A DNA stretch of 60,899 nt from Caldithrix abyssi (GTDB lineage Bacteria; Calditrichota; Calditrichia; Calditrichales; Calditrichaceae). Positions 1-60,899 of the stretch are shown one piece after another (within the stretch, counting starts at the first letter, position 1; every line of letters begins with the position of its first letter). The notes under the pieces are model-generated. The model ran no database searches. It had not been told where the DNA came from and worked only from the letters and a program-made list of their open reading frames with translations. The stretch is from assembly GCA_011369465.1 (NCBI GenBank), contig DRQG01000067.1, positions 1-60,899 of the forward strand. The letters run 5' to 3'. The translations under genes and the position numbers were made by a program.

Positions 1-1286
1 CGCTCGGATACTTCCGAAATACAGCTCAGGGCAGCGGCGTCATACACATCCATATCGGTCGGTTCGCCTTTGAGCAAAGCCTGCACCAGACGGTAATCTT
101 CCAGAAAATCCATACCGCCATGCCCGGCGCCTTTGGCCAGTTTGCCGATATTGCGCCACAAAGGATGATCAAATTCTTCGCGGTATTTCTCCAGCGGTTC
201 CCACTGATCATTCGGACTGCGTCCCTCAATATAGATACGGTCCGGATACCCCATGGAAATGGCTTTCGTTCCCTGCACCAAATCAATACGACTGTAGGGA
301 CGCGGCAAATTGGTATCGTGATATAGGGTAATGGTTACATCATTCCTGGTTTTTATCAGGCTCACGTTCACATCACCCAAAGCATAGTCTATTTTAGCCC
401 ATTTGCTGTCGGGGCCCAAATGCTCGGCGGCAAACATTTTTAGCCCGCGCGACTTGCTGCTCATGGATACGAGGTAGTCAAACCGGTCGCCGCGGTTGAT
501 GCCGATACAGTTGGAAACCGGCCCCAGCCCGTGTGTGGGATACAGGTTACCGTTCCGTTCGATGGAATGTTTGATGCGCCACATGCCTTCATAGGCATCG
601 CCCAGCTTGTAATTACGCAAATCGTGCAGATACCCGCCGGCGGCATGGACGATTTCACCGAAAATGCCCTGGCGTACCATATTGAGCACCATCAGCTCGC
701 GACGGCCGTAATTACAGTTTTCCATCATCACACAATGCTTTTGATATTTTTCCGCTGTTTCCACCAACTGCCAGGCCTCTTCTATGGTAACGGCGGCGGG
801 AACTTCGGTTGCGGCATGTTTGCCGTTTTTCATGGCCGCCACACACACCGGCACATGCCAGCGCCAGGGCGTAGCCGTAAAAACCAGATCCAGGTCTTCC
901 TGTTCGCACATGCGTACAAAATCGTACTCGCCTTTGGAATAGCCGGTCGGTTTGGCAAAGCCGGCCTCGGTCACCCATTGTTGCATACGCTCCACCTTTT
1001 CGGGGACAATATCGCAGATGGCTTTAATTTCCACGTTATCAATCCGTAAGAAATTGCGTACATGGCTCGAACCCTGATTGCCCACACCCACAAATCCTAT
1101 GCGTACCTTTTCCAGCGGCTTGGTCTGCGGAACACCCGGTTTGGTAGCCAGCGATGGCGCTCCGTCTTTCGGGGCGCAGGCGCTTAATCCGGCAATGGCA
1201 GCGCCTACACTAACGGCGGCGCCCGCTTTAAGGAAGTCCCTGCGTTTCAGAGCTTTTTTGTCCTCTTTTTTGTTTTGTTCACTCAT
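1..1286 (-). CDS. GH109-type alpha-N-acetylgalactosaminidase (Gfo/Idh/MocA fold), C-terminus cut by window edge
   Basis: Partial gene that runs off the left edge; about 428 codons are visible. The start is ATG at 1286. The N-terminus has a twin-arginine signal with lipobox-like end (KRRDFLKAG, then LSAC), so export by Tat and anchoring in the envelope are likely. A Rossmann NAD-binding motif follows (GFVGVGNQGSSHV). The middle carries GH109-typical blocks: MMENCNYGRRELMVLNMVRQ, GGYLHDLR, NGNLYPTHGLGPV and GHGGMDFLEDYRLVQ. GH109 enzymes remove terminal alpha-GalNAc with NAD as a bound cofactor. It lies downstream of a HexNAc kinase and a nucleotidyltransferase on the same strand, which fits use of the released sugar. 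A generic Gfo/Idh/MocA dehydrogenase is the alternative, but the motif match to GH109 is strong. Confidence 0.85.
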   Translation of the reverse strand, partial: MSEQNKKEDKKALKRRDFLKAGAAVSVGAAIAGLSACAPKDGAPSLATKPGVPQTKPLEKVRIGFVGVGNQGSSHVRNFLRIDNVEIKAICDIVPEKVERMQQWVTEAGFAKPTGYSKGEYDFVRMCEQEDLDLVFTATPWRWHVPVCVAAMKNGKHAATEVPAAVTIEEAWQLVETAEKYQKHCVMMENCNYGRRELMVLNMVRQGIFGEIVHAAGGYLHDLRNYKLGDAYEGMWRIKHSIERNGNLYPTHGLGPVSNCIGINRGDRFDYLVSMSSKSRGLKMFAAEHLGPDSKWAKIDYALGDVNVSLIKTRNDVTITLYHDTNLPRPYSRIDLVQGTKAISMGYPDRIYIEGRSPNDQWEPLEKYREEFDHPLWRNIGKLAKGAGHGGMDFLEDYRLVQALLKGEPTDMDVYDAAALSCISEVSE

Positions 1287-1317
1287 AACGGTACCTCGAA
1301 GTAAATGGTTGGAGAGA

Positions 1318-1618
1318 TGTATTGGCCATTGGCTTTAAGCTGTCGGCTATTGGATGTTAGTATTCAGTTATCAGTTGTCAGTTATTGAGTTGTTGAGTTA
1401 TTTGGTTATTAGTTCCCCGTTCTTCATTCGTTGATCGATATTCGAAATTTTTGGTTATTGGCTGTTGGCTAATAGTTCTCGGTTTTCAGTTCCCAGTTCC
1501 CAGTTCCGAGTTTCCCCGCCACGGCGGGTTCTTCGCTTCGCTACGAAAGTTGCTAATTTCCAATTTCGAATTTCAAGTTTCCTAATTCAGATTCATCAAT
1601 TCCCTTTTCTCATACTCC
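1318..1618. repeat. Intergenic block of degenerate heptamer-like repeats with one 38-bp palindromic element
   Basis: The 333-base gap between the GH109 gene and the kinase gene has no ORF of its own. It contains GGCTATTGG-type words (about 1325-1353), TTATCAGTTGTCAG-type words (1360-1412), an ATTCG..TTCGAAATT word (about 1424-1452) and TTCCCAGTTCCCAG-type words (1480-1513). A 38-base hairpin element follows at 1514-1551, then AATTTC words to about 1605. The same word families recur in other gaps of the window. Confidence 0.85.
1514..1551 (+). repeat. 38-bp REP-like element, copy 1
   Basis: It starts with the hairpin CCCCGCCACGGCGGG (stem CCCGC/GCGGG) and continues with TTCTTCGCTTCGCTACGAA, which can form a second small TTCG/CGAA stem. 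It is identical over 38 bases to 18779-18816 and has two differences from 29932-29969. All three copies have the same orientation. Confidence 0.85.
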
Positions 1619-1619
1619 A

Positions 1620-2714
1620 TCACCTCATCTTTTTAATTATTTGCTTCATGTCCTCGTATTGTTCTTCCATGCTTTGCAGCAGTTTAAGCTGCGCACGGGT
1701 GCGCTGTAAATTATGATCGGGAAAATGTATTTTATAATAATGATCGCCATCGATATAGTCCGTAAGAAAACGAAGCGCCTGCGCATAGGCAAACAGTTTG
1801 GCGGAAAAAGCCAGATACTCGATTTCCAGCGGTAGCAGGAATGAGCCCGTTTCTTCCAGAAAACCCCGGGCATACGCCTCGAACAATTTTATATCCATGG
1901 ACACTTTTGTCAAATCTTTCTCGTCTTCCGCGCCTGTGTTAGCGCAGGTGCGAATGGCGTCGCCAAAATCGAAATGAACAAAACCGGGCATGACGGTATC
2001 CAGATCGAGAATGCACAGCACGCGGTCGTCCGCATCAAAGAGGATGTTGTTGAATTTGGTGTCATTGTGGGTGATACGGCGGGGAATTTTACCCGCAAGC
2101 ACCAGCCTGTGCAATACACTCATTTCATCTGCACGCCGCCGGATCATCTCAATTTCTTCTTTCACCCGGCCCGCCCGTTTTACCGGATCAGCTTGAACCG
2201 TCCGTTCAAACGTTTGCAGCCGTTTTTCGAGGTTGTGGAAATCGGGAATCGTTTCTTTTAAAGGGGGAGGCGGAAAATCGCTGAGCAGCGCCTGAAAGCG
2301 GCCGAAAGCCCGGCCGCCCTGATAGGCCTTTTCCGGACTGTTGACAATATCGTAGGTTTTACCGCCGGGGATAAAAAGCAGCATACGCCAGTAACCGCCC
2401 TGGGCATCTTTATAAAACAGCGCACCGTCTCTGCCGGGAATGAGGGTGAGTACGCGGCGGTCAATATCCTTCTCGTCGGCCTCTTCCAGCTTGTGACGGA
2501 TATGCCGGGTAACCCTAGCCATATTATTCATCAAGCCGGCCACATCGGGAAAGACGGTATCATTGATGCGCTGCAAGATATAATCCGGTCGGTCCGCTCC
2601 GGCCGTCGTTACCTTAAAGGTATCGTTGATATGACCGCTGCCGAAGGGCTTTATCCTGGCAGGATTTCCTTCAAGATTAAACTGTTGTGCGATAGCAAAA
2701 AGATTTTGCGGCAT
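1620..2714 (-). CDS. nahK: N-acetylhexosamine 1-kinase (NahK-like, APH fold)
   Basis: The product has 364 residues, close to the usual length of NahK. It would phosphorylate GlcNAc or GalNAc at C1 with ATP in the cytoplasm. The sequence matches the NahK pattern along its length: GSGHINDTF near residue 26, YILQRIND near 45, the catalytic loop THNDTKFNNIL with Asp about 218, the Mg-binding DLDTVMPG about 20 residues later, FDFGDAIR, and EDEKDLTKV. It starts 18 bases after the stop of the nucleotidyltransferase gene on the same strand, so the two are probably co-transcribed. Choline kinase or aminoglycoside kinase are the general fold alternatives, but FPDHNLQRTR near the end is NahK-like. Substrate choice between GlcNAc and GalNAc is inferred from the GH109 neighbour. 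Confidence 0.82.
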   Translation of the reverse strand: MPQNLFAIAQQFNLEGNPARIKPFGSGHINDTFKVTTAGADRPDYILQRINDTVFPDVAGLMNNMARVTRHIRHKLEEADEKDIDRRVLTLIPGRDGALFYKDAQGGYWRMLLFIPGGKTYDIVNSPEKAYQGGRAFGRFQALLSDFPPPPLKETIPDFHNLEKRLQTFERTVQADPVKRAGRVKEEIEMIRRRADEMSVLHRLVLAGKIPRRITHNDTKFNNILFDADDRVLCILDLDTVMPGFVHFDFGDAIRTCANTGAEDEKDLTKVSMDIKLFEAYARGFLEETGSFLLPLEIEYLAFSAKLFAYAQALRFLTDYIDGDHYYKIHFPDHNLQRTRAQLKLLQSMEEQYEDMKQIIKKMR

Positions 2715-2732
2715 CTTTCTTTTTCCGGATGG

Positions 2733-3638
2733 CTACCCCCATAACGGAGATGGATACATCCCGTCGGTAACCAGTTGACCTATTTTTTCGATAACAACCG
2801 GTTTGTCTTCTTTATATGTTACGCCAAACCAGCTTTCGTTGGTAGGCAGTACCTTAACCCGGGCGACGCCTTCGCGGATCAACCGGTCGATGACCGTGGG
2901 TAAAAGATACTCGGCTTTGGGATCGTTGCCGTGTTCCTTCAGGAAGTCGTAAAAATATTTTTCCAGATAGCCGAATATCGAAGGAGAGAAGCCCATCATA
3001 TTCATGGAAACGGGTGTGTTGCCATCAATGGAGTGCAGAGCGCCGTTTTCATCTTCGTATTGGGCGCCGCCGTCGGTTTTATATATTTTCGTTCTTTCCA
3101 CAATGCTTTGCAGAAAACCCTCATCGTCGGTCTGACACACGCCGCGCGATACATGGCCATGCTCGGACAGCGTTTTGGACAACTGATAACCTATGATACA
3201 ATATTCAAGCGCTTCATTATCCTTTTCTGAAAGAAAATCATACAGGATCTGATACGATCCTTTGCCGTAAAAATCATCCGCATTAATCACGGCAAACGGT
3301 TCCTTAACCGCCCGGTGAGCCACCCAGATGGCGTGTGCCGTACCCCATGGTTTTTTACGTTCCGCGGGAACTTTAAAACCGGCAGGAATATCGTTCAACT
3401 CCTGAAAGGCCAAATGCACTTCTATCTTATCTTCATATTTAGCAACCATATTACGTTTAAAATCTTCTTCCATATCCCTGCGGATTATAAAAACCACTTT
3501 TTCAAATCCGCACCGTCTGGCGTCATAAATGGAATAATCGATAATGGTCTCGCCCGAAGGACCAAACTGATCCATCTGTTTTAAACCGCCATAGCGGCTG
3601 CCCATTCCGGCAGCCAGAACAAGTAAAGTCGGCTTCAT
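2733..3638 (-). CDS. Sugar-1-phosphate nucleotidyltransferase, putative UDP-HexNAc pyrophosphorylase
   Basis: The product has 301 residues with the nucleotidyltransferase N-terminus LVLAAGMGSRYGGLKQMDQF (residues 6-25), then AVINADDFYG, which supplies the metal-binding aspartate, and GFSPSIF. These enzymes join a sugar 1-phosphate to a nucleoside triphosphate. As first gene of the run nucleotidyltransferase - HexNAc kinase - GH109, its likely substrate is the HexNAc-1-phosphate made by the kinase, giving UDP-GlcNAc or UDP-GalNAc. That substrate is inferred from context, not seen in the sequence. The start at 3638 gives a complete GSRYGG domain. Only a weak GGGAA lies about 8 bases upstream. 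Confidence 0.8.
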   Translation of the reverse strand: MKPTLLVLAAGMGSRYGGLKQMDQFGPSGETIIDYSIYDARRCGFEKVVFIIRRDMEEDFKRNMVAKYEDKIEVHLAFQELNDIPAGFKVPAERKKPWGTAHAIWVAHRAVKEPFAVINADDFYGKGSYQILYDFLSEKDNEALEYCIIGYQLSKTLSEHGHVSRGVCQTDDEGFLQSIVERTKIYKTDGGAQYEDENGALHSIDGNTPVSMNMMGFSPSIFGYLEKYFYDFLKEHGNDPKAEYLLPTVIDRLIREGVARVKVLPTNESWFGVTYKEDKPVVIEKIGQLVTDGMYPSPLWG

Positions 3639-3768
3639 TGGCTGTTTCCCGCTGTTTGGTTGAACAAATTGTCTCTATCCATTAAAAAGAAACTAACAAA
3701 GATAACCATACATTGCAAAACAGAGCGGAAGAAATTTAGTTGTTTTGGTTCTGTTAAAGTCGAAAAAA

Positions 3769-3797
3769 TTGAAATTTTGCTTATTGTGTTCTATCTT
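3769..3797 (+). promoter_or_regulatory. Candidate sigma-70-like promoter for the AbgT transporter gene
   Basis: TTGAAA at 3769-3774 and TATCTT at 3792-3797 are separated by exactly 17 bases, and the ATG lies 41 bases after the -10 box. The region 3639-3837 is a divergent intergenic space that should also hold the promoter of the nucleotidyltransferase operon. Box similarity is the only evidence. Confidence 0.4.
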
Positions 3798-3837
3798 ATC
3801 CTGCCAGACCCAAGCTTAATCATTAACGGAGTGAATA

Positions 3838-5361
3838 ATGGTCAAATCCAAAAAAAATTATATAGATCGATTTTTATCGTTGGTAGAAAGAGTGGGCAAC
3901 GCGCTGCCCCACCCGGCCACCTTGTTTTTTCTGTTTGCCGTGGGCGTTATTGTGCTCTCTGCAATAACCAGTTTATTTAACCTGGAGGTAATCCATCCCG
4001 GCACGAAAGCCGTCATCCGGCCGGTAAACTTGATGTCAGTAAAAGGGCTGCACCTGATCTTGGAAAATATGGTAACGAATTTTACCGGCTTCGCTCCGCT
4101 GGGCACGGTATTAGTGGCTATGCTGGGTATCGGGATTGCCGAGAGCAGCGGGCTTATTGGAACAGCCCTGCGTCTGTTGGTCATTTCCGCGCCTAAACGG
4201 CTGCTCACCTTTGTCATCGTCTTATCGGGTATTCTTTCCAATACGGCCAGCGAGGTGGGTTACGTGCTGCTGGTACCGTTGGGCGCGATTATTTTTCTGG
4301 CCCTGGGCCGGCACCCTATTGCCGGGATGGCGGCCGCTTTTGCCGGCGTATCCGGCGGTTACAGCGCCAATCTGCTTTTAGGAACCATCGATCCCTTGTT
4401 GGCCGGTCTGTCCGAAGAAGCGGCGCGGATCATTGACCCTAATTATATGGTCAATGCTGCGGCTAACTATTATTTTATGGCTGTTTCCACTTTTTTTATT
4501 GCCCTTGCCGGTACCTGGGTAACCGAAAAAATAGTTGTACCACGTTTGGGAAAATATAAAGGCGATGAACAGCCGGAAGAAATCAGGAAATTAACTGCAC
4601 AAGAAATACGCGGCCTGATTTATGCCGGTATTGCCACACTCGGTTTTATCCTGTTTCTGCTTTGGGGCATTGTACCGGAAAACGGTTATTTACGAAATCC
4701 GGAAAACGGAAGTATTTTGCACTCCCCCTTTATGGATGGAATCGTCGCTTTTATTTTTATCGCTTCCGCTCTGGCCGGCGTTGCCTACGGAATCGGCGCC
4801 GGCACCTATAAAAACGACAGCGATGTGATGAAGGGAATGGGGAAATCCATGGAAACCCTCGGTATTTACATCGTCCTGGTCTTTTTTGCCGCCCAGTTTG
4901 TGGCCTATTTTAAATGGACCAACCTGGGACTGATTATTGCCATCGAAGGGGCGACGTTGTTAAAGGCTTCCGGTCTCGGCGACATACCGCTTATGCTGGC
5001 ATTTATTCTCTTATCCGGGGTAATCAATATGTTCATGGGCAGTGCGTCGGCCAAGTGGGCTATCATGGCGCCGGTGTTTATTCCCATGTTCATGCTGCTG
5101 GGTTACAGTCCGGAACTGGTACAGGCCACTTATCGCATTGGCGACAGCGTTACCAATATCATCTCGCCGATGATGAGTTATTTTGCCCTGATTGTCGCTT
5201 TTATGACCCGCTACGAAAAAGAGGCCGGTATCGGAACGGTCATTTCCACCATGCTGCCCTATACGCTGGTTTTTCTGATTGTATGGGCGCTGTTGCTTAT
5301 CATCTGGCTGCTTATAGGCATACCGGTAGGGCCGGATGCGCCGCTATATTACAAGTATTGA
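3838..5361 (+). CDS. abgT: AbgT-family (p-aminobenzoyl-glutamate-type) transporter
   Basis: A 507-residue polytopic inner-membrane protein. The N-terminus [15 protein letters not shown], the re-entrant motif [39 protein letters not shown] and [17 protein letters not shown] are hallmarks of the AbgT family (YdaH/MtrF type). Known members export sulfonamides or import p-aminobenzoyl-glutamate using the proton motive force. The substrate here cannot be read from the sequence. Start choice: GGAG eight bases before ATG 3838. It is a single gene, divergent from the HexNAc operon and convergent with the activase gene at 5445-9890. Confidence 0.88.
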
Positions 5362-5444
5362 TTTATTAAAGTGCGTAGCGGATTTTATGCAACACAAACC
5401 GTTTGCCCGGCTTTAAGGCGATCTGTTGCTACAATACTCTAATT

Positions 5445-8400
5445 TTATACCGTCTCAGTCGCTCCTTTTCCTATAAAATGCAGATAGGGCGCCAGCGCTT
5501 CGTTTTTGGGCGCGTTGGTGCCGTCGTAGATGATGGACACAATGGGGATGCCGATGTCTTTCTCCACCTTTTTAAATATCGCCTCGCTCACCAGCCCGGC
5601 GCAGCAGAATATGGGATTTACGTGTACGAACAATGAAATATCCGGAATATGTTCCAGCGTGCTGTAAATTTTAACGATATTCTGCGCCGTTTCCCCGCCG
5701 TGTTCCAGCGACATATTGTACTTTTTCAGATGCGCGAAGGTCGATTCATCAAATTCGGGGAATGTTTCATTGAGTATCGCGTTGGCGCTCTGGAAGAAGC
5801 GTTTTTCCACCCGCTCCAGCACCTCCACCAATAATTTGGAACGCAGCAGATTTACATATTGTTTTTCTTCCATATAATAAAAATTGCGTTTGGCGGCCAG
5901 CAGGCGCAGAATATAGTTGAACGGCGTGGTCACCACTTCGGCGCCAATGTCTTCCAGATAACGAATCAGGTTTTGATTGAACACATCGTTATCGCGCACG
6001 TACAAATCGCCAATGATGCTTACTTTGGGCCGTTTGCCAAAATCTTCGCTGACCGGTATTTCTTCCAATTGCCGCACGACTTCGTCAAAGAGTTCATCGC
6101 GGGATTGCCCCCCGGCAATCGCTTGATAAAAGGTTTGCCGGGCTTGCTCAATCACCCTGTCGGTAAGGCCGGGCGTTAACTCGTAGGGACGAATTTTGCA
6201 GGCCATTTTGCGCAGAAAACCGCCCAGCAGATAGGCCGAATAGACGTCATAGATCAATTCGTACGGCATACGGCGCATATCAAATTCCGTGGCAAACACC
6301 CGGATGCCCTTCCCGGTTTTGGTTTGTTCCAGCATCTTTTGGGCGATAACCGGATACTGAGGAAAGTTACAGGACAGGTTGGTTAACGTATTCAGAAAGA
6401 GATAGGTTTTTTCCGGTTCCAACCCTTTTTTCTGCACCGTTTCCACAGCTCCCTGCACAATAGTGCTGATGGGCAGACATTGTCCGTCGTTGATGCGCAG
6501 GCTGGATATTACGGTATCGGGCTGCTCGTCAATCAAAACCGGTTTGTAGCCGGCGTGTTCGAAGGCGGCGCAAATCAATTGGCCGGCCAGCGCATCGTAA
6601 TTGGGTATGAGGATGGTTCCCTCTTTCCCGGGCTCTCGGTCTATGACGGAATGATACATTTCCGGCGTGGCAGTTTCCTTTCTTGCGGCGTGATTGCGGA
6701 ACGACCGTACGGCCGCCTCGATACGCGTTTCATAACCTACGTCGGAGCCGTGTTCATCAAGCTGTAAGATAAGATAAGGCTTGTGATAGGCTTCCATAAT
6801 TTCCTTGAAATAGGTCAGAATAAATGAATCCGGCGCGCATTTGAAGGCCGTTAGGTAAACAGCGTACACATTGCGCTTGCGTCCGATGTATTCCGCGGCT
6901 TCCAGTATCTGATTGCCGAAACGCCAGTGATTCCAGCCCAGAAATTCCCGGCCGGCGGGACTGGATTCTTCTTCCAGCGGCGGCAGCATATCCTGAAAAA
7001 AGGTTTTGATGCCCATCTTGTTAAAGGTGGAAGGGATGTTCTTGTTGATTACCCGATCCAGCGCCAGATAAGGCCGTCCGACGAAGACGACCGATATATC
7101 GTCATCGTCCGTTACCTGTTCGCGGAATATATCGATGAGTTTCTGTTTGCGCCGTAAAAATTCGTCCCAGCTCTCATGAAAAGCGCTCTGAATTTCACGC
7201 GGGTCGTGGCGTATTTTTAGGGGCTGGGGCAGGCTGTCGTATATTTGCCGGATATTGAAAATGGCCGGTTTGCCCAGATCGATCAACGGGGCGATGCTTC
7301 GGCCTTTCAGATTCAATTCCTCAATATTCTGCACCATGGAACTGGCATAATTGGTGTAATAGCAAAACATAGACAACTGCTCATCCTTACGGGCTTCTTC
7401 CAGAATATGCGGCAGGAACAAATAATCACAGCGTTCCGTCAGGCTCATCACGTGCCCGTGCCAGTTGGAAATGGGCATGCAGAATTCCGCGCCGCTGATT
7501 TCCTTGCCGCGGGTCAGCCCTTCATCAGAAGAACGGGACAGCGCCACCTGATAGCCCAGCCGCTCAAAGAAATCCTGCCAGAAGGGAACGAATTCCAGCA
7601 GATTCAGCGTATTGGGTATGCCGATGCGGATGCGGCCGTTGTGTTTGTCGTTACCTTCCTGCCCGGTTTGCGGGGCAAAAACCCGGCGGCGCAGACTCAA
7701 CAAATTTAATTCCACATTTTCCCGCACTTTACTTAATGACTCATCCAGATGAATCGAAGGCAGGTTATCCATCGAAGGACGAAAATCGATGCGTTTGAGT
7801 TTTTCCAGAGAACGATCCAAATCGAAATCCAGCAAATTGTCGAAGAAGGATTTACGTTCTTCGGTGGGAATGTTTTGGTCGGCGGTTCTCCGGTTGGGCA
7901 TAAAAATCCGGCGCCGGCTACTCAGCAGATCGAAGCCGCTTCGGTTCATTCGGCGCGGTTTGTGGTCCGTCTCTTCCCGTCCGCACAAATAGCCCCACAC
8001 CACTTTATCATCGGCCAGCTCGATCACCTTCAGTTTGCAGTGATTATTGCACAGGTCGCACATATCGTCGCGCACTTCCAGGGATTCCTGATGAAATTCG
8101 ATCCCGCGAAAAACGGTTTGTCGAACCTGCTCTTCTTTTAACATAAGGCATACGCCCAGGGCGCCGGTGAGATGGCAGTACCGGCTTACAAAGATAGGTT
8201 TTTGCAGCTTTTGTTCGAAGGCGGCTACCAGCGCCTTGTTTTTGGCCGTGGCGCCCTGAAAACAGATCACGTTGCCGATTTTATTCAGATGCGCCACTTT
8301 GGAAAGGTAGTTGTCGCGCACCGAATGCAAAGCCGCGGCCAGCAGTTCTTCTTTCTCGTAACCCTGCTGCATCAAATGATTGAGGTCGCGTTCCATAAAC

Positions 8401-9890
8401 ACCGTACAGCGGTCGCTGGTCAGCGGCGAGGGCACGCCGGAAGCGCGGCGGGCGAATTCCTGCAAGGGCACATTGAGCCGTTTGGCCTGTTCCTCAATAA
8501 AACTGCCCGTACCGGCGGCGCAAACGTAGTTCATTACCGAAAAGGTAACCTGTCCGTTTTTAAGCACCGTAAATTTGGCGTCCTGTCCGCCGATTTCGAT
8601 GATGGTGTCCGTATCGGGGTTGAGCGCGGCGGCGGCGCGGGCGTGAGCGGTAATTTCGTCCACGGCTAAATCGGCCGAGATTACTTTTTGTATAAACTTG
8701 CGGCCCGAGCCGGTGGTGCCCACCCCCTTAAACTCGAACCGGATATGACGTTGTTCTTCTATTTCATCCAGAACTTTCAACAATTCCTGCACGGCCTTAA
8801 CCGGCTGCCCTTTGGTGCGGGTGTACAGCCCCAATAAAACATTGTTGTCCTCTTTGCGCGTATCCATCACCACCGCTTTGGTGCTGGTGGAACCGATATC
8901 GATACCCAGATAAGCGGGTATGGTTTCCTCTGTTTCCTGCAGATGGTACACGTCCACTTCCACGTTGCCGGACAGATAATGCGTGTGGCTGTCGAAATCG
9001 GGATATTGCGAATATTTGAGCTCCAGCTCGGGGAAGAAGTATTGTTTTTGGCGTTCTTCGTCGACCAGCAGATCGTCCAGATCATTGACGGGTTGGTGCA
9101 GATGCGCGGCCGGCGTATTCCGGGCGATTAGGGCGCAGCCCAGCGCGGCTACCGTTTCCGATTCCGGCGGAATATGAATGGGGTGACCGATAATTTCGGA
9201 CAGGTGGTGCATAACGCGGCGGTTTTTGCTGACCCCGCCGATGGCGAACACGGGCGGCTGCAGTTCCACGCCTTTTACCAGCGTATCGGCGATATTCTGG
9301 GCCAGCCCTTCGCACAGGCCGTCGGAAATGGCGGCTACGGAATAGCCCTGCTGCTGGCTGTGGATGAGATCGGTTTTGGCAAATACGGCGCAGCGCGTGG
9401 CGATTTTGGGGCGTTCGCCTTTAAAAGACGCCGCCAGATCGCTGAGTTCGGCGCTGCCGCCCAATCCCAGCCGTTCGGCCTGTTGGTCGAGGAAAGAACC
9501 GGTGCCGGCGGCGCAGGACGAGTTGGCGATGTATTTTTGGTAACGTCCCTGCTTGTCAAACAAAATCAGCCCGAAGGTTTCCCCGCCGATGGTAAACAGA
9601 CTGCGGACATGGGCCTGTTTATATTTTAAACCCTCTATTGCCGCCACCTGATCGTTAACCGTTAGGCCGCGTTTAAATATGACCGCCGCGCGTTGATTGT
9701 AGGCCAATCCTTTTAGCGGGACGCTGTCGGCGGGATCAAACCAGCTGCGTAAGGTTTTTAATATATTTCCATGATGAATATCATAGCCGGTTTTTACAAC
9801 CTCGCCGTTATGATCAATCAGGACAAACGAAACAGAAACAGAACCAATATCGATACCCAGATAAAATCCTTTTTCGGAATCGCCGCGCAT
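5445..9890 (-). CDS. Giant acyl-CoA dehydratase activase-like protein (two BadF/HgdC ATPase domains plus DUF2229)
   Basis: The product has 1481 residues. Two ASKHA ATPase modules lie in tandem: YLGIDIGSVSVSF (from residue 10) and YLGIDIGSTSTKAVVMD (about 325-345). Each has a cluster motif, SCAAGTGSFLDQQAERL (Cys126) plus TRCAVF (Cys167), and VCAAGTGSFIEEQAKRL plus DRCTVF. These correspond to the cysteines by which HgdC-type activators hold one [4Fe-4S] cluster per dimer. The middle has DLCNNHCKLKV, and the second half is a DUF2229/HgdB-like region (SGAEFCMPISNWHGHV, GRPYLALDR). The family drives ATP-dependent low-potential electron transfer to dehydratases or reductases. No dehydratase subunits lie nearby, so the partner is unknown. 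The start is fixed by AAGGAGGAAAGACC directly before ATG 9890. Confidence 0.85.
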   Translation of the reverse strand: MRGDSEKGFYLGIDIGSVSVSFVLIDHNGEVVKTGYDIHHGNILKTLRSWFDPADSVPLKGLAYNQRAAVIFKRGLTVNDQVAAIEGLKYKQAHVRSLFTIGGETFGLILFDKQGRYQKYIANSSCAAGTGSFLDQQAERLGLGGSAELSDLAASFKGERPKIATRCAVFAKTDLIHSQQQGYSVAAISDGLCEGLAQNIADTLVKGVELQPPVFAIGGVSKNRRVMHHLSEIIGHPIHIPPESETVAALGCALIARNTPAAHLHQPVNDLDDLLVDEERQKQYFFPELELKYSQYPDFDSHTHYLSGNVEVDVYHLQETEETIPAYLGIDIGSTSTKAVVMDTRKEDNNVLLGLYTRTKGQPVKAVQELLKVLDEIEEQRHIRFEFKGVGTTGSGRKFIQKVISADLAVDEITAHARAAAALNPDTDTIIEIGGQDAKFTVLKNGQVTFSVMNYVCAAGTGSFIEEQAKRLNVPLQEFARRASGVPSPLTSDRCTVFMERDLNHLMQQGYEKEELLAAALHSVRDNYLSKVAHLNKIGNVICFQGATAKNKALVAAFEQKLQKPIFVSRYCHLTGALGVCLMLKEEQVRQTVFRGIEFHQESLEVRDDMCDLCNNHCKLKVIELADDKVVWGYLCGREETDHKPRRMNRSGFDLLSSRRRIFMPNRRTADQNIPTEERKSFFDNLLDFDLDRSLEKLKRIDFRPSMDNLPSIHLDESLSKVRENVELNLLSLRRRVFAPQTGQEGNDKHNGRIRIGIPNTLNLLEFVPFWQDFFERLGYQVALSRSSDEGLTRGKEISGAEFCMPISNWHGHVMSLTERCDYLFLPHILEEARKDEQLSMFCYYTNYASSMVQNIEELNLKGRSIAPLIDLGKPAIFNIRQIYDSLPQPLKIRHDPREIQSAFHESWDEFLRRKQKLIDIFREQVTDDDDISVVFVGRPYLALDRVINKNIPSTFNKMGIKTFFQDMLPPLEEESSPAGREFLGWNHWRFGNQILEAAEYIGRKRNVYAVYLTAFKCAPDSFILTYFKEIMEAYHKPYLILQLDEHGSDVGYETRIEAAVRSFRNHAARKETATPEMYHSVIDREPGKEGTILIPNYDALAGQLICAAFEHAGYKPVLIDEQPDTVISSLRINDGQCLPISTIVQGAVETVQKKGLEPEKTYLFLNTLTNLSCNFPQYPVIAQKMLEQTKTGKGIRVFATEFDMRRMPYELIYDVYSAYLLGGFLRKMACKIRPYELTPGLTDRVIEQARQTFYQAIAGGQSRDELFDEVVRQLEEIPVSEDFGKRPKVSIIGDLYVRDNDVFNQNLIRYLEDIGAEVVTTPFNYILRLLAAKRNFYYMEEKQYVNLLRSKLLVEVLERVEKRFFQSANAILNETFPEFDESTFAHLKKYNMSLEHGGETAQNIVKIYSTLEHIPDISLFVHVNPIFCCAGLVSEAIFKKVEKDIGIPIVSIIYDGTNAPKNEALAPYLHFIGKGATETV

Positions 9891-10422
9891 GGTCTTTCCT
9901 CCTTCATCATTTTCCGTTCATTTGCGTTGCCCCAAACCTGGCCGCTAAATATACAAAATTTTTCCTTTTTGTACTACACATTACAAAAGAAAAGAAACAC
10001 TATGGGTGATGAATTTTCCGGTAAAAAATATTTTTATGCTTGACAAACTGTGAAGAGGGGTATCATATTTATAACGAATTCTCTTCAGCGTTTCTTGTTT
10101 TAACAGCCGAAAGCGAGAAGCCCGTCTTGAACGGATAACGCCCTAACTACGGGCCGGGCGCAAGTCGGAACAGAAATACAGTTTTAAGCTGCCTGCTCTC
10201 ACAAACCAACGAATAATAGACCGCCTGCCGAATAGTGACGCTTGCGTCCTAAATGAAAAAGGATTTTATTAGGCCATTAACATAAAGCAGAAGGCCTACA
10301 ATAATGTGGTATGTAAAATATTATTCTAAATCGCATCATGTAAAATGCCAGTTTGAAATTATTTAAATAGATGAAACAAATGGCTTTAAAAGATATTTTT
10401 TTGTTAAATATAGAATAACTAA
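9891..10422. other. Gene-free stretch
   Basis: 532 bases between two divergent genes with no convincing ORF. A TTGACA at 10040-10045 is followed 17 bases later by TCATAT, a possible plus-strand promoter, but it lies nearly 360 bases before the next start codon. A short stem GCCC-TAACTAC-GGGC occurs near 10140. I see no tRNA or riboswitch. Confidence 0.5.
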
Positions 10423-11727
10423 ATGATGAGAAAAATTACCATAATAATATCCTACATAGTCTTGATTAATATCCACCTTTTTGCCCAGAACTGGCAGTTT
10501 TTAGGATTAGAAGGTGAAAGTATTTCTGCAATTGCAGTAGATTGGTCGAACCCAAATATTATATATGCCGGCAGCAGCAGTGGTTATAGCTCAGGGAGAA
10601 TAGGTGGGATTTTTAAAAGTATAAATGGTGGAACTGTATGGGATACATTGATAAGAGGGGTAACCGTCCGTGATTTGGATATTCATCCAAAAAATACGCG
10701 GATTATTTATGCAACTTTAGGATTGAATGTCCTTACAACACCGGGTATTATAAAATCGGAGGATGGAGGAACTAGTTGGTTTTGGGCTGATTCTGGAATT
10801 ATAAAAAGCTGGGAAGAAGGTTCTCTTGAATTAGTTATAGATCCAAAAAATCCGGATACATTATATACAGGTACTTCGGGATTTTACGGTGGCAGATTTT
10901 ATAAAAGTGTAGATGGCGGAAAATTCTGGTTCTCCCTTGGTGATTCAACAAGATTGCATGAGGGAGTAACAGCCATTGAGATTGATCCTGAAAATACTGA
11001 TGTGATTTATGCCGGAACGGCTTTTAACGGTAACCTGTTAAAATCAAAAGATGGTGGTAATACCTGGCAAGTTACCAGTTTACCTGAAGTAGGAATTGTA
11101 TATGATATTGAGATAGATCTAAAGTATATTAATTATATTTATTGTGGAGCATGGCTATACGGTTTTTATTTTAGTAATGATGCGGGTAAAACATGGAAAA
11201 ATTATAATGATGGTTTACCTGATTCAATAACAGTTTATAAAATTCAAGTTAAGGATAATAGAATTTTCATTGTGGCAAATTGGAGAGATTCTGGCGGTAT
11301 TTATATGCGAGAATCTGATAGCCATTGGCATAAAATTGGAATTAATGGAGATAGGGTTAATACTATATTATTGAATGAACAAAACATCTATGCTGGATAT
11401 AATGGCATATATAAAAAGAATATATTAGCGGATATAAATGATAAAAGAATCAAAACAAAAAAAAATAAGTCGATATTTCTATCTAATTATCCAAATCCAT
11501 TTAACAATACGACTATAATTAAATATCAAATATCTTCAAAAAGTTTTATTGAAATAGAAATATTTGATGTGCTAGGAAGAAAACAAAAAACTCTTTTAAA
11601 AGAATCCAAAAATCCGGGAAATTATAAATTGAAATTTATTGTCAAAGATTTAGCAAGCGGTATTTATATTGTTCAGTTAAAAACAGAAAAAGAAATAATA
11701 AGGAGAAAGATGATAAAATTGAGGTAA
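10423..11727 (+). CDS. Secreted Asp-box (sortilin-like) propeller protein with T9SS sorting domain
   Basis: The product has 434 residues. The signal peptide is residues 1-22 (hydrophobic, ends LFAQ). The body holds about five Asp-box (BNR) repeats of the S-x-D-x-G-x-x-W type: SINGGTVW, SEDGGTSW, SVDGGKFW, SKDGGNTW and SNDAGKTW. The C-terminal 80 residues form a T9SS type A sorting domain with NYPNPFNNTTIIKY, FDVLGR, and a final RRKMIKLR. It should be exported and then handled by the type IX machinery at the cell surface. Function beyond a likely beta-propeller is unknown. The gene is clearly AT-rich (about one third GC in a sampled line) compared with the neighbouring genes, and I see no Shine-Dalgarno before ATG 10423. 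Both suggest a foreign or fast-evolving gene. Confidence 0.85.
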   Translation: MMRKITIIISYIVLINIHLFAQNWQFLGLEGESISAIAVDWSNPNIIYAGSSSGYSSGRIGGIFKSINGGTVWDTLIRGVTVRDLDIHPKNTRIIYATLGLNVLTTPGIIKSEDGGTSWFWADSGIIKSWEEGSLELVIDPKNPDTLYTGTSGFYGGRFYKSVDGGKFWFSLGDSTRLHEGVTAIEIDPENTDVIYAGTAFNGNLLKSKDGGNTWQVTSLPEVGIVYDIEIDLKYINYIYCGAWLYGFYFSNDAGKTWKNYNDGLPDSITVYKIQVKDNRIFIVANWRDSGGIYMRESDSHWHKIGINGDRVNTILLNEQNIYAGYNGIYKKNILADINDKRIKTKKNKSIFLSNYPNPFNNTTIIKYQISSKSFIEIEIFDVLGRKQKTLLKESKNPGNYKLKFIVKDLASGIYIVQLKTEKEIIRRKMIKLR

Positions 11728-12099
11728 ACTATGATGATATTTATACGACTCCCATCATTTTAATTAGCAAAAATACCCCTCAGATGATTTCCTTTCTTGA
11801 GTACAAAAGCAAATTAAAGTCAAATGGAAATTAAAATTTCCCACTTCGTTTCCCCGGTTAACTATTGTTTAATTTGATTTGGCGAATAACCCCATTTTGC
11901 GTTTTCTAGCTAACGGTACCTGTCCTTGAATTTTAATAATTCATGAATAATGAAGCACTCTATCCAATATAACAACCGCGAGCTGGCGGGCAAAATGCTG
12001 CTGCGTTGAGAGCCTCTATATTTGAGGCGCAATACCTTGTAAGTCTCATAGAGGGAAACAGCTGAAGAATATTAGAAAATATCTTACCGGGCGGGCGTT
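11728..12099. other. Gene-free stretch after the T9SS gene
   Basis: About 370 bases without a credible ORF. The first part stays AT-rich like the preceding gene. It ends at a long perfect palindrome (12100-12132). Nothing else recognised. Confidence 0.5.
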
Positions 12100-12132
12100 A
12101 GACCTTCCGGGTCTGCGAGACCCGGAAGGTCT
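12100..12132. repeat. Perfect 15-bp inverted repeat with 3-base loop
   Basis: Left arm AGACCTTCCGGGTCT (12100-12114), loop GCG, right arm AGACCCGGAAGGTCT (12118-12132). No T-run follows on either side, so it is not a canonical terminator. The element is a strong hairpin of REP/MITE type. Confidence 0.9.
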
Positions 12133-12191
12133 GGAAAACGGTCTTTGCGGCAATACGAATTAGTTGCAGCAAAACAAGTTACATTGGACAT

Positions 12192-12229
12192 AAAAAAACG
12201 CTTCCATCGCTTTAAACAATGGAAGCGTT
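12192..12229 (-). terminator. Rho-independent terminator of the POT transporter gene
   Basis: An 11-bp stem, AACGCTTCCAT (12197-12207) and ATGGAAGCGTT (12219-12229), is preceded on the plus strand by seven A. Read on the minus strand this is a hairpin followed by a U-run, about 100 bases after the stop of the transporter gene. Confidence 0.85.
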
Positions 12230-12332
12230 AACAATAAGGTAAATTTTTAAACCTGTTTAACAGAGGAAGAAGCGCTGAAATCACAAATGATAATCAACAC
12301 TCCATAATTCCACCTTTCCATCAATCCAATTT

Positions 12333-14048
12333 TTAGGCTCCTTCGGTAGCGTGTTTCAGCTTGTTGAGCACCAGACGCACCATTAAAGCGGAAAGGAAAA
12401 GCAGGACGGTTAAAATCCCGAAAAACTGGTCGTGCGTCAGCGTATTGTAAAAACTGCCGATCAAGCCGGACAGGTAGTTGCCCACCGCCGTGGCGCCGAA
12501 CCAGCCGCCCATCATCAAACCGCGCATACGGGCCGGGGCCACTTTGGAAACGAAGGACAGCCCCATGGGACTGAGGAACAGCTCGCCGATGGTGACTACA
12601 AAATAGGACGAAATTAACCAATTAGGCGACATGTTGTTGGCGTCGGCGTTACCCCCTGCCAGCGAAGCAATAATCATAATAACCATAGCCAAACCGGAAA
12701 TAAACATACCGATACCGATTTTTCCCGGGCTGGAAGGTTCCTTGCCGCGCTTGCGCAGCCAATTGAACAGCGACACCACCAGCGGCGTAAGCAGCAGAAT
12801 AAACAAGGGGTTAAACGTGGCATAGGTTTCGGCATTCAACAAATAGTAACCCGGTTTTACCTGCGGGTAACGCTCGGATAAAAGATCGCGGTTCATTTTG
12901 CGGAATTCGGCTTTTTTTTCGCCCACTTGCTCCAGGTTATTATCCGCCATCAGTTTATCCAGCAGTTTAACGCGCTTTACCATGGCGATTCTTTTGTTAT
13001 CGGGTATTTTTACGGAATACAATCCAAACACGGAAAGGTCTTTTTTAAGCTCTTGCGGATCAACATTTTCATACGGGAAGTGTTCGACTCTTACGCCGTT
13101 TTTATAGAATAAATCCGGTTCGCGGATCAATTGATTTAATTTATTTAAATCCTCCTCGCCAGGCTGATCGCTTAAATTTAACTGCGCCAACTTCTGAGCC
13201 AGAGGAATGCTGTCGTTCAATGCCGCCTGCTTAAAACCCTGCCAGTCGGTAAAGTCAGACTCTCTTAACGTATATTCATCCACAGTGGAACGTTGAGCGA
13301 AAAGCGTTAAAGCGAAGCCGTTTTGATGGAAGGACATCCAGAAAAAGATAACAATCAGGAAGATGATGCCCAGCGCCACCAGTCGTTCCCGTTCCTTTTC
13401 CGGGCTGAGTCGTTCGGCTTCCTGCGCTTTTTGGTTTTCCTGCCCGGCCTCATGTTTGTTATCCGCGTAGATATATTTGCTTTTCCAGACTTCAAATACG
13501 ATTAGCGATAGCGCCATACCGATCGCCGCAGCCATAAAGGCAGAATTATAATTGCCGAAAACATCATGTAAAAAGGTAGCCGCCAACGGAGCTATGAAGG
13601 CGCCCAGATTGATGCCCATATAGAAAATATTATAGCCAACGTCTTTAATGGGGCTTCCCGGCTCATAAAGGTTGCCCACCAGCACGGATATATTGGCCTT
13701 AAACATACCGTTACCGATAATCATCACAATCAAAGCCACATAGAACAGCCAGATGCGATCGGGACCGGAAAAGGCCAGCATAGCATAGCCGGTACCAAGT
13801 GTGATAGCTCCGATAATAATCGTTTTGCGGTAGCCCAAAAATTTATCGGCAATCCAGCCGCCGGCAATGGGCGTAAAATATACAAACCCAAGAAACAGGC
13901 CGTAAATCTGTCCTTTGTAGGCGTCGCTCCAGCCCAGTGTTTCGTCCATATACAAGGTGAATACGGCCAGCATGGTGTAAAAGCCAAACCGTTCCCACAT
14001 CTCAGTAAAGAAAAGAGTCATCAGTCCTTTGGGGTGATTCTTCAGCAT
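12333..14048 (-). CDS. POT/PTR2 family proton-coupled oligopeptide transporter
   Basis: A 571-residue inner-membrane transporter of the major facilitator superfamily. The ExxERF motif appears as EMWERFGFYTM (about residues 16-26). The PTR2 signature region GGWIADKFLGYRKTII follows at about 63-78, then NISVLVGNLYEPGSP. Family members import di- and tripeptides with protons. A long loop of more than 100 mostly polar residues (after about residue 270) lies before the C-terminal helices, as in other FCB-group POT proteins. AAAGGAGCGCTT before ATG 14048 is a good ribosome binding site. It is probably a single-gene unit with its own terminator at 12192-12229. Confidence 0.9.
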   Translation of the reverse strand: MLKNHPKGLMTLFFTEMWERFGFYTMLAVFTLYMDETLGWSDAYKGQIYGLFLGFVYFTPIAGGWIADKFLGYRKTIIIGAITLGTGYAMLAFSGPDRIWLFYVALIVMIIGNGMFKANISVLVGNLYEPGSPIKDVGYNIFYMGINLGAFIAPLAATFLHDVFGNYNSAFMAAAIGMALSLIVFEVWKSKYIYADNKHEAGQENQKAQEAERLSPEKERERLVALGIIFLIVIFFWMSFHQNGFALTLFAQRSTVDEYTLRESDFTDWQGFKQAALNDSIPLAQKLAQLNLSDQPGEEDLNKLNQLIREPDLFYKNGVRVEHFPYENVDPQELKKDLSVFGLYSVKIPDNKRIAMVKRVKLLDKLMADNNLEQVGEKKAEFRKMNRDLLSERYPQVKPGYYLLNAETYATFNPLFILLLTPLVVSLFNWLRKRGKEPSSPGKIGIGMFISGLAMVIMIIASLAGGNADANNMSPNWLISSYFVVTIGELFLSPMGLSFVSKVAPARMRGLMMGGWFGATAVGNYLSGLIGSFYNTLTHDQFFGILTVLLFLSALMVRLVLNKLKHATEGA

Positions 14049-14174
14049 AAGCGCTCCTTTTTCGGTTAATTTTCAAACAAAAGGATAAAAAAAATAAAGG
14101 GTCAATATACTAAAAGATGAAGAGTGAATCAAAATTACCGGATGGACGATTAAGCGATGGAAATAAGATTACGA

Positions 14175-14460
14175 GTAAAAAGGGACATAGGGGCAAAGGG
14201 ACAAAGGCGGGGAAAGAGTACAAAGTACATAGTATTTAGTACTTAGTATGAAAGTGACGAGTGACGCGTGATGAGAGATTGGAAAATAGAAACTCGAAAC
14301 TTGAAACTGGAAAATAGAAACTGGGAACTGGGAACGAAATGAAAAATGACAAAAGACAAAAGACAAATGACAAATGAAAGATGAAAAATGAAAAAGTTTA
14401 TAACCGATAGCTGATAGCCGAGAGCTGACAGCCAATAGCCAATAGCCGATAGCTAACTAA
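14175..14460. repeat. Intergenic mosaic of degenerate 7-9 base repeats
   Basis: The gap 14049-14494 holds successive word families. They are GGGACAAAGG-type (14179-14212), AGTACATAGTA-type (14213-14250), GAAACTGGAAAATAG-type (14283-14335), GACAAAAGACAAATG-type (14344-14392) and GATAGCCGATAGC-type (14401-14456). Most are the reverse complements of families seen at 1318-1618 and 29745-30437. No gene is seen here. Confidence 0.85.
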
Positions 14461-14494
14461 ACAACTTAATAACCAACAACCGATCTCTATTCAT

Positions 14495-15193
14495 TTACTT
14501 CTTTATACCCAGCCATTTTACGATGGTTTGATAATCCTCGAGATTTTCTGCGGCAAAATCGGGATTTTCTTTTTGTAAATCATCCATATTGGTTACGCCG
14601 CTGGCTACGGCCAGGGAATGTATGCCTGCTGCATGGGCACACCGGACATCATGGATACTATCACCGATTACCCAGATGTGATCTGTTTCAAACTTACGGC
14701 GATAATATTTTTGCGCACGGGCTATGGCCAAAGGCGGGAGATCGGTGCGGTGTTTACTGTCGTTCCCAAAAGCTCCCAATGGAAAGGCTTCGTATAGATC
14801 AACCGCTCGTAGTTTAGCCTGCGCACTTTGCATCATATTACCCGTCACCAAGCCCAGATAACAATGTTCGGTTTGTACACAATGGTCCACAAGTTGTTTT
14901 ACGCCGGGCAGCAACGCAGGTACTGCGCCGTTGTAAATTTCGCTGCATAGGGCATCCACGAATTCCGTTAATATAGATTCGGTCTGCGCGGCTCTTTCTT
15001 CTACCGGAAAATGATTCATTTCGAGAATCGTTTCGACAATCTGAGGGTCGGTCATACCGGAGTAACGCAAATCGAAACCGTTCTCAAAATGAGGAAAACG
15101 GCGCAGCATAATTTCTTTAAACACACGGCGCGACAAACCGCGGCTCGTCAGCAAGGTACCATCAATGTCAAACAAAACTAATGTTGAGTGCAT
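14495..15193 (-). CDS. HAD-superfamily hydrolase (phosphoglycolate phosphatase-like)
   Basis: The product has 232 residues. HAD motif I is LVLFDIDGTLL (nucleophile Asp9, acid Asp11), motif II is in LGLVTGN, and motif IV is VIGDSIHDVRCAHAAG. An alpha-helical cap lies between motifs I and II, as in the phosphoglycolate phosphatase/beta-phosphoglucomutase group. It likely dephosphorylates a small cytosolic phosphometabolite; the substrate is not readable. It lies between two repeat-filled gaps, without operon partners. Confidence 0.85.
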   Translation of the reverse strand: MHSTLVLFDIDGTLLTSRGLSRRVFKEIMLRRFPHFENGFDLRYSGMTDPQIVETILEMNHFPVEERAAQTESILTEFVDALCSEIYNGAVPALLPGVKQLVDHCVQTEHCYLGLVTGNMMQSAQAKLRAVDLYEAFPLGAFGNDSKHRTDLPPLAIARAQKYYRRKFETDHIWVIGDSIHDVRCAHAAGIHSLAVASGVTNMDDLQKENPDFAAENLEDYQTIVKWLGIKK

Positions 15194-15265
15194 AAAATTT
15201 ATTTCCCGTTAAGGACTCTTACTTTTTTTCTCAGCCACAATAAGCACACAAGGATTTTTTCTTAG

Positions 15266-15313
15266 GTACTATGTACTATGTACTATGTACTATGTACTAT
15301 GTACTATGTACTA
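15266..15313. repeat. Perfect tandem heptamer GTACTAT, 6.9 copies
   Basis: Six full copies of GTACTAT plus six more bases, without a mismatch, just after the 3' end of the LytS-like kinase gene (stop at 15304; the repeat overlaps the last codons). It is the only perfect array among the degenerate repeats in this window and a likely site of copy-number change. Confidence 0.95.
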
Positions 15314-16386
15314 CCAATTAATTTCCTGTTTTTCTCCTCGGTGGGCAAATAAAGTTGGGCTAAAAACATATTTTCTGTTTTTTGAGTTTGTAAACGTGCT
15401 TCATCACCGTAAAAAACTTTTATACGCTTTTGGAGTGTGGACAACCCCAATCCAGCTCCTCCGCTTACCTCAGTCTCTTTTTCCAACGGATTTTTTATGG
15501 TTATTTGTATGGAATTATTCAGGCTGCGGGCAGTTATGGTGATCTTTCCCCCCAGCAATGATGGTTCTATTCCGTATTTAACCGCATTTTCCGCGAGCGG
15601 TAACAGAGCAAAAGGCAAAATATGATGCTGCACGGCTTGTTTATCGATTTGGTACTCCACCTTAAGCCGGTTACCCAGTCGGATTTTTTCGATGCTTAAA
15701 TAATTGCGTAGATGCTCCAATTCCTGTTCCAGAGTAACGCTTTCTTTTTGCCCGTGTTGTAAACTATACCGTAAAAATTCCGCAAGTTTTAAACTGACTT
15801 GCCGGGCTTTATCCGGCGCATTTATTGTTAATGCAGACAATGCGGTTAAACTGTTAAACAAAAAATGGGGATGAATAGTGCTTCGCAAAGCGTTTAATTC
15901 AGCCTGACTGCCCAACAGTTTATTCTTGAGCGCCTCCTGTTCCGCTTCCTGCGCCCGTTCCAATGATAACAGCAAATAATTGGCCGTACAGGAAAGAAAA
16001 TAAAACATAAAACCGGTTACCGCCAGCATCGGCCAGGCTTGAGTAAATCGGTCACGCCAAATAGCACTTTCTTTAATCAGGGTTAGCGCTTCGCTATAGA
16101 TCATAGCCAGTTGCAGCCAGACCGCTACAAATATCACGGCTGCTGCAAATTGTTTTAATCCCACAGTAATAATATTTTTTACATCCAGCGGAATACCCTT
16201 GCAAATATACCAGGTTGAAAGCAGAAAGAAGAGCAAAATAAACAGGGGCGGCCCGCTCAGTATCGCCGCTTCCTGTAAAGAATACGAGCCCAATACACTT
16301 TGTATATAAACCAGCGTTGCGGTTACGGGAATCCAGCTGATAAAAACAAGGATGACCGTTTTGGAATTTTTAAGCAGAGGATGCAT
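15304..16386 (-). CDS. LytS/YehU-type membrane sensor histidine kinase
   Basis: The product has 360 residues. Four or five hydrophobic segments fill the first 145 residues. A His_kinase (PF06580-type) module follows with IHPHFLFNSL (His about 172-174) and the ATPase N-box LPLAENAVKYGIEPS, then a GLGLSTLQKR G-box. ATG 16386 is preferred to 16410 because it follows the stop of the LiaF-like gene by one base (TGAGATG) with GGAGG inside the end of that gene. The two are therefore translationally coupled. Its natural partner would be a LytTR regulator; the only one in the window is at 18965-19714. The last codons run into the GTACTAT array. Confidence 0.85.
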   Translation of the reverse strand: MHPLLKNSKTVILVFISWIPVTATLVYIQSVLGSYSLQEAAILSGPPLFILLFFLLSTWYICKGIPLDVKNIITVGLKQFAAAVIFVAVWLQLAMIYSEALTLIKESAIWRDRFTQAWPMLAVTGFMFYFLSCTANYLLLSLERAQEAEQEALKNKLLGSQAELNALRSTIHPHFLFNSLTALSALTINAPDKARQVSLKLAEFLRYSLQHGQKESVTLEQELEHLRNYLSIEKIRLGNRLKVEYQIDKQAVQHHILPFALLPLAENAVKYGIEPSLLGGKITITARSLNNSIQITIKNPLEKETEVSGGAGLGLSTLQKRIKVFYGDEARLQTQKTENMFLAQLYLPTEEKNRKLIGST

Positions 16387-16387
16387 C

Positions 16388-17137
16388 TCAGTTTTTTGCC
16401 TCCACCCCACCCATAATGGCTGTTCCGCGGATAATTAACCGCTTGGGTTTGGAAGAAAAATCAGCATTCGGCACTCTGTCCGCAGAATGGATGGTTTTAT
16501 TATCCATACTCCCTAAAATCGGCACACCGGTCATATTCACCTGCCAGGATTCCGGTACGCGAATTTCAATGCCTCCCCACATGGCAAAAACATCCAGCGC
16601 AATTTCATCGCCTTTAAAATCAGCCCTGGTCAGATCGATTGTGCCGCCGCCCATAATGGCCGTGATTTTTCCGCCTTTTAAATCCTGCGTATTAAAACGA
16701 TGATCCCCCCCGCCTACAATGAAAGCCAAATTTATATAATCGCTGGATGGATCGATGCGACGGCCGGGCCAGGCGTTTTTACGCAGAATGGAGTAACCGA
16801 TAAAGATGAGAATCAGCGGCCAGATCATCCGGAAATTAAAATCGATAATATCCAAATTATTGAGTAAAAAAGCAGAGCCGAGTATAAGCAGAAAAATACC
16901 TGCTCCGGTTTGCCGACTCTCCTGGGGTTGTAAAACTTGTCCCAGGCCAATCAAAATCAGGATTAAAGGCCACCATTCCCATACATTTAAACCAAGATCG
17001 ATACCCAAATTCCGCAAAAGATAGATGACGCCCGCCAAAATTATAAATAACCCGATGATAGCCCGCGTATCAAAGAGAGTTCGTGCAGATGTTTCATGCC
17101 GATTTTCGTAGCTTTTATGGTAGTTATCTTGTACCAT
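16388..17137 (-). CDS. LiaF-like membrane protein (DUF5668 region plus LiaF C-terminal beta domain)
   Basis: About 249 residues. The N-terminal half has two pairs of hydrophobic segments with the repeated pattern VWEWWPLILILIGLGQ and FRMIWPLILIFIGY. The C-terminal half is a glycine-rich adhesin-like beta region (IMGGGTIDLTRADFKG, FAMWGGIEIRVPESW) typical of LiaF/YvqF proteins. In Bacillus, LiaF restrains the kinase LiaS during cell-envelope stress. Here it is coupled to a LytS-type kinase, so a similar restraint role is inferred. ATG 17137 is chosen because AGGGAGAAAG lies just upstream; ATG 17158 has no such site. Confidence 0.8.
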   Translation of the reverse strand: MVQDNYHKSYENRHETSARTLFDTRAIIGLFIILAGVIYLLRNLGIDLGLNVWEWWPLILILIGLGQVLQPQESRQTGAGIFLLILGSAFLLNNLDIIDFNFRMIWPLILIFIGYSILRKNAWPGRRIDPSSDYINLAFIVGGGDHRFNTQDLKGGKITAIMGGGTIDLTRADFKGDEIALDVFAMWGGIEIRVPESWQVNMTGVPILGSMDNKTIHSADRVPNADFSSKPKRLIIRGTAIMGGVEAKN

Positions 17138-17229
17138 GTCTTTCTCCCTAAAATCCATTTATCCTCTTTTATAATAAACATACAAAAATAACCATAAAAT
17201 GTTACCGGATTTTCGATGAACAACCGGTT

Positions 17230-17241
17230 TTCATCGATGAA
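17230..17241. promoter_or_regulatory. Palindrome TTCATCGATGAA, possible operator
   Basis: A perfect 12-base palindrome about 90 bases before the LiaF-like gene and 107 bases before the divergent small gene. A related TTTCGATGAA lies at 17211-17220, and ACCGG is repeated in between. Its position in a divergent promoter region is the only functional hint. Confidence 0.3.
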
Positions 17242-17347
17242 TGACGGAAGTTGATCTGATTTAACGGAATTTATATGTCCCCGCTAAATTTCAAGGAACG
17301 AATAACGATAATGAATGTTAGTGGATACATCAAAAAGGAATTTGAAA

Positions 17348-17764
17348 ATGGCATCGGATTTAATGGATGAATTAGTTATAAACGGTCTGCATTCCATCAA
17401 TTTTTTGTTCAGTTCACTGCGCCGTTTTGAGGATGACGCCTGGCACAGCATTGAGGGCGATGTAGGACAGCGGTTGTTTGAGCAGCTTTCCGCCACCACC
17501 GATTACCCGGTCGAAAAAGTAAATTCCACTACCTGGCAAAACGGTAACGAAGTTTTAGAGGATAACTATTATTCCGTCCAGTTAGAATGCTCTTCTGTAC
17601 GCCGGGAATACGATCTGAAACAGGATCTGGAATATTTTATCCAACTACAAGATGATTACCCAATGACACAACTCTATCTAAACGGAAAATTTGAGATCAA
17701 CGATTTCAACCGGAGCCAAGTCCGGAACTGGTTGATGCAAGCTGCAAAAACAGAAGCGGTTTAA
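17348..17764 (+). CDS. Hypothetical 138-residue acidic protein
   Basis: I do not recognise a family. The product is hydrophilic, without signal peptide or membrane helix, and has several acidic stretches and a single Cys. ATG 17348 is chosen over 17315 because AAAGGAA lies 8 bases upstream. Its stop overlaps the stop of the minus-strand small Cys-rich gene (17761-17973). The GC content and codon pattern look like the neighbours, which supports a real gene. Confidence 0.6.
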   Translation: MASDLMDELVINGLHSINFLFSSLRRFEDDAWHSIEGDVGQRLFEQLSATTDYPVEKVNSTTWQNGNEVLEDNYYSVQLECSSVRREYDLKQDLEYFIQLQDDYPMTQLYLNGKFEINDFNRSQVRNWLMQAAKTEAV

Positions 17765-17973
17765 AAAGAAGTTTTCGGACGGCGCGAACCATAGTCGGCT
17801 GCACAGGGCGCATTTTTGGTGACATATTTTTCCAGCTTGGTGCACCATAAGGCCATAAAAGTGCGGCACGTTCCTGAACCGTCAATGGCATTTTCTTTGG
17901 GAAATTCGGCAAAATCGCAACGTAAATCACAGAAACGGATACGGCTGCTGTTTACACCGGCGTTATCGGACAT
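17761..17973 (-). CDS. Small Cys-rich conserved-looking protein, possible metal binder
   Basis: 70 residues when started at ATG 17973 (ATG 17988 gives 75). Five cysteines: FCDLRC (15 and 19), GTCRTF (36), LWCTKL (44) and NAPC (57). A DGSGTCRTF core and a basic C-terminus also stand out. The pattern resembles short uncharacterised proteins of anaerobic bacteria that I recall by the motif only. A zinc or iron-sulfur site is inferred from the Cys spacing. No strong ribosome binding site is visible. Confidence 0.6.
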   Translation of the reverse strand: MSDNAGVNSSRIRFCDLRCDFAEFPKENAIDGSGTCRTFMALWCTKLEKYVTKNAPCAADYGSRRPKTSF

Positions 17974-18057
17974 AAGCTTTACAACCATGTTTATTTAAAC
18001 ATTGTTTCCGGATTAACATAGTATAGAAATGTCCCTTTATTAATAATAAATAATTAA

Positions 18058-18711
18058 CTACTCAATTATGTTCCAGCCACGTTTTCCGGCAATTTTATTA
18101 AGGGATTTGTCCGGTGTTACGCAAACCGGATGACCGACTATTTCCAGTACCGGAATATCGGAATGAGAATCACCATAGTACCAGGTCTCTTCGATACTAA
18201 ATCCATGTTCTTCACAGTAGGCGCGCAAACGATGCACCTTTTCCATTCCATAGCAGTAGGCGCCTCGCGGGCGGCCTGTGAGTAAACCGTTTTGCACTTC
18301 CATTTCGGAACAAACCGTATCGTCCATTTTAAGATATTCTTTTACAGGGATGCACATGTATGCGGTTGAAGCCGAGAGAATAACAACCCGTCCGCCATTT
18401 TGCCGGTGACGGCGTATTTCCCGGACAATGTCCTCACGAATATGCGTTTTTAATTGTTCATCAAAAATACGCTTGCTAAACCGAACCATGTCTTCTTCCG
18501 GAGTGCCTTTGAGCAGCCCGGACACTTTTGCCATGATCATTTCCGGTGAGATGACTCCGATGCGATAGCCGAGAGAAAGCAGCATAACCCGTAAGATGTC
18601 TTTGCGTTTCATAAGCCCGTTTTCCAGGGCATGTTCCACCATAAGCTTGCCGCTGTTTACATTGAAAATGGTATTGTCCAGATCAAAAAACGCTGCATAC
18701 GGTTGAGTCAT
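18058..18711 (-). CDS. HAD-IB family phosphatase (SerB-like fold)
   Basis: The product has 217 residues. Motif I is AAFFDLDNTIF (Asp10, Asp12), a helical subclass I cap follows, motif II is VVILSAST and motif IV is YYGDSHSDIPVLE. The HAD-IB class includes phosphoserine phosphatase and lyso-lipid or acyl phosphate phosphatases; its exact substrate is unclear. The EYCYG-type tail motif of phosphoserine phosphatase is not evident. It is flanked downstream (18712-18964) by a repeat-filled gap. Confidence 0.85.
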   Translation of the reverse strand: MTQPYAAFFDLDNTIFNVNSGKLMVEHALENGLMKRKDILRVMLLSLGYRIGVISPEMIMAKVSGLLKGTPEEDMVRFSKRIFDEQLKTHIREDIVREIRRHRQNGGRVVILSASTAYMCIPVKEYLKMDDTVCSEMEVQNGLLTGRPRGAYCYGMEKVHRLRAYCEEHGFSIEETWYYGDSHSDIPVLEIVGHPVCVTPDKSLNKIAGKRGWNIIE

Positions 18712-18754
18712 AAGCGTTTGGTTCCTGTTTATGGTTTAGCGGAGCAATGAATCG

Positions 18755-18962
18755 TTTAAGTTTTCAGTAGTCAGTTTTCCCCGCCACGGCGGGTTCTTCG
18801 CTTCGCTACGAAAGTTCCAAGCTACTAAGTTATTGGGTTATTAAGTTATTAGGTTATTAGTTCCCAGTTCCGAGTTTCCAATTTCCAGCATCCAGCATCC
18901 AGTTCCCAATTCCCAGTTTCAAGTTTCAAGTTTCAAGTTTCTAATTTCCAGTTCCCGGTTAT
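18755..18962. repeat. Intergenic repeat block with REP-like element copy 2
   Basis: TTTTCAGTAGTCAG words, then the 38-bp element at 18779-18816, then GTTATTGGGTTATTAAG-type words and a long TTCCCAGTTCC / TTTCAAGTTTCAAG run (about 18858-18958). The order of modules mirrors 1318-1618 in part: a CAGTT word directly precedes the hairpin element. Confidence 0.85.
18779..18816 (+). repeat. 38-bp REP-like element, copy 2
   Basis: Identical to copy 1 (1514-1551) and in the same orientation, with the same CAGTT..TCC left context. Confidence 0.85.
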
Positions 18963-18964
18963 TT

Positions 18965-19714
18965 TTACTTATCCAATACTTCTTTTAACCGTTGATAACC
19001 CGAGCGGCTTATCGGAATGATTTGCCCCTCGCTTAACAATGCCCTCCGGCTGTCTTTGGTTATGGTTTCGATTTTACGTAAATACGACAGATTCAGCAAG
19101 TACGAACGATGAACGCGCACAAAACGGCGACTGTCCAGACGTGTTTCCAATGCCGTCAGTTTTTCGTGTTTAAGAAAGGAAGTTTCCGCCGTATGAATCT
19201 GCACATAGTCCCCCTGCGCTTCGATATGGGAAATCTTTTCAACGGGAATGATATGCACCCGGCTTCCTTCGCGAACCAGAAGGCGTTGCAAAGGTTGATC
19301 GTCTCTTTGCAATTCCGACAATAATTGCCTGTCGGCGCGGAAGGCGGCGCTGTGCTGACGAAAGCGCTGCAATGTTTTGCGCAGTCTTTCCGGTTGAACG
19401 GGTTTGAGCAGATAATCAAAGGCGTGCGCTTCGAAGGCGCGTACGGCGTAGTCATCATAGGCTGTTACAAAAACCACGGGGGGCGCCTCTTCCCCTAAAA
19501 GTTCCAGTACGTCAAAACCGTTTAGCCGCGGCATTTGTATATCCAGAAAGAGCACGTCCGGCCGGTGTTTCCGCACCGATTCGACGGTTTCGAATCCGTT
19601 CGCGCACTCGGCCGCAATCTCGACCTGCCCCGATTCTTCCAACGCCATTCTCAACGCGCTTCTGGCCAGCGGTTCGTCATCCACAATCAGGCAGGTTATT
19701 TTTTCTTTTTTCAA
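18965..19714 (-). CDS. LytTR-family response regulator
   Basis: The product has 249 residues. The receiver domain has CLIVDDEPLARSAL, the phosphoacceptor in VLFLDIQMPRLNG (Asp58), and FVTAYDDYAVRAFE. The C-terminal LytTR DNA-binding domain includes HIEAQGDYVQIHT, FVRVHRSYLLNL, and IPISRSGYQRLKEVL. The start appears to be TTG at 19714: no ATG precedes the receiver core and an in-frame stop lies a few codons upstream. The probable partner is the LytS-type kinase at 15304-16386, 2.6 kb downstream on the same strand, an unusual separation for this pair. Confidence 0.85.
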   Translation of the reverse strand: MKKEKITCLIVDDEPLARSALRMALEESGQVEIAAECANGFETVESVRKHRPDVLFLDIQMPRLNGFDVLELLGEEAPPVVFVTAYDDYAVRAFEAHAFDYLLKPVQPERLRKTLQRFRQHSAAFRADRQLLSELQRDDQPLQRLLVREGSRVHIIPVEKISHIEAQGDYVQIHTAETSFLKHEKLTALETRLDSRRFVRVHRSYLLNLSYLRKIETITKDSRRALLSEGQIIPISRSGYQRLKEVLDK

Positions 19715-19833
19715 TCTATTTCTTTCAAAGCTTTTTTAAAAATATGAAAACAACATCCCGTATCAGGCATCGGGCATCCGAATATTACATTCTCATCATT
19801 AATTCATCAATACAACAATTCAATTGTTTCAAA

Positions 19834-21204
19834 TTAAAGCAGCGCCGGTACAAACCTGCCTTTGCGCAGATTGTCATCCTGCAATATTCCGTCCCGCAGC
19901 AGCCATTGTCCGCGCAGCATAACCGACTCGATTTTTCCCTTGCTTTCGAAACCTTCATACGGCGTCCAATCCGTGGCCGAATGCAATTTGGCGGCCGAAA
20001 TAGTCTCTTCCGCATCCGGATTAAAAATGACCAGATCGGCGTCGGCGCCTTCCATCAGGATGCCTTTTTGCGGGAACAGACCGAACAACCTGGCCGGTTC
20101 TTCGGCGATCAGGCTGACCAGTCGTTCCATGCTCAAACGTTTTTTCCGGACGCCTTCGCTATACAGGAGGGCAAACAGCGTTTCCACGCCGGGTAAACCG
20201 TTGGGCGTCAGATGAAACTGCCTTCCGCCCATTTCCTTTTGTTCCAGCGTAAACGGGCAGTGATCGGTACCCACCACATCAATTTCGCCTTTCTGCAAGG
20301 CTTGCCACAGATAATCGCTGTCTTTTTTACTGCGGAAGGGAGGCGCGGCAATGTAGCGGTAGCCGTCTTCCCGCTCATATACGGATTGATCAAATAACAA
20401 ATATTGCGGACAGGTTTCCAGATAAACATTCTGACCACCCTGTTTGGCCATGGCGGCAATTTGCACCGATTCCGCCGCCGTAAGATGCACAAAGTAGAGC
20501 GGGCACTGGATAAACTGGTTCAATGTTACCATACGCGAAACGGCTTCCACCTCGGCCAGCACGGGACGGCTGTGGGCGTGGAAAATAGCGTCGGTATCGC
20601 CCTGCCGCACAAAGGCGTCGCTTAAAAAGGAAATAATGTCGCCGTTTTCGGCATGGAACATAACCGTACCGCCGGCTTGCTTTACTTCCCACAGTAAATC
20701 CAGAATTTGCCGGTCGTCGAGCTGCATACCGGCCTCGCGGTAGGCGGTAAAAACCTTAAAGCTGACAATGCCCTGCTTAACAATGGCGGGAATTTCTTTC
20801 AACCTCTTTTCATCCAGGTCCGTCACATTGCAATGTAGCGCATAGTCCACACTGCTTCGGCCGTCGGCTTCTTTTTTGCGTTGAACAATACTATCCGCCA
20901 GCGACTGTCCCTTTTCCTGAACGGTAAAATCGATAATGGTCGTCACGCCGCCGTAAAGGGCCGCCAGAGAACCGCTGGAAAAATCATCGGCCGAGCGGGT
21001 ACCGCGAATAGGCACACCCATGTGCGTATGGGCGTCGATAAAACCCGGGAATACATACTTGCCCCCCGCGTCGAAAACCCGCGCTTCCTTATCCTGTAAA
21101 TTTTTTCCAATCTGCAGAATCTTCTCTCTTTCAATAAGAATATCGCCGGGTTCGATACCCTGTGCGCTTACAATTTTGGCATTCTTAATCAGCTTGCGGG
21201 GCAT
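19834..21204 (-). CDS. Dihydropyrimidinase / hydantoinase family amidohydrolase
   Basis: About 456 residues. Metal ligands: GFIDAHTHMG (His59, His61), the carbamylated lysine in VSFKVFTAY (Lys150), FHAENGD, YFVHLTAAESV, and GTDHCPF supplying the catalytic aspartate. The family opens cyclic amide rings such as dihydrouracil or hydantoins. No other pyrimidine-degradation gene is nearby, so the substrate stays open. Start choice: AAGGGAGG is only 2-3 bases before ATG 21210 but 8 bases before the second ATG at 21204, so the latter is preferred. Confidence 0.88.
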   Translation of the reverse strand: MPRKLIKNAKIVSAQGIEPGDILIEREKILQIGKNLQDKEARVFDAGGKYVFPGFIDAHTHMGVPIRGTRSADDFSSGSLAALYGGVTTIIDFTVQEKGQSLADSIVQRKKEADGRSSVDYALHCNVTDLDEKRLKEIPAIVKQGIVSFKVFTAYREAGMQLDDRQILDLLWEVKQAGGTVMFHAENGDIISFLSDAFVRQGDTDAIFHAHSRPVLAEVEAVSRMVTLNQFIQCPLYFVHLTAAESVQIAAMAKQGGQNVYLETCPQYLLFDQSVYEREDGYRYIAAPPFRSKKDSDYLWQALQKGEIDVVGTDHCPFTLEQKEMGGRQFHLTPNGLPGVETLFALLYSEGVRKKRLSMERLVSLIAEEPARLFGLFPQKGILMEGADADLVIFNPDAEETISAAKLHSATDWTPYEGFESKGKIESVMLRGQWLLRDGILQDDNLRKGRFVPALL

Positions 21205-21334
21205 GTGCATTTCCTCCCTTTTCTACGAAGGTCTCATCAAATATAATTAAAAGTGGAATGAATATAAATGTTTAATTTGTACCGAAATAAAATTCTTATT
21301 AATATGGCCTGTTTGATAAACGCAGGAGGTTGAG

Positions 21335-23497
21335 ATGAGAAATACCGTAAGTTTGCTTGTACTGTTTTTTCTGTTTGCGCAGTTATTTGCACAGGAAAAA
21401 TATTTTTCGCTGGAAGACGCTATCCTGGGCGGCGCCAAACAATTCCGCCTGAAAACCTTGCGGCAGCTGCAATGGCGCGGCGATAGCGAATCCTTTACAT
21501 ACGTGGATTCGGCCAATGGCGGGTTGGCCCTGTTGCAGGACGGGATAAAAGACGAACCGCCGCAAATTCTGCTTGCGCTCGACTCGCTCAACGCGGATTT
21601 GGAAGCCTACGGTGAAAAAGCCCTTTCCAATTTCCCGCGCCTTACCTGGGCGAACAAGCATTCCCTGCGTTTTATTCTGCAAAACAAGTGGTATGAATAT
21701 AACGTAAACGCCAAAACGTTAAGCCTGGTGAATCAAATTGAAGGCGAGGCGGAAAACGTGGATATCGAGCCGCACAGCAGGCGTATGGCCTTTACCCGCG
21801 GTAAAAATTTGTTTATCGCTTACGATCCGGAACGTACCTACCAAATCACCTTTGATGAGGGCGAGGGCATTAGCAACGGCAGCAATTACGTACATCGCAA
21901 CGAATTCGGTATTTACAAAGGCACCTTCTGGTCGCCGCGCGGCAATTACCTGGCCTACTACCGCCTCGATCAATCTATGGTCACAAAATACCCGCTGGTG
22001 CACATAGATGAACGTCCGGCGCAAGCTGAATTTATCCGCTATCCGATGACCGGTATGACCAGCGAACAGGTGCAGGTGGGCGTGTACAATCTGAAAACAG
22101 GATCGACGGTTTTTCTGCGAACCGGCGAACCGCGCGACCAGTATCTTACAAACATTACCTGGAGTCCGGACGAAAAATATATTTACGTGGCCCATCTCAA
22201 CCGCGATCAAAACCATATGCGTCTGGTAAAATATGACCCCGAAAACGGGCGCGCCGTGCAAACTCTGTTTGAAGAGAAAGACGACAAGTATGTGGAACCC
22301 GAACACGGCCCCATTTTTATGAACGACGATCCCTCGCGCTTTTTGTGGTTCAGCGAGCGGGACGGGTTTCAGCATCTGTACTTGTACTCGGCGCGCGGGA
22401 AGCTCATCCGGCAGGTAACGGAAGGCGATTTTGACGTCCTGTCCTTTTTAGGCAGCGAACCCTCGGGCAAGTATATTTTTGTGACGGCCGCTTCAGCGGA
22501 CGGACTGAATCGTTACGCCTACCGGGTTAAGTTATCTTCGGGCAGAATGGAAAGAATCACACAGAACACGGGTACGCACGCTGTCTTGCCCTCCAAAAAC
22601 GGCCGCTGGTTTATCGACCGCTTCAGCGAGCTAAAAACGCCTTCCAGAATAACCCTGCTTGATGAAGACGGACAGACGCGGAGAATTTTGCTGGAGGCGC
22701 CCAATACGTTGACCGACTATGCCCTGGGGCAGGTAAAGCTCGGTTCTATTGAACATAGCGGAACGCGTTTGAACTACCGGCTGATCCTACCGCCCGATTT
22801 TAATGAGCAGAAGAAATATCCGGTTATCGTCTATGTGTACGGCGGCCCGCACGCTCAGTTGGTGCGCAATACCTGGCTGGGCGGTACGGGCAGTAGGGGC
22901 TTGTGGTTCCAGTATCTGGCCCAGCAGGGTTTCATCGTCTTCACGCTGGATAACCGCGGTTCGGCCAATCGGGGTATCGCATTCGAGCAGGCCACATTTC
23001 GCCGTCTGGGTACGATAGAGGTGGAGGATCAGATGGCCGGCATCGATTATCTGAAAAGACTGCCTTATGTGGACAGCACACGCATCGGCGTGCACGGTTG
23101 GAGTTACGGCGGTTTTATGACCATCTCGCTGATGACGCGACGGCCGGGCGTGTTCAAAGCGGCGGTGGCCGGCGGACCGGTAACCGACTGGCATTATTAT
23201 GAAGTAATGTACGGCGAACGCTATATGGATACGCCTCAGGCCAATCCCGAAGGCTACGCCGAAAGCAGCACGTTTAACTATATCGACAACCTGCAGGGCA
23301 AACTGCTGCTCATTCACGGAACCGTGGACCCGGTGGTGGTTTGGCAGCATACCTTGCTTTATCTGCAAAAAGCGATTCAAGCCGGAAAACAGGTGGATTA
23401 TTTCGTTTATCCCGAACATCAACACGGCGTCCGCGGCAATGCCCGCCTGCACCTCTACCAAAAGATGACGGAATACCTTATCGAAAATTTAAAATAA
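21335..23497 (+). CDS. S9B dipeptidyl peptidase IV-like serine peptidase, secreted
   Basis: The product has 720 residues. The signal peptide is residues 1-20 (ends LFAQ). An eight-bladed DPP-IV propeller domain follows, with the Glu-containing NEFGIYKGTFWSPRGNYLAYY. The alpha/beta hydrolase domain carries the triad Ser590 (GWSYGG), Asp665 (GTVDPVV) and His697 (EHQHGV). It cleaves dipeptides, usually X-Pro, from peptide N-termini in the periplasm. The start has a good CAGGAGGTTGAG site. Peptide use also fits the POT transporter elsewhere in the window. No T9SS domain is present, so it is likely periplasmic. Confidence 0.92.
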   Translation: MRNTVSLLVLFFLFAQLFAQEKYFSLEDAILGGAKQFRLKTLRQLQWRGDSESFTYVDSANGGLALLQDGIKDEPPQILLALDSLNADLEAYGEKALSNFPRLTWANKHSLRFILQNKWYEYNVNAKTLSLVNQIEGEAENVDIEPHSRRMAFTRGKNLFIAYDPERTYQITFDEGEGISNGSNYVHRNEFGIYKGTFWSPRGNYLAYYRLDQSMVTKYPLVHIDERPAQAEFIRYPMTGMTSEQVQVGVYNLKTGSTVFLRTGEPRDQYLTNITWSPDEKYIYVAHLNRDQNHMRLVKYDPENGRAVQTLFEEKDDKYVEPEHGPIFMNDDPSRFLWFSERDGFQHLYLYSARGKLIRQVTEGDFDVLSFLGSEPSGKYIFVTAASADGLNRYAYRVKLSSGRMERITQNTGTHAVLPSKNGRWFIDRFSELKTPSRITLLDEDGQTRRILLEAPNTLTDYALGQVKLGSIEHSGTRLNYRLILPPDFNEQKKYPVIVYVYGGPHAQLVRNTWLGGTGSRGLWFQYLAQQGFIVFTLDNRGSANRGIAFEQATFRRLGTIEVEDQMAGIDYLKRLPYVDSTRIGVHGWSYGGFMTISLMTRRPGVFKAAVAGGPVTDWHYYEVMYGERYMDTPQANPEGYAESSTFNYIDNLQGKLLLIHGTVDPVVVWQHTLLYLQKAIQAGKQVDYFVYPEHQHGVRGNARLHLYQKMTEYLIENLK

Positions 23498-23509
23498 ACG
23501 AAAGGGAAA

Positions 23510-23698
23510 GGGATTGATGAATTGTTGAATGAGTGGAATGATGAAACAATGGAGTATTGGAGTGTAAAAGTATTGGAGTAATGGAGTATTGGAGTGATGT
23601 TAGATAGCATTAATTCATCAATTCATTCATTCACTAATTCACCAATTCAACACCGAAAGCCCCATCACTCCATCACTCCGTTACTCCATTACTCCATG
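23510..23698. repeat. Intergenic repeat block: GAATTG/ATTCATCA words and ACTCCATC words
   Basis: GAATTGTTGAATGAG (23518-23535), GGAGTATTGGAGTG-type (23551-23598), ATTCATCAATTCATTC-type (23608-23652) and CATCACTCCATCACTCC-type (23663-23698). The GGAGT words before and the ACTCC words after are inverted copies of each other, so the block can fold back on itself. Confidence 0.85.
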
Positions 23699-23699
23699 T

Positions 23700-23978
23700 T
23701 TACTTTATCCTGTCCGGCCGGAAATCAAACTTATCGGAAAAGGGCCGGTTACGGTTGGGGTTGCCCAATTTGGCCACATTATCCAGTCCGTCATCATCTT
23801 TACCGATGGGTAATTTCAGCTCATTGGCGTCGTGACTGCAGGTATCGCAGGATTCCACGCCGTCTATATCATCCCCCGCATGACAGCTGCTATTTACGCC
23901 TTTCCGGCCGAACAACTTGCCGATGCCGAGCAGTAACAAGGCCAGACCGAATAATACGGGTACAAGTAAAAATTCCAT
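23700..23978 (-). CDS. Small single-span membrane protein with Cys motif, NqrM-like architecture
   Basis: 92 residues. Residues 2-22 form one membrane helix. LFGRKGVNSSC then places a cysteine (Cys32) just after the helix, followed by ESCDTC (Cys44, Cys47), His49 and a hydrophilic tail. The order helix - basic FxRK - SC - spacing - CxxC resembles NqrM/DUF539, the small factor needed to mature Na+-translocating NADH:quinone reductase. That link is an inference from architecture; no nqr genes are in the window. ATG 23978 has GAGGAAG just upstream. The gene sits between two repeat blocks. Confidence 0.6.
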   Translation of the reverse strand: MEFLLVPVLFGLALLLLGIGKLFGRKGVNSSCHAGDDIDGVESCDTCSHDANELKLPIGKDDDGLDNVAKLGNPNRNRPFSDKFDFRPDRIK

Positions 23979-23984
23979 ATCTTC

Positions 23985-24130
23985 CTCAATGAATTGGTGA
24001 ATTGATGAATTATTGTTTTTATACCAATACTCCATTACTCCAACACTCCAATACTCCAGTACTCCTACATTCCAACACTCCGTTCTTCCTTCATTCCATC
24101 ATCCCATTCATTCAATAATTCAATCATCCC
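23985..24130. repeat. Intergenic repeat block: GAATTGATGAA and ACTCCAATACTCC words
   Basis: GAATTGGTGAATTGATGAATTA (23991-24012), a run of ACTCCA-type 8-9-mers (24028-24095) and ATTCATTCAATAATTCAATC (24105-24126). Together with 23510-23698 it brackets the small membrane protein gene. Confidence 0.85.
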
Positions 24131-24166
24131 TTTCTATCTTTTAGACGAGCTTTCCGTTTTTTCCTT

Positions 24167-25219
24167 TCACCGCACGGCCGCTTCCAGCAGGGCAATTCTT
24201 CCCGCGTCGCTGTCCAGACGGGCGCGGACGCCCAGCGGCAGGGTGGGTTTTTCTTTGATATGCCCCAGCGAAAGCCCCACGCAAACCGGAAAGGAATACT
24301 CTTTGAACACATCGTCGATAACCTCTTCCACGCTCAACGAACTGTTAAAACCCGGTTTATAATCGGCCGGTTTCACCGAGGGCATTTTATCGAAGATAAC
24401 GCCTTTGCACCGCTCAAACTTCCCGGCCATTTTCATCTGCCACAGCATCCGGTCGATATCGTAAGGTTCTTCCCCCACTTCTTCAATAAAATAGAGGGCA
24501 TCCCGGCCGTCAAATTCATACGGCGTGCCCAACAGGGATTGCAGCAGAGTAAGATTTCCACCCACCAACTTCCCTTCGGCTGTTCCGCCGCGGTAGGTCC
24601 AAACCCGGTTGCTGCTTTGCAGATTGCCGTCGTACGGCGCGTCTTCAATCATGCCCACCGGTTTGGCTTCGCTTAACACCTTAAACAAGTATTTGGTTGT
24701 GTACTCGGTAAAGGTAGAAACCGCCACCGGGCCGTGAAAGGTAACCAGGCCGGTCTGGCGATGAATGCCGTTCAGAAGAGCCGTAATATCGCTGTAGCCC
24801 AACAAAATTTTGGGGTGCCGGGCAATCAAATCGTAATCGAGATAGGGTAAAAGCTGAGCGCTGCCGTACCCGCCGCGGATGGCGACAATCGCTTGTACAG
24901 AGTCATCGGCGAACATATCGTGCAAATCGGAAACACGCTGTTCGATGGTTCCGGCCAGATAGCCGCGCTTGGCCGTCACGTTTTTTCCGAACTTCACTTT
25001 AAAGCCCAAACCTTCCATTTTTTCGCGGGCTTCAATCATGGTTTGATGCGCTTCAAACAAGGGTGAAGCCGGAGTGACCAGCCCCACCGTATCGCCTTTG
25101 CGCAAAGCGGGCGGTTTAATGAGCGGTTTTTGTTCATTTTGAATATTGGAAGCAAAATTTACCAGCGGCGTTAATCCCGTGAGCGCGGCGGCGCGTAAAA
25201 AATGACGGCGGTTTAACAT
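24167..25219 (-). CDS. Peptidase S66 LD-carboxypeptidase (LdcA/MccF family), Tat-exported
   Basis: About 350 residues from ATG 25219, chosen for GAGGGA 8 bases upstream. The N-terminus is a Tat signal (NRRHFLRAAALTG). Domain features: GDTVGLVTPASP, the oxyanion-loop IRGGYGSAQLLPYLDYD, and the nucleophile motif LLGYSDITALL. The C-terminal half has YFIEEVGEEPYDIDRML, holding the glutamate, and a late GHIKEKPTLPLG His. S66 enzymes trim the terminal D-alanine from tetrapeptides in cell-wall recycling, or cleave microcin-type adducts. Tat export suggests a periplasmic wall-recycling role here. Confidence 0.87.
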   Translation of the reverse strand: MLNRRHFLRAAALTGLTPLVNFASNIQNEQKPLIKPPALRKGDTVGLVTPASPLFEAHQTMIEAREKMEGLGFKVKFGKNVTAKRGYLAGTIEQRVSDLHDMFADDSVQAIVAIRGGYGSAQLLPYLDYDLIARHPKILLGYSDITALLNGIHRQTGLVTFHGPVAVSTFTEYTTKYLFKVLSEAKPVGMIEDAPYDGNLQSSNRVWTYRGGTAEGKLVGGNLTLLQSLLGTPYEFDGRDALYFIEEVGEEPYDIDRMLWQMKMAGKFERCKGVIFDKMPSVKPADYKPGFNSSLSVEEVIDDVFKEYSFPVCVGLSLGHIKEKPTLPLGVRARLDSDAGRIALLEAAVR

Positions 25220-25360
25220 CGATGTTCCCTCTTTTCTATAATCCGGTTTGGACACTTAAAAAACAAACCAAAACAATATTGATAGGCTTATTTTACCTTC
25301 GTATATTCCCAATTTAACCAAAAAAAATGGCATTAAAAATTTTTTGCGCAGGAAAACATA

Positions 25361-26293
25361 ATGAGTTCACTGTTAGATGCCATCGGAAATACTCCGCTGA
25401 TCCGGCTGAATAAAATTACAAAGCACGTAAAAGCGCAGATCTGGGCCAAACTGGAATTCCTGAATCCCGGAGGCAGTATAAAAGACCGCATCGCTAAATA
25501 TATGATCGAAAATGCGGAGCGTCAGGGAAAACTGAGGCCCGGCGATACGATTATCGAGAACTCATCCGGGAATACGGCGATGGGATTGGCGATTGTGAGC
25601 CTCCAAAAAGGATATAAGTGTAAAATAGTCATCCGCGATACGACCAGTATAGAAAAAATTAAGATGCTGCGGCATTTAGGCGCAGAAACTATTCTGGTAG
25701 ACGCCGATATTCCCCCGGAGGAAGAGAATTCGTACAATAACTATGCTAAAAAGATAGCCGAAACACATCCGGATTCTTTTTATATCGATCAACATAATAA
25801 TCCGGATAATAATGAAGCGCATTACAAAACCACAGGCCCGGAAATCTGGCGCCAAACAAAAGGCCGGATTGATTATCTGATTGCCGGGATTGGAACGGGT
25901 GGCACACTTTGCGGAGCGGGACGATATCTGAAGGAACAGAATCCGGACATCAAAATAATCGGCGTCGATCCGGTTGGCTCGGTTTTTTATGATTATTTTA
26001 AGCACAAAAAGCGGGTTTCACCGCGGCGGTATAAGCTGGAAGGGCTGGGGGACGAGTTTTTACTGCCCACCGTCCAGTTTGATTATCTGGATGATATCAT
26101 CCGCATCGACGACGAAACGGCTTTCGAATACACGCGCAAACTGGCCCGAACCGAAGGTATCATCGCCGGAGGTTCCAGCGGCGCGGCCATCTACGGCGCC
26201 CTTAAATTGGCGGAAAAGGTAAATGAAGAAGCCACGATCGTAACCATATTTCCCGATTCGGGGTATAAATATTTCAGCACGATATTTTCATAA
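25361..26293 (+). CDS. PLP-dependent cysteine synthase / CBS-like enzyme
   Basis: The product has 310 residues, fold type II PLP enzyme. The Schiff-base lysine is Lys41 in NPGGSIKDR, the substrate loop is SSGNTAMG (about 68-75), the phosphate loop is GIGTGGTLCG (about 173-182), and GGSSGAAI follows. It could make cysteine from O-acetyl- or O-phosphoserine, or another beta-substituted alanine. CBS-like features (GVDPVGS, FPDSGYKYFS) leave that open. It is first in a run with murB (22 bases downstream) and murA, which is not a usual place for a cysteine synthase. AGGA lies 8 bases before the start. Confidence 0.85.
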   Translation: MSSLLDAIGNTPLIRLNKITKHVKAQIWAKLEFLNPGGSIKDRIAKYMIENAERQGKLRPGDTIIENSSGNTAMGLAIVSLQKGYKCKIVIRDTTSIEKIKMLRHLGAETILVDADIPPEEENSYNNYAKKIAETHPDSFYIDQHNNPDNNEAHYKTTGPEIWRQTKGRIDYLIAGIGTGGTLCGAGRYLKEQNPDIKIIGVDPVGSVFYDYFKHKKRVSPRRYKLEGLGDEFLLPTVQFDYLDDIIRIDDETAFEYTRKLARTEGIIAGGSSGAAIYGALKLAEKVNEEATIVTIFPDSGYKYFSTIFS

Positions 26294-26314
26294 AACAATT
26301 AGAAATACGACGGG

Positions 26315-27361
26315 ATGATGAATCCATATCAAAACATCCGGAAAGAACTGGAGGACAACGGCACAGCGGTATGGGCCGACAAGCCGCTCGCGGATTATAC
26401 CACCTTTGGCATTGGCGGTCCGGCTCGTCTACTGGCGGAAATCCGTCAAACCGAGCATTTGCGGAAGGCCGTACAACTGGCCTGTCAATACCGTGTTCCA
26501 TACAAAATTATTGGTAACGGCAGCAACCTTATTGTTTCCGACAGCGGTTTCGACGGCTTTATTATCATCAATCAGACCGCAAAGTGGGAGATTCTGGGCA
26601 GACCGAACAAACCCTGTCCTTCGGCAAAACGAAAAGATATCCGATTCAACGGGCCGCGAGCGAACGGGTTATTCGCCGCTGGTCTCCATTCCGGGCCCCT
26701 GGAAGATGTGCTGGTTCGGGTTGATTCCGGCCTGAAAATCAACACCCTTGCGCAGAGTTTGTACCGGCACGGGATTTCCGGGCTGCAATGGTTCGCGGGT
26801 ATCCCTGCCACCGTGGGCGGCGCTATTTATATGAATATGCACGGGGCGCGGCGCTTTTTTGGCGACCTCATTCATTCCGCCTGTTTAACGGATGGCCGGA
26901 AAAGTTACATTGTGAACAGGGAGTATTTCAAATTCGGGTATGACCGCAGTATACTGCAAACCAGCAAAGAAATTGTGTTATGGGTGGAACTTTGTCTCAA
27001 AAAGGGCGGGGTTGCCTCGGCGCGAAAAATAAGCAAAGCCTGGAGCCGTCAAAAGGCGATCCAGCCGCAAAGATCGGCCGGGTGCGTATTTCAGAATCTA
27101 CGTGCGGATGAACAGGAACGGCTCGGTCTTCCCACCCCCTCGATCGGTTACGTGATAGACCGGCTGCTCGGTTTGAAAGGAACGGTGCGAGGCGGAGCCT
27201 GCATCTCATCTTCTCACGCCGCATTTATCGAAAACAAAGGGAAGGCAACCTGCGCCGATGTGCTGGAACTGATCGAACTGATCAAATCGAAGGCCCAAAA
27301 GGAACTGGGGTTGGAATTGCGGATGGAAGCGGAAATATTGGGAACAATAAATAAGGAATAA
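26315..27361 (+). CDS. murB: UDP-N-acetylenolpyruvoylglucosamine reductase (MurB)
   Basis: The product has 348 residues. FAD-binding blocks: YTTFGIGGPARLL (about 27-40), IGNGSNLIVSDSGF, and GISGLQWFAGIPATVGGAIY. The C-terminal substrate domain has SAGCVFQN, where the usual catalytic serine is replaced by Cys257, and RGGACISSSHAAFIEN. MurB reduces the enolpyruvyl group of UDP-GlcNAc-enolpyruvate with NADPH to give UDP-MurNAc. About 30 extra residues lie between the FAD blocks (around residues 90-120). It is tightly coupled to murA (4 bases apart). It is not in a division/cell-wall cluster here, so a second, specialised copy is possible. Confidence 0.88.
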   Translation: MMNPYQNIRKELEDNGTAVWADKPLADYTTFGIGGPARLLAEIRQTEHLRKAVQLACQYRVPYKIIGNGSNLIVSDSGFDGFIIINQTAKWEILGRPNKPCPSAKRKDIRFNGPRANGLFAAGLHSGPLEDVLVRVDSGLKINTLAQSLYRHGISGLQWFAGIPATVGGAIYMNMHGARRFFGDLIHSACLTDGRKSYIVNREYFKFGYDRSILQTSKEIVLWVELCLKKGGVASARKISKAWSRQKAIQPQRSAGCVFQNLRADEQERLGLPTPSIGYVIDRLLGLKGTVRGGACISSSHAAFIENKGKATCADVLELIELIKSKAQKELGLELRMEAEILGTINKE

Positions 27362-27364
27362 CCT

Positions 27365-28624
27365 ATGGCAAAATTCATCATTGAGGGCGGTTATAAATTA
27401 AGCGGCCGTATTAAAGTAGCCGGGAATAAAAACGCCGCATTGCCGATCATCGCGGCCACGGTATTAACCGACGAAACCTGCTGCCTGTACAACGTGCCCG
27501 AGATAAAAGACGTGCATATTATGCTGCATATATTAAAGGATCTGGGTAAACAGATCGAGCGCGAAGGCCCCAACAGCTACATCGTCAGCGGGACAGTAAA
27601 TAAGACCCGCCTGAATATGGAATTAGCCGGTAAATTACGCGCCTCTATTCTGTTCCTGAGCGGATTGTTGGCCCGTTTTGGAGAAGCGGAATTCCCTCCG
27701 CCCGGCGGATGCGTGATTGGCAGACGGAATCTGGACGGCCATTTTACGGTGGTTGAAAATTTTGGCGGAGAGATTGAAATCAAAGACGACCGGTTCCGGG
27801 CGGTTTCGCCCAAACCGCGCCCGGCCTCTATCTTTTTACTGGAAGCATCCGTAACCGCCACGGAAAACGCTCTGCTTCTTGCGGCGGCCGCTGACGGCGA
27901 AACGGTGATCGAGAACGCCGCTTCGGAACCCCATATTGCCGACCTGATCGATGTCCTCGAGAAAATGGGCGCGCAGATCGAAGGACGAGGAAGCAATTTT
28001 CTGCGTATCAAAGGGCAGCGTTCTCTACACGGCTTTACCCATAGCGTCGCCGCCGATCATATTGAAGCCGGCACCTTTGCCATTGCCGCCGCCTGTACAA
28101 GCAGCGATTTGGAAATTACCGGCGTGAACAGGGATCATTTGCGCGTCATTGTTCATTATTTAAAACAGATGAATGTGGATGTAAGCTACACGGATAATAC
28201 CACGTTGCGCGTACGTCCGGCGCAGCTTTCGGCCCGGCAAAAGAAGATACAAACCGGATTGTGGCCCGGTTTTCCCACCGATTTGATGAGCCCAATGATC
28301 GTTCTGGCCACACAGGCGCGCGGAATGGTGCTCTTTCAGGATTGGATGTATGAATCGAGGATGTTTTTTGTGGATAAACTGATTGTTATGGGCGCGGAAA
28401 TTATCCAGTGCGATCCGCACCGCGTTGTGGTAAGCGGACCGGCCAGGCTGCGCAGTCAAAAACTCAGCAGCCCGGATATTCGCGCCGGAATTGCCCTGGT
28501 CATTGCCGCCCTGGCTGCGCAAGGCCAAAGCATCATTGAGCATGCCGAGCTGATCGACCGCGGATATGAAGATATTGTCCAACGTTTCGGGGCGATCGGC
28601 GCCAACATAAGCCGCAATAATTAG
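27365..28624 (+). CDS. murA: UDP-N-acetylglucosamine 1-carboxyvinyltransferase (MurA)
   Basis: The product has 419 residues, the standard length. Active-site residues are all present: Lys22 (AGNKNAALP), Arg92 (LRASIL), Cys116 in the lid loop (PPGGCVIGRR), Arg120, the Asp of FPTDLMSP, and IDRGYED near the C-terminus. It transfers enolpyruvate from PEP to UDP-GlcNAc in the cytoplasm, the first step towards UDP-MurNAc. Cys116 predicts fosfomycin sensitivity from family knowledge. Four bases after murB, so co-translated. The preceding PLP enzyme gene completes a likely three-gene operon. Confidence 0.92.
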   Translation: MAKFIIEGGYKLSGRIKVAGNKNAALPIIAATVLTDETCCLYNVPEIKDVHIMLHILKDLGKQIEREGPNSYIVSGTVNKTRLNMELAGKLRASILFLSGLLARFGEAEFPPPGGCVIGRRNLDGHFTVVENFGGEIEIKDDRFRAVSPKPRPASIFLLEASVTATENALLLAAAADGETVIENAASEPHIADLIDVLEKMGAQIEGRGSNFLRIKGQRSLHGFTHSVAADHIEAGTFAIAAACTSSDLEITGVNRDHLRVIVHYLKQMNVDVSYTDNTTLRVRPAQLSARQKKIQTGLWPGFPTDLMSPMIVLATQARGMVLFQDWMYESRMFFVDKLIVMGAEIIQCDPHRVVVSGPARLRSQKLSSPDIRAGIALVIAALAAQGQSIIEHAELIDRGYEDIVQRFGAIGANISRNN

Positions 28625-28748
28625 GCACTGCTGCAGCAGGCGCGCGTAACCGCTATGCGTGGAACAGATAAAATCGCTTCATCTTTACATAAATGATTTT
28701 CATCCGTATCTTACCTTAGTATTATGAATATGAAACCAAAAAAATAAT

Positions 28749-29744
28749 ATGCGCTCAAATTTTCCCCGGAATAAAATTATTATTTTGATTTTTTTTCTAT
28801 CCGCCATAACTATTCCCCCTTTCATTGGGGAAAGCAGTGTCAAATTAATGGAGGCCTTTTCGAATCCGGCTTCACTAAGCTACCAGATTTTGTTTGGCAT
28901 CCGTCTTCCGCGCATCGCTTTCGCTTTTTTAACCGGCGCCGGTCTGGCTTTAATTGGCGCGGTATTTCAGGCTCTGCTGCGTAATGATCTGGCCACGCCG
29001 TACACGCTGGGCGTTTCGTCCGGCGGGTCTCTTGGCGCTGTGATCGCCATTAAAACCGGTCTCATTCTTCAGTTCTTCGGTTTCTCGACCATTACCCTTT
29101 TTTCCATCGGCGGCAGTATGCTCACCATCAGCGGCATTTACTGGATCGCAGGACGCAGCCGGGAGATGAATAGCAATACATTGATCTTAGCCGGCGTAAC
29201 GATCGGTTTGTTCTTTTCGTCGTTGATCTTGTTTATCCACTATCTGGCCGATTTCACCGAGACGTATCACATGGTGCGCTGGTTGATGGGTTCGCTTTCG
29301 GTTAGCGGCTGGATGTATCCGCTCACGCTGCTCATCATTTTTCTGCCGGTGTTTTTTTATTTTTACCGGGAAACGCCCGCTTTCAATATTTTACTGGCCA
29401 GCGAAGAAATGGCTTTGAGTAAAGGCGTGCAGGTGGAACGACTACAGCGCGTAAGCTTTTGGCTGGCCTCTCTGCTGGTAGGCGCCATTGTGGCCATCGC
29501 CGGGCCGATTGGTTTTGTGGGGTTGATTGTGCCGCATATTCTGCGATTGCTGCTGGGCACGGATCATCGTCGTTTATTTCCGGGTGTGGTACTGGCCGGC
29601 GGCGCCTTTTTGGTGTGGTGCGATACCCTGGCCCGAACGCTTATTCTGCCGGCCGAATTGCCGGTGGGGATTATCACTTCTCTGTTCGGCGGGCCGTTTT
29701 TTATTTATCTGTTAATCAAACGGCAGAGGAATGTGATGGAGTAG
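28749..29744 (+). CDS. FecCD/BtuC-family ABC transporter permease (orphan)
   Basis: A 331-residue polytopic permease with about nine or ten membrane segments. Family blocks: ILFGIRLPRIAFAFLTGAGL, GAVFQALLRNDLATPYTLGV, GPIGFVGLIVPHILRLLLG, and DTLARTLILPAELPVGI. Members move ferric siderophores, haem or cobalamin with a binding protein and an ATPase. Neither partner gene is adjacent: a repeat-filled gap follows. Cobalamin is a plausible cargo because a B12-dependent mutase pathway lies 4 kb away, but that is inference. I see no Shine-Dalgarno before ATG 28749. Confidence 0.88.
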   Translation: MRSNFPRNKIIILIFFLSAITIPPFIGESSVKLMEAFSNPASLSYQILFGIRLPRIAFAFLTGAGLALIGAVFQALLRNDLATPYTLGVSSGGSLGAVIAIKTGLILQFFGFSTITLFSIGGSMLTISGIYWIAGRSREMNSNTLILAGVTIGLFFSSLILFIHYLADFTETYHMVRWLMGSLSVSGWMYPLTLLIIFLPVFFYFYRETPAFNILLASEEMALSKGVQVERLQRVSFWLASLLVGAIVAIAGPIGFVGLIVPHILRLLLGTDHRRLFPGVVLAGGAFLVWCDTLARTLILPAELPVGIITSLFGGPFFIYLLIKRQRNVME

Positions 29745-30437
29745 AGTTGTTAGTTTTCAGTTATCGGCTCTCAGCTGTCGGCCATCGGCTGTTGGCTATA
29801 GGCTTTGGGCTATTGGCTATCAGCTATCGGCTGTCAGCTACTTGACTCTCGGCTTTTAATTCGTAATTCATAATTGAATGATTCGTAATTCTGTACCCAT
29901 TCCCAGTTCCCAGTTTCCAATTTCCAGTTCCCCCCGCCACGGCAGGTTCTTCGCTTCGCTGCGAAAGTTATCAGCACAAAGTACTTCTAAATTCGTAAAT
30001 CGTTAATCGGTGTTCGAAATTCTGGTCTTCCGGCTATTAGCTGCCTGCCCTGAGCGAAGTCGAAGGGTCAGTTCTCAGTTATCAGTTGTTAGTTTAAAGT
30101 ACATCTCAATTCATATATCGTTAATCGGTGTTCGAAATTCTTTTCTCCCGGCTATTAGATGCAAGCTGTTGGCTGCCTGACCTGATCTACTGAAGGTAAC
30201 AGGATAGGCTTCGACAAGACTTCGTTCCGCCCGGGCGGAATCAGTCGAACGCTCAGCCTACGTTCCCTGAGCCTGTCGAAGGGTGAACCGGTCGAAAGTA
30301 CCTGCTTTCTGGGCGCAAGATAAATCTTGCGTTACTTTGTGCCTTTGTCCCTTTGCCCCTTTGTGCCTATTTTATCTGTAAATAATTATCTGCCACTTCA
30401 TAATAAGTACTTTGTACTATGCCCAAGATAAATCTTG
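29745..30437. repeat. Large repeat mosaic with REP-like element copy 3
   Basis: Nearly 700 bases without a gene. In order: GGCTATTGGCTATCAG words (29755-29846), CCCAGTTCCCAG words (29900-29930), the 38-bp element (29932-29969), and a direct repeat of about 65 bases (29979-30045 and 30096-30163, containing CGTTAATCGGTGTTCGAAAT). The block continues with CCCTGAGCGAAGTCGAAGGG (30048-30067), a perfect palindrome TTCCGCCCGGGCGGAA (30225-30240), CCCTGAGCCTGTCGAAGGG (30265-30283), GCAAGATAAATCTTGC (30315-30330, again in part at 30423) and a TGCCTTTGTCCC run (30334-30368). Confidence 0.85.
29932..29969 (+). repeat. 38-bp REP-like element, copy 3
   Basis: Differs from copies 1 and 2 at two positions (CACGGCAGG for CACGGCGGG, and CGCTGCGAA for CGCTACGAA). 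It has the same orientation and again directly follows a TTCCAGTTCC run. Confidence 0.85.
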
Positions 30438-30439
30438 CC

Positions 30440-30910
30440 TTACAATTCCTCGCCCATCTGGCCGGTAAGCAAACGGTATTCCTTTTCCACGCGCTGGTGA
30501 TGGATGTCTTCCTCTTTAGCCAGATTCTCAAAAAGGGTGATCAGTTCTTCATCCCTTGCCGCTTTGGCGGCAGCAGCAAACACATTGCCGGCGGCGAACT
30601 CACGTTTTAAGGCAATTTCCAGAATATCTTCAACGGTTAGCTTTTTATCCAGCTCAACTACATTTTCTCCATGAGAGTCTAATGTGTTTTGAAAAACCGC
30701 CTCGTCTTCTACCGCCACATCCAAATCATATAATTCGGTTTCTTTAATATTGATCAATGTGTTCTCATGACGCACTTCTTCTTCGGCCAGTTGTTTCAGG
30801 AACTCCCGCGCTTTTTCATCGGAAACTATTTCCATACCATAACGGTACAATTTTTGTGAATCAATTTCCTGTTGAATGGCAATGTCCAGTAAATCGCGTA
30901 ACGTCTTCAT
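30440..30910 (-). CDS. Ferritin-like / rubrerythrin-type diiron protein
   Basis: 156 residues, fully helical in appearance. Two metal-binding halves can be seen: Glu15, then ExxH as EEEVRHE (Glu45, His48), and Glu104, then EDIH (Glu134, His137). It lacks the rubredoxin domain of full rubrerythrin. The family acts in peroxide or oxygen defence and iron handling in the cytoplasm of anaerobes. ATGA overlap with the upstream envelope-protein gene (30907-30910) and AAGGAG 7 bases before the start indicate translational coupling. Confidence 0.85.
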   Translation of the reverse strand: MKTLRDLLDIAIQQEIDSQKLYRYGMEIVSDEKAREFLKQLAEEEVRHENTLINIKETELYDLDVAVEDEAVFQNTLDSHGENVVELDKKLTVEDILEIALKREFAAGNVFAAAAKAARDEELITLFENLAKEEDIHHQRVEKEYRLLTGQMGEEL

Positions 30911-31578
30911 TTTTGGCTCCTTTTTGATGGAATAATGATTCCTACCTCAATATTAATACTATCATTCTCATCTGCGATCGTATAGGAAGGCATCAGTACA
31001 AGTTTATTGGATCTCTGCAAGGCGATCTCAAAAGGTAATCCAAATGAAAAACTAACACGGGTATCTCGCTCCTCGAAAGCTCCACCGTATTCGCCTTTGA
31101 ATTTAAGTATATTGAGAAAAATACCCGCGAAAAACATCAATTTATACTTTTCCTGATGTTCCGGTAGAAAAAATATTCTTCCTCCCAAAATGTATCCCGA
31201 TGATGAAGTGAGGCGATAAGTTCTAACCAGTCCATCCTTTTTATAGGAATAGGAACTGGATAGATAGCTTAAAGAGAGTGATAAAAACATCAGGGTATTC
31301 TCCTCCTGTTTTAGCGCATTAACGGTAATCGAAGGAGAAAAGGTGCCTATATAAGGCATCCCATTTTTATATCCGTTTGTGCCCACATAACTCAAACCGA
31401 TATCGAACACCCCGTTGAATGAATAACCAACACCGCCGCCGATTCCTCTGGTCTCATCGGCAAAAGCCATCCCGGCAGAAAAACCCAATCCGCTTTGTCC
31501 TTTCGGCAAAAATTCACCCTGAGAAAACCCTAAAACGGGTAACAAAACAAAGCTTACGAAGAATACTGTTCTTTTCAT
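30907..31578 (-). CDS. Envelope protein with signal peptide, probable beta-barrel (paralogue A)
   Basis: 223 residues from ATG 31578; longer starts up to 31608 lack a better site. The signal peptide ends GFSQ. Alternating hydrophobic strands and a Gly-rich start (GFSAGMAFADETRGIGGGVG) suggest an outer-membrane beta-barrel. The mature N-terminus GEFLPKGQSGLG is shared with the next gene upstream (31840-32541), so the two are tandem paralogues. Function unknown. Its stop overlaps the start of the ferritin-like gene. Confidence 0.7.
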   Translation of the reverse strand: MKRTVFFVSFVLLPVLGFSQGEFLPKGQSGLGFSAGMAFADETRGIGGGVGYSFNGVFDIGLSYVGTNGYKNGMPYIGTFSPSITVNALKQEENTLMFLSLSLSYLSSSYSYKKDGLVRTYRLTSSSGYILGGRIFFLPEHQEKYKLMFFAGIFLNILKFKGEYGGAFEERDTRVSFSFGLPFEIALQRSNKLVLMPSYTIADENDSINIEVGIIIPSKRSQK

Positions 31579-31839
31579 CCTAATCTCTTTCACCTTTAAA
31601 TTCAACAAACGGTAAAATATAGTAGTGTATACTCTCTCATTGAAAAAAGCAATCTCATAAGAATGTTAGAGTAATTTCCTGAGTGATTTTCTTTTTAAAT
31701 CTCACCGTAGTCGCTATCTCTCAATTCATCTCTTGTAGATAAAAAATGGTTTTACTTTAGTCCTATAATTTTCATCATTCAGTTTGATATTCACTATATC
31801 ATTTTTTGGGATTCCAAAATTGAAATCTAAAAAACTATA

Positions 31840-32541
31840 TTATTCAAGTTTACTTCCAATCATAGATAAGCTAATATTAAACGAATTGGCATCTTTATTT
31901 ACTACAACGGCCGGTGTTATTATAAGTAATGTATTATTTTCTTTAGCCATATCTAATTTAAAAATCAACGGTAAAGCGATGCTGAAATTCAACCGTGAAA
32001 GATCATCCCTTCGTTCAAGTCCGTCATCGCCTAATAAGGGCATTCCGTTTTGATCTTTATAAGATAGAGTAAGCGAAGAATAAGAAATGCCCAATAGCGG
32101 CATGATAGAAAATTTTTCATCCGATTGTATTTTATAAAAGGTTTCCACACCGAATAGTAATCCGTTTCCGGAAACATCATAGCTATTATAGTCTACCCGA
32201 TAACGGTCTGTGTAACTGTTTAGTAAAAGGTTGGCCGTCAATGATAGATTTATTTTGATATTCTCATTTTGCTTTAACCAATGGAACGCGATAAACGGAG
32301 AATAAGTGCTTACAGAGTGTGCATCATCCTGACGAGCGGAAGCTTTAGCGTAATCTAAACCTATATCAAAGATACCATTAATAGAGAAACCGGCACCTAA
32401 ACCGATACCCGTTGTTTCTCTATTTAACGCATACCCTACCGATACGCCCAACCCGCTTTGTCCTTTGGGCAAGAACTCGCCCTGAGAAAAACCCAAAATA
32501 GGCAATAAAATTACTATTACAACGTGGGCCGTTTTTTTCAT
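31840..32541 (-). CDS. Envelope protein with signal peptide, probable beta-barrel (paralogue B)
   Basis: 233 residues. Signal peptide ends GFSQ, mature start GEFLPKGQSGLGVSVGYALN, and the same block GINGxFDIGLDYA-like as paralogue A (FSINGIFDIGLDYAKA against FNGVFDIGLSYVG). A strand-rich sequence ends NSFNISLSMIG, as expected for a membrane barrel. About 260 bases separate the two genes (31579-31839), without another ORF that I trust. Function unknown. Confidence 0.7.
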   Translation of the reverse strand: MKKTAHVVIVILLPILGFSQGEFLPKGQSGLGVSVGYALNRETTGIGLGAGFSINGIFDIGLDYAKASARQDDAHSVSTYSPFIAFHWLKQNENIKINLSLTANLLLNSYTDRYRVDYNSYDVSGNGLLFGVETFYKIQSDEKFSIMPLLGISYSSLTLSYKDQNGMPLLGDDGLERRDDLSRLNFSIALPLIFKLDMAKENNTLLIITPAVVVNKDANSFNISLSMIGSKLE

Positions 32542-32585
32542 ATTAATCCTTTCTTTAAAGAACTAAATATAAAAAATAAAATATA

Positions 32586-33140
32586 TTATTTCCTGCTTCT
32601 ATAGAGTACTTCATTCAGCATACCGTATAAATCGAAGAAACCCTCGGGATAATATTCCTCGTCAACGTTTATGGAAAGCGCTCTGACAGCTTTTAATCTG
32701 GCTCCCCGAGAGGGCCGGTATGCTAATGCAATATGGGTAGCAGGTATTATAATATTATCTGTTCTTGGCAGAATATCGGGAAAGTGCACGAAATCCACTT
32801 CCTTAAAAAGAGAATCCAATTGGTTAAGTTTATGCAAATCGACGTAATAGCTGTTCACAAAAACCGGGTCGGATTTATAGAATCTTTCAAAAACTTTTAT
32901 CTGACCGTTATATGTAATATGATATTCTTTTCCCGTAAAGGTACCGACCGGAGGGGGAACATCTCTTCCCTCGGTTTTGATATAAATAATAAAAACATCC
33001 GGTTCAACTTTAGGCTTGTGTTTTGTCTCATTAACATAGCCGCGCTGCCTGCTTTTTTTTGTCGGTTTGTGGGGAACAGGCACACAGCCGATAAAAAGAA
33101 ACAGAATTGATAATAAAATTACTGCATTTTTTCTGACCAT
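32586..33140 (-). CDS. Lipoprotein of unknown function
   Basis: 184 residues. Lipobox LFIGC with Cys19 after a hydrophobic stretch, then a basic linker (PHKPTKKSRQR) and a compact domain with many aromatic residues. I do not recognise a family. It stands 44 bases upstream of paralogue B on the same strand, so it probably belongs to the envelope operon that ends with the ferritin-like gene. Confidence 0.7.
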   Translation of the reverse strand: MVRKNAVILLSILFLFIGCVPVPHKPTKKSRQRGYVNETKHKPKVEPDVFIIYIKTEGRDVPPPVGTFTGKEYHITYNGQIKVFERFYKSDPVFVNSYYVDLHKLNQLDSLFKEVDFVHFPDILPRTDNIIIPATHIALAYRPSRGARLKAVRALSINVDEEYYPEGFFDLYGMLNEVLYRSRK

Positions 33141-33202
33141 GGTCTTGTACCAAAAACAAGGATGAATGTTTTGTTTAATAAACCTTTATCCCGTACAGGG
33201 TA

Positions 33203-33607
33203 TTACCCCTTTGTCCGGCAAATTTCCGTAAGCACCTTTCCCGTAGAGTTTGGATGCAGGAAGGCGATAAGCGTATTGTGCGCGCCCGGCCGGGGCTGTT
33301 CATCAATCAATTGAATATGTTTATTTTTAAAACCGGCCAGATCGCCCTCGATGTCATCCGATTCATAGGCAATATGGTGCATACCTTCGCCGCGTTTCTC
33401 GATGAATTTGGCGATGGGGCTGTCCTGCGCCATTGGTTCCAGCAGTTCGATACGTACTTCGCCGACGGCAAAAATAGCCGTTTTCACTTTTTGATCGGCC
33501 ACCTCTTCTCTGCCAATCAGTCGCAGTCCCAGCACATCGCGATAAAAAGGGATGTGTTCTTCCAGCGACCGTACGGCGATGCCAATGTGATTGATTTTGG
33601 TAATCAT
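33203..33607 (-). CDS. mce: Methylmalonyl-CoA epimerase
   Basis: 134 residues, the normal length. VOC fold with NHIGIAVRSLEEHIPFYRD at the start, RIELLEPM, and GEGMHHIAYESDD, giving the metal ligands (His and Glu). It interconverts (R)- and (S)-methylmalonyl-CoA. Its ATG overlaps the stop of meaB (33604-33607), and the mutase genes follow upstream, so the whole set forms a propionyl-CoA/succinyl-CoA pathway. Confidence 0.93.
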   Translation of the reverse strand: MITKINHIGIAVRSLEEHIPFYRDVLGLRLIGREEVADQKVKTAIFAVGEVRIELLEPMAQDSPIAKFIEKRGEGMHHIAYESDDIEGDLAGFKNKHIQLIDEQPRPGAHNTLIAFLHPNSTGKVLTEICRTKG

Positions 33608-34560
33608 TTTGAATGATACTCCCAGGCAAAGGATTGCAGTTTTTCGTTGATCATAGCGTAGGGGCTGCGCTTGCCCTTGTAAATTTGTTCCACCCAGTGT
33701 TCCAGAAGATTGTCTTCACGCAGATAACGTTCCACTTCATTTTTAATTTTGGCCGCCAAAATGGTTTTGATTTCACTGGCGATGCGTTTTTTGCGTTTTT
33801 GTTCCAGCCAGCCGTTATTGCTGATCTTATCGAAATAGGCGTGCACGCCGGCCAGCATTTCATCAATGCCTTCGTTCAGTTTGGCCGAGGTCATAAACAC
33901 CGGGTTGCGCTCATCATCGTCATCCGTATATTTAAGCCCCAGCACATATTCCACCTCGGCGCGCACTTTGTCGGCGTCGTCGCGGTCGCTTTTGTTGATA
34001 ATGAAGATATCGCCGATTTCCATCACCCCGGCTTTGAGGGCCTGGATTTCATCTCCCAAACCGGGCACCAGCAGCAGAAGCACCACATCGGCCATTTCCA
34101 CCACATCAATTTCCGTCTGTCCCACGCCGATGGTCTCGATGATGATCAGGTCGAAACCGGCAGCGTCCAGCACTTTAATTACGTCGGCGGTAGCGCCGGC
34201 CACCCCGCCCAGATGCCCGCGTGAGGCCATAGAACGAATGAACACGCCGGAATCGGTGGCGTGTTTTTGCATGCGCAGACGGTCGCCCAAAATGGCGCCG
34301 CCGCTAAAAGGCGAACTGGGATCCACGGCGATCACCGCCACTGTACTGCCCCGCTTGCGCTCGCGATCGATGATGTGATCCAACAGACTGCTTTTTCCCG
34401 AACCCGGCGGGCCGGTGAGTCCCCACACCGCCGCCTTGCCGCAGTGGGGATACAATGTATCGATTAATTCCTCTTTTTGAGTATGGTCGTTTTCGATGTA
34501 GCTGATGGCCCGGGCCACGGCGCGCATTTCCCCGGCCAGTACTTTTTCGGCTAATTCCAT
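33604..34560 (-). CDS. meaB: MeaB-type GTPase, methylmalonyl-CoA mutase chaperone
   Basis: 318 residues. Walker A GLTGPPGSGKSSLLDH (about 47-62), GDRLRMQKH, GHLGGVAGATADV, VGQTEIDVVEMAD as the switch region, and NKSD base recognition. MeaB/ArgK protects and gates loading of adenosylcobalamin onto the mutase. It follows the cobalamin-binding subunit gene directly (one stop-start step at 34560/34561) and overlaps the epimerase gene. Confidence 0.93.
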   Translation of the reverse strand: MELAEKVLAGEMRAVARAISYIENDHTQKEELIDTLYPHCGKAAVWGLTGPPGSGKSSLLDHIIDRERKRGSTVAVIAVDPSSPFSGGAILGDRLRMQKHATDSGVFIRSMASRGHLGGVAGATADVIKVLDAAGFDLIIIETIGVGQTEIDVVEMADVVLLLLVPGLGDEIQALKAGVMEIGDIFIINKSDRDDADKVRAEVEYVLGLKYTDDDDERNPVFMTSAKLNEGIDEMLAGVHAYFDKISNNGWLEQKRKKRIASEIKTILAAKIKNEVERYLREDNLLEHWVEQIYKGKRSPYAMINEKLQSFAWEYHSK

Positions 34561-34965
34561 TTAATGGGCTGTCCTTTCCTTATTGGCTTCGATAAAAGCG
34601 ATAATGTCCTGCATGGGCGCGCCCGGGGTAAACACCACTTCCACGCCCTGTTCTTTTAAAAAGGGGATGTCCTCATCCGGTATCACTCCGCCGCCAAAGA
34701 CGATGATATTTTCCCCGCCATTTTCACGGATCAGGCGCACCACTTCTGGGAACAGCTCGTTGTGGGCGCCTGAGAGCAAGCTCAATCCCACAAAATCCAC
34801 GTCTTCCTGAACGGCCGTTTTGGCGATGGCCTGCGGCGACTGGCGGATACCCGTGTAAATAACCTCATAACCGGCGTCCTTGAGGGCGCGGGCCACATAT
34901 TTGGCGCCGCGGTCGTGGCCGTCCAACCCCGGTTTGGCAATTAATATGCGGATGCGTTTGGGCAT
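34561..34965 (-). CDS. Methylmalonyl-CoA mutase, cobalamin-binding (C-terminal) subunit
   Basis: 134 residues. The B12-binding motif is GLDGHDRG (Asp15, His17, Gly20), followed by GLSLLSGAHNELFPEV and FGGGVIPDEDIPFLKEQG. This is the Rossmann domain that in many bacteria is fused to the C-terminus of the large mutase chain. Here it is a separate gene, as in archaea and some FCB bacteria. Its catalytic partner is at 35532-37202. The S23-like gene and repeats sit between the two. Confidence 0.93.
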   Translation of the reverse strand: MPKRIRILIAKPGLDGHDRGAKYVARALKDAGYEVIYTGIRQSPQAIAKTAVQEDVDFVGLSLLSGAHNELFPEVVRLIRENGGENIIVFGGGVIPDEDIPFLKEQGVEVVFTPGAPMQDIIAFIEANKERTAH

Positions 34966-34998
34966 TCGATTCTCCTGTTTTGTGTTAATTTAAAGCAT

Positions 34999-35034
34999 AA
35001 AGGGACAAAGGGACAGAGGCACAAAGGCTCAAAG
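34999..35034 (+). repeat. GGGACAAAGG-type repeat, left flank of the S23-like gene
   Basis: AAGGGACAAAGGGACAGAGG-type units, period 8-9. The inverse orientation of the same words occurs at 35491-35526. The two arms enclose the four-helix-bundle gene. Confidence 0.85.
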
Positions 35035-35104
35035 TGATAGGAAAAGCATGCTGGCTTAAAAGAATATGATGAACTTGTTTTAATTATTCTGTTCATTTTT
35101 TATT

Positions 35105-35464
35105 CTACTTTAATTTACGAAGCAAACTGGATATCATCCGTTCAATTTCTTTCATTAGCTTATCCAGTCTGGTAAAATCTTCCGATGGTAAATATTTTAA
35201 TTCAAATGCAATTTCAATTTGAGTTTGAATTTCATACAACGATCCAATGGCAATGTGCAGGAATCGTACATAATCCTTTGTAGAATTTCTGCCATATCCT
35301 TCAGCTATATTACTTGGCACTGAGACAGACGCTTTACGCAATTGGGCGCTCAGTCCAAACATTTCCTCGTTAGGAAAAGACTTTGTGAGCTTGTAAACTT
35401 CCGACACCAAAGCCATAGATTTCTGCCAGATCAACAAATCTCTATAGGTTTTTATCTCTGACAT
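35105..35464 (-). CDS. Four-helix-bundle protein (S23 / 23S rRNA intervening-sequence protein family)
   Basis: 119 residues from ATG 35464 (GAGG 7 bases upstream). The motif order YRDLLIWQKSMALVSEVYKL, FPNEEMFGLSAQLRKASVSV, PSNIAEGYGR, and FLHIAIGSLYEIQTQIEIA is characteristic of the S23/IVP family, small helical bundles first found in intervening sequences of 23S rRNA genes and related to Avd of diversity-generating retroelements. The role of free-standing copies is not known. It interrupts the methylmalonyl-CoA mutase operon in the same orientation and is bracketed by inverted short repeats. Confidence 0.9.
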   Translation of the reverse strand: MSEIKTYRDLLIWQKSMALVSEVYKLTKSFPNEEMFGLSAQLRKASVSVPSNIAEGYGRNSTKDYVRFLHIAIGSLYEIQTQIEIAFELKYLPSEDFTRLDKLMKEIERMISSLLRKLK

Positions 35465-35490
35465 TTTCAACCTCGTAATCATATTATTAG

Positions 35491-35526
35491 ACTTTGTGCC
35501 TTTGCCCCTTTGTGCCTTTGTGCCTA
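35491..35526 (-). repeat. TTTGTGCCTTTGCCCC-type repeat, right flank of the S23-like gene
   Basis: Reverse complement of the words at 34999-35034; it ends just before the stop of the mutase gene (35532). The same family is also present at 14179-14212 and 30334-30368. Confidence 0.85.
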
Positions 35527-35531
35527 CGCAA

Positions 35532-37202
35532 TTACAACACCACCGCCTCCTGATACTCCCCGAATTCTTCGCGCAGAATGCCGCAAATCTCGCCCAGGGT
35601 GGCGTAAGCGCGGGCGGCCTGTACGATAAAGGGCATCAGATTGACCGATTCCTTCCGGGCGCCGTTGCGCAGGGCCTGCAGGGCGGAATTCACCGCGTTG
35701 TTGTCTCTTTCCTTTCGCAATTGTTTTAAATTTTCCATCTGTTTTTGCTGGATGGACGGATCGACGCGCAGGATGTCCTTTTGCCCCTCCTCTTTTATAG
35801 TGTATTGATTTACGCCCACCAGAACCCGTTCACCGGATTCGATTTCCCGCTGATAACGATAAGCGGCGTCCTGAAGTTCCTTTTGCACATATCCCTTTTC
35901 TATGGCCGGCACCATCCCGCCCAACTGTTCGATTTTATCTAAATATTTCCAAACCTTTTCTTCGATTTTATCGGTCAGCGATTCCATAAAATAGGATCCG
36001 GCCAGGGGATCGACCGAATTGGTTACGCCGGACTCGTGAGCCACAATCTGCTGAGTGCGCAGGGCGATGCGCACGGCGTCCTCGGTGGGCAGACCCAGCG
36101 CTTCGTCTTTGGAATTGGTGTGCAGGCTTTGCGTTCCGCCCAATACGGCGGCCAGGGCCTGTATGGTTACCCGCACAATGTTGTTATCCGGCTGCTGCGC
36201 CGTGAGCGTGCTGCCCCCGGTTTGTGTGTGAAAGCGCAGCATCATAGAACGGGGATTTTTGGCCCTGAATTTTTCCTTCATTATTTTGGCCCAGATGCGC
36301 CGCGCAGCCCGGAATTTAGCCACCTCTTCCAGCAAATCGTTATGGGCGTTAAAAAAGAAAGATAGCCGTCCGGCAAAGCGGTCCACGTCCAGACCGGTAT
36401 CCAGCGCGGCCTGAACATAGGTCATGCCGTCGGCCAGGGTAAAGGCCACTTCCTGCACGGCGGTGGAACCGGCCTCGCGGATGTGATAACCGGAAATGCT
36501 GATGGTGTTCCAGTTGGGCATTTCGTCGGCGCAATATTCAAAAATATTGGTAATCAACCGCAGAGAGGGTTGGGGCGGAAAAATATAGGTCCCACGGGCG
36601 ATGTATTCCTTGAGAATGTCATTCTGAATGGTGCCGCGCAGTTTCTCTTTGGCCACCCCCTGCTTTTCGGCCAGGGCTATATAAAAGGCCAGCAAAACCG
36701 CCGCCGGCGCGTTGATGGTCATCGATGTGGATACCTTATCCAGCGGAATGCCGTCAAAAAGGATTTCCATATCGCGCAAAGAATCGATAGCCACGCCCAC
36801 CTTGCCCACTTCGCCCACACTGTGCTCGTCGTCGGAATCGTAGCCGATTTGTGTGGGCAGGTCAAAGGCCACGGAAAGGCCGGTTTGTCCCTGCTCCAGC
36901 AAATATTTATAGCGGCGGTTGGATTCTTCGGCCGTACCAAAACCGGCATACTGACGCATGGTCCAAAAGCGGCCGCGGTACATGGTGGGCTGCACGCCGC
37001 GGGTGTAGGGATACTCGCCGGGAAAGCCGATTTTTTCCAGCCACTGCCGTTCGTCCATTTCGGGTGGCAAAGCGACCCGCTCGGCTTCCAGCCAGGAGTT
37101 GGTGGTAAAGCATTCCTTGCGCTCGGGATTTTTATCCAGCACCTTTTTGAGTGCGCTATTTTCCCATTCTTTCTTCTTTTGTTCAATTAATTTACGGGTC
37201 AT
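35532..37202 (-). CDS. Methylmalonyl-CoA mutase, catalytic (large) subunit
   Basis: 556 residues. Typical blocks: [20 protein letters not shown] (substrate entry), [55 protein letters not shown] and [19 protein letters not shown]. The chain stops after the TIM barrel and linker; the B12 domain is the separate gene at 34561-34965. It converts (R)-methylmalonyl-CoA to succinyl-CoA or the reverse, so the pathway can serve either propionate use or propionate formation. Confidence 0.93.
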
Positions 37203-37229
37203 GATGTGAACCTTTAAAACTGCTGGGTA

Positions 37230-37465
37230 AATAAAATGTTGTTCAATGAATTAACGGATTGATGAATTAATGAATTGACGGAAGTAATATCCGGAGTGAC
37301 GGATAAACGGAGTATGGAACTATCGGCATAAAAGAACGACCTGGGTTCGCACATTTAAATCTGTAGGTTCCGGATTTTTAATATACCTCTACGTACGGTA
37401 TTGCGCGACATGAGTCGCGTTACATGCATCAATCCATTTATTCAATAATTCATCCATTCGGTTTA
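37230..37465. repeat. Intergenic repeat block with GAATTGATGAATTA and GGAGTGACGG words
   Basis: TGTTCAATGAATTAACGG-type words (37231-37286), GGAGTGACGGATAAACGG (37291-37310) and ATCAATCCATTTATTCAATAATTC-type words (37428-37460). The gap 37203-37754 has no gene; its right end holds the operator-like array in front of the Fic gene. Confidence 0.75.
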
Positions 37466-37652
37466 GCGTTTGTGCACGTTAAAGGTTGAATTTACCTACC
37501 TCACAAAATAAAAGCAACCGAGGCAGCAGATGAAACCTTTTTCAACTTTTTCACTACTAAATCGGCTGCAATCTTATTCGCTTTTTAATACCGGCTTTTA
37601 AAATAGCAGACCTTATTTGGTAAAGTTTTTTTGTTTTCTTTTTAAACCATTA

Positions 37653-37743
37653 TCTAAAATAAAGGCGATTTTTATTTTAGATTTTGATTGTTTTCTAAAA
37701 TAAGCTATATTCTTTTTTAGAAAATGTATTTTTTCTAAAATAA
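37653..37743. promoter_or_regulatory. Array of five TCTAAAATAA motifs before the Fic gene
   Basis: Direct copies at 37653-37662, 37694-37703 and 37734-37743; inverted copies at 37672-37681 (TTATTTTAGA, perfect) and 37713-37721 (TTTTTTAGA, imperfect). The last ends 12 bases before the ATG at 37755. The spacing of about 40 bases between direct copies fits repeated helical phasing. A repressor array is the likely reading, possibly for the winged-helix end of the Fic protein itself. Confidence 0.6.
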
Positions 37744-37754
37744 AGGTTTTTATT

Positions 37755-38873
37755 ATGAAGCGTTTTAAAGCCGGCAGGTATGTTAACCAGGGAACGTACA
37801 GGGCCTTTATTCCCGATCCCATAAATCGTAAATGGCTCATCGACGATATGGAAGTTATCCGGTTATTAAGCCGTGCCGATCGGGAACTTGGGCGCCTGGA
37901 TATGTATTCCGAATATGTGAATATTGACCTGTATATCGGCATGCATATCGTCAAAGAAGCGACCCAATCGTCTAAAATAGAAGGCACACAAACTAAAATG
38001 GAAGAAGCTTTTTTAAGTAAAGACGAAATTGATTTTGAGCGGCGCGACGATTGGCAGGAAGTGCAAAACTACATTCAAGCAATGAATCAAGGGGATAATT
38101 GGCTAAAAGCGCTACCGTTTTCTTCCCGATTAATCAAACAGGTGCATAAAGTTTTACTGCAAAACGTGCGCGGTAAGCATCGATTGCCGGGAGAATTCCG
38201 AACCAGCCAAAATTGGATTGGCGGTGCGACCTTAAGCGATGCCGTTTTTATCCCGCCGCCTCATACCATGATCCATGAATTGATGTCCGACCTTGAGAAA
38301 TTTGCCAATGATGAGACAAATCCCGTGCCGGACTTATTAAAGATTGCCTTGATTCATTATCAGTTTGAGACTATTCATCCTTTTTTAGACGGAAACGGCC
38401 GGGTGGGACGTTTGTTGATTCCCCTTTATCTGGTGAACCAAAAAATTTTAAAAAGACCGATCCTCTATCTTTCCGATTTCTTTGAGAGAAACCGTTCGCT
38501 TTACTATGATAATTTAATGCGCGTAAGAACGGCTAACGATATCAATCAATGGTTTAAATTTTTCTTAAACGGTGTAACGGAAACGGCTGTAAAAGGTGTA
38601 AAGACCTTTGACGGCATTCTACAGCTACAAAGAGAAATAGATGTCAAACTTAAAACCTTAAAATCGAGAGAAGGAAATGCCCGAAAATTGATTGAATATC
38701 TATATTCTACGCCGATTATTCGGGCGCAGCAAGTGGAAAAAATTGTCGGCTTGTCCGGCGCTTCGGCCTATAAATTGGTCAATGATCTGGAACGATTGGA
38801 TGTTTTGAAAGAGGTTACCGGAGGCAAACGAAAGCGATTATTTGTTTTTTACAAATACATCAATTTGTTTTAA
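37755..38873 (+). CDS. Fic-domain protein with N-terminal inhibitory motif and C-terminal winged helix
   Basis: 372 residues. The inhibitory helix motif SSKIEG (Ser72, Glu76, Gly77) precedes the Fic core, as in class II Fic proteins. The catalytic motif is HPFLDGNGRVGR with His208. The tail (PIIRAQQVEKIVGLSGASA, residues about 318-340) is a winged helix-turn-helix. Fic enzymes usually transfer AMP to protein hydroxyl groups, and class II members are held off by their own Glu. AAAGG 8 bases before ATG 37755 is the ribosome binding site. Next to it lies a DUF4143 ATPase gene, and a decayed copy of this gene lies at 40440-40672. Confidence 0.9.
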   Translation: MKRFKAGRYVNQGTYRAFIPDPINRKWLIDDMEVIRLLSRADRELGRLDMYSEYVNIDLYIGMHIVKEATQSSKIEGTQTKMEEAFLSKDEIDFERRDDWQEVQNYIQAMNQGDNWLKALPFSSRLIKQVHKVLLQNVRGKHRLPGEFRTSQNWIGGATLSDAVFIPPPHTMIHELMSDLEKFANDETNPVPDLLKIALIHYQFETIHPFLDGNGRVGRLLIPLYLVNQKILKRPILYLSDFFERNRSLYYDNLMRVRTANDINQWFKFFLNGVTETAVKGVKTFDGILQLQREIDVKLKTLKSREGNARKLIEYLYSTPIIRAQQVEKIVGLSGASAYKLVNDLERLDVLKEVTGGKRKRLFVFYKYINLF

Positions 38874-39040
38874 CAAGTCCTATCTTACAGCTTAAGTAAA
38901 TGGTGTAATATTAAATAGCCCCCTTGTCCTTTTCCGGTTTTTGTATTAATATTGAACCATCCAATCTCTTTTCATTTGTCATTGGTCTTTTGTCATATAT
39001 TTCTTGTATCTCATATAAAATACCTGTAAATTTTAAAAGT

Positions 39041-40303
39041 ATGATTGAAAATTTACAGAAATATCGATTTTTACAGGAATCACTTCCGCATCCGGGCAGT
39101 AAACGCCTGGTGCTTATTACCGGCGCCCGGCAAACGGGGAAAACCACTTTAGCGCGCAAGGTGTATGCATCGTTAAATTATATTAATCTGGATGCGCCGG
39201 AAAACCGCGACGTTGTTCGTGAAATACCTTCCGCGGCCTGGGGCAGAGATATAGGTACAGCTATTATTGATGAAGCCCAGAAGGAGCCGATCGCTTTTGA
39301 TAAGGTTAAATATGCTTACGATAACGGCGATATTACTTTTCAGGTGCTTTTAGGTTCCAGTCAGATTCAGTTGATAAAACGCATCCGTGAATCGCTGGCC
39401 GGCCGGGTTTTTATTTATGAACTCTGGCCGTTGATGATGAAAGAGCTTCTTCTGGACGCCAATGCTGCCAATATTCAACCGCCTTTAATAGATCGTTTGT
39501 TCAGCGATGAATCCGTTACGGACATTTTTAGTCCGCTGCCCTCGCTGGAATTGTTGGATGGAAAATACGCCAAAGGCAAATCAGCCGAGAATTATTTATT
39601 ACGCTGGGGTGGAATGCCCGCTTTGTTGCCTTTAAATGATAAGGAACGAACAAAGTGGCTGCGCGATTATGAATACACCTACCTTGAACGCGATCTGGCT
39701 GATTTGGCGCGCTTGAATGATTTATTGCCTTTCAGAAAACTCCAGAAATTAACAGCTTTGGGTTCAGGCAGTTTATTAAACTTTTCAGAACTGGCCCGGG
39801 ATGCAGCCATTTCCGTGCAAACAGCGCGGAATTATTTGCAATATTTACACATATCCTATAAGGTGCTTCTTCTGCAGCCGTTTTATCGTAATTTAACCAG
39901 TTCTGTGGTCAAAACTCCCAAAGTTTACTGGTTAGACATCGGATTATTACGAACTCTAACCGGCTTTGAGGGAGAATTTTCTGGCAGTATTTACGAAACC
40001 ATGGTCATTGGGGAGCTTTTTAAATGGGTGCGGACCTGTCAAAAGAATGCCGAGCTTTTCTTCTATCGTACCCGTTCCGGACTGGAAATCGACGTATTGT
40101 TACAAACGCCTTCCGGCTATGTGGGAATGGAAATCAAAGCGCGTGAACAAGCGTATGCATCCGATGCCACCGCCTTGAAAAAAGTAGCGGCAGCGCTTGG
40201 CGGTAAATGGCGTGGCGGATTGGTTATCTATCGGGGCAAAAAAATTGCTCATCTTGGCGAACCGGATATCTGGGCTGTTCCTTCCTGGCGGTTGTTTACC
40301 TGA
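39041..40303 (+). CDS. AAA ATPase with DUF4143 C-terminal domain
   Basis: 420 residues from ATG 39041. An in-frame non-ATG start at 38924 would add 39 unlikely residues. Walker A is LITGARQTGKTTLARKVY, Walker B is AIIDEAQKEP, sensor region VLLGSSQIQLI, then the arginine-rich ESLAGRVFIYELWPL. The DUF4143 part includes YTYLERDLADLARL and a nuclease-like end ELFFYRTRSGLEIDVLL with VGMEIKARE. The family is abundant, often mobile or horizontally acquired, with suspected toxin-antitoxin or defence roles. It is 167 bases after the Fic gene, same strand. Confidence 0.88.
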   Translation: MIENLQKYRFLQESLPHPGSKRLVLITGARQTGKTTLARKVYASLNYINLDAPENRDVVREIPSAAWGRDIGTAIIDEAQKEPIAFDKVKYAYDNGDITFQVLLGSSQIQLIKRIRESLAGRVFIYELWPLMMKELLLDANAANIQPPLIDRLFSDESVTDIFSPLPSLELLDGKYAKGKSAENYLLRWGGMPALLPLNDKERTKWLRDYEYTYLERDLADLARLNDLLPFRKLQKLTALGSGSLLNFSELARDAAISVQTARNYLQYLHISYKVLLLQPFYRNLTSSVVKTPKVYWLDIGLLRTLTGFEGEFSGSIYETMVIGELFKWVRTCQKNAELFFYRTRSGLEIDVLLQTPSGYVGMEIKAREQAYASDATALKKVAAALGGKWRGGLVIYRGKKIAHLGEPDIWAVPSWRLFT

Positions 40304-40439
40304 TAATGCGATTAAGAACAATCTTTTGTCATAGGATTTGATGATGCGTTGGCTTTCCGTTTTTCCCAACGCTGAAGCATTGTTTAGTCTTTTGGGAATC
40401 TTCCACCCTTTTGTACGAGTGTAAAAATTTTCTTCTGGC

Positions 40440-40672
40440 CTTATTTGGTAAAGTCTTTTTAAACCATTATATAAAATAAAGGGTATTTATTTAAAGCTAT
40501 TTAAAGTCGGTAGGTACGATATCAGAGAACGTATCGGGCTTTTATTCCCGATCCCATAAATCGCCGATGGCTAATCGGCGATATCGAAGTTATTCGGTTA
40601 TTAAGCCGCGCCGATCGGGAACTGGGCGTCTGGATATGTATTCAGAATATGTGAAAATTGACCTTTATAGCT
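40440..40672 (+). pseudogene. Truncated second Fic gene with its upstream region
   Basis: From TTATTTGGTAAAGT (also at 37613) through a decayed leader, the stretch parallels 37612-37933, the promoter and first 60 codons of the intact Fic gene. A well-preserved part is 40541-40668, with CTTTTATTCCCGATCCCATA and GGTTATTAAGCC shared with the intact gene. Deletions break the frame and the start codon region is lost (the TCTAAAATAA motif is reduced to TATAAAATAA). The homology ends near 40672, where an insertion-sequence remnant begins. Confidence 0.85.
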
Positions 40673-40897
40673 TGTACGCTGATGCATGCTTTCCGGAACC
40701 AGCACCTTAAGGGCAAATCCCTGGCCAAGGCACGGTTCGACACTATTCGTCTGAAGCTTTTTAAGATAGGTGCCCGTGTAAGGTATTTGAGAACTAAAAT
40801 AAAGATACGCCTGTCGTCGGGCTATGCGTTTAAGGATGGGTTTCGCAAAATCCAACAATCATATTTTTGTATGAGTTATCCATACTTGAATCAATAA
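40670..40897 (+). pseudogene. C-terminal remnant of an IS1380-type transposase
   Basis: The last 75 or so codons read AFRNQHLKGKSLAKARFD, TIRLKLFKIGARVRYL, IKIRLSSGYAFKDGFRKI, ending at TAA 40897. The TIRLKLFKIGA block and the SSGYAF..FR end are typical of the IS1380 family C-terminus. The N-terminal three quarters, including the DDE residues, are missing. It is joined directly to the broken Fic copy, which suggests an insertion followed by deletion. Confidence 0.75.
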
Positions 40898-40940
40898 AAA
40901 AACACTCAACCCCCTATTTGATGCCAGGGGATTGAGTGTT
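40896..40940 (-). terminator. Rho-independent terminator after the lipoprotein operon
   Basis: Arms AACACTCAACCCCC (40901-40914) and GGGGATTGAGTGTT (40927-40940) pair over 13 of 14 positions around a 12-base loop, with seven A on the plus strand to the left. On the minus strand this reads as hairpin plus U-run about 35 bases after the stop of the gene at 40974. Confidence 0.85.
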
Positions 40941-40973
40941 TATTAAGATTAAACTAAAAACAAAACAATCTTC

Positions 40974-42647
40974 TTATTTCAAAGCCCAAATCGCTTCATA
41001 GGCCCGGTTTTTTTCTTCCGTTTTAATTTTATGAATGCCCGTTTCCAGCGCTTTCATCAGTTCTTTTTCACGGATCACATTGGGCAGCACGTCCATCAAA
41101 TAATCGGCGTTCATTTTTGCCTGCTCAAGAGGCATACCGCTGCCGTGCACCAAACCCTGCAGATAGATGGTCGGGCCGGCTTTGTACCCGTTGGGCGGGC
41201 CGGAAATACGGATGCTCATACGCGGTGTCAGTGAAAACGATTCCCAGGGCATTTCCAGGTCAATGGTTACGGCGATCAGGCCGTCCACGCCCAGTTCCCG
41301 GATCAGACGCGCGTCCTTACGGTCCCAGGCAAAAGTGGTGGAAATATCATTGAGAATTTCGGTGAAGGTGGTGGGGATCAGGTTCTTTGTGCCCTTATAG
41401 CTCTTTTCCACTTCAACAACCGATACTTTATCTTTAATGGGCGCCAGCTCTTTGTAAGACGGCGCCCGAAGGACATCCTCGACGGGTATCAGTTCGATAT
41501 CATAATTGTTCTTCAATACTCGTTCAAAATCCGCGTAAAGCTTATTAACCAGATTCTCCCAGTAATCGTCGGGCAGTGTGGGAAAAGTGCGTGTTGTGGT
41601 TGTTGTTGTGGTAGTGGTTACATTTCCGATTGTAGATGAATGGCTTGAGGTTCTTTGTTGCTGCAATTTGGTAGCCCGTACGGTAAAAGAAGCCATGGCG
41701 AATTTCCTGCCGCTGCTCACGGGCCGTCCGAAATAGGCATTGGGTTTATTAAACTCCACCTGCATAAAACCGTCATCTTTTTCCAGCGTCTCCCTGATAT
41801 TTATCGTTTGACCGTCCACGGTACCGACCCAGGTTTCGTCCAGTTCACCCTGTACAGTTACCGGCACGCAATCCAGCGCCTGTCCGATAATTTGTGTGGC
41901 GCCGACGCCTTTAACATTGGCCGGTGTGACGTTAAAACGTTCCACTCTCAGCCAGTTTGAACCGGATATGGGCGCGTAGGGCGTTATGGCGTTTTGCCAC
42001 ATGGCCGCGGGCAGATGCATCTTGTCTGCGTATTTAAACGTACCGTATTCAAGAAAGGAATGAATGCCCATAACAGAGCTGAGCAGAGCGATGCTTATTT
42101 CTTCACCGGGGCGTTGATTTTCGGCTTTAAGTTCAAGGTCCAAAGGTTGGGTAATATCAACAACGGCGTTTTCTTTTTTACCATTGATGCTTTTAATTTT
42201 AATGGGCGGCGGCGGGGTTACCGTAAAAGATACTTCCTGTCCCGTGCTGGTTTTGATGACAACTTTTTTGGGAGAGACGTCATTGGCATCCAGCCACTTG
42301 CCGTAATATCCATTTTTTATGTGCGGCACTACTTCTCCGTCGATGATTACCTGCCCATCCACCTTAAGCATGCCCACGCCATCGCGGTTTAGCAGGCTTA
42401 CATAGACCATATTGGCGCCGTCCCGCCAGGTTTCTTCAAAATACTCTGAGGCAATGTCGTTCGTGGCTTTCGGATAAACGTTGCGCATAAAGAATACAGA
42501 AACCGCCGCTTCGTTCAGATCATTTGTGGTTCCTGTCAAAAAACTGCCGGCGATATTCCCCACCTGCTTCATAATGGAACTGCAACCGGCTAACAAAATT
42601 ATCGCTGATATGATTAACATACCTGTTATTAAAGTCCTTTGCTTCAT
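40974..42647 (-). CDS. Large lipoprotein of unknown function with poly-threonine linker
   Basis: 557 residues. Lipobox LLAGC (Cys22). The body has an N-terminal part with a PEGA-like carboxypeptidase-regulatory sequence (GVGMLKVDGQVIIDGEVVPH) and a middle region up to residue 330. A run of nine Thr flanked by Ser/His (about 345-365, encoded by near-ACN repeats) separates it from a C-terminal domain with RLIRELGVDGLIAVTIDLEM. That last motif recalls the CsgG/TolB-like group of lipoproteins that test for multi-gene dependency; this is weak. It is second in the operon after the small lipoprotein gene. Confidence 0.75.
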   Translation of the reverse strand: MKQRTLITGMLIISAIILLAGCSSIMKQVGNIAGSFLTGTTNDLNEAAVSVFFMRNVYPKATNDIASEYFEETWRDGANMVYVSLLNRDGVGMLKVDGQVIIDGEVVPHIKNGYYGKWLDANDVSPKKVVIKTSTGQEVSFTVTPPPPIKIKSINGKKENAVVDITQPLDLELKAENQRPGEEISIALLSSVMGIHSFLEYGTFKYADKMHLPAAMWQNAITPYAPISGSNWLRVERFNVTPANVKGVGATQIIGQALDCVPVTVQGELDETWVGTVDGQTINIRETLEKDDGFMQVEFNKPNAYFGRPVSSGRKFAMASFTVRATKLQQQRTSSHSSTIGNVTTTTTTTTTRTFPTLPDDYWENLVNKLYADFERVLKNNYDIELIPVEDVLRAPSYKELAPIKDKVSVVEVEKSYKGTKNLIPTTFTEILNDISTTFAWDRKDARLIRELGVDGLIAVTIDLEMPWESFSLTPRMSIRISGPPNGYKAGPTIYLQGLVHGSGMPLEQAKMNADYLMDVLPNVIREKELMKALETGIHKIKTEEKNRAYEAIWALK

Positions 42648-42736
42648 AATATCTCCTTTTTATGGTAGGCTAATGTCGTTTAAATTCATCTGTTTAAAAC
42701 ACTGCTATCTGATAAAACAGCGTTATAAACAGCACA

Positions 42737-43123
42737 TTAAGGTGTAAAATCCGTATAGCCGGTTTTACCGTCAAGAAGCGTGACCGACACCCTGTATTCA
42801 ACGCCGGAGGCCAGTGTAATTTCTGCTGTTGCAGTAGCCACAGCGCCTGTCGGGACAGCGCCATGTTTCGCAGGCGAAGCAATGTTGCCCTGCCCGGGAG
42901 TCGCTATTCCCCAGACGATTACCGTGGGTTCCGAGGTACGCACAACGCTGACGCTGAAGGCCTTGCCGACCGTCCATGAATATTCCGGTTTGGTACCGCT
43001 GCCGACGGTTACTTTAAAATCACCGTTCGCGGTTGAAGCGGTCGGATTGTCTTTTTCAGAACACGCTGTAACCATAAAAATGGATATTATCGCAACAAAT
43101 ATAAATGTTTTCCTGAAACACAT
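42737..43123 (-). CDS. Small lipoprotein, possibly carbohydrate- or ligand-binding beta domain
   Basis: 128 residues from ATG 43123, chosen for AAGGAGG 7 bases upstream (the open frame extends to 43192). Lipobox VTAC with Cys at about 21, then SEKDNPTAS. The rest is Ala/Val/Thr-rich and looks like a single beta-sandwich (ATATAEITLASGVEYRVSVT). No family recognised. It is first gene of a two-gene lipoprotein operon (89-base gap to the next) with the 20-base dyad S1 68 bases before its start. Confidence 0.7.
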   Translation of the reverse strand: MCFRKTFIFVAIISIFMVTACSEKDNPTASTANGDFKVTVGSGTKPEYSWTVGKAFSVSVVRTSEPTVIVWGIATPGQGNIASPAKHGAVPTGAVATATAEITLASGVEYRVSVTLLDGKTGYTDFTP

Positions 43124-43190
43124 GGTATGCCTCCTTTTGTGAGTGGTAAAATGATTTAGTGTAAAGATAGACAGACGGAATTGGCTTGAC

Positions 43191-43210
43191 AATACGGCAT
43201 TTGACGTATT
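43191..43210. promoter_or_regulatory. 20-bp dyad S1, candidate regulator site upstream of the lipoprotein operon
   Basis: AATACGGCATTTGACGTATT. Aligned with S2 (44239-44258) and S3 (46585-46604) it shares at least 16 of 20 positions with each. The two halves are near inverted copies (AATASGGCA against AATASGKCA). Confidence 0.65.
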
Positions 43211-43377
43211 TAAGGTCGGTATATCACATCCAAAGCCGGGAAAGGGATTTCACAAAGAGAAAAGGTGGATAAAATTACGGTTAGATGCATTGCTGTCCAA
43301 AATAAATTAATGTAAGCAAAATTTGTATTGTTTTTAAAAGAGTTAAATGCCTTTAAAAGCCATCAATAAGTTCAGGC

Positions 43378-43496
43378 CGTTTTAACCCACCCCTGCCTGC
43401 CGCAGGCACGGCCTAACCCCTCCGTTGGAGGGGAATCATATTTCCCCTCTCGGGAGGGGATTAAGCCTGCGCGCCGTGGCGTGGGGTGGGTTTAAA
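43378..43496. repeat. MITE-like long inverted repeat (about 115 bp)
   Basis: Outer arms TTTAACCCACCCC (from 43381) and GGGGTGGGTTTAAA (ends about 43496), inner arms AACCCCTCC...GGAGGGGAAT and TTTCCCCTCTCGGGAGGGGA. The halves of the element pair along most of its length. Between the lipoprotein and regulator genes there is no other ORF in 43211-43537. Confidence 0.85.
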
Positions 43497-43537
43497 CTTT
43501 GATAACATTAACATAATTTATTTTGAACAAGTATGGG

Positions 43538-44194
43538 TTAGATGAGTTTGTGTTTTTGTGCCAGAAGCACGGCTTCTATTTTATTGTGAACGTGCAGTTT
43601 TCTATAGATGTTTTCGATATGTTTACGAACGGTTGAAGGGGAGACAAATAAGGTGTTGGCAATTTTTTGATAATCGAGTCCCTGGCTTATATGTTCCAAT
43701 ACTTCAACTTCCCTCCTGGTCAAAGTGATCTCTTGTCGTGCTTCCGGTTCTTGCACGCTGGAAGGATTTCTTAACAGGTTCAAAGTTTTTGCCGCGATGC
43801 TTGGAGACATGGGCGCCCCGCCATCCCGGATGGATTTGATTCCATCGACGATAACCCCGGCGGGTTCATCTTTAAGCAAGTAGCCGTTTGCCCCGGCCTG
43901 TATGGCCCGGAATATTTTATCCTCATCGTCAAAAACGGTGAGCATAACAATCCTGATTTCTGGATAGTTTTTTTTTACCTCGGCGGTAGCTTCGATACCG
44001 TCCATGTCCGGCATCTCTATATCCATCAGGATTACGTCAATATCCGGGTCGTTTTCAAGCTGCTTTAAAAGCGCAACGCCGTTTAGCGCGTGAAACTTAA
44101 ACGTAACCACATCGTCGAAGATAGCAAGTTTATCCCGGATAGCCTCAGCCAGTCTTTGATTATCTTCCGCTAATGCAATTTTTATTTTAGTCAT
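43538..44194 (-). CDS. NarL/FixJ-type response regulator
   Basis: 218 residues. Receiver with IALAEDNQRLAEAI, phosphoacceptor Asp58 in VILMDIEMPDMDG, and MLTVFDDEDKIFRAI. The LuxR-type helix-turn-helix has LTRREVEVLEHISQGLDYQK, IANTLFVSPSTVRKHIENIY and RKLHVHNKIEAVL. It is downstream of the TPR kinase on the same strand with a 102-base gap, and that gap holds the dyad S2, so self-regulation is plausible. Confidence 0.92.
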   Translation of the reverse strand: MTKIKIALAEDNQRLAEAIRDKLAIFDDVVTFKFHALNGVALLKQLENDPDIDVILMDIEMPDMDGIEATAEVKKNYPEIRIVMLTVFDDEDKIFRAIQAGANGYLLKDEPAGVIVDGIKSIRDGGAPMSPSIAAKTLNLLRNPSSVQEPEARQEITLTRREVEVLEHISQGLDYQKIANTLFVSPSTVRKHIENIYRKLHVHNKIEAVLLAQKHKLI

Positions 44195-44238
44195 TTTTTA
44201 CTCCGGTCTGATATGTACGCACTTTGATGGAAAAAAAC

Positions 44239-44258
44239 CATAGGGCATATGACCTATT
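44239..44258. promoter_or_regulatory. 20-bp dyad S2, candidate regulator site upstream of the NarL-type gene
   Basis: CATAGGGCATATGACCTATT, 44 bases before the ATG of the regulator gene. Core ATAGG..CCTAT is palindromic. Confidence 0.65.
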
Positions 44259-44296
44259 TTTGACTTGATCAGGGGCTTGGGAAACCAAAAAATGAA

Positions 44297-46036
44297 TTAG
44301 TTCATCGTCATTTTAACAATGGTGCCTTTGGAAGATGTATCTATGCTGAAGTTGCAACCGGATTCTTCACAACGCGCGCGCATGTTGACCAGGCCATTGC
44401 CCCCGGAAGCCGCACTCAAATCAAAACCTTTCCCGTCATCCTCTATCGTAATTTTCAGACGATGTTCCTGCTGCGAAAATGTAATTGTTATTTGGTTTGC
44501 ATCGGCATATTTAACCGCATTTTGAACGGCTTCCTGCACCAGACGGTAAAAGTTAAGCATTTGCGTGGACGAAAGCTGTAAAGGGGTTGATAAATTTTTT
44601 ACTACTTTTATCTCGGGGCGTTCAATACCGGAATTAATTTTTTGCTTTAGTTCGTTTATTTTCAGCACCAATTTGTCCGCGCTGCCATTTTCTTTTTGGA
44701 TGGCCCAGATGGAGTTGCGCAGGTCATCGATGGTTTCTCTGCCAAGGGAGCTAAGTTTTTTTAAACGATCCAAAAGGGCTGTGTTTTTTACCTCGTATTC
44801 CAGATTATCGATTGAACTGATCATAAAAGTAAGATTGGAACCGATGTTATCGTGTAATTCCCGGGAGATGTGCAGTTTTTCATCGCTGATCTTTTTCTCC
44901 AGGGCGGCCTGCTTTAATTTGTTATTATATTCCAGTTCCTGCTTTAATCGAGATTGTCTTTGCCTGTAATACCAAAAAGAAAAAAGAAGCGTTCCCAGGA
45001 TAATCACCACCACACCCACTAAAATGATCAATTGCAGTGATTTATTCTTAAGTTCCAGTTTATGTTGTTTGATTATGCGGTCCTTCTTTTCCGTTTCGAA
45101 AGCAACCTGTAATTCGGAAATTTTTGTATTTGTTCTTTCGTTCAGCAGGCTATCCTTATAGAGTGTATATTTTTTAAAACTTTGTAAGGCGGCTTTGGGT
45201 CTGTTCAGTTTTTCGTTCACTTCAGACAACTGTTGATAGCAATATTGAATCAAATAGGGTTGCCCTAACTTTTTTCCTTTCTGAATTGCCTGCTCAAAAT
45301 ATAAAATGGCGGATTCATATTGTTTCATCATCATATTCAACTCACCACGGATTGCCAGGTTTTCGGCCAAGCCATATTCATCATGTATTATTGAGCGTAT
45401 TTTGTCCGACTTCTTTAAATAATTCAAGGCCGTTTTAAAATCCCCTTTACCTGCATAAATACCCATCATTTTATTAAGGCTGTAAGGAATGCCAACGCTA
45501 TCTTTCAATGTATATTTTATCTGCAAAGATTTTTTATAATAAAAAAGAGCGCTGTCTGTTTTGCCTGTTGATTCGATGATGAGGCCATAGTTGTCATACA
45601 GCTTGGCCAACGCTTTGGAATAATCAATTTGTTCCGCCAGTTTAATTCCCTTACGCATATAACTTATCGCCGTGGGCAGGTCTCGTTTTCGATTTCGATA
45701 GCCGTATTCTCCATAAAGAATACTCAAATCTTTAGCCGCGTTAAGCTTTTCATAAAGACGGATTGCCTTCAGGGTCGCGTCGATCATCTTATCATAATTG
45801 CCCCTGAATTGTTCGGCAAGAGCGAGCTTATCCAGAGCCCGCGCTTCTCCATATTCATAATGAATAAAGCGGGCCTTTTCTATATTTTCGGAAAAAATTT
45901 TGACGCTTTCTTTTGCGTGAGAGACGATATATTCGTATGGAATGGCATTCACGGAATCCACGTATGCCTTTTCGTTTTCCGCGGCAAATCCAATATGCAC
46001 AAAAAAAGCAGCTATAAAAAAGAGTATAATACGCAT
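44297..46036 (-). CDS. Sensor histidine kinase with periplasmic TPR domain (HisKA_3/NarX class)
   Basis: About 579 residues from ATG 46036 (GGATGG 8 bases upstream; ATG 46045 also possible). The signal peptide ends GFAAE. TPR repeats fill residues about 20-300 (for example LAKLYDNYGLIIESTG, ALNYLKKSDKI, AILYFEQAIQKG). One membrane helix follows (LQLIILVGVVVIILGTLLFS). A coiled coil leads to ISRELHDNIGSNLTFM with the phosphoacceptor His395. The ATPase has QEAVQNAVKYADANQ and DDGKGFD. This TPR plus NarX-type layout is common in Bacteroidota. Its partner is the NarL-type regulator next door. Confidence 0.9.
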   Translation of the reverse strand: MRIILFFIAAFFVHIGFAAENEKAYVDSVNAIPYEYIVSHAKESVKIFSENIEKARFIHYEYGEARALDKLALAEQFRGNYDKMIDATLKAIRLYEKLNAAKDLSILYGEYGYRNRKRDLPTAISYMRKGIKLAEQIDYSKALAKLYDNYGLIIESTGKTDSALFYYKKSLQIKYTLKDSVGIPYSLNKMMGIYAGKGDFKTALNYLKKSDKIRSIIHDEYGLAENLAIRGELNMMMKQYESAILYFEQAIQKGKKLGQPYLIQYCYQQLSEVNEKLNRPKAALQSFKKYTLYKDSLLNERTNTKISELQVAFETEKKDRIIKQHKLELKNKSLQLIILVGVVVIILGTLLFSFWYYRQRQSRLKQELEYNNKLKQAALEKKISDEKLHISRELHDNIGSNLTFMISSIDNLEYEVKNTALLDRLKKLSSLGRETIDDLRNSIWAIQKENGSADKLVLKINELKQKINSGIERPEIKVVKNLSTPLQLSSTQMLNFYRLVQEAVQNAVKYADANQITITFSQQEHRLKITIEDDGKGFDLSAASGGNGLVNMRARCEESGCNFSIDTSSKGTIVKMTMN

Positions 46037-46045
46037 GGATACCAT

Positions 46046-46584
46046 CCAAAAATTGTACAGATATCAGATTTCTGAAGCTGTTCTGCCTTAAAGCCTTTTA
46101 GAATAATCAGCTTCATTTAATGCTGTGATAATTACTGTTACACTACTAAATTTATATTCTCTATTCTCTGTTTCACGCTCTTCACGAGCTTGTTCAAGTT
46201 TTATTCTAAGCTTATGGGACAATATTTTCGGATTGCCGAAATGTCCGATTGCCGGCAGCAAATAATTTATGTATGAATGGAAGTGTTTGTTATTGTGATA
46301 TTCTATCCATTAACCGACTCTTCTTTTTGGCCTCCATAATATTACCATAACTTCGCAGACCTGCTTCTCTTAACCTGCGATGAAATCATGCATCCGGTCC
46401 ATTGTTTTGCGGCTGTTAAGGCCTTATGCGTACATCGTGGAGTCCCCCTTATGGAAGTCCAATGCAGAGCGTTGGGTTGATACGCTGCGGAAGGTTCGGT
46501 AGTCGGGGAATGAGCGGATGCAGCATCTGTTTGCAGCAATATTTTTTCATTATAATTAACTGACTATGATATTGCAAGAAAAAA
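46046..46584. other. Gene-poor stretch between divergent genes
   Basis: No ORF that I trust. CGGATTGCCG and CCGATTGCCGG occur as near-direct repeats at about 46231-46256. The higher-GC part 46370-46520 has short open frames on both strands without a recognisable family and could be a decayed gene. Confidence 0.4.
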
Positions 46585-46604
46585 AATAGGGCATTTGCCG
46601 TATT
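46585..46604. promoter_or_regulatory. 20-bp dyad S3, candidate regulator site upstream of the T9SS propeller gene
   Basis: AATAGGGCATTTGCCGTATT, 117 bases before ATG 46721 on the plus strand. It differs from S1 at two positions and from S2 at four. Confidence 0.65.
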
Positions 46605-46720
46605 GTAATCATCTTGCCCGCCATCTATTTTTTACCCCAGCAGTGAGACGTGGCCGCCGGTTATGCCTTGCACAACCACGAACACAACGTATACAATCAA
46701 ATAAAAATGGAGGGTGCATC

Positions 46721-48013
46721 ATGAAGATTTTATTAATGCTGCTTAGTGTAATAATAACAGCCTCGCCGATATTTTCACAATGGGTGCCTGTAAATGAATC
46801 CAGTAAGTATTATTATTCTTACATCTTAAAAAGCAATGATGGCGCATTATACGTGGGGGAGGGGGACAATGTTTATAAAAGCACAGATGAAGGAAATACA
46901 TGGACAAATTTAACAAATAATTTTATCATTAATGCCGCTAATTCCAATTGGTATATAGAATTCGCCGGGGATAATATTTTTGTGGGCACCAGCGTTGAAG
47001 GCGTTTATATGAGTCCCGACAAAGGGGCCACATGGCAATATGACAATGAAGGATTGGAAAATGTTAAGCAGGTCGATCTGCTGTATTCCGATGGTATTAA
47101 AATATTTTCCAGCATGGGTTGGCCAACCTACGGTTTTTATCAGAAAACCGCGGCGGCGGGGCAATGGGTGCGGGTGGATAGCAGTGATATTGGCACGACG
47201 TATGGAACACAAGTTACCGGTTTGACCAAAATGGACAATCTTTACTACGCCTGCACCCGTTCAGATGGAGTTTACGAGTCGTCTGACGGAGAAAACTGGA
47301 CAAAAAAAACCAATTCCGGCTATCCTGCGGAGGTCGCTTCTTTTTCGTTTACGAGCAACAGAATTGTATCCATCGGATCCACTTTGTTCATCGCAACCAA
47401 TGATGGTATTTTTAAGTCTGTCGATCAGGCCGAAAGCTGGACGCGTACGGATAAAGGATTTGCGCAATGGGACGGACTCGGTACGGTGCCTATTATGAAG
47501 CTTTATGCGCATAAAAATAGTTTGTATGCCACAATGGGTAAGGATGACTCGGCCTATGTTTCGACGGATCTCGGCGACACCTGGACCGATATCAGCGACG
47601 GACTCGGTCATTATATTATTTCGCTCACCGTGCATAACAATTATCTTTATGGCGCCCAATGGGACAGGGATAGTTCACTGGTCAGAAGGGAAACGACCGT
47701 CGGTTTAATACATGAAAACAAGGAGAAAATGCCCGCTGTCTTCCAATTATCTCAAAACTACCCCAATCCGTTTAACCCTTCAACAACCATTCAATACACT
47801 GTTCCCGCATCGCTAAAAAGGAATGTGCTATTGGTAAACATAAGCGTATTCAATATGCTTGGCGAAAAGGTGGCCACATTGGTAAACGAAGACAAAATGC
47901 CGGGCAATTATGAGGTAAATTTTGATGCGTCCAACCTGGCAAGCGGACTATATTTTTATAAACTGACTGCAGGTCAAAATACGATTACGAAGAAAATGAT
48001 CCTGTCGAAATAA
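46721..48013 (+). CDS. Secreted Asp-box propeller protein with T9SS sorting domain
   Basis: 430 residues from ATG 46721, fixed by GGAGGGT 5 bases upstream. Signal peptide ends IFSQ. Asp-box motifs: STDEGNTW, SPDKGATW, SSDGENW, SVDQAESW, STDLGDTW. C-terminal type A sorting domain: LSQNYPNPFNPSTTIQY, FNMLGEKVATLVN, final KKMILSK. It has the same domain layout as 10423-11727 but normal base composition. It is divergent from the TPR kinase gene and preceded by dyad S3, so it may be a target of that system. Confidence 0.88.
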   Translation: MKILLMLLSVIITASPIFSQWVPVNESSKYYYSYILKSNDGALYVGEGDNVYKSTDEGNTWTNLTNNFIINAANSNWYIEFAGDNIFVGTSVEGVYMSPDKGATWQYDNEGLENVKQVDLLYSDGIKIFSSMGWPTYGFYQKTAAAGQWVRVDSSDIGTTYGTQVTGLTKMDNLYYACTRSDGVYESSDGENWTKKTNSGYPAEVASFSFTSNRIVSIGSTLFIATNDGIFKSVDQAESWTRTDKGFAQWDGLGTVPIMKLYAHKNSLYATMGKDDSAYVSTDLGDTWTDISDGLGHYIISLTVHNNYLYGAQWDRDSSLVRRETTVGLIHENKEKMPAVFQLSQNYPNPFNPSTTIQYTVPASLKRNVLLVNISVFNMLGEKVATLVNEDKMPGNYEVNFDASNLASGLYFYKLTAGQNTITKKMILSK

Positions 48014-48042
48014 GGAAAAACCTCCGGGTTAGGTAGTGAATT

Positions 48043-48090
48043 ACCGGTTGGCTCATATGTTTAATTATGCAGCCAACCGGTTTTATTTTC
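48043..48090 (+). terminator. Rho-independent terminator after the T9SS propeller gene
   Basis: Stem ACCGGTTGGCT (48043-48053) and AGCCAACCGGT (48071-48081), followed by TTTATTTTC on the plus strand, 30 bases after the stop codon and between two convergent genes. Confidence 0.85.
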
Positions 48091-48112
48091 AATACCTACC
48101 GGAAAACTTTCC

Positions 48113-51100
48113 TTATTTGAGCAAAATCATCTTGCGCGTTTGCTGAAAATCTTTCGCAGTCAGGCGGCAAAAATAAATTCCGCTGGGTAAATCGGACATA
48201 TCGATCATCAGTTCGAATTTTCCGGCTTGTTTCTTACCGTTGAAAATGGTTCTTATCCGTTGCCCTTTAGCGTTGAACACTACTATTTTTACCTCGGACG
48301 CTTCGGGAAGCCAGAAAACAATATGAGTGGAGGGATTGAACGGATTGGGGAAATTTTGCGACAATCCGAATGCTGTGGGCAGTGCATTTTCAGTAATAGC
48401 GGTTAAATCCAGTTTAAAACTGCGGATATCACTGAAAGGCCCCCAACCTGCCTGGTTAAAGGCTTTTACGCGCCAATAGTAGTTCTTATCCGCTTTCAGA
48501 CCGCTTACACAAAAGACCGTATCGGTTAGAGTAGAATCCGTGAAAGGCGAGTTAAAGGAAATATCCGTTGCATATTCGATCCAATATCGTTCAATGTTTG
48601 GCAGGCCCTGCTGCCACGAAAAACACACCGAATCCCCGGAAAGCGTGGCGTTTGGCTCAGGCGCGATAAGCGCAACCGGATCGGGCAGGGTCATGGTTGT
48701 GAATGTCCAGACGTCAGACCATTGACTAATCTCAGAATCGTTAACGGCCTGTATGCGCCAAAAGTAGGTGACTCCCGCTTCCAGATGAATCAGCATAAAA
48801 TTGGGATTCATCAAGTCGGGAATATCCAGAAACATATTTTGAAAATTCACATCTTTCGCTACCTGTAGAACGTATTTATTTGCGTTCGGAACCGGATTCC
48901 ATTCCAAAAATACGTTTACCGGCAAATCCACAGAACGATCAACCGGCGATTTGAGTACAGGCGTTTGTAAACCTCCGGCCGCTTCGCCTATGTAAAACGT
49001 AAATATTTCCGAGCTTTCGGTGGATAACACATTTGAACCGTTATCCGAATGCCAGTCGAAATCGTACATTCTCGCCTTCCAGTATACAATATCGTACTTA
49101 TCCAGTCCCTCGGCGTGGAAATAGTTGGAAGGTAAATTAAGAACAATGGTGTCTTGCTCAAACTCAAGCCCGGAACGATCTTTGGAATAAGTGCGTAAAC
49201 CGGGGGAGTTGAAGGATGAAACGGAATCGAATAAAACTTCTACTTTGCTAATGGTGTAATTTTCTTTATCGCGGGGATCGGGATCGCCGTTATTTTGCCA
49301 TTTAAAAGGAACTTCCTTCTCCAGTGCGCTGTAATTCGCCGGTTCGATCAGATGAAAAGGATTGGGCGGGTCATTATGATTATCCAGATAAAACCAGAAC
49401 CAGGGACTAAACTCGCTGCTGTCCATCATATCGGTGGCTATTGCCCGGAAATAGATTCCGAAGTTTTCATACGGCTCTAGCGAAAAAGATAGGGTATCCT
49501 GAATATCTCCCCGTCTATCCTGCATGGATTCGTTCCATGCCAATTTGTGTTTAAATTGGCTGCCGATTAAATGCAGCGTTGCCAGCGTATCCCCTTTTTT
49601 GCCGGTCAGGCTGTCGGTGTAAACGTAAAATCCGTACAGCAAAGAATCCAATTCGTAGTCGCCGCCGTAATTTTCCGCTTTGTTAAAGGCAATGACCGGG
49701 TGATAGCTGCTATCGGGAGGGGAAGAGCCGTTGTCGGTGTAGTACCATAAATCCTGACTTGCGGTGTAAATTTGCGATTCATGCGGTGCGCCGGGAGGGG
49801 CATTGCGATAAAACAGGCGCTGTATCCAATCTGAGGTATCGCTGTTTTGAACGGCATGTACGCGGTACAAATATACAATACTATCGTGCAAAGCGCTTGC
49901 CGGAATGGTATATTCGTTATTTACCGCTGCAATCCGAACACTCATTATACGGGTTGCGCCTGACAGATATGTTTCAAAAAATTCTTTGCCGTTGCCTCCG
50001 AAAACTTCCGGTGTGCTTCCGGAAACGTCACTGTTAAAAACGGGATTTCCGATGTTTCTGATGTTCGTCCAGACTTCCACTTCAAAATGATCGGGGTTTC
50101 CGGACAGGACTTCCCAACTGCCCGTAACCGCCGATTGGCTTTTTAAGCGCTGGAATTGTGTGCTTCCGTTTATGGCCAGATTTCCAATCCGTAATGGATT
50201 TGTCTGGCCGTCCGCCCCATCCAAATGAACAAAACCCCATCTGGCAAACTCAGGGATGGTTACAGTCACCCTTCCTGTACTTTGATCAACGGCAAGCTCA
50301 GCAGCAATTTCGCTCCCTTCCGGGTTGTCGATAGAATACCAGGTGGCTGTAAATAAACGGTTGTATGAGGAAGGGGAGACGGCAAGTTCTACTGTAAAAG
50401 AAGTAACAGGAACCGCCTGCCGCGTGGCCAGGGTAACCGAATCAGCCAATACGTGATACAGATAGCTGTGGGCGGTGCTGTCCTGATAGCGGAAAAAGCG
50501 AACATAGGAAGGCAGCGCTGCGGAATAGACTTCACGCACAGGAAGGGCTGCATCCATCCATTTTTGAATCGTATCGCGAATAGCCACAGCCAGATAATTA
50601 TTATCCGGATCAGCTTTGTAATTCAGGTACGCAAGGCCGTAAGAAGGAGGCGGATAGCCGTTGGATTCATTGATATTGTGTGCAATATTAATATATTTTC
50701 CGTTACCATAATTAAAAATCCCCGAATTTGATTGATTGGCCAGCGTCGTCCAGTCGGCAACGGTGTTCTCGTTTCCGTTTTCATCGTATTGGCCGCAATA
50801 TTCAACATTGCCTCGAACGCCCACAACCGTTCCGCCGCCATTCATGTAATCCAATAAAACATTTTTTTGTTGATCGGTCAGGTAAAACACTTCCGGCAAA
50901 AATACGACTTTATAATCCTGAATATCGCTTATCCCAAAATCATCCGCCTGGTTTAATAAATTGGATTTTAGCCATTTTATATCCAAACTTCGATTTATAT
51001 CCTGAAGTACTACGGTCAAACCTTCGGTACCCCTTGTATCTTGAATCATTTGTGCCTGTGACATAATTACGGCCGTTTCGCCGAAAGGGGAAAGCGAATT

Positions 51101-52243
51101 CAATAAATCGCTGTTGCTTTGCGCCAAAGAAAAAACAGGATACGTACGATCGGCCGGATATTTTAGCTGCGGAAGCCCTCCGGCAGCATAAAGCTGGGCA
51201 GCCAAACTCATTTCGGCCTGGCTTTCGATATCAACGCCATAACCGGTATTGGGATCGCCGTCATCAATATCTTCCAGAGTCGGGCTTGACCAGCAGACAA
51301 ACCGTTTGCCGAACGCTTCGGCCATTTTAGCCCGGGCTGTAACGCTGCCCGTAAGAGGGTAGTAATTTCCCCAACCAAAAAATTCGCCGATATAATAATC
51401 GGCTGCCTGATAAACATGGCCGTTTCTTGTTCCAAAAGCCGAAGCCGCATTCAGGGCCAGTGTGTAGTCTTTGCCCAAAGATTGAGCATAAGCCTGACAA
51501 CTATCCTGCACCGTTTGCCATGATGCTAATGATTGAACGGCTTTGAACGATTTCCAATCGTCAACTAATTCCTTTACCTCCGTGGGATCGTTGTCCGTAT
51601 CCAGGACATTTTCATCCGTTTTACCTTTGCGCAATAAATATTCCCTGAATGTTTCCGTGTTGTAATCCCAGTCATAGGTATTGATTCCGTTTGTGATTAC
51701 GTATTGCTTAAATGCTTCCACATCGTCATCATCAAAGGATTCATACGGCGGCCATGCTCCGTCATGCTGGGAGCCATCCGCGCCCGCGGCGATGCTGCGT
51801 TTTATACATGAAATTAGATAGTTTCTCCAGGCCGGCCGATTAATGCTCTTTAGTTCCGAAGATACATTTCCTTCCAACGATACAAACGCTCCAAAGAGCG
51901 TATCGGTAATACCCTGTCCGTCATTGACAATATCCTGGGCGCTAACGCCTTCCAAACGAGAAGCGTCGATATTGGCCCAATACTTGTGCCCATTGGAATG
52001 AATATCGTCTATGTACGGCCCGGCCTTTGTTTCGTCTTCTTTTAAATAGAAGGTCAGCTCACCGTGATTACCGGCATGCGCCTGAACATCCACCATTACC
52101 GGGGCGCTTATTCCGGCGTAAACGGTTCCGGCCCAGTGCACATCCTGTAACCAGGTGGCATTGGGAAACAAAGAGGCACTTTGGGCGTAAATGTGAACAT
52201 TTAAGCTAACGCTAATCAATAAAAACAGAACCCATCTCTTCAT
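48113..52243 (-). CDS. Giant secreted T9SS protein with glycosidase-like N-terminal half and fibronectin-type repeats
   Basis: 1376 residues. Signal peptide 1-20 (ends IYAQ). The N-terminal 400 residues look like a TIM-barrel glycosidase (AAGADGSQHDGAWPPYESFD, YYIGEFFGWGNYY), followed by a class I glutaminase-like domain as in GH42-type enzymes (YKVVFLPEVFYLTDQQKN, LDYMNGGGTVVGVRG). A beta-sandwich follows at about 620-680. Three or more FnIII-like domains come next, two of which are clear repeats (LEWNPVPNANKYVLQVA, FSWQQGLPNIERYWIEYA), then a T9SS domain (LSQNFPNPFNPSTHIVFW, KMILLK). The substrate is probably a polysaccharide but no catalytic pair can be assigned with confidence. Confidence 0.8.
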   Translation of the reverse strand: MKRWVLFLLISVSLNVHIYAQSASLFPNATWLQDVHWAGTVYAGISAPVMVDVQAHAGNHGELTFYLKEDETKAGPYIDDIHSNGHKYWANIDASRLEGVSAQDIVNDGQGITDTLFGAFVSLEGNVSSELKSINRPAWRNYLISCIKRSIAAGADGSQHDGAWPPYESFDDDDVEAFKQYVITNGINTYDWDYNTETFREYLLRKGKTDENVLDTDNDPTEVKELVDDWKSFKAVQSLASWQTVQDSCQAYAQSLGKDYTLALNAASAFGTRNGHVYQAADYYIGEFFGWGNYYPLTGSVTARAKMAEAFGKRFVCWSSPTLEDIDDGDPNTGYGVDIESQAEMSLAAQLYAAGGLPQLKYPADRTYPVFSLAQSNSDLLNSLSPFGETAVIMSQAQMIQDTRGTEGLTVVLQDINRSLDIKWLKSNLLNQADDFGISDIQDYKVVFLPEVFYLTDQQKNVLLDYMNGGGTVVGVRGNVEYCGQYDENGNENTVADWTTLANQSNSGIFNYGNGKYINIAHNINESNGYPPPSYGLAYLNYKADPDNNYLAVAIRDTIQKWMDAALPVREVYSAALPSYVRFFRYQDSTAHSYLYHVLADSVTLATRQAVPVTSFTVELAVSPSSYNRLFTATWYSIDNPEGSEIAAELAVDQSTGRVTVTIPEFARWGFVHLDGADGQTNPLRIGNLAINGSTQFQRLKSQSAVTGSWEVLSGNPDHFEVEVWTNIRNIGNPVFNSDVSGSTPEVFGGNGKEFFETYLSGATRIMSVRIAAVNNEYTIPASALHDSIVYLYRVHAVQNSDTSDWIQRLFYRNAPPGAPHESQIYTASQDLWYYTDNGSSPPDSSYHPVIAFNKAENYGGDYELDSLLYGFYVYTDSLTGKKGDTLATLHLIGSQFKHKLAWNESMQDRRGDIQDTLSFSLEPYENFGIYFRAIATDMMDSSEFSPWFWFYLDNHNDPPNPFHLIEPANYSALEKEVPFKWQNNGDPDPRDKENYTISKVEVLFDSVSSFNSPGLRTYSKDRSGLEFEQDTIVLNLPSNYFHAEGLDKYDIVYWKARMYDFDWHSDNGSNVLSTESSEIFTFYIGEAAGGLQTPVLKSPVDRSVDLPVNVFLEWNPVPNANKYVLQVAKDVNFQNMFLDIPDLMNPNFMLIHLEAGVTYFWRIQAVNDSEISQWSDVWTFTTMTLPDPVALIAPEPNATLSGDSVCFSWQQGLPNIERYWIEYATDISFNSPFTDSTLTDTVFCVSGLKADKNYYWRVKAFNQAGWGPFSDIRSFKLDLTAITENALPTAFGLSQNFPNPFNPSTHIVFWLPEASEVKIVVFNAKGQRIRTIFNGKKQAGKFELMIDMSDLPSGIYFCRLTAKDFQQTRKMILLK

Positions 52244-53091
52244 GGCAACTCCTTTTTAAAAGTAGAAAAAGATAAATATCAACAGCTTTAATACTATATA
52301 ATTTATGTCGTCTGTTATCAGAAAAATATTATACCGGATTTTGTAAAAAATACTTTTGATTTGCCCTGCAAGAATGGGTCTTCTGGCAAATCTATGGATG
52401 AAATTCAGAGGTGCTCGGCGTTTTGATAGAGAAAGAAATAAGCATTCGTCACGAATTCTACCTGTCGTTTTTTGATCTCTCTCTTAATTCGCTTGTAATG
52501 GCCTTTACCTTTCGGGGGACGTTGTCCCAGAAGAAGTTCAGGAGCGTCCGCAAAATCTGTTCAGACTTCCCCTGCCAATCGAACAGGACGTTTGCAGCAG
52601 TCGCCGCCGGTCGATGTCGGAAGATATGCTTAATTACGGCACATCGCTTCTGGGACATAAATCAGCCGGTATAATCAGACCCGGCTTGTGCATACGGGGA
52701 AATTTGGGTGGGATTGTGAAAAGCGCGTATCAATATCATTTCTCATTTGCCCGCACCAATCACTGCCGGAAGTGGGGTGAAAGGATTGGATAAACTGCCG
52801 GATTTTTAGAGACACATGTCGCCGATGGCTAAGGCCGCAGCCGAAGAATGCGCCAATTTCGTGTTGCGTTGTTTTCCGATTAAACGCGGAAGGTTACTAC
52901 CTAAATTCTGGTCTATGACGGAGAATTTTCGGGCATGGGCATGAGTTTGCATGCTATAAGTCAGTATGAAACAAACTTTGATACGTGTGAGGATTAAATA
53001 TTCGTTCCCCGCCGTCATGAAATATAAGCCGGCAGGGCTATTTTGTACAAACTTCTTAACAACCAAGAGCAAGATTAAAGAGATAACTGTG
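52244..53091. other. Long stretch with a possible decayed gene
   Basis: About 850 bases without a normal gene. At 52400-52670 both strands show short open frames. On the minus strand the pieces LLLGQRPPKGKGHYKRIKRE and RQVEFVTNAYFFLYQN lie in one frame interrupted by stops, which could be the end of a degenerate gene. No family assigned. 52680-53091 holds nothing recognisable. Confidence 0.4.
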
Positions 53092-56000
53092 TCAATTGGT
53101 TGAATCAAGAACTTCGCGAATTTTTTGACCAAGGGCATGAAGCGTATAAGGCTTTTGTATAAAAAGCTCCTCGATTTCGCTTTTAGAGTTTGTTTTAAAA
53201 CGATCGCCTGCGAAACCGGAAGCATATAAAAATTTTACATCCGGCAGTATTTGTTTTGTTTTGTTAGCAAATTCGATTCCATCCATTTCCGGCATTATCA
53301 GATCGGTTATAATTAAATCCGGTTTGCAGGAAGCCTCTTTAAGCAGATGCAGCGCTTGCTTACCATTATTAGCTTCCGTAACCTGATAATTCAGAGCCTG
53401 AAGCATCTCACTGGCAAGCGCTCGTACTTCTTCATCATCATCCACAATCAGAACATGCTTGTGCCCTACCGCCGGGACAAATGTTTCTTTTTGCAGTTCT
53501 ACGCTATCTTCTGTTATATCAACAGCAGGCCAATAAATATTAAATTGAGTTCCCTTGTTCAACTCACTTAAAACTTCGATCTTCCCGTTATTTTGCTCTA
53601 CAATTCCATATACAGTGGCCAAACCCAGCCCTGTGCCTTTGCCGGTTTCTTTTGTTGTAAAGAACGGCTCGAAAATTTTGTCTTTTACATCTTCCGGCAT
53701 CCCGCTGCCGGTATCGCTAACAGAAAATAATACATAGTCGCCGTTTTTCATATCTGTGGTGGCTTTGGCAGACGCATGGTAAAAAGAGACTGCTTTGGTA
53801 GCAATTATTATTTTACGTTCGGAATTTCCTGTTCTGTTTTCATTTAAGGCGTCTCTGGCGTTTACAACCAGATTAATTAAAATTTGTTCAATTTGAACCG
53901 GATCAGCCTTTATATATGGTAACTGCGGATCCAATTCGGTTTTGATTTGAATATCTTTGCCGATTAGACGGGCCATCATCTTGGTTAAATCTTGTATCAT
54001 TGTATTTAAATTGACAACTTTTATTTCCGCACTTTGTTTTCGTGTGAAAGCAAGCAATTGCCGTACAAGGTCTGAAGCCCGTTCTCCGGCTCTAAAAATA
54101 GCTCTAAAATATTCATGGACCTTTTTGTCTTTTGTTTTGATTGTTGAGGCCAGTTCGGAGTAGCCGTTGATAACGGTAAGCAGGTTGTTAAAATCGTGGG
54201 CAATACCTCCGGTTAGCCGGCCAACCGTTTCCATTTTTTGCGCCTGCGACAATTGTTCCCTCAGTTTTCTCTGATCCGTCCGATCTTCCAACATACCAAT
54301 AAAATTTACAACCTCATCCGATTCATTTTTAATGGGAAAAACAGTTGCGGATACAAATATCTTTTTATCGTTTTTTAAATTCATTTCAAATTCACTGTGC
54401 CAATTGTCTTCGGTTTCCAGCGTTGACCAGAGAGATTTAAACATTTCTTTAGGAAACACGGAAAATTCATCATATCGAAACAAGCGGCCGATTAGTTCAT
54501 TCTGCCGATAGCCGGTAATTTCTGATGCCTGTCGATTCGCGTATTCGATTGTGCCCTTGGGGTCGGTAATAATGACAAAGATTGGACTTTTTTCAATGGC
54601 ATATGACAATTTTGTTATTTTTTCATTGGCGATGATTTTATCGGTTACATCTCTGTTTATGCTTATTAATACATCCGTGCCATTTAAGGAAATGATGCGA
54701 AGAATAACTTCAGTCCAATATTCCGTTTTATCTTTGCGGATTTTTTTTTCGACGAAACGGATTTCTTTGTTTGCTGCGATTTCTTTTTCACGGGCCAACG
54801 CTTTCTGACTATTGTTTTTATCAGCACATAATTGTGATAAAATATTCATATTGAGCAGTTCTTCCCGGGTATAACCGGTTTGCTGTTCAGCCGCCCGGTT
54901 AGCATCCAGAATAAGGCCTTTCGAATCAGCATCCAGTGAAGTAATGAAAATCGCGTCCGGCATATCTTCGAACAAATGCCGGAATTTCTGTTCGCTTTCC
55001 TTTAAAGCATTTTCCTTTTTTACTCTATCGGTGATATCGCGTCCGGAGGAGACGATAAATGTTTCGTCTTTAACGGCTACCATAGAAAAAGAAAATTCAA
55101 GCGGGAACTCTTCCCCGTTACTACGCAGGCCATCAACACGATAGGTTTTGTTAACTAAGCGGTCGAAATTTCTTGTTTTAAAAATATCGTTAAATGCCCG
55201 GTTATGCGCTTCTTTGTATCGTTCGGGTATCAAACAATCAATGGATTTACCAAGCATCTCTTTTTCGGTACGGAGGAACATTTTTTCTGCGGCCGGATTA
55301 AATAAAAAACACACCCCTTTTTTATTTACACCAATAATAGCTTCGTGCGAAGCATTGACCACACCTTTAAAGATCGACTCGCTTTTTTGTAACGCCAACC
55401 ATTGGGTATACTTTTCGGTAATATCATGGATAATCGCCTGTACAAAGGTCATATTGTTTAGAGAAAACGGACTTAGTTCTATTTCGGCATGGATCGCTTT
55501 CTTATCCATTCGGCATAATTCCAACCGAAAGCTCTGGGGTTCTCCATTAAAAGCCAGCTTGATTTTTTCAGTAACCATACGAACGGTTTCGTCATTTCCA
55601 TCTTTCTTGGGTAAAAAATCAATTACGGATGAAGCTAAAAGCCGTTCCTTTGAAGCGGCGAATAATTTTTGTGCGGCCTCATTGCAATCTACAAATAAAT
55701 CTTCGATCAGGATAAAAATGGCATCATTCGATTTTTCGAACAGAGTCTGGTATTTTGTCTCATTTTCAGTCAGGGCTTTTAGCGCTTCCACGTTGAAGGA
55801 GTTGCCCCTAAATGGTTGTCTCTTTTCACTTGCTTTTTTATACGCATAAGTAATTAATACTGCCGTCTGTTCATTTTTATCCATCAGCGTTTTGAAGCTT
55901 AACTCAACCGGAATAACCTGCTTGTTTTTTGCAATAACATCCAATTGAATTTCGCTACTGTTTTTGAAACCGTTTGATAAAAATAAGTTAAATTTTTCTT

Positions 56001-56196
56001 TACTATCCGGCGTTAAAAAATTGTTTATTTTTTTCCCGATAATTTCCGATTCTTCATGGCCGGTAAGCTTCTTCCTTGCTTTATTACAATAGATAATTGT
56101 TTTGTTTTTGTCCAAAATCTCAAAACTGACCGGCGCATTTTCCAAAATAAAATATAAGGCATCCCAATCAACTAAGTTTTTTAGCATATTTTTCAT
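53092..56196 (-). CDS. Hybrid sensor kinase with five PAS domains, HisKA, HATPase and receiver domain
   Basis: 1034 residues, no membrane helix, so cytosolic. PAS domains lie at about 14-125, 150-265, 275-395, 405-520 and 530-645 (typical pieces [57 protein letters not shown]). The kinase core has [20 protein letters not shown] with His667, [11 protein letters not shown], the N-box [17 protein letters not shown], and [16 protein letters not shown]. The C-terminal receiver has [13 protein letters not shown] with Asp965. No adjacent output gene is seen, so the phosphate target is unknown. AGGA 5 bases before ATG 56196. Confidence 0.9.
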
Positions 56197-56754
56197 TCTC
56201 TTCCTAAAAACATAGTTTAAGCATTAAATAGTGCACGCACATGATAGCAGGTCGCTTATGTTCAGATTTTTCATTTTAAACTGGTTTTATAACGTCTGAA
56301 ACTAATCCACGAGTTTCTTTATCCCATGATTATATTTAATTTTACCTGTCTAACTTTAGGTAAAAAACCGAATGAATTCTTGTGGTTTTTGCAGCCCATT
56401 AGGGTATTTTTTTATTATAGATGTGTTACGCACTGATTCACACAGTTTATCGGCAGCTTATAAAAAAAAATAAGACAAAGCAGGTAAAAAATTATCAAAA
56501 AAGGCTGTCCACAGTATACACGAGACCGTCATTGTGTTGTAACCGAGTGTTTTTTATTTAACTATAAGGACTTTTATGTACGATTAATGTATTCTGTTTG
56601 AAAACGGATTAAATAGACTCTGGAACTGTGCTGCGCTGCGGTAAACAGCGTATATGGCGTCAAAGCTAACTATTGCCGTTATGCGATGGCCAGCCCCAGA
56701 ACCCTAAATCGATAAAAACCAATTATTTTGATACATTATTAATTTACACCGGAA
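56197..56754. other. Gene-free stretch
   Basis: 558 bases between the hybrid kinase and the T9SS propeller gene, both minus strand. Mostly AT-rich to 56600, then a GC-richer part. No ORF, hairpin or repeat that I trust. Confidence 0.5.
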
Positions 56755-58089
56755 TCATCGCATCAAGATCATCTTTCGCGTCATCGATTTTTCACCGACC
56801 GTTAACCGGTAAAAATAGACACCGCTGGAAAGATGCGATGCGTTAAAATGCACCTGGTATTTTCCCGGATTTTGCTTGGCATTAACCAGCGTGGCTACTT
56901 TTTGCCCCAGAGCGTTGTAAACCGACAATTGCACAGTACTGCCAGATGATAGCCGATAGCTAATGGCTGTTGTGGGATTGAAGGGATTGGGATAATTTTG
57001 ATATAGCTCCGGACTTGTCGGCAGAAGTGATGTTTTCTCTAAACCGGTTGTTTTCGCCCGGGTGAAAATGGAAATGCCGTTGTATCCATTATACATGGTT
57101 GAGCACCACACTTCAGTGGAATCGGCTGATTCGCGGACAGCCAGATCGATCACATAGTTTCCGGCAATACCGGAATTGTCGGTGTAGTAACTCAAAATTT
57201 GCGTACCGCTGTACATCCCAAGTCCTTGTTCGGTCATAGCAAACCATTTGGTTCCTTCCGAATCAAGAGCAACTTTTTTGATGGCATTATTAGGATTCCA
57301 GGCGTCTGCCATATTAAAGATTTCCCAACCGCTGCCGTCGTAAATACATAACTGTCCGTTTTCGCAACCAACGACCATTCTTCCGTCACCATAAACCGTA
57401 CCCCCGTCCATCAGGGCAATATCATTTACCCACTGATCATACTGATCACCGACACTCACATTTTGCCAATCGGTTCCGTCGTATTTCATCAAACCGCTGT
57501 TGGTGCCCACCCACACAACGGATTCTTGCGAATTCGGATCGGGATTATGTTCAACCACGATAGCGTTCACGCTGTTGTCCGGCAAAATACCCGAAGCCTG
57601 ATCAAAATATTCCCAGCTTTTTCCGTCATATCTGAACAAACCGTTTGACCAGGCTCCAATCCAGATAGCGCCGCCTTCTTCATCCGGCCCTCCATTTTGA
57701 ATAGCCAGATCGGTTAAAAAAGAAAAATTATGTCCGGTGGAATCACTGGTATATTGGGTAAATGTATTATTGTGCATTTTAAACAGTCCGTCATATTCTG
57801 TGGCAATCCAGTATGCGCCGTTTTTGTCCTTTACAATGGCCTTTACCATATCCGCAGTAAAAGGATCTGCTGTTTTTGAATTGTAAAGACGATATGTCCC
57901 GTCGGAATAGTGTATCAGTCCTGAATCCTGAGTGCAGAACCAAATGGAACCGTCATCATCAAATAGGATATCCAGAATGGTGTTGGTGGGCAAATCGGAA
58001 TTATCTGTATTAAGATATTTCCAGCTATCTGCGCTTACAGAGGAGATAAAGCTCCAGCTTATGAGTAAAACGGATAAAACACGGAACAT
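56755..58089 (-). CDS. Secreted two-component-regulator-type propeller protein with T9SS sorting domain
   Basis: 444 residues from ATG 58089 (AAAGGG 7 bases upstream; a TTG at 58095 is in frame). Signal peptide ends VSADS. Repeats of about 45-50 residues follow the pattern DxxGxxWxxTxxxGLxxY: DDDGSIWFCTQDSGLIHY, DKNGAYWIATEYDGLFKM, EGGAIWIGAWSNGLFRY, ESVVWVGTNSGLMKY. The C-terminal T9SS domain has LYQNYPNPFNPTTAISY and RKMILMR. Similar propellers form the sensor part of hybrid two-component systems, but here the domain is secreted alone. The next gene downstream is the PAS hybrid kinase. Confidence 0.88.
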   Translation of the reverse strand: MFRVLSVLLISWSFISSVSADSWKYLNTDNSDLPTNTILDILFDDDGSIWFCTQDSGLIHYSDGTYRLYNSKTADPFTADMVKAIVKDKNGAYWIATEYDGLFKMHNNTFTQYTSDSTGHNFSFLTDLAIQNGGPDEEGGAIWIGAWSNGLFRYDGKSWEYFDQASGILPDNSVNAIVVEHNPDPNSQESVVWVGTNSGLMKYDGTDWQNVSVGDQYDQWVNDIALMDGGTVYGDGRMVVGCENGQLCIYDGSGWEIFNMADAWNPNNAIKKVALDSEGTKWFAMTEQGLGMYSGTQILSYYTDNSGIAGNYVIDLAVRESADSTEVWCSTMYNGYNGISIFTRAKTTGLEKTSLLPTSPELYQNYPNPFNPTTAISYRLSSGSTVQLSVYNALGQKVATLVNAKQNPGKYQVHFNASHLSSGVYFYRLTVGEKSMTRKMILMR

Positions 58090-58095
58090 TTTCAA

Positions 58096-58540
58096 ACCCT
58101 TTCTTTGTTAAGAACTTTGATGGAGCTATTTCATATAAAAATAGAGTGTTTTTTCCGTTTACTCGGAATATATAGCATATTTGTTAATTCTAATTTTAAA
58201 CAGAGAGGTTATTTTAGCATTTAATGTGCATATTTTTAATCCGGATAAATAATATGAAATTTTTTATAATTATAGATAAAATACTCTGTTAAAATACGGT
58301 TAACTAAGAATAAGCAATAAATATTTGCGATTTAAAGAAGAGTTGACCACCAATATAAAGCAGGCGGCAAGCTTAATAAGAGGTAGATGATATCGTCCAA
58401 TTTATTATGTTGAGAAGAAATTACCACTACGCATAAATCGCATTTTCCTCTGTTAGAAGCAGGAAACTTCATGCGTTATGATGTATTCTTCAGATTTGAA
58501 ACAATGCAATTTCAACAAAAAACCGGTCACAATTTAGAGA
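58096..58540. other. Gene-free AT-rich stretch
   Basis: 445 bases between the Tex gene end and the propeller gene start. AT-rich up to about 58340. It should contain the promoter of the propeller gene. No repeat or RNA gene recognised. Confidence 0.5.
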
Positions 58541-60712
58541 TTATTTTTCATCCAGTATCATGGAAAGCCCGATGCGGCCGCGTTCCAGGTCGATGGAAAC
58601 CACCTTTACTTCCAACACATCGCCCACGGAAACCACTTCCAGCGGATTTTTGACATATTTTTTGGCCATTTTGCTCACGTGCACCAGGCCGTCCTGCTTT
58701 ACGCCGATATCCACAAAGGCGCCGAAATCCACCACGTTACGCACAGTGCCTTTGAGCACCATGCCCTCTTTCAGGTCTTCCATTTTCAGCACTTCGCTTT
58801 TCAGGATCGGTTTGGGCAGTTCGTCGCGCGGGTCAAGCCCCGGCTTTTCCAGGTTGTCCAGAATATCGTTAAACGTCGGTTCGCCGATACCCAGCTCGGC
58901 CAGCAGCTCCCGCAAGTCGACGGCGCTTTCCTTTATCTTCTTTTTAACCTCCCGCCCTTCCTTTTGAATATCTTCGATACCCAGTTTTTGCAGCAGTTTC
59001 TGGGTGGCCTGGTACGATTCCGGGTGAATAGCCGTGTTGTCCAGCGGATTATCGCCTTCGGGAATGCGCAGGAAACCGGCCGCCTGTTGGAAGGCAACCT
59101 CGCCGATGCCATCCACTTGTCTCAAATCTTCGCGGCTGCGGAATGAACCGTGCTCGTTGCGATAGTTCACGATGCTCTCGGCCGTGCGTCCGGTTAAGCC
59201 GGAAACATATTTAAGCAAGGAAGCCGAAGCCGTATTCAGATTTACGCCCACGCTGTTCACCGCCGATTCCACCACCTGTCCCAGTGCGGTAGCCAGACTG
59301 CGCTGGTTCACATCGTGCTGGTATAAACCCACGCCAATGCTTTTGGGATCGATTTTGACCAACTCGGCCAGCGGGTCCTGCAGGCGCCGGGCAATAGAAA
59401 TATTGCCGCGCATAGATGCCTCCAGATCGGGAAATTCCTGCTGAGCGACTTTGGACGCCGAGTACACCGAAGCCCCGGCTTCGTTGACGATGATATAGGC
59501 CAGTTTCCGTTCGTCCTTCATCTCGGAAATAACCTCGGCCACCATCTGTTCGGTTTCGCGGCTGGCCGTGCCGTTGCCAATGGCGATGATATCCACGCCG
59601 TATTTATTGGCCATGCCGCGCACTACGGATTTAGCTTCGAAATATTTGTTCTGCGGCGGATGGGGATAAATGGTGGCGCCCTCCAGATATTTGCCCGTTT
59701 CGTCAATAACCGCCACCTTGCAGCCGGTGCGATAGCCGGGGTCGATACCCATGATTTTTTTACCGCGCACGGGCGGTTGCAGGAGCAGGTTTTTCAGATT
59801 CTCGGCAAAGACGGCAATGGCGTGGGCGTCGGCTTTTTCGGTCAGTTCGTTGCGCACCTCGCGGGCGATGGACGGCGCGACGAGCCGCGTGTAGCTGTCC
59901 TTGATAGCCTCTTTCAGATGCTCGATTAACACGGACTGTGGATTTTTAACGTACATACTCTCGATCTCGGCGGTCATACTCTGGGCGTCCACGTCCACGC
60001 TCACTTTGAGCACGCCTTCCTTTTCGCCGCGGTTGATGGCCAGAATGCGGTGCGGCGGGATGGTGTTTACCGATTCGGAAAAATCATAGTACTGCTCGTA
60101 GGGGGTGCGTTCTTCCGTTTTTTTCACTTCCGAGCGCAGCAGGGCGGTTTTAAAGGTGCGTTGGCGAACCCGTTTGCGCACATCGGCGTCGTCGCTGATG
60201 ATTTCGGCCACGATATCGCGGGCGCCCTGCAGAGCCTCTTCCACGCTGTTGACCTCTTTTTCCGCGTTCACGTAGGGCGCGGCCAGTTCCTCGGGGCTGC
60301 CCTCGGTGGTTTCCTGTTTGAGGATCAATTCGGCCAGCGGCTCCAGACCTCTTTCGCGAGCCACAGTGGCGCGGGTGCGTTTTTTGGGTTTGTAGGGCAG
60401 ATAAAGGTCTTCCAATTCCTGCATTTTGGTCGTTTTTTCAATGCGCTGTTTCAGCTCCGGCGTCAGTTTGCCCTGCTCTTCGATGGATTTGAGAATGGTC
60501 TGCTTGCGCGCTTCCAGATTGCGCAAGTACTGCATACGTTCCTCGATGCTGCGTATGGCATTCTCGTCCAGCGATCCGGTAACCTCTTTACGATACCGGG
60601 CGATAAAGGGCACGGTATTGCCTTCATCCAACAATTGGATGGTATTTTTTATCTGAACAGGATTGAGTCCCAACTCATTGGCAACAAATTCGATCATCTG
60701 TTGTTCGGTCAT
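58541..60712 (-). CDS. tex: Tex-family S1 RNA-binding protein
   Basis: 723 residues from ATG 60712, chosen for AAGGA 9 bases upstream rather than the longer 60745. Order: helical N-terminal Tex domain (VPFIARYRKEVTGSLDE, LYLPYKPKKRTRATVARERG), YqgF-like nuclease fold (KIMGIDPGYRTGCKVAVID), HhH motifs (GLTGRTAESIVNYRNEHG), and the C-terminal S1 domain (GTVRNVVDFGAFVDIGVKQD). Tex proteins bind nucleic acids and affect transcription and tolerance to stress. Length and domain order are normal. Confidence 0.95.
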   Translation of the reverse strand: MTEQQMIEFVANELGLNPVQIKNTIQLLDEGNTVPFIARYRKEVTGSLDENAIRSIEERMQYLRNLEARKQTILKSIEEQGKLTPELKQRIEKTTKMQELEDLYLPYKPKKRTRATVARERGLEPLAELILKQETTEGSPEELAAPYVNAEKEVNSVEEALQGARDIVAEIISDDADVRKRVRQRTFKTALLRSEVKKTEERTPYEQYYDFSESVNTIPPHRILAINRGEKEGVLKVSVDVDAQSMTAEIESMYVKNPQSVLIEHLKEAIKDSYTRLVAPSIAREVRNELTEKADAHAIAVFAENLKNLLLQPPVRGKKIMGIDPGYRTGCKVAVIDETGKYLEGATIYPHPPQNKYFEAKSVVRGMANKYGVDIIAIGNGTASRETEQMVAEVISEMKDERKLAYIIVNEAGASVYSASKVAQQEFPDLEASMRGNISIARRLQDPLAELVKIDPKSIGVGLYQHDVNQRSLATALGQVVESAVNSVGVNLNTASASLLKYVSGLTGRTAESIVNYRNEHGSFRSREDLRQVDGIGEVAFQQAAGFLRIPEGDNPLDNTAIHPESYQATQKLLQKLGIEDIQKEGREVKKKIKESAVDLRELLAELGIGEPTFNDILDNLEKPGLDPRDELPKPILKSEVLKMEDLKEGMVLKGTVRNVVDFGAFVDIGVKQDGLVHVSKMAKKYVKNPLEVVSVGDVLEVKVVSIDLERGRIGLSMILDEK

Positions 60713-60831
60713 AAAAAAAATCCTTCTGCTAAATAAAAAGCACACTGGAATAGTGGCGTTATAAAATTAGGAATTAAGAATAATGTCACTTGGCATGAAC
60801 AAAAGCACCATTTGGCATAGAGCCAATAAAT

Positions 60832-60899
60832 TTAAAAAGGTAGTTTTTCCTGTTCGCGGCGTTTTTGTTCCATTTTTTGTTTTTTAATTTCATCAATAA
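60832..60899 (-). CDS. C-terminal fragment of a gene cut by the window edge
   Basis: The last 21 codons and stop (TAA at 60834-60832) of a minus-strand gene, with a charged helical tail IDEIKKQKMEQKRREQEKLP. Too short to name. It lies 120 bases upstream of tex on the same strand. Confidence 0.5.
   Translation of the reverse strand, partial: IDEIKKQKMEQKRREQEKLPF

Follow-up and report, generated by a model that had tools for sequence, protein, structure and literature searches.

Probable operators of a NarL-type regulator paired with a TPR kinase at an envelope-protein locus of Caldithrix abyssi

Organization of the locus

The DNA analysed, here called the window, is a stretch of 60,899 nucleotides from Caldithrix abyssi (contig C67 of genome G000). 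On its minus strand a sensor kinase gene is followed by dyad B, a response regulator gene, dyad A and the lipoprotein genes lip1 and lip2, which form an operon with lip2 as the second gene behind dyad A. Dyad C, on the plus strand, precedes the divergent gene of a propeller protein with a type IX secretion (T9SS) tail.

40974..42647, minus strand: lip2, large lipoprotein of 557 aa, encoded second in the operon
42737..43123, minus strand: lip1, small lipoprotein of 128 aa, first gene of the operon
43191..43210, minus strand: dyad A, AATACGTCAAATGCCGTATT on this strand, candidate operator of the lipoprotein operon
43538..44194, minus strand: NarL/FixJ-type response regulator, Response_reg and GerE domains, presumed activator
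44239..44258, minus strand: dyad B, AATAGGTCATATGCCCTATG on this strand, in the kinase–regulator gap, predicted promoter of the regulator itself
44297..46045, minus strand: sensor kinase with N-terminal signal/TM segment, TPR repeats, TM segment, HisKA_3 and HATPase_c
46585..46604, plus strand: dyad C, AATAGGGCATTTGCCGTATT, candidate operator of the T9SS-tail gene
46721..48013, plus strand: secreted sortilin/BNR-type propeller protein with T9SS C-terminal sorting domain, from domain matches

The regulator combines a receiver domain (PF00072, 4.4e-21) with a GerE/LuxR-type helix-turn-helix (PF00196, 3.9e-18), and the neighbouring kinase carries the HisKA_3 (PF07730, 1.9e-8) and HATPase_c (PF02518, 2.7e-9) domains of a partner kinase. 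In the kinase, TPR_12 (residues 119-177) precedes a hydrophobic segment (around 338-357) and HisKA_3 (389-451), and the TPR sensor is predicted to be periplasmic. No Pfam family was matched by lip1 or lip2. The predicted structure of lip2 (mean pLDDT 62.5, pTM 0.46) gave PDB matches with TM scores below 0.2 on the query, which are unusable, and comparison of its C-terminus with the target family of loci L083 and L118 returned an hhalign E of 0.003 at a probability of 10%.

The three 20-mers described in the initial annotation were found at 43191, 44239 and 46585 as partial palindromes, with 8 of 10 complementary pairs in each. Their placement in promoters, also proposed there, holds as well: the centre of dyad A lies 77 bp upstream of the lip1 ATG (43123), dyad B 54 bp upstream of the regulator ATG (44194) and dyad C 126 bp upstream of the T9SS-tail gene's ATG (46721). 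No further copy had been seen in the window by eye, which agrees with a matrix built from the three dyads that scores 28-30 bits at their own places and 10 at the runner-up place in the whole window. None of 20 simulated windows of equal dinucleotide make-up had a dyad accompanied by two others of 15/20 identity, a combination present in the real window. Separately, the stretch 43380-43500 between lip1 and the regulator contains a large inverted repeat, imperfect and with abundant CCCCTC/GAGGGG, that resembles a dispersed intergenic repeat.

Across the 4.31-Mb genome the 20-base pattern with zero or one mismatch occurs just at dyads A, B and C. Matches with two or three mismatches are equally frequent for the pattern (17/13) and for a reversed-pattern control (16/15), and all 19 that were inspected fall within ORFs. 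An excess of equal-scoring matches in coding regions, which the initial annotation regarded as evidence against the sites, is thus not present in this genome. The additional matches (on contigs C4, C19, C117, C143, C153 and others) were discarded since they lie in ORFs and occur at control level. Because no other matches rise above that level, the regulon in the window genome looks small, with three promoters in 3.4 kb.

Conservation of the regulator, kinase and dyad

With the regulator as query against sixty related genomes, three clear orthologues were found (58-63% identity; genomes G011, G009 and G019), and in all three a dyad lies between the kinase and regulator genes. G011 also keeps the order kinase, regulator, lipoprotein, lip2, with a dyad ahead of each of the three downstream genes. 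Scanning of named genomes added another 80 loci; most are from Bacteroidota (50-61% identity), and a KSB1 bacterium is among them. Strong copies of the dyad are present in 50 of these 80 loci (Bacteroidota, KSB1), mostly intergenic, and the dyad stands upstream of the regulator gene at loci L062-L064 as well as at 32 of the 80 further loci. Recurrence of the site upstream of orthologues, expected by the initial annotation if the dyads are functional, is therefore seen in G011, G009, G019, KSB1 and many Bacteroidota. Refinement of the matrix gave the consensus AATAcGgCAwwTGcCgTATT. In 84 loci, the window included, only 12 of the 114 sites scoring at least 20 fall in ORFs of at least 150 aa, which make up 87% of the DNA.

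The 82 sampled relatives of the regulator form one clade apart from ten paralogues (support 100/99), and a TPR kinase was detected at 79 of 87 regulator loci. At 30 of the 80 further loci the strict motif was not found; about 20 of these carry the degenerate form AATACG-N8-CGTATT, and at the Algoriphagus locus no form of the dyad was found. Several Flavobacteriaceae (L138, L131, L106, L113, L088 and others) have another form of the dyad, AATACGTAATTCnTCGTATT, in place of the main motif and at unchanged spacing to TAnnTTT. This form is possibly a co-evolved variant of the operator.

The dyad also co-occurs with the regulator. Within the phylum of the window, exact dyads are confined to the four genomes that carry the regulator; the other 36 have none. 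Among 198 genomes sampled from the class Bacteroidia the site was found in 19 of 22 genomes with the regulator vs 31 of 176 without it (Fisher p=1.9e-10), with site totals of 65 and 37, respectively (all counted by hand). A genome was scored as lacking the regulator if it had no match at E<=1e-50, so a diverged orthologue may be present in some genomes of this group. In 30 genomes chosen for the presence of the pair, 107 forward sites compare with 7 of the reversed pattern (summed by hand). Here the dyads frequently lie within 10 kb of the pair, and in several genomes (e.g. G072, G075) all of them are within about 10 kb of the regulator.

A promoter box at fixed spacing

Each of the three window dyads is followed at an offset of +22 by a box that starts with TA.

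43162..43169, minus strand: −10/−7-like box TATCTTTA, beginning 22 nt after dyad A
44210..44217, minus strand: −10-like box TACATATC, at +22 from dyad B, a weak −10
46626..46633, plus strand: −10-like box TATTTTTT, at +22 from dyad C

For dyads A and C, a −35-like hexamer (TTGTCA and TTGTAA, respectively) overlaps the end of the dyad and is separated from the box by a 17-nt spacer. When the sequences following 110 Bacteroidota sites were aligned, one conserved block emerged, TAnnTTTG, from +22 to +29, which is known as the −7 element of Bacteroidota promoters (PMC7366714). Of 88 Bacteroidota sites, 65 have this element beginning exactly at +22 and 5 have it at +21; it is almost never at other offsets, and on the opposite flank its positions are scattered. 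A relaxed dyad plus box was observed 107 times vs 0.6 in shuffles. Of the distal sites, which lie on other contigs or far from the pair, 13 of 20 match the box at five or more of six positions at +22.

A matrix of 118 sites shows the half-sites to be TACGGCA heptamers with a 2-bp gap (TACGGCA-nn-TGCCGTA). The dyad centre lies 31.5 bp before the box, near −43, which puts the dyad at a fixed position over the −35/−33 element. The −33 element is TTTG in Bacteroides but was not found in F. johnsoniae (PMC7366714). At the +22 spacing the end of the dyad itself occupies the −33 position, and no independent −33 TTTG beyond this end was seen in the aligned Bacteroidota sites.

These geometric data bear on dyad C, for which the initial annotation had considered both flanking genes. 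Its assignment to the T9SS gene stands, whereas the kinase as a direct target is unsupported: the +22 box is found on the T9SS flank alone, and on the other flank the kinase gene begins 540 bp from the dyad. The kinase is thus a likely partner of the regulator rather than a supported target in this genome.

Target genes

Across relatives, the regulator itself and lip2 are recurring predicted targets, together with small lipoproteins and secreted proteins. By a crude rule, 59 of 66 box-bearing targets other than the regulator have a signal-like N-terminus, vs 46% of nearby genes, and of the remaining seven, five are small proteins in which a single hydrophobic segment lies at the N-terminus. 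The commonest family consists of small lipoproteins of the DUF6252/Riean_0653 type (19 of 77 scanned targets; L074, L083, L085, L091, L096, L103 and others). T9SS-tail proteins account for 10 of the 77, and the kinase itself, which is a target in some Flavobacteria, for 11 of the scanned targets. In Riemerella anatipestifer, most of the hemolysis was reported to be lost when Riean_0653 was hit by a transposon (PMC7881567). The target families and their signal-like N-termini indicate that envelope or surface proteins are under the predicted control of the system.

The predicted control of lip2 varies among genomes. Orthologues with their own dyad-promoter occur in G011 and in G009, where the gene is distant from the regulator. 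A Polaribacter homologue (29% over 448 aa, 1e-50), on a contig other than that of its regulator, is preceded by the dyad, 21 nt and TATTTTTG. The lip1 homologue of KSB1 locus L069 (49%) is also dyad-preceded. None of the four lip2 orthologues in G015-G018, where the regulator is absent, has a dyad, nor does lip2 of G019, although that genome retains the regulator and the regulator's dyad. Another distal site in G009 (C20:4653) lacks the promoter geometry and was set aside as probably due to chance.

At the five dyad-less lip2 loci (L198, L199, L200, L203 and L204, from G018, G017, G015, G019 and G016, respectively) lip2 is preceded by a sigma-54-like element, such as TGGCATAACCATTGCT in G018, and by a small ORF that is receiver-like, and in G016 and G019 a gene for an NtrC-type AAA activator lies alongside. 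These arrangements suggest that the control of lip2 has shifted between the sigma-54 and NarL types.

Possible mechanism

The link between the dyads and the NarL-type regulator, put forward earlier from position, is now backed by co-occurrence across genomes and by the fixed spacing to the −7/−10 box. In view of the above, dyads A-C are probably operators of the regulator in an autoregulated, TPR-kinase-paired envelope-protein regulon that is activated from the dyad. In this mechanism the TPR kinase would phosphorylate the regulator encoded next door, after which a regulator dimer would bind the 7-2-7 inverted repeat, flanked by AA/TT, near −43 and over −33/−35. The bound regulator could then recruit RNA polymerase in a class II-type activation and thereby switch on its own gene, the lip1-lip2 operon and the gene of the T9SS-secreted propeller protein. 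In relatives it would control a variable set of lipoproteins and exported proteins in which lip2 and the regulator recur. The cue would be an envelope signal read by the periplasmic TPRs; such a sensor suggests an envelope or peptide signal.

A repressor could also be envisaged, with the dimer on a dyad that overlaps −33/−35 blocking RNA polymerase, and the overlap of the dyad end with the −35-like TTGTCA and TTGTAA in two window promoters would fit this. However, a repressor could work without a fixed phase, whereas most Bacteroidota sites have the box exactly at +22, and such a constant phase at many unrelated promoters argues for an activator that contacts RNA polymerase. There is also no separate −33 TTTG apart from the dyad's end, and NarL-family regulators activate from such a position (PMC9314961). 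Repression is therefore considered unlikely.

The dyads might instead be read by another protein, such as a NarL paralogue or a global regulator, the proximity of the pair being a genomic habit. The window genome encodes about 50 other NarL-like regulators (response-regulator matches), and paralogous NarL-type loci hold variant dyads in the same frame (AATAGAACATTTGTTCTATT and AATACCGTATATGCGGTATT), so paralogues can read such sites. Yet the dyads come and go with the regulator in two phyla, one of them lies in the regulator's own promoter, and in several genomes every site is close to the regulator, which makes a different reader very unlikely. That the dyads are a short dispersed repeat, or chance, with no regulatory role has a negligible probability: short repeats in two or three copies are common in intergenic DNA, but the simulations, conservation, spacing and co-occurrence oppose this explanation and the conserved dyad-box geometry refutes it.

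Comparison with known systems

The closest characterised relative is FimS/FimR of Porphyromonas gingivalis. FimS is a membrane kinase with a periplasmic TPR sensor between two TM helices, and FimR directly binds promoters and activates the surface-structure genes mfa1 and pg2130 (PMC11053733, PMC1974823). The window kinase shares the TPR sensor, predicted to be periplasmic, followed by a TM segment and HisKA_3. However, it scores 57.8 bits on the NCBI FimS model against a cut-off of 600, and the targets in the window are lipoproteins and T9SS-tail proteins rather than fimbrial genes. Neither a palindrome nor an inverted repeat is mentioned in the mfa1 paper for comparison.

The operator of E. 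coli NarL/NarP consists of inverted heptamers with a 2-bp gap, a 7-2-7 layout (PMC9314961, PMC2718512), and one NarL site of this layout suffices for activation when its centre is at −44.5, which is 32 bp upstream of the −10 (PMC9314961). The window system has a NarL-type regulator and the same layout, and the heptamers of both start with TAC. The systems differ in that the window has the heptamer TACGGCA and a TPR sensor, whereas NarL has its own heptamer and a nitrate sensor. The window regulator scores 113.8 bits against the NarL cut-off of 250.

Envelope-stress systems of the LiaSR/VraSR type combine a HisKA_3 kinase with a NarL-type regulator, are autoregulated and have envelope-protein targets. 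The window pair shares these kinase and regulator types, the predicted autoregulation and the envelope-protein targets, but LiaSR/VraSR systems have no TPR sensor and belong to another phylum with other targets. On the LiaS model, which has a cut-off of 450 bits, the window kinase reaches 48.3 bits.

The literature searched, with subscription journals outside its scope, contained no description of the motif, the regulon or a Bacteroidota TPR kinase with a LuxR-type regulator. The predicted regulon appears new, though of a known kind. The proposal of an undescribed system joining kinase, regulator and envelope proteins is supported in this sense; the system is not confined to this organism and occurs in at least two phyla.

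Paralogous dyads and implications

Near-perfect dyads were also observed at the paralogous NarL-type loci L015 and L017 (2288), L020 (1347) and L035 (1332). These dyads, AATAGAACATTTGTTCTATT, AATACCGTATATGCGGTATT and AATACCGGGATCACGGTATT, have the outer frame of the main motif with changed inner bases. In all, four variants with this frame occur at the paralogous loci, vs 0.3 expected in shuffles. Tentatively, and with some doubt, one may consider an ancestral envelope regulon of the FCB group with a common frame, AATA-NNN-CAwwTG-NNN-TATT, 21 nt and the −7 box, in which the inner triplet would be paralogue-specific.

Pairs of a TPR kinase and a NarL-type regulator are plentiful in Bacteroidota and relatives, and to our knowledge the operator is known for almost none of them. 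For one orthologous group, the operator and its promoter geometry are now predicted together with a set of targets (DUF6252/Riean_0653-type proteins, the lip2 family and T9SS cargo), and the pair occurs in the cultured genera Polaribacter, Flavobacterium and Leeuwenhoekiella. The dyad illustrates how a predicted activator site can occupy the −33 position, which is poorly defined in Bacteroidota promoters, and lip2 is a worked case of apparent regulon rewiring. A triplet code, if true, would keep the dozens of TPR-kinase/NarL pairs per genome insulated from each other and make their targets assignable from DNA.
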